Of a DNA stretch of 42,191 nt, positions 1 through 42,191 are shown in pieces. The notes beneath the pieces are model-generated. The model saw only the letters and a program-made list of their open reading frames with translations. It did no database searches and was not told where the DNA came from. The DNA lies in assembly GCA_015231435.1 (NCBI GenBank), contig JADGBN010000012.1, forward strand, positions 1 through 42,191. Direction: 5' to 3'. Within the stretch, counting starts at the first letter, position 1; the number at the start of each line of letters is the position of its first letter. Made by a program: the position numbers and the translations under genes. This DNA comes from Gammaproteobacteria bacterium (GTDB lineage: Bacteria; Pseudomonadota; Gammaproteobacteria; Thiohalomonadales; Thiohalomonadaceae).

Positions 1-97
1 CAGTCCCGCCAAAGGCGAAGGCCCGGCCGCCGAACGCCTGCGCGAACTCCTCGCCCGCGCCTACGGCAAGGATTGGAACGCCACCCGCCAGGAAGCC

Positions 98-775
98 TTG
101 CTCGCCCAGGTGGATTACGCCGGCGCGTCGCTGGAGGAGTGGCTGTGCAACGGATTCTCCGAGCAACATTGCGCGCTCTTCCATCATCGTCCCTTCATCT
201 GGCACCTCTGGGACGGGCTCAAGAACGGGTTCAGCGTGCTGGTGAACACTCACAAGCTCACCCACGCCAATCTGGAGAAGCTCACCTTCGCCTACCTCGG
301 CGATTGGATTCGCCGCCAGCAAGCCGCCGTCGCCGCCGAGGAAGCCGGCAGCGACGCCAAGCTGCAAGCCGCGAAGCAATTGCAGGCCGTGCTCAAGCTC
401 ATCCTCGAAGGCGAGCCGCCCTACGACCTCTTCGTCCGCTGGAAGCCGCTGGCGAAACAAGCCATCGGCTGGCATCCCGACCTCAACGACGGCGTGCGGA
501 TGAACATCCGTCCCTTCATGCTCGCCCCAGACGTGGGCAAGAAAGGGGCAGGCATCCTGCGCAGCAAACCCAATATCAAGTGGGAGAAGGATCGCGGCAA
601 GGAACCAATACGTGACAAGGCCGAGTTCCCCTGGTTATGGGGTTGGGACGGGGAGAAGCAGGATTTTGCCGGTCTCGGCAAGGAGCCTGATGGCAATCGC
701 TGGAATGGCTGCCATTACAGCAATGCCGTCAAACAGGCGGCACGGGCGCGTCTGCCCGTAACCCTGGACCGATAA
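98..775 (+). CDS. C-terminal part of Eco57I/PglX-type adenine DNA methyltransferase (BREX-like defence locus), 5'-truncated by window edge or decay
   Basis: Translation has the family-like C-terminal motifs HHRPFIWHLWDGLKNGFSVLVNTHKL, FAYLGDWI, GVRMNIRPFM and GILRSKPNIKWEKDRGKEP. The frame is open upstream of the listed ATG. Confidence 0.7.
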   Translation: MLAQVDYAGASLEEWLCNGFSEQHCALFHHRPFIWHLWDGLKNGFSVLVNTHKLTHANLEKLTFAYLGDWIRRQQAAVAAEEAGSDAKLQAAKQLQAVLKLILEGEPPYDLFVRWKPLAKQAIGWHPDLNDGVRMNIRPFMLAPDVGKKGAGILRSKPNIKWEKDRGKEPIRDKAEFPWLWGWDGEKQDFAGLGKEPDGNRWNGCHYSNAVKQAARARLPVTLDR

Positions 776-792
776 AAAAGGAGGTTCACGCC

Positions 793-1686
793 ATGAGCAA
801 GCTAGAAAAAACCAGCGACCCCGCCGCCCCTGCCGCCGTTTTTCAGGAAAAAGCCATCCGCCGTATCTTGCACAACGACGAATGGTGGTTTGTCATCACC
901 GACATCGTTGCTGCCCTGACGGATGCCGCCGATCCGTCGGATTATTGGAAGAAGATGCGCCGGCGCGACCCTGCTTTGAGCCTGGACAGCCAAGGGGGGG
1001 GACAAATTGCCCCCCCCCTTGCTTTGTCGTTTGAGACAAAGGGCGGGCCGCAAAAACTCCAGTGCTGGAATACGCAAGGCATTTTTCGCTTGATCCAGTC
1101 CATCCCCAGCCCCAAGGCCGAACCCTTCAAACGCTGGCTGGCTAAAGTGGGCAAGGAACGTCTGGATGAGATCGAGGACCCCGAACTGGCGATGGGGCGG
1201 ATGCAGGAGTTATACGAAAAGAAGGGCTACCCGAAAGAATGGATCGACAAGCGCCTGCGCGGTATCGCGGTGCGGCAGGATTTGACCGATGAGTGGAAAG
1301 CGCGCGGTGTGGCCTCCAGCGTGGAGTTTGCGATTCTGACCAACGAGATCATGCAAGGTACGTTTGATCTGAAGGTGGACGAGTACAAGCAGGTGAAGTC
1401 GCTGGCGCGGGAAAACCTGCGCGACCACATGACCGACATCGAATTGATTTTGACCATGCTCGGCGAGGCAACGACCACCAAACTGCACCGCGACCGGGAT
1501 TCACAAGGTATCGCGCCGCTGAAGAAAGATGCTCGGGATGGCGGCGCGGTGGCGGGGAGAACGCGCAAGGATATCGAGAAGCAGAGCGGCCAGCCGGTGA
1601 TCTCGTCCGAGAACTTCAAACAATTGAAGGGTGGCGCTTCGAAGCGCTTGATGAAGGCGGTAGACGAGGATCACAAGGATGAGTGA
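793..1686 (+). CDS. Bro-N domain protein (phage antirepressor-like) in defence locus
   Basis: Bro-N-like start (AIRRILHNDEWWFVITDIVAALTDAADPSDYWKKM) and conserved IFRLIQSIPSPKAEPFKRWLAKVG; starts 15 nt after the methylase stop. Confidence 0.75.
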   Translation: MSKLEKTSDPAAPAAVFQEKAIRRILHNDEWWFVITDIVAALTDAADPSDYWKKMRRRDPALSLDSQGGGQIAPPLALSFETKGGPQKLQCWNTQGIFRLIQSIPSPKAEPFKRWLAKVGKERLDEIEDPELAMGRMQELYEKKGYPKEWIDKRLRGIAVRQDLTDEWKARGVASSVEFAILTNEIMQGTFDLKVDEYKQVKSLARENLRDHMTDIELILTMLGEATTTKLHRDRDSQGIAPLKKDARDGGAVAGRTRKDIEKQSGQPVISSENFKQLKGGASKRLMKAVDEDHKDE

Positions 1687-3160
1687 AACCCTCCCCAACG
1701 CCTCGTCGCCGCCTTGCGAAGCCCCGCTCAGTCTTACGCCGCCGGCGACCAGGTAAGCGCCCTGCACGGTGCTGTGGACCGACCCCGAGCGCTTGTGGGA
1801 AGCGGTGATTCCTTACTTGCAGGTGATGCTACCGGAGCTGTTTCTGCTGGGCCGCTATGCCCCGGAAAAACGCACCGGGCCGGCATTGTGGCTGCGTTGT
1901 ATTGAGGCGCGCTTGGCCGATGGAGCCCCAGCATCGGAAACGGTACCGCTGTTTTATCTGCCGGGCGTCAGTCGTGAGCAGCTACGGGCTGCAGAGGATT
2001 GTCCGCCGGAACTCTCCGCCTTGGTGGAGTTGCAGTATCGCGGCGCAATGTGGTTGCATGTCAACGGTAAGGAGTGGACGCCCTTCGCATTTTTGGTCTC
2101 CAAGCATGGCGGACTCGATCTTGATGTGACCAAGGATCAAGCGACGCTCGACGCGCTGGCAGGTGCACTACCGTCGCTCATGGCCGAACCACTCTCCCAG
2201 TTGCAGGGGCGGCGGCTAGACTCGGAGTTTTTCAACGCGCTGGTGGCGCCAGATGCGACTGGCCTGCTGCTGCGCTGGCTGAACGATCCGGAGGTGTTCA
2301 AACAGCGCCGTTCCGACGTGGAGTGGAGTGCCTTCTGCCAGCAGTGCAAGGCGGAGGCGAACTTTGATCCGGTCAAAGACGGCCCGCTGAAGGCGGCCGG
2401 ATTGCTTGCCACGCGGAGGAATCACTGGAGTAAGGTCTGGCAGCGCTTTACCGAGGCACCGGTGAATTATCCTGGAGTCGTCGATTGGCTGAAGCGCGCC
2501 GCCCCAAAAAATACCGACTTCTTCGATTCCGCCGAGGTCTGGCCGAATCTCAACGAAAGCGAAGAGCGGGCCTTGCAGCAGGCGCTGGAGAGACTGGTGG
2601 ATCGGCCGCAGGACGAGGTGATTCGCCGAGTTACCGAACTCGAAGCGCAGCATGCGCAGCGACTTGGCTACGCCTGGCAAAAGCTCGGTCTCAGCCCGCT
2701 GGCGACGGCCCTAGCGCCGCTGGCGAATCTGGCCAAACTGTGCCAGAGCACGCCCGGTGCGCCAACACCTGATGAATATGCAGCGTTCTATGCCAGCGAA
2801 GGCTGGCGTGTCGATGCCGCTGCCTTGGCGACCATGGCGGCCTGTGGTTCGCCGGAGCAGCACGGCGCGGTGCTGGGAACCTTGCGCGCCATCTATCTGC
2901 CATGGCTGGAAGTGACCGCCCGCCACCTGCAAGCACTTATCCACGCCAGTGGGCAATCGGTTGCGAAGCGAACCCAGCCGATTGGGTTGGCGCCAGGTCG
3001 GCTGGTCGTGTTCGCCGACGGCCTGCGCTTGGACGTGGCGCAGCAGTTGGCCGCAAGAATGGCGACGGCGGGGATTGAGTTCACCCAAGATTGGGAGTGG
3101 TCGACCATTCGGCTAAAATCACGATCCACTACTACTTGGATGCTCGGGATGCATTACTGA
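1679..3160 (+). pseudogene. pglZ: PglZ-domain alkaline phosphatase superfamily protein (BREX-like), truncated; in-frame TAA at 1754-1756; readable ORF 1769-3160
   Basis: VLWTDPERLWEAVIPYL near the N-terminus and RLVVFADGLRLDVAQQLAARM (PglZ motif); homology-like sequence ends at EWSTI (about 3108), followed by an unrelated tail and stop. ATG at 1679 overlaps the Bro-N stop (ATGAGTGA), with TAA 25 codons later in the same frame. Confidence 0.7.
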
Positions 3161-3448
3161 AAGTGTTGACGATTTAATGGGCGACTGACGGAACTCCCCC
3201 CGCACCTGCTCCCAATTACCGTTGGGTAACCAACAAAATACTCAAACGTGACCACAGCCATAGATTTCAGCACCAGGATTGTGCTACCACCCTTCGTATT
3301 GCACGAATAGGGTGCAGGGATTCCGCGACACTGTTTGGTCATATTCGTTAGCTATTGAAATAACAGATAAACAGTAGAGGTTAATGTTGGTCTGGCTTAT
3401 GCATTACCATTGCAACTGATGACTAACCGGAATGAATGACAAACCACC

Positions 3449-4690
3449 ATGAGCACCTTAAGCCGTTCCCTGGAATTTACCCGTCGTGGCGACAAAGAGA
3501 ACTCGCCATTTTTTGAAACCTATCTGACTCGCCTTCTCGAAGAGCGTGATCGCGTCGGTCTGACGGAGATGATTCATGAAGTCGACGCGATGATGTTAAC
3601 CGTTGACCCGGGCCACTCGATTCCCTATGTGGCTGAACTATGCCTAATGACCCCGTATCACTATCTGGTGACGCTGGAGAGTGAGTCCCATTGGACGCAT
3701 AGTCTGCGCATTAACATGGACTCACCGGATATTTTACTGCGTGAAGTAAAAGACCCTAATACTCGCGGCATTTTTCGCTCGCTGAACGAGGTCTATCCGA
3801 TTGGCAACGTAAAGCCCAACAGCCGCTACATGGGGGAGATTTTTCGTGTCACCGATCTACATGGTGTCACCAGCTTACAGACTGAACGTGAGTTTCGCTT
3901 CTTCTCTGCAGATGATATTCGTAAATATGAACTGCCGGGTAATCTCTCGATCAGCAAGCCATCACCCTACACCCATAATATCACCGCTTATATCGAGCGG
4001 AACCCTGACGAACCACGCGTCTACGCACTGGGTCTGAGTTCGATTCGCAATGATGTCCAGGATGCCTATCTCGCTGCCAAGGCGTTGCAGAAAAATCTCG
4101 AAATTGATGACCTGATTCTGCCGATTGATCATCTCGCAACGCGCATCTACAGCCAGAATCGCGAGGTCGCGATCCTCGAATGGCTGTCGCTCACCAGTTA
4201 CTACTATTGGGGATCCTATGACATTAAGGATCAGAACTCCTCCACCAATGTCACCAAAAGTACCCACTACGCCAGTGAGAGTCGCAGTCCGGCGAAGGTT
4301 TTTACCGCCAACAACACCCCCTACTTTGTCAACCATCTGGAAAAAATGCCCTCCCCCACGGAGACCTTTGTGCGCAATTATGGTCCACGCTTGCACCATA
4401 TCGCCCTTGCAGTTTGTGATGGCGAACGGCACGACAAGGTAAACATCGATTTTGTTGTCGAACAGATCCGCCAGGCAGGACACCATTTCCTTCTGAATGT
4501 GATCGGTTCCAAAGATCAGGGGTTGAAGCAGATATTTTCTAGTGCCTCTGAACACTCTTCACTCATTATTGAATATGTTCAGCGTTTTGGCAATTTTGAA
4601 GGCTTTTTTAGCAAAGATAATGTCGCAGAGTTAACCCATGCCGCAGGAGTTGATAGTGAGCTGTTACATCTCTATCAACAGGCACAATAA
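3449..4690 (+). CDS. VOC-superfamily protein with 4-hydroxyphenylpyruvate dioxygenase-like C-terminal half
   Basis: Motifs IDHLATRI, FVRNYGPRLHHIALAV and SLIIEYVQRFG resemble the His-His-Glu metal triad context of HPPD (DHxxxxx, VQHIAL, FLEIIQR). Confidence 0.55.
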   Translation: MSTLSRSLEFTRRGDKENSPFFETYLTRLLEERDRVGLTEMIHEVDAMMLTVDPGHSIPYVAELCLMTPYHYLVTLESESHWTHSLRINMDSPDILLREVKDPNTRGIFRSLNEVYPIGNVKPNSRYMGEIFRVTDLHGVTSLQTEREFRFFSADDIRKYELPGNLSISKPSPYTHNITAYIERNPDEPRVYALGLSSIRNDVQDAYLAAKALQKNLEIDDLILPIDHLATRIYSQNREVAILEWLSLTSYYYWGSYDIKDQNSSTNVTKSTHYASESRSPAKVFTANNTPYFVNHLEKMPSPTETFVRNYGPRLHHIALAVCDGERHDKVNIDFVVEQIRQAGHHFLLNVIGSKDQGLKQIFSSASEHSSLIIEYVQRFGNFEGFFSKDNVAELTHAAGVDSELLHLYQQAQ

Positions 4691-4874
4691 CTATTATACA
4701 AAAAGATACTGGAACAGCTTGTCAATATTATTTTATAAATAACAAGGCGCTGCCTAATTGTATGCTAAGCTTCTGCGTCAAATATTAAACGCGACAAATA
4801 TAGCGTACGTTGCGGTTTGCAGCTGTCATCCTCTGCAAGCTTACTAACTTCAGAAAAGAGAAGGGAGATTTGCG

Positions 4875-5672
4875 GTGTGGCTAAGAACCAGATGTCATCT
4901 CAGGTTTCACATGGGCGACCCTACCCCGCTGATCCTAATGCTGCGCCCCCGTAGTGGTTTACAGCAGTGGGTGGCACGGGAATCCTATACCCTGTTACCC
5001 ATGGTTCCCGTGGTGGAGTACACCGATATTTTCGGCAATTTATGTCAAAGGATGATTGCGCCATCTGGGGATTTTTCAGTCGTTACCTCGGCTGAAGTCA
5101 TGACAGCGGATCTGGTAGATAAGGCGCCGGGCGCCTCTTTTGTTGAAATTCAGCATCTGCCGGATGCTATCCTCTCCTATCTGCTCCCGAGTCGTTATTG
5201 TGAATCTGACAGATTTGGGGATCTCGCCCGCGAGATTGTCGATGGGGTGCCTCTTGGCTACGATCAGGTGCATAGAATCAGCGACTGGATTAGGGGATCA
5301 ATAAAATACACTCCCGGTTCGAGTGCCTTTCCACTATCTGCAGTAGAGGTGAATCACCAGGATAACGGTGTATGTCGCGATCTGGCACATCTGGGGATCG
5401 CACTCTGTCGCAGCATTAGCATCCCCGCGCGCATGGTCGTCGGTTTCCTCTACGGGCTGAAACCGATGGATCTGCATGCATGGTTCGAGGCGTTTGTAGG
5501 TGGACGTTGGTATACCTTCGATCCCAGTGATTATGGCCTTCGTGGCGGGCGTCTTGCAGTCGCCTATGGGCGTGATGCGGCTGATGTTGCGATATACCAT
5601 CAGTTCGGACCACCGGCACTTTTTAGCAGCATGGAAGTTCAGGTAGTGTTGCTCAATGACCCACCGGAGTAA
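4875..5672 (+). CDS. transglutaminase-like cysteine peptidase/transglutaminase family protein
   Basis: [24 protein letters not shown]-terminal region; Cys-His-Asp triad contexts [38 protein letters not shown] start is likely because family-like sequence ([15 protein letters not shown]) precedes the first ATG. Confidence 0.8.
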
Positions 5673-5692
5673 GACTATCTTAGGTATATTTT

Positions 5693-6553
5693 ATGCGACG
5701 CCTGAAAATTAAACACCTAACGGTTTATGAATACAGCAGAGCGGTAGAGTTTCTGCCGCATAAGCTGTTATTACGTCCGCGTGAAGGGCATGACATCCGT
5801 ATCCAAACTTCGCGTCTTCAGATTTCGCCGGCCCACAACGTGAAATGGCATCGCGATCTCCTGGACAATTGCGTTGCTGTTGTCAATTTTCTCGAAGCGG
5901 CAGCTAAATTATCCATCTTTAGCGAAGTGGTTATCGAAAATTATGAGGAGTCACCCTTGGATTTTCTTATCGAACGAAGTGCGGTCAATTTTCCATTTGA
6001 TTATGCTGCGACTGAAGGGCCTGACCTGGCCCCTTATCAGATGCCGACCTATCCGGAGGACAGCAAGGCACTGCACAGCTGGATAAACCAGTTCTGGTCT
6101 CAGGGTTGGAGAGTAGAAACCTATGTTCTTTTGGATAATATTAACAAGGCGATTGCAGCGCAAATCCAATATCAAGCCAGGGAAGAGCCGGGGGTGCAGT
6201 CACCGGCGCAGACATTAAGCAAAAAGAGGGGGTCATGCCGCGATATGGCAACCCTATTCATCGAAAGCTGTCGCCATATTGGTCTCGCCGCCCGTTTTGT
6301 CAGTGGCTATCAACTCACGCCTACATCAGAAACAGCGCTTGGTGCGACTCATGCGTGGTCAGAGATCTATTTACCCGGCGCGGGCTGGAAAGGGTTCGAT
6401 TCAAGTAGCGGCAAAGTGGTTGGAAATCAATATATCTCGGTAGCAGTTAGCCGCCATCCAGAGGCTGTCCCGCCGATTGCAGGGGCCTTTCTCGGTATTC
6501 TTAATACCCGTCCGGTGATGTCGCTCAAGGTTGAGGTCACCGAGATAAACTGA
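5693..6553 (+). CDS. transglutaminase-like domain protein (second copy)
   Basis: LTVYEYSRAVEFLPHKLLLRPREGHD N-terminal domain; GSCRDMATLFIESCRHIGLAARFVSGY, THAWSEIYLPGAGWKGFDSSSG triad. Confidence 0.85.
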   Translation: MRRLKIKHLTVYEYSRAVEFLPHKLLLRPREGHDIRIQTSRLQISPAHNVKWHRDLLDNCVAVVNFLEAAAKLSIFSEVVIENYEESPLDFLIERSAVNFPFDYAATEGPDLAPYQMPTYPEDSKALHSWINQFWSQGWRVETYVLLDNINKAIAAQIQYQAREEPGVQSPAQTLSKKRGSCRDMATLFIESCRHIGLAARFVSGYQLTPTSETALGATHAWSEIYLPGAGWKGFDSSSGKVVGNQYISVAVSRHPEAVPPIAGAFLGILNTRPVMSLKVEVTEIN

Positions 6554-6714
6554 GACAATAAAACGGCATCACTTAATGAAGGGCACACTCGGGTCTCCAG
6601 GTCTTGGCGTCCCGCCCCGAGAACGACGCTGTTCCTTAAGTGTCACCCGGGAAATAAAGGTACCTTTCCCTATTAACCTGTTTTTACTAACAAACGATAT
6701 TTTAAGGTAGATCA

Positions 6715-7410
6715 ATGGCGAATATACATCTGGTGGGCGGAGAGAAAGGCGGTGTCGGTAAATCCGTTGTGGCGCGTATTCTTGCCCAATATATGATTGA
6801 TCACCAAATGCCATTCGCTGCCTTCGATACCGATCGCTCACACGGCTCACTACTACGATTTTATGCCGATTATGCGGTGGCGACGGAAATTGATGCCTTT
6901 GAAAGCCTTGATGCCATTATCGAAGCGGCAATCGCCGATAGAGATCGTCATATCCTTGTAGATCTCGCGGCACAAACCTTTCACCCCTTCGTCAAATGGC
7001 TTGAAGAGTCTGGTGTGTTGGAGCTTACCGCTGAATGGGGATTGTCAATAACCTATTGGAATATCATGGATTCGGGTAAGGACTCCGTTGACCTTCTCGG
7101 GCCGCTGTTCGATAACTATCACCCCAATATTAACTATGTATTGGTTCTAAATCACCTTCGCGGTGAAGATTTTACGATATTCAATCAATCAGACGAAAAA
7201 GATCGCGCCCTTGCGTTTGGTGCCAAAATCATTAACCTAAAAAGATTACATCCGCCCGTCATGAACAAAATAGATGCGATGAGCGCCAGCTTTTGGGCTT
7301 GCCAAAATACGACTGGCGATGAAGCGTTGAAATTAGGACTACTAGAACGCCAGCGGACAAAAATTTGGCTACGACATGCCTACGAAGAGATCACTTCTAT
7401 CGGAATATGA
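6715..7410 (+). CDS. ParA/MinD-like P-loop ATPase (MobD-like)
   Basis: Deviant Walker A KGGVGKS in MANIHLVGGEKGGVGKSVVARILAQY, Walker A' AFDTDRSHG, HILVDLAAQ. Confidence 0.75.
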   Translation: MANIHLVGGEKGGVGKSVVARILAQYMIDHQMPFAAFDTDRSHGSLLRFYADYAVATEIDAFESLDAIIEAAIADRDRHILVDLAAQTFHPFVKWLEESGVLELTAEWGLSITYWNIMDSGKDSVDLLGPLFDNYHPNINYVLVLNHLRGEDFTIFNQSDEKDRALAFGAKIINLKRLHPPVMNKIDAMSASFWACQNTTGDEALKLGLLERQRTKIWLRHAYEEITSIGI

Positions 7411-7588
7411 TATTAGACGCTCTGATGGTCTTTATCAGGCCTGTCGCAAGAAGGCGGTCTCCAAGCGTTATTTAGGGGAACGGTTACGTGGCATTATCAA
7501 CCTACTGGTCGTTCCCTCATGGGAGTTTCTGCTTGATCTCTTCCTTCATCCAGACGCCTACACCGTCACTACTGAAAAAATCGCTTAA
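7376..7588 (+). CDS. small basic hypothetical ORF overlapping the 3' end of the ATPase gene
   Basis: 70-aa ORF, ATG overlapping the preceding CDS; no recognised domain. Confidence 0.25.
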   Translation: MPTKRSLLSEYDIRRSDGLYQACRKKAVSKRYLGERLRGIINLLVVPSWEFLLDLFLHPDAYTVTTEKIA

Positions 7589-7677
7589 GTCGGCTAGTTG
7601 ACGCCAGCATTGGCGTGATTGATACTTAGCCATTAGCCATCCTATTTTTTACTCCCTTTGATGATTAGAAACGACTC

Positions 7678-8838
7678 ATGAAAACATTACAGATCCTTCT
7701 CTCTGGTCAGCCAACCGATACGACTTCGCTAACTGAACTCGCCGCTATCTCTCCACAGCTGGTTCTGGTCTTTGGCAGCGTCGAACTTCTGGATAAACCT
7801 GATTTTTTTTCACAGTTGCGGGCCGCCTGTCCAGAGGCGAAACTGGTTGGTTGTTCCACTGCGGGAGAGATTAGTCGCAAGGGGGTGCATGAGAAGTGCT
7901 GCGTCGTGACTGCTATCCACTTTGAAAGCGATATTCGCTTGCAGGTTGCGTCTGCCACGGTAACAGGCATGGATACCTGCCACACTGCCGGTGCCGAAGT
8001 TGGCAAGGCACTGGTCGCCCCCGATTTGCGGGGGGTGTTGTTATTTGGTAAGGGTGTCGGTGTTAATGGCAGCGAGATGATTGAGGGGATCCAGTCCGTC
8101 GTCGGTAACGATATCCCGATTACCGGCGGTCTAGCAGGCGATGATGGTGCCTTTAATCGTACGTTGACCCTAACCCCAACGGGCATTTTCCCCGATGCGC
8201 TGGTGGCGTTGGGGCTCTATGGTCATGATTTACTCTTGGGATATGGGTCGTTTGGCGGTTGGCAGGCCTTCGGGCCGGTACGCAAGATTACCCGCTGCAA
8301 CGCCAATATTCTCTACGAACTTGATGGCGAACCTGCGCTCAATATTTACAAACAGTATCTCGGTGATCATGCTCGGGATCTGCCATCCTCCGGTCTGCTT
8401 TTCCCCTTTGAGATGCTCAACCAGGATCTTGATACCTTAGGACTGATTCGTACGATTCTTGGCATTAATGAGAATGATGGCAGTCTGGTGCTGGCGGGTG
8501 ACATTGATCCGGAGGGCTTCCTGCGCCTGATGCACGCCTCCACCGACAACCTGATTGATGGCGCGACGGCGGCAGCTCGACAGACGCTTACCCATCTACC
8601 AGCTGCACCGCCCGCTGGTGTCGCGATTCTGGTAAGTTGTGTCGGGCGGCGTCTGGTCATGGGCGATGAGGTCGATGAGGAGGTTGAGGCGGTGGCAGCC
8701 ATCCTCGGCAGGCAGAGTCAACTGACCGGCTTCTACTCTTACGGTGAAATCAGCCCCTTTTCGACAACAACGGTTTGTAAACTTCATAATCAGACAATGA
8801 CGGTCACCTACCTCGGTGAGCGTCAGGCGGACAAATAG
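7678..8838 (+). CDS. FIST domain (FIST_N + FIST_C) sensory protein
   Basis: KLVGCSTAGEISRKGV, VVGNDIPITGGLAGDDGAF, GVAILVSCVGRRLVMG, TGFYSYGEISPF are characteristic FIST motifs. Confidence 0.85.
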   Translation: MKTLQILLSGQPTDTTSLTELAAISPQLVLVFGSVELLDKPDFFSQLRAACPEAKLVGCSTAGEISRKGVHEKCCVVTAIHFESDIRLQVASATVTGMDTCHTAGAEVGKALVAPDLRGVLLFGKGVGVNGSEMIEGIQSVVGNDIPITGGLAGDDGAFNRTLTLTPTGIFPDALVALGLYGHDLLLGYGSFGGWQAFGPVRKITRCNANILYELDGEPALNIYKQYLGDHARDLPSSGLLFPFEMLNQDLDTLGLIRTILGINENDGSLVLAGDIDPEGFLRLMHASTDNLIDGATAAARQTLTHLPAAPPAGVAILVSCVGRRLVMGDEVDEEVEAVAAILGRQSQLTGFYSYGEISPFSTTTVCKLHNQTMTVTYLGERQADK

Positions 8839-8876
8839 GCATGCGTCACGCGAATGCCTGCAAGGGGATCGCGTAA

Positions 8877-11800
8877 ATGCACCGTTTGCTGGAGCGCCAG
8901 CTTAAACGTACCTTAGGTCTTCAGAGTGAAACTGAGCGCGAGCAGTTTCAGGATGAGATTCTCGCACTAGCAACCCGTCAGGATCTGCCTGATCACTTGC
9001 GCCGTCTCTGTGTCGGTTTTTCTGAACTGCTCCAGCGTATTAATACCAGTTATGAACAGCAGGATCGCGATTTGGAACTGCGTAGTCGTAGTCTGGAGCT
9101 TAGCAGTGCTGAATTGACCCAGGCAAATACTACCCTGCGGACGAATGCTGAAAATCAGAGCCGAATCATCGCTTCACTGCATAACACCGCCAATACCCTA
9201 TTGCGCAGTGTGGGCAAGGAGGCGATCGATATTAATGAGGAGAGCAGTCTCGACAAATTATCTGCCTTAATGGCGGAGCTTGCGGCGGATCGGCGAAAGG
9301 CGCAGCGAGCACTTGAACAACAGAAGTTTGCCCTTGACCAGCATGCTATCGTCAGTATAACTGACCCCTTTGGCACCATTATCTATGCCAATGACAAGTT
9401 CTGTGAAATAAGCGGTTTTCCCCTCGACGATTTGCTGGGACAGCAGCATCGTATTGTTAATTCTGGGCTTCATCCGTCCGGGTTTTTTAGGTCAATGTGG
9501 GAAACCATTGCCGCTGGTCAGGTCTGGCATGGTGAAGTGTGCAACCGTCGAAAAGAAGGTGACAACTACTGGGTGGCGGCGACCATTGTGCCTATTCTCG
9601 ATGAGTCGGGGGATATTGAGAGTTATATCGCCATTCGCACCGATATCAGCCAGCAGAAGGCGCTGGAGGCCAACATACAGGAGAGTCGGCGTTTTCTGCA
9701 GAATCTGACTGACTCAATGGGTGAAGGTGTCTATGTGCTCAATGAAGAAGGACACGCTATTTTCCTTAACCCTGAGGCAGAGCGTTTGCTGGGATGGCGA
9801 CTTGCGGAGGTCACCTCACGCATTTTTCATAATGTGGTGCATTACCGGACAGCGGCAGGTGAACCGTTACCCTCACATGCCTGTCCCATTGGACATGCGG
9901 TCAAGACAGGTCAAACTTTCCGCTCCGAACAGGAAGTTTTTATGCACAGGGATGGCACCGCCATTCCGATCTCGATCATCGCTGTGCCACAGTACGAGGC
10001 GGGTCGTTACATTGGTCAGGTTGCAGTTTTTCAGGATATCAGCGAGCGTAAGGCCGTAGCGCAAGCACTGCAACTGAGCCATACCCGTTACGACAGACTA
10101 ACGGCGCAGATCCCCATTGGCATCTTCACTGATCATAAATATCGTGACGGTACAGTGGAATTTGACTATGTTAGCGATCGTTTTTGCCAATTGCTTGATC
10201 TGCAACGGGAGCGTGTGCTTGCCGACCCTACCACGGCTTTTACTAAGGTGCATCCAGATGATATTGGTAGTCTGATTCAGTGCATTATTGAGTCAGCAAA
10301 TCAATGGCACTTTTTTCAGTGGGAGGGACGTATTGAAGTGAGAGGGCAAACTCGCTGGTTTTTTGTTGAATCAGTCCCACCCTCCAGTACCGATACAGAT
10401 GCACTGTGGAACGGCACCCTAGTCGATATTACTGAACGCAAGGAGGCTGAACAGGCGGTTCGTGAAGCGCGTGATATCGCTGAGGCGGCTAACCGCGCCA
10501 AGAGCGATTTTCTTGCTAATATGAGCCATGAGATCCGTACCCCGATGAATGCGGTGATCGGCCTGAGTCACCTGGCGCTGGAGACCGAACTTGATGAGCG
10601 GCAGCATGGCTACCTGAGCAAAATTCATGTTTCAGCACGAAATCTGCTCGGGATTATTAATGATATTCTTGACTATTCAAAAATTGAAGCGGGGCGGATG
10701 AGTATTGAACGTCATCCGTTTAGCCTAGTCGAAATTCTCAATCAGGTGATGGGGGTGGTCTCCTTGCCCGCTGCCAGCAAGGGACTGGAGCTGCTGATCT
10801 CTGAGCCGGCGAATTTGCCTACACGATTGCTTGGCGATGGGATGCGTCTCGGTCAGGTATTGACCAACCTTGCCAGTAACGCTGTGAAATTTACCGAACA
10901 GGGTGAAGTGGTGATTGCCATCGATCTGTTGCAGCGGATTGGTCACCATGTGCAACTGCGTTTTTCAGTAAGGGATAGCGGCATTGGTCTAAGTGACGAG
11001 CAGATTGGCCGTCTCTTTCGTTCATTCTCCCAGGCAGACACCTCAACCACTCGTAAGTACGGTGGTACCGGCCTCGGACTGGCAATTTGCAAGCGTATTG
11101 TCGAGTTAATGGGGGGAGACATTGGTGTAAAAAGTCAGCCTGGGGAGGGCAGCCAATTCTATTTCACGCTCTCTTTTGAGGTCGCCGATGAAGGTGAGGG
11201 GGAGACTGCACGGGAGAGCGGCCAGATCAGAGGGCGTAGGGTATTGATTGTTGACGACAATGCCACTGCCCGCGAAGTTTTGCGTGAAATGGCAAATAGC
11301 TTTGGCATGACAACGCAGGAGGCAGTCTCTGGTGAAGCCTGCCTTGCCGCCTTGCGGGCGACAGAGGCAACCTCTCCCTTCGATTTTGTCCTGCTCGACT
11401 GGAAAATGGAGGGAATCGATGGTTTGACCACGCATACCCGTATCCAAAGTGACTCCAGCATTATTCACAAACCTGTTGTGCTTCTGGTGACAGCCTTTGG
11501 TCAGGATGCTATTTTTAATGAAGCAGAAACACGACATCTGGTTGTGTTGCAGAAGCCAGTCTCGCCCTCCTGCCTGCTTGATGGTCTGCTAAATGCTATG
11601 GGACGTCCGCGTGCTGTTCATTCACGAACCCCGCTGCCGGTTAAACGTGATCTTCCTGCCATTGAAGGTATTCTTGGTGCCCATCTCCTGCTGGTCGAAG
11701 ATAATGAGATCAATCGACAGGTTGCCGGTGAGATGCTGCAACGCTACGGGGTTATCGTGAACTTTGCGACAAATGGGCAGGAAGCGCTGGATGTGCTAGA

Positions 11801-12746
11801 GAAGCACCGTTTTGATCTGATTTTAATGGATGTCCAGATGCCGGTGATGGATGGTTATGAGGCGGCAGGTCATATTCGTGCCGCAAGGCGATACGACAGC
11901 GTGCCGATTATCGCTCTGACCGCACATGCCATGCAGGGGGACCGTGAGCTTTGCCTGCAAGCCGGAATGGATGACTACCTTAGTAAACCCATTGATCCCG
12001 AACAGCTCCTGGCAATCCTGACGAAGTGGATTCAGCCCGCTCACCGCGAAGTACAATGCCTTTTACCGGATCGTAAGCAGGTTACGATGGCCAATGATCC
12101 TGTCGTGGCACCGGCTCGATTACCCGCCGAGTTGCCTGGCATTGATCTGTCGCGGGCATTAATCAATATGGGCAATGATGAGGCGATTCTCCTTCGTTTG
12201 CTGGAGCGTTTTTATCACGATTATCAAAGCTTGCCCGAGCAGTTGCGTCAGGCTTTCGCCACCGATGATAAGGCAGCTAAACATCTGACGCATATGATTA
12301 AAGGGGTGGCCGGTGCGGTGGGTGCCTACTCGTTGTCCGAGATTGCAGGCACCATTGACACCGCCTTGCGTCAGGGGAACACGGTAACGACAGAAGCGTT
12401 AGCACAGCTCTATCGTGAAATCGATAGTCTCCTTGCTGGTTTGGTGCCACTGTTCGCATCCCCTGTTGTTGCGGGCACCGCAGCAGCGGTGCAGGGTGAA
12501 AATCAGGATACCCTTAAGGCTGCCTCCAGAATACTTCAAGCAATACTGCCCTTAATCACTGCCGCTGATCTTCGCGTAATGGAACAGGTGGACAGCCTTG
12601 TTCGTGTGCTTGAACATACGCCATTTGCCGCAAAGGCTGGAGATTTACATCGTGAACTTAATAACTTTGACTTTGAACATGCCCTTGTAGTCGGAGAGAG
12701 CTTGGGTGTTCTCATTGCCAATGCTTCCTCTGCTTCCCAGCTATAA
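8877..12746 (+). CDS. hybrid sensor histidine kinase (PAS domains, HisKA, HATPase, two REC domains, Hpt)
   Basis: PAS-like segments; H-box FLANMSHEIRTPMNAVIG; N/G boxes (LASNAVKFT, GGTGLGLAICKRIVELMGG); REC1 VLIVDDNATAREVL/LLDWKM; REC2 LLLVEDNEINRQVA/LILMDVQMPVMDG; Hpt HLTHMIKGVAGAVGA. Confidence 0.92.
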   Translation: MHRLLERQLKRTLGLQSETEREQFQDEILALATRQDLPDHLRRLCVGFSELLQRINTSYEQQDRDLELRSRSLELSSAELTQANTTLRTNAENQSRIIASLHNTANTLLRSVGKEAIDINEESSLDKLSALMAELAADRRKAQRALEQQKFALDQHAIVSITDPFGTIIYANDKFCEISGFPLDDLLGQQHRIVNSGLHPSGFFRSMWETIAAGQVWHGEVCNRRKEGDNYWVAATIVPILDESGDIESYIAIRTDISQQKALEANIQESRRFLQNLTDSMGEGVYVLNEEGHAIFLNPEAERLLGWRLAEVTSRIFHNVVHYRTAAGEPLPSHACPIGHAVKTGQTFRSEQEVFMHRDGTAIPISIIAVPQYEAGRYIGQVAVFQDISERKAVAQALQLSHTRYDRLTAQIPIGIFTDHKYRDGTVEFDYVSDRFCQLLDLQRERVLADPTTAFTKVHPDDIGSLIQCIIESANQWHFFQWEGRIEVRGQTRWFFVESVPPSSTDTDALWNGTLVDITERKEAEQAVREARDIAEAANRAKSDFLANMSHEIRTPMNAVIGLSHLALETELDERQHGYLSKIHVSARNLLGIINDILDYSKIEAGRMSIERHPFSLVEILNQVMGVVSLPAASKGLELLISEPANLPTRLLGDGMRLGQVLTNLASNAVKFTEQGEVVIAIDLLQRIGHHVQLRFSVRDSGIGLSDEQIGRLFRSFSQADTSTTRKYGGTGLGLAICKRIVELMGGDIGVKSQPGEGSQFYFTLSFEVADEGEGETARESGQIRGRRVLIVDDNATAREVLREMANSFGMTTQEAVSGEACLAALRATEATSPFDFVLLDWKMEGIDGLTTHTRIQSDSSIIHKPVVLLVTAFGQDAIFNEAETRHLVVLQKPVSPSCLLDGLLNAMGRPRAVHSRTPLPVKRDLPAIEGILGAHLLLVEDNEINRQVAGEMLQRYGVIVNFATNGQEALDVLEKHRFDLILMDVQMPVMDGYEAAGHIRAARRYDSVPIIALTAHAMQGDRELCLQAGMDDYLSKPIDPEQLLAILTKWIQPAHREVQCLLPDRKQVTMANDPVVAPARLPAELPGIDLSRALINMGNDEAILLRLLERFYHDYQSLPEQLRQAFATDDKAAKHLTHMIKGVAGAVGAYSLSEIAGTIDTALRQGNTVTTEALAQLYREIDSLLAGLVPLFASPVVAGTAAAVQGENQDTLKAASRILQAILPLITAADLRVMEQVDSLVRVLEHTPFAAKAGDLHRELNNFDFEHALVVGESLGVLIANASSASQL

Positions 12747-12762
12747 TCATAAAAGGATAAAA

Positions 12763-13884
12763 ATGGACAACGCAACCATTCTCATCGTTGATGATGAACC
12801 CTTTAATATCAGTCTGTTGAGGGATGTATTAAAGGCGGAGTATCGTCTGGTTGCTGCACGCAACGGCGAGCAGGCATTAAAACGCGCCCTTGATCAACCT
12901 CGCCCTGATCTCATTCTGCTCGATATCATGATGCCAGAGATGGATGGTTATGCCGTCTGTCGCCGTCTGCTTGCCAATCCCGATACTGCAGTTATTCCCA
13001 TCATTTTCATTACGGCCATGAATGATGAACATGATGAAACCCTGGGATTTGAACTGGGTGCCGTCGATTACATTACCAAGCCAATTTCGCCACCTATTGT
13101 TCGCGCCCGAGTGCGAACCCAGCTAGCGTTGGCGCATGCACGTGCCGAACTTGCCGACCAGAACCTGCATCTCGAACGTTTGGTGCGTGAGCGTACGGCG
13201 GAGTTGGAAATCACCCAAGACGCAACAATTATCGCCATGACCTCTATGGCTGAGACCCGTGACAACGAGACGGGCAATCATATCCGCCGTACCCAGAATT
13301 ACATCAGAACCCTAGCGATTGCCCTGCGAACCGATCCAGCCTTTGCCGAACACCTCGATGACAGCGTCATCGATCTACTCTATAAATCTGCGCCCCTGCA
13401 CGATATCGGCAAAGTGGGTATTCCTGATCGGATCTTGCTAAAGCCGGATCGTCTAAATGTCGAGGAGTTTGAGATTATGAAACGCCATCCGGGGTATGGC
13501 CGCGCGGCCATTGCCAAGGCTGAACAGCTGCTTGGAGACAATCAAAGTTCGTTTCTGCGTTATGCCCGCGATATTGCTTATACCCATCATGAGAAGTGGG
13601 ATGGTAGCGGCTATCCGCGAGGGCTTGCCGGCGATGCGATTCCTCTGGCAGGTCGTCTCATGGCGGTAGCGGATGTCTATGACGCCCTGATTTCACAGCG
13701 CGTCTATAAACCCGCATTCACCCATGAAAAGTCTGTCGAGATCATTATCGCCGGCTCGGGTAGCTATTTTGACCCCCGTATTATTGCGACTTTTGTCTGT
13801 ATTGCCGAGGAGTTTCGCGGTATCGCCAAGGCGTTCAGCGATACTAATGTCGATACGAAGGATAATGTACCGCTTCCTGTGTAA
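12763..13884 (+). CDS. response regulator with REC and HD-GYP domains (c-di-GMP phosphodiesterase type)
   Basis: REC TILIVDDEPFNISLL, LILLDIMMPEMDGYAV; HD-GYP motifs HDIGKVGIPD and HHEKWDGSGYPRGLAG. ATG at 12763 preferred over ORF start 12706, which overlaps the kinase gene. Confidence 0.92.
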   Translation: MDNATILIVDDEPFNISLLRDVLKAEYRLVAARNGEQALKRALDQPRPDLILLDIMMPEMDGYAVCRRLLANPDTAVIPIIFITAMNDEHDETLGFELGAVDYITKPISPPIVRARVRTQLALAHARAELADQNLHLERLVRERTAELEITQDATIIAMTSMAETRDNETGNHIRRTQNYIRTLAIALRTDPAFAEHLDDSVIDLLYKSAPLHDIGKVGIPDRILLKPDRLNVEEFEIMKRHPGYGRAAIAKAEQLLGDNQSSFLRYARDIAYTHHEKWDGSGYPRGLAGDAIPLAGRLMAVADVYDALISQRVYKPAFTHEKSVEIIIAGSGSYFDPRIIATFVCIAEEFRGIAKAFSDTNVDTKDNVPLPV

Positions 13885-14031
13885 TCACCCCATGAAGAGA
13901 CGGCAAAACCAACAACAGCATGGGTAAGCACCGCTCACCGTGGCCAAGCCTGGGGATCACCTCTGGCTCACCGTTATCGCCGCCAAGGCCGTTCTCTTAC
14001 CGGTCTGGCGTGGCGCATGAACCCCCTTATC

Positions 14032-15081
14032 TTAATGGCATTGCTTGGACAGCAATCGCAGTAATGCCGCCTCGACCCGATCGACGCTAATATTATCGAG
14101 GCAGGCGGGGGTCTCATAAATGGGACATTGACGTTTAAAGCAGGGACCGCAGGGGAGTCCGAGGTGGAGCACTTCAGCGTGGTTGGTGAGTGGCGGTGTG
14201 TAGCGGGGTGTGGTGGAGCCATAGATAGCGACCAGCGGGGTTCCCACAGCAGCGGCGATATGCATCAGTCCGGAATCATTACTCACCACAGCATCCACCC
14301 CCGCCAACAGATCGACCGCATCCTCAAGGGAGGTCTGACCACATAAATTGACCGCCTGCCCCGCGACACAGCGGTTAATCTGATCCGCCACTGACCGATC
14401 TTTATTCGATCCGATTAACCAAACGGCATAACCTTGGGCAATCAGCCTTCCTGCGACTTCACCATACTGCGCAGCCGACCACTGCTTGCTCGGACCGTAC
14501 TCAGCTCCTGCAAGCAGGGCGATAGTTTTTTGTGGTGCCACGTTGGCGTTCAGCTGCAGAGTTTGCCACAGTCGCTGCTGATTCGCCGCATTCACCGTCA
14601 GTGCTGGATAGGGTGTCGCTGGCGCGGCCATCACCTGCTGACCTTTGGGCGTAGCAAGAGCAACATAACGCTGTACCGTCTGTTTCAGCCGTTTTTTATC
14701 AAGGGGGATAATATCGTTTAACAGCAGATAACGCTTCTCGCCGAGATAACCCCGACGCTGTGCGATACCGGCAAAAAAGGGGAGAAGCGCCGCTTTCAAT
14801 GAACGCGGCATGACAACTGCCTGCTGATAGCGCTGGCGCAGCGATCGCCCAAGACGCCACCGCTCACCAAGGGCGAGTTCACCATGGGCCGTATTTAGCA
14901 CAATGCCTCGGCGCACCTGCGGCATTCGCGCCAGAAGCGGCAGTGACCACGGCGGCGCAACCACATCAATAGCGCGATCGGGCTGCTGCTCTTTAAGGGT
15001 GATAAAGAGGCTCTGCGCCATCACCATATCCCCCACCCAGGCCGGGGCGACCACCAAAACAGCTGCCGCGTCAGCGCTCAC
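14032..15081 (-). CDS. waaF: ADP-heptose:LPS heptosyltransferase II
   Basis: VVAPAWVGDMVMAQSLF N-term, LLAGAEYGPSKQW, DAVVSNDSGLMHIAAAVGTPLVAIYGSTTPRYTPPL; GTG start overlapping the upstream stop (GTGA). Confidence 0.88.
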   Translation of the reverse strand: MSADAAAVLVVAPAWVGDMVMAQSLFITLKEQQPDRAIDVVAPPWSLPLLARMPQVRRGIVLNTAHGELALGERWRLGRSLRQRYQQAVVMPRSLKAALLPFFAGIAQRRGYLGEKRYLLLNDIIPLDKKRLKQTVQRYVALATPKGQQVMAAPATPYPALTVNAANQQRLWQTLQLNANVAPQKTIALLAGAEYGPSKQWSAAQYGEVAGRLIAQGYAVWLIGSNKDRSVADQINRCVAGQAVNLCGQTSLEDAVDLLAGVDAVVSNDSGLMHIAAAVGTPLVAIYGSTTPRYTPPLTNHAEVLHLGLPCGPCFKRQCPIYETPACLDNISVDRVEAALLRLLSKQCH

Positions 15082-15890
15082 TTGCGGCGCGTCTCTACAG
15101 CGCCCTGCGCAGCCAATATCGCCTCGGTCAATGCGACATTTTGCCGTAAATGGTCTGGATTAATCGTACCAACCACCAGCGATGCGACCGCCGGATGGGC
15201 AAATATCAGGCGCAGTGCCGCCTCAATGCCGCCACCACCTGCCGCCCGATCGGCATGACCACTCGCCAACCCCTTTTTAATGAGCACCCCTTTTCCCAAT
15301 CTGGCTGCGGCATCGAGTACCGGCAGCTCATCCTGATAATCGGGATGGTAACTGGCCATCACCAGATCCATATTCTCAACGCACCAGAGGCCGCCGGCAA
15401 CGCTCTTTGTCGACATTCCAACCGCCTTTACCTTACCCTCGGCTTTTAACTCGAGCAGCGTATCGCAAACCGCCTGCTCGCGAATAATCGCCATGTCGTT
15501 ACCATCGGAGTGCACCAGTACCACATCAAGCATATCACGACGCAGACGACGCAGACTCTCCTCAACCGATTGCCGCGTTGCCACCGCGCTAAAATCAAAA
15601 AAGGATTGCCCGTTAATAAACTGCTCTCCTACCTTGCCAATAATCACCCAGTCATGACGCTGCGGCAGCAGCTCTCCCAAACGGCGTTCACTCTCACCAT
15701 AAGCGGGAGCGGTATCCAGGGTGTTAATCCCCAGCTCCCAGGCAAGGTGCAATAGCGCCGTCACCGCCGCATCATCAGGAAGGTCAAAAGCCGTGGGATA
15801 CTTAACCTGCTGATTCCGACCGATTTTAACTGTACCTAACCCAAGCGGACTCATGCGCAGATCACTCTGGCCAACTCGCTGCTGTTTCAT
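15078..15890 (-). CDS. aldo/keto reductase
   Basis: INTLDTAPAYGESERRLGELL, IIGKVGE, DVVLVHSDG, KAVGMSTKS; start adjusted to ATG at 15890 (ATGA overlap with upstream gene). Confidence 0.88.
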   Translation of the reverse strand: MKQQRVGQSDLRMSPLGLGTVKIGRNQQVKYPTAFDLPDDAAVTALLHLAWELGINTLDTAPAYGESERRLGELLPQRHDWVIIGKVGEQFINGQSFFDFSAVATRQSVEESLRRLRRDMLDVVLVHSDGNDMAIIREQAVCDTLLELKAEGKVKAVGMSTKSVAGGLWCVENMDLVMASYHPDYQDELPVLDAAARLGKGVLIKKGLASGHADRAAGGGGIEAALRLIFAHPAVASLVVGTINPDHLRQNVALTEAILAAQGAVETRRK

Positions 15891-17122
15891 ATGACTCCTT
15901 CGTACCAAATTAAAGGTCGCTGCCACGGCAACGGCGAAACTACAGCCTTCGGCCAGCGTGCCAATATCGCTGCATTATTTATATTTTCGGCTTTGGCCAG
16001 ATCTGCTAGGGCGGCGACCACCCGATCGCCCAGTACCGGTAGTAGCGCCAATTTTGTCGGCCAGAGCGTCATTAACGCTGCGGCATGATCTTCATGAAGA
16101 TAACTGTCATCCGGACGCCCGCCTCCGGGCATCGCTACCTCGGCACGATTCACCGACAACGCGGCAAAACGTAACTGGTGCGACGCCAACCACGGTAGCA
16201 GTGTCGCTAACTCCTGCGCCGCCTGTCGGCACTGATCGGCATCACTACGACCAACCCCCTCCTCCGCCAGCTGCCCGCCCAGATACCAGAGCGGCCGCCC
16301 TTTCGCATCCTGATGCGTGGAGATGGTTAAGCGCGGTGTCGTCGCAACCCCAAGGCAGTGGGCATAAATGGTGGGTAACGCTAGGGCGGCATCAGGGCGT
16401 GGCTGCGCTACCACCATTTTCAACGGCCGCCGCTGCATCTGCGGCTGACGCTGCCCTAACTGGTGTAATAGATCTGCATTCCCCTCCCCCGCCGTCAGAA
16501 TGAGCTGGCGAACCTGTAGCGGTGGGAGATCGCCCTGCGCTATCTGCCACCCCGCCGCCGCTGCCAATGGTGTCATTAACGCCGCAGCGTCCAACCGTAA
16601 AATCTGATCTTCGTAAGGTGCTGTCAGCACCGCCAGCAGTGAAGCGATATCCAGCACCATCTCATTAAGGCGATAGAGCTCACCACGAAAATCGTGATGG
16701 CGAAAAAGAGGCGGATAAGCTTCGGGCTTGAGCGCGGTGGTACGACTGCGCATCAGACGACTGGCGAAAAAGCCCGCCATGCGTGAAGTGAGGGTCGTTG
16801 TTGACCAGAGCAGTTGATCCTGACTCAGCAGCTTCACCCCACGCAAATCGACCTCCCCATCTCCCTGCCCTTCCCCCTGCAGCGCCGCCTGCCAGCGTGC
16901 CGGCATCGCCGCAATGCGGGTCGCTGCCTCACCCAGCTCACCGGTCAGGGCAAATTTTGTCCCGCCGTGAATAATCCCCTGAGCAAACCCAGTCTGCCCC
17001 GCACCAATGGCGCTACGCTCCAGCAGCACCACACGGTAACCCAGCCGCTGCAGTCGCTGCAACAGCCACAAGCCACTAATACCCGCCCCGATAATCGCGA
17101 TATCGGCACTGTAATCACTCAT
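15887..17122 (-). CDS. FAD-dependent oxidoreductase (DAO family)
   Basis: Rossmann motif ADIAIIGAGISGLWLLQRLQRLGYRVVLLERSAIGAGQTGFAQGIIHGG; start likely MSDYSAD at 17122. Confidence 0.82.
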   Translation of the reverse strand: MSDYSADIAIIGAGISGLWLLQRLQRLGYRVVLLERSAIGAGQTGFAQGIIHGGTKFALTGELGEAATRIAAMPARWQAALQGEGQGDGEVDLRGVKLLSQDQLLWSTTTLTSRMAGFFASRLMRSRTTALKPEAYPPLFRHHDFRGELYRLNEMVLDIASLLAVLTAPYEDQILRLDAAALMTPLAAAAGWQIAQGDLPPLQVRQLILTAGEGNADLLHQLGQRQPQMQRRPLKMVVAQPRPDAALALPTIYAHCLGVATTPRLTISTHQDAKGRPLWYLGGQLAEEGVGRSDADQCRQAAQELATLLPWLASHQLRFAALSVNRAEVAMPGGGRPDDSYLHEDHAAALMTLWPTKLALLPVLGDRVVAALADLAKAENINNAAILARWPKAVVSPLPWQRPLIWYEGVI

Positions 17123-17162
17123 CATCACCACACCAGTCACCTTAATATGAGAAAAACACGCA

Positions 17163-17284
17163 ACCCTTTCTACTTGAAATTGCAGGGTCGTTGTCTGCAG
17201 TCGCTCACCCCAATCACATAGTTAATCTATGCTCATGGGGATTCGCGCCTTTGCCGCCTACCTGCATTTCCAAGTAGTTTGGGT
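17163..17284 (+). repeat. 122-bp dispersed imperfect palindromic element, copy A
   Basis: ACCCTTTCTACTTGAAATTGCAGG...CCTGCATTTCCAAGTAGTTTGGGT: about 24-bp terminal inverted repeats, internal hairpin CCCCAATCACATAGTTAATCTATGCTCATGGGG; matches the reverse complement of 36614-36735 at roughly 100 of 122 positions by manual alignment. Confidence 0.9.
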
Positions 17285-17450
17285 ATATTCGTCACGCCGC
17301 TATTATAGGCTCACTCCCATACTGCGGGCACACTTCAGTCTCTCCAAAACCAGCTTGCCTCTTGTTGAACCGCTCTGGCATAATCACGCGCAGCGGGTTA
17401 ACTCTATAATAACAACCGACCCTGTTCACTCTTCTCATTCGGATATCACC

Positions 17451-18221
17451 ATGGGCAACCGTCATTCGCTCTACCTGCGTTATCTGTTGCTTTCTCTGAC
17501 ACTCATCCCCTCTGCGACTGCAGCGGCCGAGACGCTTAAACTGGCGATTGCCAACTCTACTTGCGATATTTTTTCCCAAGTCAACCAGCGCTTTAGCGCC
17601 GCCCAGCCGATTCAACTGGAGTTAACCTGCAAGGCTTCAGGCCTGCTTGCCAAAGGGTTACAGGGCAAGGTGATTGATGCCGACCTCTTTATCTCGGCAA
17701 ACCAGGAGTGGATGGACTATATGATTAAAGAAAAACTGGTTAACCCGGAGGAGGTCACCACACCTTGGCGTAACCATCTGGTCGTCGCCACCGCCCGCAG
17801 CAGCGCACTAGCCATCGACCGCTGGGAAGATCTGGCCTCTCCTGCGGTGCAGGAAATTCTTATCGGCGACCCCTCCCTTGCTCCGTTTGGACGTTACGCG
17901 AAACAGGCACTACAGCGGACAGATCTCTGGCCACAGGTTATTCACAAAATTAGCAGCAGAAAAAATATCGCCATTCTTGCGGAAGATCTCAACACTGCAG
18001 GCGAGGGGAGCGTTGGCATTCTCTTTGGTAGCAACCTTACCCCGGGGCATCGGCTGCTCTTTCGTGTCAATCCCGACTGGCACGATGCGGTTCGCTACTA
18101 TATGGCACCCTTAGCTAACAGCACAAAGCGCGACACTGTCGCCAAGCTAATCTCTTTCTTAGCCAGCGATCCGATCACTGCCCTCTTTACTGAACATGGC
18201 TATATCTCGGGCCAACCCTGA
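17451..18221 (+). CDS. ModA-like (molybdate/tungstate-type) periplasmic substrate-binding protein
   Basis: Signal peptide MGNRHSLYLRYLLLSLTLIPSATAAAE; LKLAIANSTCDIFSQVNQRF, DADLFISANQEWMDYMIKEKLV, LVVATARSS, IGDPSLAPFGRYAKQAL resemble ModA. Confidence 0.72.
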   Translation: MGNRHSLYLRYLLLSLTLIPSATAAAETLKLAIANSTCDIFSQVNQRFSAAQPIQLELTCKASGLLAKGLQGKVIDADLFISANQEWMDYMIKEKLVNPEEVTTPWRNHLVVATARSSALAIDRWEDLASPAVQEILIGDPSLAPFGRYAKQALQRTDLWPQVIHKISSRKNIAILAEDLNTAGEGSVGILFGSNLTPGHRLLFRVNPDWHDAVRYYMAPLANSTKRDTVAKLISFLASDPITALFTEHGYISGQP

Positions 18222-20756
18222 GTGCCTGCGATCCTGATGATTCTTCAGATTAACCACAGATCGTTATTTACGCAGTTTCTCCTGCCGATGATTACCATTG
18301 GCACCCTCGGAGGGGTCATCTCGATCTTCTTTGCGCTCATGCTTTACCAAGATGTGAACCATCTGGGGGAGAGCTATCGCAGTGGCAGTCTCAGATTGCG
18401 TCAACTTGAGTCTATCGAAAACAGTTTTTTAAACTATCGTACCCTCGGCCTAAAGCATCTCACCAGTGAAAGTGCTGCGACAATGGAGAGACTTCGCCAG
18501 CAGCTTCGTAAAGAGTTACAGGCCATTCAATATAACAATGTGTACTTTGGCAACGAAAGGGGCATGACAAACAGCAGCAACCCCAGTCGGCGTGAAACGC
18601 TACGACAAGCCCTCGACGCCTATACTAAGCAGATGGAGGTGGCACTTATTCTTAGTCAGGATTTTGAAAAGGAGAGGGCATTTCAGCTGCTTGCCAAGGC
18701 TGAAGAGGAGCAGATGAGCCCCATTAACAGCAACCTCCAGCACCTGAAACGGCTGAACTTTGAACAGGCGGCAAATCTGCGCGAATCGCTCATTGGCGCG
18801 GCGGGTAACAGTTTAACGATTACCCTTCTCTTCAGTATGGGGGGATTGCTGTTGGTGGTGATAATTACCTTTGTCATCATTCGTCGCACAATTCGCCGCC
18901 TTGCCACACTGATGCAGTGGTCACAGGAGATCTCCCGTGGCCAGTTTGAACTTCCCTTAGCGGAGGAGTCCGGTGATGAGGTTGGGCGACTCGCCATCAC
19001 GATGCGAAAAATGGCAAACAGTATTCACCAGGCGCAGCTGGCTCTGGCAAAGGCGAAAGAGCAGGCCGAAGCGAATGCTGATGCGCTGCGCATTTACGCC
19101 AACGCCTTTGCCAAGAGTGGTGATGCGATTATTATCACCGACCGCGATAACCGTATTATTAACACCAATGCCGCCTTTACGCGTCAAACGGGCTTCTCCC
19201 TTGAGGAGGTAAAAGGCAAAAATCCCGCCATGCTGGGCAGCGGTCAGACCAGCAAGGAGTTCTATCAAAAAATGTGGCAGGCACTCGATCAGGAGAGCTA
19301 CTGGCAAGGTGAAGTGTGGGATCGGAAAAAGAGCGGTGAAATCTACCCAAACTGGGCGGCTATCTCTGCTATTCGTAACGAACTCAATGAGGTGGAGTTC
19401 TATATTGCCAACCTCAGTGATATTTCAGCCAGTAAAGCGAGTGACGCCCATATCGAGCAGCTCGCCCATTACGATGTTCTCACCGGTCTCTTCAACCGTT
19501 TTAGCCTTGAGGAGCAGCTTGACCTTGCGATTCACCAGAGCGAAAACTGTGAACAGCCGCTTGCCCTGCTGCTAATTAATCTTGATCGCTTTAAAAATAT
19601 GAATGACTCCTTCGGCCACCACAACGCCGACATGATATTGGTTACTGTCGCCAGCCGCCTGAAAACCGTCGTTAAAGAGCACGACATTATTGCCCGGATT
19701 GCCGGGGATGAGTTTGTCATTGTCCTCACTTCACTAAAGCGTGCGGATCAGGCGGTACTTATCGCCGAGAGCGTTCTCGCGCTGCTTGCCGCCCCCGTCA
19801 CCCTCAAAGGGCAAGATCTCATCATGAGCGCCAGCATCGGTCTTTGCTACTATGCAAAGGATAGTCACGATGTCGATACGTTATTGCGCAATGCCAGCGT
19901 GGCCATGTTCCATGCCAAAAGTCAGGGGCGGGGAAACTATCAACTGTTTAATCCCGCGATGCTGGCCGCCGCGCAGGAGCGACTGCAAATTGAGAGTGAC
20001 CTGCGCGATGCGCTGCAACAACAGCAGTTTTCACTCCACTACCAACCCCAGATAAACGCCAGCAACGGTATAATTATGGGGGTCGAAGCGCTGCTACGCT
20101 GGCAACACCCCAATGGTCAATGGATAGCTCCCGACAAATTTATCCCCATCGCGGAAGAGTGTGGCCTCATTAACGACATTGGTACCTGGGTGCTTGAGCA
20201 GGCGTGCCGACAACTCGCCCTTTGGCACCATACCCTGCAACAGCCCCTGCGTATGGCCGTCAACCTTTCTGCAAAGCAGCTGCAAATGCCAGATCTAATT
20301 GAAATTGTCAGCAATAACCTACAACGTAATCAGCTTGAGGGGTATGAGCTTGAACTTGAAATCACCGAAACTGCGGCAATGAACGACCCGCAACTAGCGG
20401 TGACCCAGTTAGTCGGGTTACGACGTCTCGGCGTCACCCTCGCCATTGATGATTTTGGTACCGGCTACTCCTCCCTTGCCTACCTTAAAAGGCTGCCAAT
20501 CAATATCTTAAAGCTTGACCGCAGTTTTGTGATGGATATTGAGCACGATGCCGGTAACGCCGAAATTAGTATTGCCACGGTTGCCCTCGCCCATACCCTG
20601 GGTCTAAAAGTGATCGCCGAGGGGGTTGAAAATACGGTACAACGCGACTTTCTCACCCGCCACCACTGCGACTATCTGCAGGGCTACCTCTTTTCCAAGC
20701 CGCTGCCAGCCACGGCAATTCCTGACTTTATCACCACCTATCAACAAAACTTATGA
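18222..20756 (+). CDS. transmembrane HAMP-PAS-GGDEF-EAL protein (c-di-GMP turnover)
   Basis: TM segment and HAMP ([22 protein letters not shown]), [14 protein letters not shown] (AGDEF), [67 protein letters not shown] start directly abuts the upstream TGA. Confidence 0.92.
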
Positions 20757-21547
20757 ACATCTACCTTATCCTCGCCCTGTTAGCTGCGGTGGCTACCGCG
20801 CTACTCTTCTGGTTTGCCCATCAAGTTGGCAAAAAAATTCATCTCATATTAGAGACGGAGGCCGTCTCAATCGCCTTTTTGCAAGAGCTGCAACAATCGA
20901 TGCAGGAGAGCGTCGGCGCCGGATCGATGCACTACTTCACCGAGGTAAATGGCAGCGCCATCTCCCCTGCGCCACTGCTTAGCCCGCTTGGTCAGGTGGC
21001 GTGCGTCTATTATCAAATGAAGGTAAGCCGACGCTACGAAGAGAGCTACTACAGCCGTGACAAGGAGGGTAATCGCACCCACCATACCCGCAGTGGCAGT
21101 GACACCATTAGTGATGAGAGCCGCTTCGCCCCCCTCGAAATTGAGGATGCGAGCGGCCGCCTAACCATCGACCCACAGGGGGCAGAGTTACGCCCGCTCA
21201 CCACCTTTGACCGTTTTGAACCTGCTCGCGCCGGTGCGGTGCTGAACATCGGTGACTATCAGTTAACCATCCCCGAACAGCTCAAACAGGGGGAGCAGCG
21301 CACCCTTGGCTACCACTTTCACGAAACCGCCATCCCGCTACAGCAGACGCTCTATGTCATGGGTGAGGTCAATGACCGTGATGGCACGCTGGTGCTGGAG
21401 AGATCCGCCAATAAAGCGCATCGTTTTATCATTAGTTGCGAAACGGAGGAGGCGCTGCTTGCCGCCGCCCAGAGACAACAGCAGTATCTGAAGATCGCAG
21501 CCGTTGTTGCCCTATTGGCGGCGGTGATTCTCCCCTTCTTTGCCTAA
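20753..21547 (+). CDS. GIDE-domain (MULAN/MAPL E3-ligase-like) membrane protein
   Basis: N- and C-terminal TM helices; [71 protein letters not shown] fit bacterial GIDE-family proteins. Confidence 0.65.
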
Positions 21548-21584
21548 AAGCATATAATGTGCACTTTTTCATCGGAGCTACCCT

Positions 21585-22328
21585 ATGCACACCCTGTTTC
21601 GCCCGCTATTAACCACCCTGATGCTACTTTCGCTCACCGGCCTCTGTTATGCGGCTGCCGCCCTGCAACAACGCGATATTAAGGTTGGCGATGGCGACAC
21701 AGCCGTGCGCTTTAGCAAAGTGAGCGTTCACTACAGCGGCTGGTTGGAGAACGGCACCAAGTTCGACTCCAGTCTTGATCGTAGCCAGCCCTTTGAATTC
21801 ACGATTGGCGCGGGGCAGGTGATTAGTGGTTGGGAGCAGGGAGTTGTCGGTATGCGGGTTGGTGGCAAGCGCGAACTGATTATTCCACCCGAGCTTGGCT
21901 ATGGTAAACGTGGTGCGGCGGGGGTGATCCCGGCTGACGCAACGCTGCGCTTTGAGATTGAACTACTGGGGGTCACCCCGCCAGCATTTCATTCAATTAA
22001 TAACCCGGAGACAGAGGATTATCTTAGCAAGGGGATTAAGATAATTGATATTCGCCTTCCTGAAGAGTGGAAACAGACCGGCGTTATCAAAGAGAGTATT
22101 CGCCTGACTGCTTTTAATGCCCGCGGTCAGCTGATACCCACCTTTGCCGATGAACTTGCCAAGCTGGTTAGCAAAGATGAACCCTTTATGATCATCTGCA
22201 GAACCGGCAACCGCACCAGCGTTCTCGCCCAGGCTTTAAGCGAGCGACTTGGCTATAAAAATGTTCTGAACGTTGAGAAAGGGATCACCCACTGGATTAA
22301 AGAGGGGTTGCCAGTAAGCAAGGATTAA
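21585..22328 (+). CDS. secreted FKBP-type peptidyl-prolyl isomerase fused to C-terminal rhodanese-like domain
   Basis: Signal peptide; FKBP motifs [60 protein letters not shown]; rhodanese [10 protein letters not shown]...[17 protein letters not shown]. Confidence 0.88.
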
Positions 22329-22357
22329 CGCAAACGGGCATTAACAGCATTATGCAA

Positions 22358-22918
22358 TCAACCAAACGACTGCCTGGTAAACTCGGTCGCCTGACATTTT
22401 GGGCAGTTTGGAATGCGTAATGGCTGGGTAAAGGTGATGGTTTCGCCACACTCCAAGCAGACCAGCGTACCGATACCGCCAATCTCACCACTGTGCCAGA
22501 GAACCGCCACCGGATTGTCGGAGTCGGCCTCTTGGCGCAGGGTATCGGTAAACTGCTGGAGTTCGACACGGGTACGGTCAACTGACTGGACAAAGGCCTC
22601 GGCAAGCGTTGTTTCAATTAGCGCCAGATCAAAACGTAGCCAGTCGCGTAACTCACTCCCGCCCTGAATTAAAAAACGCGCCGCATCATCCAGATCACGT
22701 TTTAGATAGTCGCCGATACGCTGCTGCTCCTCTCGACTTAACTCCTGCAACTCGGAAAGCTGTTCCGGCAGGGAGTCAATCTGCTGATAGAGTGTCAGAT
22801 CTGGCTGGCTATCGCTGCGGTAGAGGTTATGTAGCTTTAGTAACAGCTGATGATAAGCCGTTGCAAACTGCTCACCCACGCCACCCTCCGATGGTGAATT
22901 GCCCCTGTGCTCACTCAT
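22358..22918 (-). CDS. zinc ribbon-containing protein (DUF1451-like)
   Basis: GEIGGIGTLVCLECGETITFTQPLRIPNCPKCQATEFTRQ C-terminal zinc ribbon; ATGA overlap with upstream gene. Confidence 0.7.
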   Translation of the reverse strand: MSEHRGNSPSEGGVGEQFATAYHQLLLKLHNLYRSDSQPDLTLYQQIDSLPEQLSELQELSREEQQRIGDYLKRDLDDAARFLIQGGSELRDWLRFDLALIETTLAEAFVQSVDRTRVELQQFTDTLRQEADSDNPVAVLWHSGEIGGIGTLVCLECGETITFTQPLRIPNCPKCQATEFTRQSFG

Positions 22919-23160
22919 AAATCCTCCTGTTGATGGCGTTGCATTATTTCCCGGCAATCAGGACAGATATGTCGCCCCGATGCATCAATCACCCAACCAG
23001 AACTTAAGGCAGCCTCCGGCGTTGCCACTTCAAGCCAGCGCCGACCATCGGTAATACGTCGCCCCGAGCGGGTATTACGCTTATCACTGCGACGATAATC
23101 GGGAATACGCACGCCATCATGGTTACAGATGTCACAAAACAGAAAAGTACGAATCGACAT
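22915..23160 (-). CDS. small CxxC...CxxC hypothetical protein
   Basis: 81 aa with CDIC and CPDC pairs; translationally coupled to the downstream zinc-ribbon gene. Confidence 0.5.
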   Translation of the reverse strand: MSIRTFLFCDICNHDGVRIPDYRRSDKRNTRSGRRITDGRRWLEVATPEAALSSGWVIDASGRHICPDCREIMQRHQQEDL

Positions 23161-23186
23161 AGAAGCAGCCCTAGCAAATGGTTATC

Positions 23187-23585
23187 CTAACACTCGTTAC
23201 GTTCAATGCGCTCAAAAATATTAATCACATTATCAAAACTCTTTTTAAATTCAGACCACGCCGCACTACTCCAACTTTTCTGTGATCTCCAGTTGGCATG
23301 AAGATCTTTAACAGCGCTCGATAACCCCTTTTGCCCCTCTACCTGCGCTGCCGCCTGCAAAGATTTTGTCATTTTTTCCATTGAGCTCGCCAGATCACGG
23401 TGGCCAGCAACCTGCGCAGCACTCAAACTATCCAGGTAGTAGGCCACCGAATCGATAGCTGAGACAGTCTCATCCAGATCATCACAGCTTAACCCTGCTG
23501 CCGACAACGCAGTTGCGGTAAAAAGTGTGGCAGCAAACGCAACAACGAGGGAAAAACGGTGAACAACGTTCATTAACAACCTCAA
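23187..23585 (-). CDS. hypothetical secreted protein
   Basis: N-terminal signal peptide-like segment (VVAFAATLFTATALSAAG); no recognised domain. Confidence 0.5.
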   Translation of the reverse strand: MRLLMNVVHRFSLVVAFAATLFTATALSAAGLSCDDLDETVSAIDSVAYYLDSLSAAQVAGHRDLASSMEKMTKSLQAAAQVEGQKGLSSAVKDLHANWRSQKSWSSAAWSEFKKSFDNVINIFERIERNEC

Positions 23586-23640
23586 AAATTAAAGTTAACA
23601 GGGGAGCTAAAAGGGAGTGGTTAAATAGTAAACAGTGACA

Positions 23641-24498
23641 CTAACGTAGGTTAGCCTGCTTACTGCTTGGAATATTGGCATTAAGCGCCAAGGAGAAGTT
23701 GGCAAAATCGAGGGTGGCAGTATCCAAGCCAACACCGGCAAAGTTGGCACTTTCAACATTGGCACTGCGTAAGTTGGCACCACTCATGCGTGCGTAGGAG
23801 AGATTGGCCTGACGTAGATTGGCGCGCGACAGATCTGCTGTTTGCAGGGTCGTTCGCGAGAGATTAGCGCCGCTTAGATTACACTGTTGTAACTTGGCAC
23901 GGGTGAGAATTGCTGGTTGCTGTGTCTCCTCACCGCTAAACAGCGCATGACTCAAATTGGCACCATTCAAATTGGCGAAATTCAGTCGTACCCCGCAGAG
24001 ATCGGCATCACTTAAATCAGCACCCTGCAGATCGACCTCAACCATTTTGGCATCACAAAGCGTGGTGCGTTTGAGAGTGGCTGCACCCAGAAGTGCCCGC
24101 GACATCTCTGCTTGACTTAAATCGGCATCGCTTAAATCAGCCCCAGCAAGGTTTACATTTTGTAAGTCAGTACCAATCATCTGTGCACCAATTAGACTCG
24201 CCTGACTCAAATTAGCAGCGGCAGCACTATTTTGATGTCCCAATAACGCCTTGGAGAGGTTGGCACCATCGAGTTTGCAGCGCTGCATCGAGGCGCGCTG
24301 CAAATTGGCACCATGCAGCTTTGCGCCACTCAAATCAGCATCATCCAAAATAGCACTACTTAAATTACAGCGACTCAGATCCTGTTGACGCAAGTCAGCT
24401 TTGGTTAAATTCAGATCACGCAAATCAGCTCCCGCTAAAGTAGCTCCCTCAACAGCGTAGAGCACCACACCGCTGCCCATCTCCTTAATCTCAACCAC
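23641..24498 (-). CDS. pentapeptide-repeat protein
   Basis: Continuous A(D/N)LxxA pentapeptides such as ADLRDLNLTKADLRQQDLSRCNLSSAILDDADLSGAKLHGANL. Confidence 0.93.
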   Translation of the reverse strand: MVEIKEMGSGVVLYAVEGATLAGADLRDLNLTKADLRQQDLSRCNLSSAILDDADLSGAKLHGANLQRASMQRCKLDGANLSKALLGHQNSAAAANLSQASLIGAQMIGTDLQNVNLAGADLSDADLSQAEMSRALLGAATLKRTTLCDAKMVEVDLQGADLSDADLCGVRLNFANLNGANLSHALFSGEETQQPAILTRAKLQQCNLSGANLSRTTLQTADLSRANLRQANLSYARMSGANLRSANVESANFAGVGLDTATLDFANFSLALNANIPSSKQANLR

Positions 24499-24527
24499 AA
24501 CCCGTTCTCCTTTTTCTTCGGTTATAT

Positions 24528-25157
24528 TTAACGTTTACTACCCGTCATCTCGAGGTAGCGCTGATAGTCCCGATCATAGGTCTCAATAATCGACTGCCGC
24601 TCCTGCTGGTTACGCTCAATCATCTCTTCACGGGATTTAATCCGCTGCTGCAGGGTATCGATAGCGCTTTGCAGATCCGCAGGAATGGCCTGATTAGCTG
24701 CTTGATGTTTCTGCACACTCTCCATTTCAGAGTCAAGTTTACGTTGAAACTGGGAGATTACCTCTTTGGCATTGTTAATGGTGTTATCGATAATAGCTAC
24801 CTGCCGATCGCGCACGGCAAGAATATCTTCGGCGCGCAGATAGGTCGATAAGAGCACCTGATCCTTCTCATTTTGCAGATCGAGTTCATGCTGAATACGC
24901 CTCTCCTCAAGTAACTGCTCACGGCTCTTAGCGCGGTCAACCTCCTCAACCACCAGACCCCGCTCGTTAAATGTCTTGCTCTCCTTCTGAATATATTCAG
25001 GCGGTATCGTATCGCCACACTCTCTAACACCCTGATTATTAGTCCAGCACTTATATGATGCTGCGTCGAGCGGGGCGACACTCAAACAGGCAAAAGTCAC
25101 CACCGTGCCAATAGCAGTAGTGACCACCTGACGCGCCGATAATTGATGCTGCGGCAT
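24528..25157 (-). CDS. DUF4124-like secreted protein with coiled-coil C-terminus
   Basis: Signal peptide, SYKCWTNNQGVRECGDTIPPEY N-terminal domain, long charged helical C-terminus. Confidence 0.6.
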   Translation of the reverse strand: MPQHQLSARQVVTTAIGTVVTFACLSVAPLDAASYKCWTNNQGVRECGDTIPPEYIQKESKTFNERGLVVEEVDRAKSREQLLEERRIQHELDLQNEKDQVLLSTYLRAEDILAVRDRQVAIIDNTINNAKEVISQFQRKLDSEMESVQKHQAANQAIPADLQSAIDTLQQRIKSREEMIERNQQERQSIIETYDRDYQRYLEMTGSKR

Positions 25158-25223
25158 ACTATCCTTCCTTAATATAATTACCCAAGAAACCAAGCGGGAT
25201 GGTAGATCATCTCGCGATTAGAG

Positions 25224-26552
25224 TCACGCACTCTCGCTGGGGTGTTTACCGTTCATAATCGCCTCAATCTCCGCAATTTCACGCGGCGCGGTGGTGAGCA
25301 CCCGATGCCCCTCTTTAGTCACCAGCAGATTATCCTCAATGCGCACCCCGATATTCCACCAGCGCTTGTCAACATTTTTACTCTCTGCGGGAATATAGAG
25401 CCCCGGCTCAATGGTCAGCACCATACCCGGTTCAAAAAGACGCCAGACATCGCCGATTTTATACTCCCCAACATCATGCACATCCATACCCAACCAGTGG
25501 CCGGTACGATGCAGGTAGAACTGCTTATACCCCTCTTTACGAATAAGCGTCGCGACGCGCCCCTTAAGCAGCCCCAACTCAACCAGCCCTTTCGTCAGGA
25601 CCCGCACCGCAGCCTCATGTGGCTGATTCCAGTGGTTGCCCGGCTTAACCTCGGCCATGGCCGCCTGCTGCGCCTTTAACACCAGGACGTAAATCGCCCG
25701 CTGCTCCGCGGTAAAACGCCCGGAGACCGGAAAGGTACGGGTAATATCCGCAGCGTAGTAGTCATATTCGGCACCGGCATCGATAAGTACCAAATCACCG
25801 TTGCGCAATTTTTTATTATTATCGGTGTAGTGAAGAATACAACCATTACCACCGCCGCCAACAATTGACGGGTAGGCGACATGACGCCCGCCACGTTGCT
25901 GCATCTGATAGGTGATCTCTCCCTCCAACTGATACTCATAGAGCCCTGCACGACAATGACGCATCGCCGCCAGGTGGGCAGCACTGGAGATCGCTGCCGC
26001 CTCACACATCACCTTCACCTCGGCCGCACTTTTAAACAGACGCATCTCATGCAGCATCTGATCAAGGGCGATGAACTCGCTGGGCGCATGTACCCCAGAT
26101 CGGCTCTGCCGCCGCAACTGCTTTATCCAGTTCATCACCTGTTGGTCAAAGTCCTGATTACACCCCATCGCGTAATAGACACGGTTACGCTTCTCCAGGA
26201 GTCCGGGAAGGATCTCATCAATATCACTTATCGGAAAACTGTCATTAGCACCATAAATCTCTCGCGCCCCCTCAAGCCCCGCCCGCAGGCCATCCCAGGT
26301 CTCCCGCGCCGCATCACGCTCACGACAAAAAAGAATATACTCACCATGTTCACGACCGGGAATAATCACCGCAACCGCCTCGGGTTCGGCAAAACCGGTC
26401 AGATAGTAAAAGTCGCTGTCGGGACGATAGGGGTGATCAATATCACGGTTACGCTGGCGCACCGGCGCGGTTGGTAAAATCGCAATCGAGTAATCTCCCA
26501 TGCGGCTCATTAACTGCCGCCGCCGTCTGGCAAACTCTGTTTTTCGCAACAT
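25224..26552 (-). CDS. pepP: Xaa-Pro aminopeptidase
   Basis: RNRDIDHPYRPDSDFYYLTGFAEPEAVAVI, LIDAGAEYDYYAADITRTFPVSGRFT, HRTGHWLGMDVHDVG, GMVLTIEPGLYI metallopeptidase motifs. Confidence 0.95.
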   Translation of the reverse strand: MLRKTEFARRRRQLMSRMGDYSIAILPTAPVRQRNRDIDHPYRPDSDFYYLTGFAEPEAVAVIIPGREHGEYILFCRERDAARETWDGLRAGLEGAREIYGANDSFPISDIDEILPGLLEKRNRVYYAMGCNQDFDQQVMNWIKQLRRQSRSGVHAPSEFIALDQMLHEMRLFKSAAEVKVMCEAAAISSAAHLAAMRHCRAGLYEYQLEGEITYQMQQRGGRHVAYPSIVGGGGNGCILHYTDNNKKLRNGDLVLIDAGAEYDYYAADITRTFPVSGRFTAEQRAIYVLVLKAQQAAMAEVKPGNHWNQPHEAAVRVLTKGLVELGLLKGRVATLIRKEGYKQFYLHRTGHWLGMDVHDVGEYKIGDVWRLFEPGMVLTIEPGLYIPAESKNVDKRWWNIGVRIEDNLLVTKEGHRVLTTAPREIAEIEAIMNGKHPSESA

Positions 26553-26580
26553 CGCCTTCGCTATCCTTAGGGGGTAACCA

Positions 26581-27192
26581 TTAGTGCAGGGTCGGTGAAG
26601 TGGGCATGATCAGCGCCTTTGCTGCCTGCCCGTCAAGTTCGAGAAGATCATCGCGCAGTGACAGCACCCCAATACGCACATATTCGATAATCTCCTGTAA
26701 CGCCTGCTCGTCCTCCTCGTCACGCTCCCCATCACCATCTTCATCCGTTGTCAGGGTTGTTGCCTCAAGACGTGAGATATCCAGAAGATCATTGACCATT
26801 TCGCGTGAAGCAGCGGTGAGGCTATCCAGCCTGAAAGCGGCATCGCCACACAGTCCCAGAGTGAACCCCTGACACCAGAGCGCTAACCCCTGCATACGCA
26901 ACCAGAGCGGTTGATCATCCGCAGGAAGCAGTGGGGTAAATACCAGCAATGGATCAGCCAAATCACTGTCAATCGTGCGCATCTCCAAAAGCAGCGGCGG
27001 GATCGCTTCACTATGTAGCAGATTACCGGGTTCGATGGTAATACCCAGCAGACTTTGCCACTGTGCCAGGCTGGGAATGCCGCTACGACAGATAATCGCC
27101 GTAACGCAGCCATGAAACTCTTCCGTATGCAACGGGGAACCAAGACGCTGTAACAGTTCTCCCAACGCTGCGTATCGCCGACCCTCTTCCAT
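26581..27192 (-). CDS. UPF0149 family (YgfB-like) protein
   Basis: EEFHGCVTAIICRSG, WCQGFTLGLC, DLLDISRLE, DEQALQEIIEYVRIGVL; conserved position next to pepP and zapA; start adjusted to MEEGRRYAALGE. Confidence 0.8.
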   Translation of the reverse strand: MEEGRRYAALGELLQRLGSPLHTEEFHGCVTAIICRSGIPSLAQWQSLLGITIEPGNLLHSEAIPPLLLEMRTIDSDLADPLLVFTPLLPADDQPLWLRMQGLALWCQGFTLGLCGDAAFRLDSLTAASREMVNDLLDISRLEATTLTTDEDGDGERDEEDEQALQEIIEYVRIGVLSLRDDLLELDGQAAKALIMPTSPTLH

Positions 27193-27283
27193 ATTATCTA
27201 CCTTAAATTTAACTGGATGAATTGACCCCATGGGGGGGGCGCTCTATAGTGACAGACTGAAACTGTGGAGTATCAGAAGAGCT

Positions 27284-27490
27284 ATGAACCTGAACGATCT
27301 TACCAAAATTGAGGGCGCAATCGACGGCCTGTTGCAACAGATTCAGCAACTGCAGCTGGAAAATCAGGCGCTGCGCCACAATCAGGCTAATTTAATTGAT
27401 GAACGTGGTCGTCTCATTGAAAAAAATGAACGCGCTCGCCAGCGTGTTGAAGCGATTATTCAGCGGCTTAAGGCGATGGAACCCGCTTAA
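27284..27490 (+). CDS. short coiled-coil protein (TIGR02449-like), upstream of zapA
   Basis: MNLNDLTKIEGAIDGLLQQIQQLQLENQALRHNQANLIDERGRLIEKNERARQRVEAIIQRLKAME; typical position before zapA. Confidence 0.7.
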   Translation: MNLNDLTKIEGAIDGLLQQIQQLQLENQALRHNQANLIDERGRLIEKNERARQRVEAIIQRLKAMEPA

Positions 27491-27542
27491 CCCTCCCCCA
27501 GACCAACAGAGCCCGAAAGTGGCAACCTATTGAGCAGATCCC

Positions 27543-27839
27543 ATGACTACAAATAATCAGGAACAAGTCCAAATTCTCGACAAGAACTTTAACATCAGTT
27601 GTCCTCCCGAAGAGCGGCAGTCTCTGCTTAACTCGGCAAAACTGCTGGATGAGAAGATGCGTGAAATTCGGCAGCAGAGCAAAATTAACAACCTTGAACG
27701 CATCGCCATTATGGCGGGGCTTAATCTTGCCCATGAACTCCTGCTCGAACGCCAAAGCGGGCTAAGTGAGGAGGTCATTAATCGCCTGCAACAGATTTCA
27801 AATAAAATCAACCTTGCACTCAACCAGCAATCACAGTAA
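27543..27839 (+). CDS. zapA: cell division protein ZapA
   Basis: VQILDKNFNISCPPEERQSLLNSAKLLDEKMREIR...ERIAIMAGLNLAHELL; conserved synteny with 6S RNA and fau. Confidence 0.9.
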   Translation: MTTNNQEQVQILDKNFNISCPPEERQSLLNSAKLLDEKMREIRQQSKINNLERIAIMAGLNLAHELLLERQSGLSEEVINRLQQISNKINLALNQQSQ

Positions 27840-27845
27840 ATTAGC

Positions 27846-28028
27846 AGTGGGTCTTCTCTGCGGTGTTCGCCAGCTGCCGGGTATTTTCTTGAGCCTGTTT
27901 TCTGCCCCGGGATGGTTAATTGGTTACTGTGTGCATGTCTGCTCGTCAGAAAGCCTAATGTTACCAATCTCAATCCCACTTGAACCACTGGGTTCAAGAA
28001 CAAAGGACGCAGCGGCACCGTGGTAAGG
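27846..28028 (+). ncRNA. ssrS: 6S RNA (approximate ends)
   Basis: Between zapA and fau; conserved CTTGAACCACTGGGTTCAAG hairpin; 5' CTGCGGTGTTCGCC and 3' AGCGGCACCGTGG can form a closing stem like E. coli 6S. Confidence 0.87.
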
Positions 28029-28661
28029 CCCACCCTCTTCTCCTCTTTAACCGAGAGCGCCACGATCGCTGCCGAGCGACGCAGGATTCGTAAAGAGATA
28101 AGAGTAATGCGCCGCAATCTTGACCAACGGCTGCATCGACAGCAGTCACAGGCAATCTGCCGCCACCTTAGCAAACTCCCAATGCTGCTTAAGAGCCAGC
28201 ATATCGCCCTCTACCTCAGTAATGATGGCGAAGTTAACCTCTACCCACTACTCACCTATCTAACCGACATTGGCAAAAACTGTTATCTCCCCTGCCTCGC
28301 CCCGCATCGGCAGCGGCGCCTCTGGTTTGCCCCCTACCGTCCGGGAGATCGCCTCACCCCAAACCGCTTCGCTATTCCCGAACCTCGGGTCAGCGTCAGA
28401 GCAATGCGCACGGCACAGCGAGTTGATCTCATCCTCATGCCGCTGGTCGCTTTTGATCAACTTGGCAACCGACTCGGCATGGGGGGAGGCTATTACGACC
28501 GCAGCCTCGCCTTTTTACAGCAGCGCCAACACTGGCGACGACCGCGCCTAATGGGTACCGCCTTTGAGCTGCAGCGCCTGCCGCTACTGCCCGTCGCAAA
28601 ATGGGATATTCCGATGCACGCCCTCTGTACCGAGCGGGGCGTTTTGCAGTTTCACAAATGA
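28020..28661 (+). CDS. fau: 5-formyltetrahydrofolate cyclo-ligase
   Basis: RRIRKEIRVMRRNL first helix, RVDLILMPLVAFDQLGNRLGMGGGYYDRSL signature; start uncertain (GTG 28020 or ATG 28107). Confidence 0.88.
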   Translation: MVRPTLFSSLTESATIAAERRRIRKEIRVMRRNLDQRLHRQQSQAICRHLSKLPMLLKSQHIALYLSNDGEVNLYPLLTYLTDIGKNCYLPCLAPHRQRRLWFAPYRPGDRLTPNRFAIPEPRVSVRAMRTAQRVDLILMPLVAFDQLGNRLGMGGGYYDRSLAFLQQRQHWRRPRLMGTAFELQRLPLLPVAKWDIPMHALCTERGVLQFHK

Positions 28662-29413
28662 TCGGGTGCCAGCCAGATAAGTGACGCCATGCGACCGGTC
28701 ACCCCGTCACGGCGATAGGAGAAGAAGCGCTGCGGCTGGCTGTAGGTACACTCACCACCACCAAATATCGCCCTCACCCCAAGCTTTTCCAACCTCTGGC
28801 GAGCGAGAAGATAGATATCGGCGAACCATTTTCCCGCTGTCGGCGCAGCGCTAAAAGCGGCAACCGCAGCGGCATCACGCACGATAAAAGCTTCGCGCAC
28901 CTCACCCCCCACCTCAAAAGCAGCGGGACCTATCGCCGCTCCTAACCAGACGATCAACTGTTCAGGGGGGGCGGTAAACGCTGCCACACCGGCTTCAAGC
29001 ACACCGGCGTGAAGTCCGCGCCACCCTGCATGCAACGCGGCAACCTCCCGCCCCTGCTGATCACAAATTAGCACGGGCAGACAATCCGCCGTCATCACCG
29101 CACAAACCACACCGGCCACGTCGCTATAACAACCATCAGCGACCTCACCAGTGCTCGATTCACCGGCACCAAGACGTACCACCCGCGCAGTATGCTGCTG
29201 TGAAAGCCACTGTACCTCACCTTCTAACGCTAAGCGCTGCGCCAGAAGCTCACGGTTTTGCGCCACATCTTGCGCCCGATCGCCAACATGGTCACCCAAA
29301 TTAAAGCTGTTGTAGGGCGGCAGACTCACCCCGCCGCAACGGGTGGTCATCACCGCCTTTACGCTTGCGGCAACGGGCCACTCTGGCGTAATAAAGCCGT
29401 CGGCTGGCAACAT
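28652..29413 (-). CDS. pgeF: peptidoglycan editing factor PgeF (YfiH/laccase-domain family)
   Basis: GGVSLPPYNSFNLGDHVGD, AVMTADCLPVLICDQQGREVAALHAGWRGLHAGVLE, WLGAAIGPAAFEVG, FFSYRRDGVTGRMASLIWL. Confidence 0.93.
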   Translation of the reverse strand: MLPADGFITPEWPVAASVKAVMTTRCGGVSLPPYNSFNLGDHVGDRAQDVAQNRELLAQRLALEGEVQWLSQQHTARVVRLGAGESSTGEVADGCYSDVAGVVCAVMTADCLPVLICDQQGREVAALHAGWRGLHAGVLEAGVAAFTAPPEQLIVWLGAAIGPAAFEVGGEVREAFIVRDAAAVAAFSAAPTAGKWFADIYLLARQRLEKLGVRAIFGGGECTYSQPQRFFSYRRDGVTGRMASLIWLAPDHL

Positions 29414-30397
29414 TTACGCCACCGCAGCCTCAGCCTGCAATACCGCCACCAGCGTCTGAAAATCTGCCGGCGGATCACAGCGCCAGCTTAGACTCTCTCC
29501 GGTTTGCGGATGGATAATGCCGAGCAACCCCGCATGCAGCGCCTGATGGCTATAATGGTCAAGCGCCGCCAGTAACGCCGCAGAGCTTGCCGGCGGATAG
29601 CGCTGCCGTCCGCCATAGAGCGGATCACCCACCAACGGATGGTGAATATGGGCCATGTGCACACGGATCTGGTGCGTGCGCCCAGTCTCAAGGCGTACTC
29701 GCAACTGGGTAAATGCGGCATAACGCTGTTCAATACGATAGTGGGTCACCGCTTCGCGACCGCCGGAGATCACCGCCATCTTTTTGCGATCAACCGCATG
29801 ACGACCAATCGGCGCATCGACCACCCCGCCACTAATCAGCGCCCCATGCACGACCGCCTGATACTCACGCAGCACACTACGCTGCTGTAACTGATCAACC
29901 AGTGAAGCATGGGCTGAGAGACGCTTGGCAACCATTAACAGGCCACTGGTCTCTTTATCAAGGCGGTGGACAATGCCAGCGCGAGGAATATGAATAAGCG
30001 AGGGGCAGTGGTGTAACAGACCGTTTAACAGCGTCCCCTGCCAATGCCCCGCCGCCGGATGTACCACCAACCCCACCGGTTTATTAATCACCAGCAGATC
30101 TTCATCTTCATAGTAGATATCCAGATCCATCGGTTCGGGCAGCCACTCCCCCTGCACCTCATCCTTGGGGATTAAGGCAATGATCATTCCGGCAACCACC
30201 GGGGAGCGCGGTTGTAACACCACCTCGCGATTAATGGTCACTTCGCCAGCTTTAATCCACTGCTGTAAACGCGCCCGTGAATAGTCAGGGCAGAGCGTCG
30301 CCAACGCCACATCAAGCCGCTTCCCCGACAGCTCTTTAGGGATCAGTAACTCAATCTCCGCCTCCGCCAAGAACTCACCGACAACGCTCTGCATCAT
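29414..30397 (-). CDS. rluD: 23S rRNA pseudouridine synthase RluD
   Basis: S4 domain plus VHPAAGHWQGTLLNGLLHHCP, GIVHRLDKETSGLLMVAK, ETGRTHQIRVHMAHIHHPLVGDPLYGG. Confidence 0.93.
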   Translation of the reverse strand: MMQSVVGEFLAEAEIELLIPKELSGKRLDVALATLCPDYSRARLQQWIKAGEVTINREVVLQPRSPVVAGMIIALIPKDEVQGEWLPEPMDLDIYYEDEDLLVINKPVGLVVHPAAGHWQGTLLNGLLHHCPSLIHIPRAGIVHRLDKETSGLLMVAKRLSAHASLVDQLQQRSVLREYQAVVHGALISGGVVDAPIGRHAVDRKKMAVISGGREAVTHYRIEQRYAAFTQLRVRLETGRTHQIRVHMAHIHHPLVGDPLYGGRQRYPPASSAALLAALDHYSHQALHAGLLGIIHPQTGESLSWRCDPPADFQTLVAVLQAEAAVA

Positions 30398-30472
30398 CCT
30401 GTCAACCGCGACAATATCGGATATACTTCACCCACGCCGTTCCCCCACAGTTTCCAGGTTATCCATCGACTC

Positions 30473-31673
<1,201 letters not shown>

Positions 31674-31728
31674 TCAACCTAAATCTGCCCCGCTAAAGGG
31701 CAGCGATGTTAGCACAACCCCCAGCGCT

Positions 31729-31950
31729 TTACCCCAACGTAAAGCGTAACTGATCACCTGAACGTACCTCTGCCCCCAACTCGACCGCTTCGCCATTACA
31801 CGCCACCTGCAGCTGTAACGGACAGGGCTTGCCACCAGAGGCCTGCAGCCAAATATCAGCCACCATCGCCACCTCACCAACCTCAACCGTTGCCCCATTG
31901 CAGTCGACAATACCTTGCAAACTTGCGTCAAACAGCACCTTTACGCTCAT
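31729..31950 (-). CDS. small hypothetical protein
   Basis: 73-aa ORF; no family recognised. An overlapping alternative-frame ORF 31674..31931 also exists. Confidence 0.35.
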   Translation of the reverse strand: MSVKVLFDASLQGIVDCNGATVEVGEVAMVADIWLQASGGKPCPLQLQVACNGEAVELGAEVRSGDQLRFTLG

Positions 31951-32163
31951 GATTCACCTCAATATCTGCTATTCTCGATTTACTCCAAGCATCGTAACAC
32001 GCCACCTGACAAGGCGCTACAACCACCATTTCCATTCATATCGCCAGAAAAAACCGTGTACTCAGGCGTGATCTGATCTATATTGTCGCCCTCACAGGGT
32101 ATCTGCAGCAACGAAGTTAGCGCAAGATAGAGATTAGCTAAGATTAAGGAGTGGCAAGGCAAG

Positions 32164-33855
32164 ATGGCAATTAGTGGTTTGGGACGCAAGCTGGTTAATG
32201 ATGGCCTGCTTAGTCGTGATGACGCAGAGAGGCTCTTTGAAGAGTGTCAAAAAGAGGGTGTCCATTTTGTCTCGCGCCTAATTAGCAGCAAACTGATTAC
32301 CGCCAGTAAACTTGCCGATGTCGCCTCTGCCGAATTTGGTCTGCCTCTGCTTGACCTAAACGCGATTAATATCGATCTTGATACCGTCAAGCTGGTTGAC
32401 GACAAACTCCTTAGCAAACATCACGTTCTACCTCTCTTCAAGCGGGGCTCACGCATCTTTATTGCGGTCTCTGACCCAACCAACCTAATCGGCATTGATG
32501 CCATCAAATTCCATGTTGGGCTGACCGTTGAGCCGGTGGTGGTTGAAGAAGATAAATTATTACAAATGCTGGTGAAAGTTGCAGAAGATCTAGACACCTC
32601 GATGGGTGATCTCGCAGGTGATGAGTCACTTGATGATCTTGATGTTGCGGCAGTTGATGATGATAAAACGGCTGATGACGATAGTGCCATCGACGATGCC
32701 CCGGTGGTGCGTTACATTAATAAAATGTTGCTTGACGCGATTAAGGCTGGGGTCTCCGACCTTCACTTTGAGCCCTACGAAAAACGCTATCGTGTCCGTT
32801 TTCGCCTCGATGGCATGTTAAAGGAGGTCTCCTCCCCCCCTGTTGCCCTGGCAGGAAAGCTCTCCGCCCGTTTTAAGGTAATGGCGCGTCTGGATATTGC
32901 CGAACGCCGTGTGCCACAGGATGGCCGGATTAAACTTACCCTATCGAAAACTAAATCTATCGACTTTCGTGTTAATACCTGCCCGACACTATTTGGCGAG
33001 AAGATTGTCCTGCGTATTCTTGACTCCGATAGCGCCAAACTTGGCATCGATATGCTTGGCTACGAGCCGGAACAGAAACAGCTCTACCTCGATAACCTCG
33101 AAAAACCCTACGGCATGATTCTGGTGACCGGCCCTACCGGTAGTGGTAAAACCGTCTCACTCTACACCGGTCTGAATATTCTCAATACCGAAGATCGCAA
33201 TATCTCCACCGCTGAAGATCCGGTAGAGATTAACCTTGAGGGTATCAATCAGGTTAACGTTAACGACAAAGTCGGCCTTACCTTTGCCGCCGCACTAAAA
33301 GCTTTCCTGCGCCAAGATCCTGACGTGATTATGGTCGGCGAGATTCGTGATATCACCACCGCCGAAATTGCCATTAAAGCCGCACAAACAGGCCACATGG
33401 TGCTCTCTACCCTACACACCAACGATGCGCCGCAAACTCTGTCGCGGCTGATTAACATTGGGGTTGCCCCCTTTAATATCGCCTCCGCCGTTAATCTAAT
33501 TATTGCCCAACGTCTTGCACGCCGCCTTTGCAAGCACTGTAAAACACTCGACGATCTACCGGAAAAAGTTCTACTAAAGGCTGGCTATAGCGCCGCCGAG
33601 ATCCCCACCCTGAAAATTTACAAGGCGGTCGGTTGTGATCAGTGTAACGAAGGGTATAAAGGACGCGTGGGGATCTATCAGGTGATGCCGATTTCAGAAC
33701 AGATGGGGCGTCTGATTATGGAGGAGCGAACAGCCATAGATCTCGCTGATCAGGCACGCAAGGAGGGGATTCCCGATCTGCGCCAGTCTGCCCTTAAAAA
33801 GGTTAAGGATGGCCTGACCAGCCTTGCCGAAGCCAATCGTGTCACCCTTGAATAG
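32164..33855 (+). CDS. pilB: type IV pilus assembly ATPase PilB
   Basis: GMILVTGPTGSGKTVSLYTGLNILN Walker A, AEDPVEINLEGINQVNVN, RQDPDVIMVGEIRD, tetracysteine CKHC...CDQC. Confidence 0.96.
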   Translation: MAISGLGRKLVNDGLLSRDDAERLFEECQKEGVHFVSRLISSKLITASKLADVASAEFGLPLLDLNAINIDLDTVKLVDDKLLSKHHVLPLFKRGSRIFIAVSDPTNLIGIDAIKFHVGLTVEPVVVEEDKLLQMLVKVAEDLDTSMGDLAGDESLDDLDVAAVDDDKTADDDSAIDDAPVVRYINKMLLDAIKAGVSDLHFEPYEKRYRVRFRLDGMLKEVSSPPVALAGKLSARFKVMARLDIAERRVPQDGRIKLTLSKTKSIDFRVNTCPTLFGEKIVLRILDSDSAKLGIDMLGYEPEQKQLYLDNLEKPYGMILVTGPTGSGKTVSLYTGLNILNTEDRNISTAEDPVEINLEGINQVNVNDKVGLTFAAALKAFLRQDPDVIMVGEIRDITTAEIAIKAAQTGHMVLSTLHTNDAPQTLSRLINIGVAPFNIASAVNLIIAQRLARRLCKHCKTLDDLPEKVLLKAGYSAAEIPTLKIYKAVGCDQCNEGYKGRVGIYQVMPISEQMGRLIMEERTAIDLADQARKEGIPDLRQSALKKVKDGLTSLAEANRVTLE

Positions 33856-33875
33856 CAATCGGAGACCTCTCTTTT

Positions 33876-35117
33876 ATGGCAACATCTGAAAAAAAACTGA
33901 TCGCTGAAAATGGCGGTAAATTTCTTTATGAAGGTATTGATAGTAAAGGAAAAAGAGTTGATGGCGTCATTAATGGCATCAGCGTCTCCAAAGTAAAAGC
34001 TGATCTGCGTAAACGTGGCATTAACCCGATAAAAGTTAAAAAAAAGGCGAAGCCCCTATTTAGCAGCGGCAAGAAGGGGGGGAAAATTACCCCAAAAGAT
34101 ATCACCATCTTCTCGCGCCAGTTGGCGGTCATGATGTCCTCCGGTGTGCCCCTGGTGCAATCCTTTGAGATTGTTGGCAAGGGTTTGGAAAACCAGACCA
34201 TGGCTGAACTCGTCTTAACCGTAAAGACCGATATCGAAGGCGGCGGCACCATGGCTGACGCCTTTCGCAAGCACCCCAAGGTTTTTGACGAACTGATGTG
34301 TAACCTTATCGAAGCGGGTGAGCAGGGGGGTATTCTGGAAAGTATGCTGGCCAAAATTGCCGAATACAAAGAGAAAACAGAGAGCATTAAAGCCAAGGTA
34401 AAAAAGGCGATGACCTACCCTATCGCCGTTATTACCGTTGCACTGGTGATTACCGCCGGTCTGCTGATCTTTGTTATCCCCTCGTTCCAGAAGATCTTCG
34501 AAGATTTTGGTGCCGAACTTCCGGGGTTAACGATGATGGTTATTCACGCCTCGGAGATGCTGCAATCCTACTGGTACATCGTCATTGCCATTGGCGTCGC
34601 GATTGGCTACAGCTTCAAAACGATGATGGAGAAGTCACCGCCCTTTCGCCTTGCGGTTGAGCGTTACTCCCTCAATATACCGATTTTTGGCGAAATTAAA
34701 CAGAAGTCTGCCTTCGCCCGCTTTGCCCGTACCCTCTCAACCATGTTTGCTGCGGGGGTGCCGCTAGTCGAGGCGTTAGAATCAGTCGCCGGTGCGGTTG
34801 GCAACGTCTACTACAAAGGCAAAATTCTTGAAATGCGGGATCAGGTCGCCATGGGTGGCTCGGTGACCACTGCGATGATTGATGCCAATATTTTCCCCAA
34901 CATGGTGGTGCAGATGACCTCTATCGGTGAAGAGGCCGGTTCGCTTGACTCCATGCTCGCTAAAGTTGCCGACTTCTACGAAGAGGAGGTGGATAACCTC
35001 GTGGATACCCTTAGCAGTCTAATGGAGCCGATGATTATGGTGGTACTTGGCTCCATCGTCGGTACGATTATTATGGCGATGTATCTTCCCATCTTCAAAA
35101 TGGGCGAGGTGGTCTAA
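33876..35117 (+). CDS. pilC: type IV pilus inner membrane platform protein PilC
   Basis: ITIFSRQLAVMMSSGVPLVQSFEIVGKG, FARTLSTMFAAGVPLVEALESVAGAVGN, duplicated T2SSF domains. Confidence 0.96.
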   Translation: MATSEKKLIAENGGKFLYEGIDSKGKRVDGVINGISVSKVKADLRKRGINPIKVKKKAKPLFSSGKKGGKITPKDITIFSRQLAVMMSSGVPLVQSFEIVGKGLENQTMAELVLTVKTDIEGGGTMADAFRKHPKVFDELMCNLIEAGEQGGILESMLAKIAEYKEKTESIKAKVKKAMTYPIAVITVALVITAGLLIFVIPSFQKIFEDFGAELPGLTMMVIHASEMLQSYWYIVIAIGVAIGYSFKTMMEKSPPFRLAVERYSLNIPIFGEIKQKSAFARFARTLSTMFAAGVPLVEALESVAGAVGNVYYKGKILEMRDQVAMGGSVTTAMIDANIFPNMVVQMTSIGEEAGSLDSMLAKVADFYEEEVDNLVDTLSSLMEPMIMVVLGSIVGTIIMAMYLPIFKMGEVV

Positions 35118-35129
35118 CCCTCACCACCG

Positions 35130-36017
35130 ATGAGCACGTTACAATCGCTGCAACTGCTTGCAGAGCTTAACCCTGCGCTACTGGTGATTACCACCACTAT
35201 TCTCGGTCTGGTGGTCGGCAGTTTTCTTAATGTGGTCATTCATCGTCTGCCCCTGATGATGCAGCAGGGCTGGCAGCAGGAGTGCCACGAGCTGCTCCAC
35301 CCTGAAGCCGCAGAACCCCCTGCCACTGCTGCGCCACTTACCCTCTACCATCCCCCCTCCCACTGCCCGCAGTGCAAAAGCGAAATCCGCCCTCTGCAGA
35401 ATATCCCCTTGGTCAGCTTTCTTCTGCAAAGGGGGCGCTGCCGCTCCTGTGGTGCAGCAATATCCTGGCGTTATCCCTTGGTAGAACTACTAAGCGCCCT
35501 GTTATCTGGCATCGTGACTCTCCACTTTGGTGCGACAGCGGCACTCTTTCCTGCCCTGCTACTCACCTGGATACTGCTTGCACTCACCTTTATTGATCTT
35601 CAAACCCAGCTTTTGCCCGATAGCATCACCCTGCCCGGGATCTGGCTTGGGCTCTTGTTAGCGCTATTTCATATCTTTACCGATCCTGCGACCGCGATTA
35701 TTGGTGCGGCAGCAGGCTATCTCAGCTTCTGGAGTGTCTATCAACTCTTTAAGATCATCACCGGTAAAGAGGGGATGGGCTATGGTGACTTTAAACTGTT
35801 AGCACTGCTGGGCGCTTGGTTTGGCTGGCAACTACTACCGCTAATTATTATGCTCTCGGCAATGCTGGGAACCCTCATCGGCATAACCCTCATTATCACC
35901 CGCGGACACGACAGACAGATCCCCATCCCTTTTGGCCCCTACCTCGCCATCGCCGGCTGGGTGGCGATGCTCTGGGGAGAGTCCCTCACCGCTACCTATC
36001 TTAAAATCATTGTCTAA
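35130..36017 (+). CDS. pilD: prepilin peptidase PilD
   Basis: VVGSFLNVVIHRLPLMM, two CxxC pairs (CPQC, CRSC), LTFIDLQTQLLPDSITLPG, GYGDFKLLALLGAWFG aspartate motifs. Confidence 0.95.
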   Translation: MSTLQSLQLLAELNPALLVITTTILGLVVGSFLNVVIHRLPLMMQQGWQQECHELLHPEAAEPPATAAPLTLYHPPSHCPQCKSEIRPLQNIPLVSFLLQRGRCRSCGAAISWRYPLVELLSALLSGIVTLHFGATAALFPALLLTWILLALTFIDLQTQLLPDSITLPGIWLGLLLALFHIFTDPATAIIGAAAGYLSFWSVYQLFKIITGKEGMGYGDFKLLALLGAWFGWQLLPLIIMLSAMLGTLIGITLIITRGHDRQIPIPFGPYLAIAGWVAMLWGESLTATYLKIIV

Positions 36018-36684
36018 AGGGCGTCCCCTGCGCATCGGGCTCACCGGTGGTTACGCCTGCGGTAAAAGCAGTGCAACCGCCATCTTTATTCAACTTGGCG
36101 TCCCCTGCATAGATGCAGATCAGGTTGCGCGAGAGATCGTTGCCCCGCATACCCCCGCACTTACCGCGTTAATCAAGCTATTTGGAACCACCATTATCAC
36201 TAGCGATGGCGAGTTACAACGCGAAAAGTTGCGCCAAATTGTCTTTAATAATCCGCTGCAGCGGCAACAATTAGAAGCCGTTACCCACCCCTACATTCGT
36301 CAGGCGATTCAACATTGGGTCAAGCAGCAGCAAGGCCCTTATCTTATTATCGCCGCCCCTCTACTACTGGAGGCGGGCTGGCAGAACGAGGTTGATCACA
36401 TTCTGCTTATCGACCTGCCTGAAGCAGAACAACTCACCCGAGCCATGGTACGGGAACAGCGCACGGCGGAAGAGATTCAGCAGGTGATAAACAGCCAATT
36501 CCCACGCTGGCAACGCTGCGCAGCAGCAAACACCATTATTGACAATAGTGGCGACCTTGCGACGCTCGAAAAAAGCATTAACGCCTTTCACCAACATCTA
36601 CAACAGTCGCTCTACCCAAACTACTTAGAAATGCAGGTAGGCGGCAAGGTTGCGAATCCCCATGGACAAAGCTACTCTAAATAA
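36010..36684 (+). CDS. coaE: dephospho-CoA kinase, likely TTG start overlapping the pilD stop
   Basis: LRIGLTGGYACGKSSATAIF P-loop, CIDADQVAREIV, AAPLLLEAGW; follows pilBCD. The last 23 codons lie almost entirely inside repeat copy B. Confidence 0.9.
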   Translation: MSKGRPLRIGLTGGYACGKSSATAIFIQLGVPCIDADQVAREIVAPHTPALTALIKLFGTTIITSDGELQREKLRQIVFNNPLQRQQLEAVTHPYIRQAIQHWVKQQQGPYLIIAAPLLLEAGWQNEVDHILLIDLPEAEQLTRAMVREQRTAEEIQQVINSQFPRWQRCAAANTIIDNSGDLATLEKSINAFHQHLQQSLYPNYLEMQVGGKVANPHGQSYSK

Positions 36685-36735
36685 TTGGGGTGAAGGACTG
36701 TAGCCAATGACCCCGCAGTTTCAAGTAGAAAGGGT
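36614..36735 (-). repeat. 122-bp dispersed imperfect palindromic element, copy B (inverted relative to copy A)
   Basis: ACCCAAACTACTTAGAAATGCAGGTAGGCGGCAAGG...GCAGTTTCAAGTAGAAAGGGT; reverse complement aligns without gaps over 122 bp to 17163-17284. Confidence 0.9.
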
Positions 36736-36844
36736 ATATAATCAAAAGGTGCGTTCATACAGTCCGCCACTCCTGTTCACGGCAACTGGAGGAGTGGTTC
36801 TGTTAGCAAAAATAGAACAATCAACCAACCTGTTGGAGAAAAAG

Positions 36845-37300
36845 ATGACCGATAGTGTAAAGAAGGCGGCATTTCACCCTTTTCATACCCTCCTTACAGT
36901 CTGTTTTCTGACAGCTACCCCCCCCATTTTTGCCGAGGTGTTTAAATGTGAAGACGCAGGGGGGGATATCTTTTACACATCAACGCCAGCAAGCCACGAT
37001 CAGTGCCAACCCTTAAAAATCAGTCACACGCCAGCGACGGCAACAACCACCTCGAACGGCGTTAAACCCGCTGAAAAAAAACCGGTTAATAATCAAGAGG
37101 GCGAGCCTCAGACACTTGATGCGATTGGCGAGCTCTATCAACGCAACTGCCAATCAGCAAAATTTAACAAAAAGATTTACGAGTCAGCAGCCCCGCTAAC
37201 CGCTGCCAATGGTCAAACCTACACCCCCTCAGAGGAGGAGCGTAGCAATAAAATTGCCGAAGCGGATCGGCAAATTAAAACCTACTGCAGCGCACCTTGA
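36845..37300 (+). CDS. DUF4124-like secreted protein
   Basis: Signal peptide then AEVFKCEDAGGDIFYTSTPASHDQCQPLKI; start at ATG 36845. Confidence 0.65.
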   Translation: MTDSVKKAAFHPFHTLLTVCFLTATPPIFAEVFKCEDAGGDIFYTSTPASHDQCQPLKISHTPATATTTSNGVKPAEKKPVNNQEGEPQTLDAIGELYQRNCQSAKFNKKIYESAAPLTAANGQTYTPSEEERSNKIAEADRQIKTYCSAP

Positions 37301-37333
37301 TAAAAAGATAGGGGGCGATCTATCGCCAGCATA
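37300..37333 (-). terminator. possible intrinsic terminator overlapping the pilE stop codon
   Basis: Minus-strand read CTGGCGATAGATCGCCCCCTATCTTTTTATC: short hairpin GGCGA-TAGA-TCGCC, then a T run after a gap. Confidence 0.4.
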
Positions 37334-37796
37334 AATCCCAGGTCATTCCCGCTGCGCCAATGACCACCTTACGCCCCAAATGGGTAATTTCCAAAGCGCC
37401 ACAAACATCACCTGCCTGGATGCCTATAGGCGTGGCGCGCAGTGAGTAGGTCACAGCGGTCACACCCTGAATCGTTAAATTATAGTAAGCGGCTCCTCCA
37501 TCAAGCGGTACCGTTCCCGGAAATATCGATGGCGTTCCCGTATCGTTTGTTCCGGCAGCCCCACAACTATTAGCGCCCCCAGCACCGCCGGCATCACAGT
37601 AACTACTGAAATTATTGGTTGCATAGCGCACCATGGCATTAGAAAAGCCGGAGAGCGCCGCAGCAGCATCAGCCCGTCTTGCGGTCATCATATGGCTGGT
37701 ATAGGCCGGATAGGCAACCGAGACGAGAATGCCCGCAATTGCCAGTACAACCATTAGCTCCAACAAAGAGAAACCCAGTAACGAACGCTTATTCAT
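37320..37796 (-). CDS. pilE: type IV pilin PilE
   Basis: MNKRSLLGFSLLELMVVLAIAGILVSVAYPAYTSHMMTARRADA: class III prepilin signal and N-terminal helix. Confidence 0.92.
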   Translation of the reverse strand: MNKRSLLGFSLLELMVVLAIAGILVSVAYPAYTSHMMTARRADAAAALSGFSNAMVRYATNNFSSYCDAGGAGGANSCGAAGTNDTGTPSIFPGTVPLDGGAAYYNLTIQGVTAVTYSLRATPIGIQAGDVCGALEITHLGRKVVIGAAGMTWDLCWR

Positions 37797-37823
37797 AAAA
37801 CCTCTCCACAACTTATCCTTATT

Positions 37824-37858
37824 AAAAAAAACAGGGTTCGGAGATGATCCGAACCCTG
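37824..37858 (-). terminator. intrinsic terminator between pilY1 and pilE
   Basis: Minus strand CAGGGTTCGG-ATCATCT-CCGAACCCTG, perfect 10-bp stem with 7-nt loop followed by TTTTTTTT. Confidence 0.92.
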
Positions 37859-37883
37859 ATAACTATCCTCACTCAATAAACGG

Positions 37884-40800
37884 CTACGGACGCACAAGCT
37901 GCCAGGAGGTGCGGGTGACCGCATTAGGCGGGGTCATTTCGGCAATCTTTTCAGGGCCGACCATCACCACTGGATTTGCCGTTCCTGGCGGAATAATCAC
38001 CACCGGCTCCGGCGGGATCCCACCCTTTTGCAGATTCACATAACGTTTACCCCTAATAGTCGTCTCATCCTCTTGAGTAGTTGGATCATCCGGCGGGGTA
38101 CCGGTTAGCAGATCAATTTGATAAAACTTAGCCGTCCCAACATCAGGGGCACAAATATTAAGCTGTGCCTGTGAGGGCTGGAAGGTGCTAAACATCAATT
38201 TACTATCAAACACCACCGCATTTGCCAACAGTTTTTCACCTGCCCAACTGCCATCAGCCTCTACATTCAACTTCATATACCAACCAGCCTTGGAGTTAAG
38301 CAGCGACTTTGCCGCCGTCAGGGTCGCCCCTGTTGCCGAACCCAGGATATTGCTGGTGGCATCAAATAGATCACCGCTGACATAGCTTGTACTGGTGAGA
38401 CTGCCACTGGTTAGTTTAATGAAATCATACGCTGCAGCACCATAAAATTGCAGGTAGTCTGGAAAGAGATCGGCATCGCCATCTGGTCCCGTACTATCGA
38501 CATAGAGGTTAACGCTATTGCTGTACATCGACTCAATCGGTTTGGGATCGGCAATGACAAACATCGCATCCTGAATCGTGGTATTTAACGGATGCGCACG
38601 ATAACCAGAGCCTATCGCAAGATAGAACTTGCTGGCTGCATAGGCCACTGCCGGTGGGTAGTAGAAACGACGATTATCCGCCGCAGCAGTTCCCGCTAAA
38701 TCAGCAATAATGCCGCCCCTTGCCAGCGTTGCCGCCCCGGTATTCTCATTATTGATATCAAAACGCCAGAGACGTCCCCCCATATCACCAAAATAGAGAC
38801 GGTCATCATAACCATCACGATTTGAATCAATCACCATGAGATCTGAGGGGATGCTGTAGAGCATATCGGCCTGAACCAAATCAGGGTCAGCCCCCGCAAC
38901 GTTACCACTACCCGCGGGGCCTGCCTGCCAGAGTTTTGCGCCGGTTTCAGCATCAACGATATAGATGGCACGACCCATGGTGTCCGCAGTTCTCACCGAA
39001 ACATTATCCTGCTGCGGATCATAACCACCGCCAAAAATAAGGACATCCTTATCGACACCATTTATTTTGATGGTTGCCGCAATCGCCTTTGACCAGGTCT
39101 GCCCCAACTCACTAAAGTCACCCTGCCCCCCGAGAATCTGCCAGGCATATTTCGGCGCACTCTCATCAGTGACATCAAGCGCGTAGTAATTACGCCCACC
39201 ACGACGCATCGCTGCGTAGATATAGAGCTTTTCATTGCTATCCAGATCAAAGCCGGTGTACAGCAGACCGTTATGATTGTCATCCTTATGCCAGCGCGAG
39301 ATTGGCCCATCGAGTCCGTAGGGGTGCGGCTCATTAATATCATTAACATAGATTTTATCGAGATTAGGCAGTAGTTGCGGGGGAATGAAAGAGAAGACCT
39401 CATGACCATCATCAGGGTCAACCGCATGCAGATAACCCTCATTGGTGCCCACATAGAGCATTAACTTCATATCATCAGCGGTACCGCCATAATTAACCAG
39501 CAGTGGCACACTATGCAGCGGATCCCCCATATGGGTACGCGCATCGGTGGTTGACCCATCAATATCCTCATCCTTAAGGTCAATCCCGCTTGACCACTGC
39601 AGCAGTTGACTACGATAGGCATCGCTCATCGCCGCATTACCCAGCATTATTTTGGTGATGGCGGTATTGGTATCGGTCACCCGATGCGTCCCTTGGGTTA
39701 ACAGGACATTATTGGGTGCACTCGCGCCCGTATAGGTGTAGACGTTACGGTTAGCGCCCAAATTCTCGGCCGCGCCGCCGCTGTTAACCGCGCCACCATC
39801 AACCCCCGAAGACCACCAGCTTTGTGCAGTCTCCTTAAAAAATCCGGTGTCGGGGTCTACAGCAGCTGCATCATTCACATCAACCACCTGGTTATTCAGC
39901 AGTTTATAACGTTTGACATTCCCGCTCCATTGTGGACGCTCATCCACCTTAAACAGCGCATAATAGAGCTGCTCGAGATGTGAAAAACGGTTAAAGGCGT
40001 TTACGGAAATAGAGGGTGAGACAAAACTGGTTGAGGTGCTCAAAATCTGCTGAAAGATCTGCTGAAACGCCAGCAACAGCCCATCATAATCATCCGCATA
40101 GAAGAAGCCGGGCGTCCCGTCGCTCTTGGTCCCGGTTGCTGCCGCAGTTAGAAGATTAACATTACCACCGGCAAAGCCAATGGTATATGTCAGTACCTTT
40201 TGTGTCCCCTCCAACGTGGCGTTCATGTCGGAATTTGCCATATACTTGGAGAGATCATCAAGGCAGTTATTACCATAACTATCGTTACAGTTGGCTTGCC
40301 CCACTGCGGTACTAAAGTTAGGCAGACTGGTAATCGAAGTATTAGAACCCCCATCACCGACGGGATCACCATCGGTTAAAAAGACGTTGAAATTCGACTG
40401 GCAGGTGTACTCAATCGGACTTTGATACTTACTCGTATTGGCCGGATCACGCGTCCCGGTCGCCGGTGCCCCGGCAATGCCTGCCGCCGTGGTCACACTG
40501 GTGCCACCGGGGCTGCCATCCCCCCAGTAAACAGTCCCACCCGACCAGAAGAGATAGCTCTCATAGAGCGACTCCGATAGCGGCGTATAGCCAAGATAGG
40601 TATAGATACCCTCCTCGTCGGCATCATAACCATCACCCACCAGCGCCTGGTAGGTAGGGCGATTGGTATTGGTCAGCTCCGCCATCGGCGCAATAAAGTA
40701 GGCGCCATCATCTCGGTCAGACATCCCCGAACCGTTATTGTCAAAGCGCATAAGCGCGATATTCACCCCCGAGAGCTGGTCGAGAAGATCTTCAAATACA

Positions 40801-42002
40801 CGCTGAACAACCGTAAGACGGGTTACCGTTTCGGTGGTTCCGGCATTGGCAGGGTTATTGTAATAGGCAAGATAGTTCCCGGTATAGAAGGTATAAACCG
40901 CACCCGCAGCACCAGCACCTGTCCAGCTAATCGCATTGCTCGAATCGGCACGCCAGGGGCCTTCATAGTTCTCGTTGGCAGGATAGAGCTTGCCGGTATC
41001 AACACCATCACCATGCACACCATTATCCGCCTCACACTCAACCGCTGTAACATTACTGCTGCCGCTGGCAATGGTACTCCAGACGTCAATATTACTGGTG
41101 GTACAGACCGGATCAACCGTACAAGTGGTCATTCCGGTTACCGTGCCACCGCCACAGCTCCCCCCTATCGGCGTAGCGGCACAGGCAATACTATTGGTCT
41201 CATTACAAGCGACACCACTACTGTAAACATACTTATTTTTATCATCAAAGCTATTGTAATCATAACAGTCACTAAGGCACTGCGACTGCCACCACGACTG
41301 ACTCTCTCCAGAGCCCGAACTTACCAGCGTACAATCACGCAAATCGGTATTCGAATTTTTAGGTACATCCTGACATTTACGATAGTTACCCAGTACCCCG
41401 TAATAGTCTTTCTTGCCCCTCTGCCAGTAACAATCCATTTTACAGGCGGTTTTGGCCGGATCTGAGAGCGTATTACAATTGTTATTACTAACACCGCTAC
41501 AATTTTTGGTGGTATAGCCGCCGCCAGTACAGATCTCCAGCACCGCGCAGGCAGCCTCACTCGCCTCGGTACACGATTCAACCGTTCCCCCATTCACGGT
41601 CCAGGATGCCGCACGCATACCGCTTGCCTGTCCGGCGGAGGTAAATGCAGCTCCCGACAACACAGAACACTTGTTTGCCGTTGTCGTAAATTTATTATTA
41701 CTGCTGCAACTGGGCACGCTCCCATCTGTGGACCAGTAGATGGCGCTGGTGTCACAGGTACTGTAACTGTATGCCGTCGCAGGGTTATAGGGTACCGGAT
41801 CGTGAGTGATGGTGACCGAGTTGGTATCCATCGACCCCGAGGTGTCAATAATGAAGTTAATGTTAGGGCGAACGAGCGCCCCAATGCTGGTGCCGGAACC
41901 ATAGATTTCCGTGTCATCCGCCAGCAGGGTTACCGGCGTTATCACCAGCAGATAATAGAAAAGATACAGGTGACTGCGAAGTAGGGATGTAATCTGTTTC
42001 AT
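37884..42002 (-). CDS. pilY1: PilY1-type pilus tip-associated protein (vWA + beta-propeller)
   Basis: MIDAS NFIIDTSGSMDTNS; GDPLHSVPLLVNYGG, LYVGTNEGYLHAVDPDDGHEVFSFIPPQLLPNL, Ca-binding-like DSNRDGYDDRLYFGDMGGRLWRFD. Confidence 0.93.
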   Translation of the reverse strand: MKQITSLLRSHLYLFYYLLVITPVTLLADDTEIYGSGTSIGALVRPNINFIIDTSGSMDTNSVTITHDPVPYNPATAYSYSTCDTSAIYWSTDGSVPSCSSNNKFTTTANKCSVLSGAAFTSAGQASGMRAASWTVNGGTVESCTEASEAACAVLEICTGGGYTTKNCSGVSNNNCNTLSDPAKTACKMDCYWQRGKKDYYGVLGNYRKCQDVPKNSNTDLRDCTLVSSGSGESQSWWQSQCLSDCYDYNSFDDKNKYVYSSGVACNETNSIACAATPIGGSCGGGTVTGMTTCTVDPVCTTSNIDVWSTIASGSSNVTAVECEADNGVHGDGVDTGKLYPANENYEGPWRADSSNAISWTGAGAAGAVYTFYTGNYLAYYNNPANAGTTETVTRLTVVQRVFEDLLDQLSGVNIALMRFDNNGSGMSDRDDGAYFIAPMAELTNTNRPTYQALVGDGYDADEEGIYTYLGYTPLSESLYESYLFWSGGTVYWGDGSPGGTSVTTAAGIAGAPATGTRDPANTSKYQSPIEYTCQSNFNVFLTDGDPVGDGGSNTSITSLPNFSTAVGQANCNDSYGNNCLDDLSKYMANSDMNATLEGTQKVLTYTIGFAGGNVNLLTAAATGTKSDGTPGFFYADDYDGLLLAFQQIFQQILSTSTSFVSPSISVNAFNRFSHLEQLYYALFKVDERPQWSGNVKRYKLLNNQVVDVNDAAAVDPDTGFFKETAQSWWSSGVDGGAVNSGGAAENLGANRNVYTYTGASAPNNVLLTQGTHRVTDTNTAITKIMLGNAAMSDAYRSQLLQWSSGIDLKDEDIDGSTTDARTHMGDPLHSVPLLVNYGGTADDMKLMLYVGTNEGYLHAVDPDDGHEVFSFIPPQLLPNLDKIYVNDINEPHPYGLDGPISRWHKDDNHNGLLYTGFDLDSNEKLYIYAAMRRGGRNYYALDVTDESAPKYAWQILGGQGDFSELGQTWSKAIAATIKINGVDKDVLIFGGGYDPQQDNVSVRTADTMGRAIYIVDAETGAKLWQAGPAGSGNVAGADPDLVQADMLYSIPSDLMVIDSNRDGYDDRLYFGDMGGRLWRFDINNENTGAATLARGGIIADLAGTAAADNRRFYYPPAVAYAASKFYLAIGSGYRAHPLNTTIQDAMFVIADPKPIESMYSNSVNLYVDSTGPDGDADLFPDYLQFYGAAAYDFIKLTSGSLTSTSYVSGDLFDATSNILGSATGATLTAAKSLLNSKAGWYMKLNVEADGSWAGEKLLANAVVFDSKLMFSTFQPSQAQLNICAPDVGTAKFYQIDLLTGTPPDDPTTQEDETTIRGKRYVNLQKGGIPPEPVVIIPPGTANPVVMVGPEKIAEMTPPNAVTRTSWQLVRP

Positions 42003-42027
42003 GATACCACCTCAATAATCAAAAGAG

Positions 42028-42191
42028 TTATTTCCAGTCAACCAGGTTGATACTGCCGCTCTTAATCTCTTTCACCAACACACCGTGACGCCCCTGGTAA
42101 GCATCAAAAGCGGTTGGGTTCCGTTCAAAATTAAGATCACCGGAGACTGTTTTTGCATTTGCGATTAACGTGAGCTGGTGAGTTACCGAAC
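42028..42191 (-). CDS. C-terminal fragment of a PilX-like pilus assembly protein (continues beyond window)
   Basis: Minus-strand translation ...SVTHQLTLIANAKTVSGDLNFERNPTAFDAYQGRHGVLVKEIKSGSINLVDWK*; position just upstream of pilY1. Confidence 0.5.
   Translation of the reverse strand, partial: SVTHQLTLIANAKTVSGDLNFERNPTAFDAYQGRHGVLVKEIKSGSINLVDWK

Follow-up and report, generated by a model that had tools for sequence, protein, structure and literature searches.

What is the 122-bp repeat that lies twice in a stretch of 42,191 nucleotides from a gammaproteobacterial genome (hereafter the window), and how did it arrive there? The segments 17163–17284 (+) and 36614–36735 (−) align without gaps and are identical at 101 of 122 positions (82.8%), in agreement with the value of about 83% that an earlier note had estimated by eye. 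No other place in the window is more than half identical to copy A over 122 bases. The nested palindrome that the note had read from the letters, with its ACCC and CTACTTG.AA.TGC.GG arms around CCCCA-n4-CATAG-TTAAT-CTATG-n4-TGGGG, is exact. Its description of the conservation was also correct: the arms of the two copies are identical at 22/24 and 23/24 positions and the CCCCA/TGGGGATTCG core at all positions, versus 12/22 for the inner stem. The actual element ends slightly outside the noted segment, as TACCC...GGGTA, usually within TA...TA. Copy A kept the outer TA on the right and lost it on the left; copy B keeps it at its left end (high coordinates) and has GA in place of TA at the other. 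Copy A has a folding energy of −44.1 kcal/mol on the plus strand and −50.5 on the minus strand (z = −4.9 and −7.1), which no shuffled sequence equaled, and copy B folds less strongly (z = −1.7 and −2.3). The coordinates are collected in Table 1.

Table 1. Coordinates of the two repeats, their neighboring genes and the IS630 element.
Feature	Position	Strand	Evidence
FAD-dependent oxidoreductase (DAO) gene, 5′ end ~20 bp from copy A	15887–17140	−	
Copy A, assigned to ERIC; short form of the L1R1 subfamily (ACCCTTTCTACTTG...CAAGTAGTTTGGGTA)	17163–17285	+	sequence comparison, folding, covariance model
Left terminal inverted repeat of copy A, ACCCTTTCTACTTGAAATTGCAGG	17163–17186	+	
Inner palindrome (ERIC core) of copy A	17208–17241	+	
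Right terminal inverted repeat of copy A, ACCCAAACTACTTGGAAATGCAGG on the − strand	17261–17284	−	
ModA-like/SBP_bac_11 substrate-binding protein	17452–18221	+	
coaE, dephospho-CoA kinase (CoaE domain, residues 35–209 of the ORF)	35932–36684	+	
3′ end of coaE from copy B: 23 codons and stop codon	36613–36684	+	
Copy B, assigned to ERIC; more diverged, apparently older	36613–36736	−	sequence comparison, folding, covariance model
Single-copy IS630-family element, TATACCC ends	L052:950–2050 (G000 C212, about 50 kb)		

ERIC, a very small hitch-hiking DNA element well known from gut bacteria and vibrios, is most familiar as a PCR-typing target in enteric bacteria. We take its core, the target of the ERIC1R/ERIC2 typing primers, to be 17208–17241 in copy A. 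We know of no demonstration so far of what moves ERIC. Judged by sequence comparison, the repeat of the window is ERIC (also IRU, RU-1 or MITEEc1), an already classified MITE of 124–127 bp. The similarity is of full length, including both ends and the central core, and the imperfect palindrome keeps the conserved helices. The nearest matches found were on Vibrio plasmids, with 83–84% identity over 124 bp. In E. coli, 5395 of 5426 genomes contain full-length matches to the query, and the best places among the matches listed are 75–81% identical and unannotated. Copy A and the RU-1 consensus of PMC2759123 align over their entire lengths (95 of 129 columns). The suspicion of the note that the repeat may already be catalogued was thus well founded; the match to a classified MITE refutes the novelty of the element but not its reading as a MITE. 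At the gathering threshold, Rfam has no family for the element, the sole match in the window being a 6S RNA at 27852–28030 (RF00013, 90.8 bits), and a promoter and terminator scan around copy A found nothing within the element.

The repeat shares with the ERICs of Enterobacteriaceae its length of 124–127 bp, the TATACCC...GGGTATA ends, the nested palindrome, the CTCACCCCA/TGGGGATTC core, the terminal TA and the intergenic placement (PMC2229807, PMC2759123). It differs from them in its sequence identity of only about 75%, in its two local end subfamilies and in a host beyond the usual range, and its inner loop has one base more than that of most aligned Enterobacteriaceae copies. With the ERIC or RU-1f-like repeats of Vibrio it has CACCCCAATCACATAG...CTATGCTCATGGGGA and CAAGT.GTTTGGGTA in common; however, in a comparison with two inspected Vibrio copies, a TTTCC-type right arm and a form with a 21-bp insert were seen only in host copies.

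The host genome is a metagenome-assembled genome (MAG) whose 223 contigs total 2.87 Mb, with 94% completeness and 0.9% contamination. BLAST found 40 near-identical copies in it. A covariance model built from 17 ERICs, with which 150 candidates were scored, found at least 139 copies, a lower bound, and these are distributed across roughly a hundred contigs. Therefore, the earlier count of two holds for the window but understates the genome. The anatomy of the copies was studied in contig stretches of about 1.5 Mb, overlaps included, which contain 112 full-length copies. Sixty-five of the 112 are 124 bp long, and about 40 are 132–146 bp long, mostly because a 21-bp insert (approximately CACCAAAGGCAGGCTGCGCAC) is present within the region of the left end. 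Outside TACCC/GGGTA, 89 of 95 left flanks and 80 of 95 right flanks carry TA, as expected for ERIC and its TA target duplication, and the base composition past this TA is nearly flat after three positions. Predicted ORFs wholly enclose only 2 of 113 copies, compared with 74% of random placements. The median identity of 96–98% to the subfamily consensus indicates a recent spread. The terminal inverted repeats, the TA duplication, the high copy number, the intergenic bias and a transposase with matching ends in the same genome bear out the MITE-like nature that had been proposed.

Two end subfamilies are present in this sample, L1R1 (TTTCTACTTG...CAAGTAGTTT, 53 copies) and L2R2 (GTCATCCTTG...AATGATTTT, 52 copies), with 6 mosaic copies of mixed ends. 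The left and right end types are almost perfectly linked (Fisher p = 3e-24), and the end type is not associated with the 21-bp insert (p = 0.31); because the copies share ancestry, these p-values describe association and not independent events. The interior, with or without the insert, is common to both subfamilies. Two subfamilies whose two ends changed together are new here. Four pairs of ERICs lie less than 60 bp apart (L203, L206, L165 and L121), three of them separated by 1–2 bp, which suggests insertion into the TA that ends an older copy. A one-ended type-1 terminus (L032:9827) was considered as the end of a larger ERIC-bounded element and rejected, because the terminus belongs to a truncated ERIC next to an ordinary gene; the host sequence examined yielded no larger element bounded by ERIC on both sides.

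A transposase search covering DDE_3 proteins returned one such protein in the host genome. It belongs to the IS630-family element of Table 1, which is bounded by TATACCCCAGATCTATGAAAATGCTTGATT and, inverted, TATACCCAATCAACTTGAAAATGCTGGATT, and has a TA target. The transposase is intact (344 aa), contains HTH and DDE_3 domains, and has the catalytic triad D170-D251-E286, a DD34E arrangement. Beyond the TA, the right end of the element (TATACCCAATCAACTTGAAAATGCTGG) matches ERIC R1 at 21 of 25 positions and ERIC ends overall at 17–21 of 25. An intact DD34E transposase with a right end resembling those of ERIC in the same genome is thereby established, as is expected for a MITE of the IS630/Tc1-mariner type. 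The sampled sequence contains 170 sites that match the right end at 17 or more of 23 positions; 161 of them (about 95%) lie in detected ERICs and one is the IS itself, and several of the remaining 8 resemble degraded ERIC ends by eye. On one side, the element is neighbored by the end of an MmeI_C-type gene, and on the other by an ORF that resembles a REP-associated tyrosine transposase by eye, with no Pfam match at 1e-5.

The most likely account, drawn from sequence comparison, is that the MITE was acquired horizontally and that an IS630 transposase amplified it. An IS630/Tc1-mariner transposase would recognize ends of the TACCC-n6-CTTGAAAATGC type and insert ERIC at TA, acting in trans. The transposase of the L052 element, or a lost or unassembled relative, may have moved the ERICs. 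The element would have arrived by horizontal transfer and then amplified, most copies presumably persisting as neutral intergenic insertions. Copy B turned into the C-terminal tail of CoaE. That both copies in the window are ERICs, that is, 124-bp non-autonomous MITEs with imperfect terminal inverted repeats and TA duplication, for which an IS630/Tc1-mariner transposase acting in trans is the best-supported mover, is in our judgment very probable.

Two observations count against the assembled IS630 element as the mover: its left end resembles ERIC ends more poorly (15–19 of 25), and it is present in one assembled copy. Another transposase, from a different IS630 lineage or an unassembled multi-copy element, may instead have driven the spread, the single IS630 being incidental and the element still ERIC. 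This is a substantial minority possibility, as the two end subfamilies may need more than one transposase and a MAG of 223 contigs tends to lose multi-copy elements; however, the assembly contains only one DDE_3 gene, and sites like its right end are nearly all ERIC ends. The two end types over a shared interior would also fit ERIC ends that track two different IS630 transposases, with interiors exchanged between the subfamilies by recombination. We regard the tracking as a tentative suggestion, and the exchange of interiors as equally speculative. If the ends do track two transposases, the co-evolution of MITE ends and transposase would be directly testable with one present-day transposase.

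Relatives of the transposase occur in Legionella, Thiohalomonas, a Taylorina symbiont and Photorhabdus khanii, mostly with TATACCC ends. The Legionella and Thiohalomonas genomes with such relatives contain no BLAST-detectable ERICs; therefore, the transposase alone does not imply ERIC. The symbiont of Taylorina sp. (JAHXIV01; L074/L078) carries a repeat of about 150 bp with ERIC-like ends (TATACCCAAACAACTTGAAAATGCAGG...) and no ERIC core, which seems to be a different MITE using the same kind of ends. Thiohalomonas sp. L138_T1 (L067, L068) has a near-perfect palindrome of about 49 bp (TATACCCATGACCTATGAAAATGCTTGATTTTCATAGGTCATGGGTATA) that resembles two inverted IS630 left ends.

Across species, 11 of the 28 consensus pairs of the palindrome are changed on both sides; none of 500 shuffles reached this number, and slid controls gave 0–3. 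These compensatory changes are as well established as the family identity, the copy number and the TA flanks. In a MITE, they show that the arms stay matched and do not imply that RNA is the working form. The strong fold and the covariation across species could also suit a structured RNA or regulatory element (a cis-acting RNA, an RNase processing site or a protein-binding site) kept for its function and not mobile, and ERIC is reported to affect mRNA stability in Yersinia (PMC2229807). However, compensatory change would also be expected if a transposase requires both termini or if it is the palindrome as such that is preserved, and the TA flanks, the near-identical dispersed copies, the absence from family relatives and the insertion in coaE fit mobility and not a conserved regulon. 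We consider such a selected element unlikely. For the mobile element preferred here, an effect of copy A or B on transcript stability is a possibility.

Copy A lies where it had been placed before, between the divergently oriented DAO and ModA-like genes. A longer ModA-like ORF (17229–18221) begins within copy A; therefore, a start near 17452 is preferred. Copy B is more diverged, which suggests an older insertion. The coaE ORF, whose true start is probably downstream of the given TTG, continues from the CoaE domain into copy B, so that residues 228–250 (YPNYLEMQVGGKVANPHGQSYSK) and the stop codon are derived from the element. The CoaE proteins of relatives, including one of the same genus, lack this tail. 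An exact empty site for copy B was not found in the same-genus genome, although its coaE ends without the ERIC tail, because the gene downstream of coaE differs there. Delihas described genes fused to RU-1 at their 3′ ends (PMC2759123); that copy B supplies the final 23 codons and the stop codon of coaE is new here. Type IV pilus genes surround coaE (32164–42002; pilB, pilC, prepilin peptidase, a ComP-like pilin and a PilY1-like protein). A window gene of 1289 aa is a hybrid histidine kinase, and it was rejected as unsuitable for use as a marker.

The known range of ERIC is Enterobacteriaceae and Vibrionaceae (PMC10969869); this range describes where the family has been observed and does not define it. 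The covariance model detects no ERIC in the other 19 genomes of the family to which the host belongs, including the same-genus one. The transposase is likewise absent from these 19 genomes, save for a relative of 35% identity in one of them (G009), and the host's is the only one of the 20 family genomes to combine transposase with ERIC. In a class-wide draw of 369 genomes, 7 had a covariance match at E ≤ 1e-4, including the host. One of them (G338) is a clear carrier, and some others contain ERIC-ended elements in which the core differs or is shortened. The match L235 was rejected because its appearance is not ERIC-like; this match and those with a variant core were not counted as clear ERICs. 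The elements of G134 (L231, L238, L242) and G380 (L232), genomes of 1.7–1.8 Mb, have ERIC-like ends with a different or rearranged core and are possible ERIC variants.

A search of the assembly for 16S found none. The CoaE of the host clusters with those of its own family and shares 36% identity with that of Photorhabdus, while the CoaE proteins of G338 and Photorhabdus group together. Based on the absence of ERIC across the family and on this comparison, one modestly resolved CoaE tree, the host does not look like Enterobacterales or Vibrionales and is probably outside the described range. It is very improbable that the ERIC contigs are enterobacterial or Vibrio DNA binned into the MAG, which its fragmentation and the lack of ERIC in other family genomes might suggest, because the copies lie on roughly a hundred contigs, among them the 42-kb window, where coaE most resembles the genes of family relatives, the contamination estimate is 0.9%, and the subfamilies are distinct in sequence from Enterobacterales and Vibrio copies. 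The simplest account would be that the host acquired ERIC from another lineage and that it then amplified. Heavy amplification of ERIC in a lineage unlike Enterobacterales or Vibrionaceae is new here.

The link between ERIC and IS630 is itself not new, as the Photorhabdus ERIC (MITEPlu5) was already linked to CCC-type IS630 elements (PMC6267812). Photorhabdus luminescens likewise has in one genome a high-copy ERIC-type MITE that targets TA and IS630 elements whose CCC-type ends resemble those of the MITE (ISPlu3, ISPlu8 and ISPlu19), with hundreds of MITEPlu5 copies and several IS630 elements versus about 140 copies and one assembled IS630 in the host (PMC6267812). The RUP of Streptococcus pneumoniae, a 107-bp MITE at TA with inferred trans-mobilization by IS630-Spn1, works alike (PMC2229807); it belongs to another family than ERIC, in a gram-positive host, and no sequence relation is claimed.

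The repeat is therefore an already classified MITE of an ordinary kind; what was not expected is its host, whose genome also contains a plausible mover. A recent ERIC burst together with a single intact end-matching IS630 in a second, unrelated genome supports the IS630 origin proposed for Photorhabdus, and the host offers a simpler system than Photorhabdus for testing ERIC mobilization. These findings suggest that ERIC moves between gammaproteobacterial lineages; therefore, ERIC-like matches in metagenomes are not proof of enterobacterial DNA.
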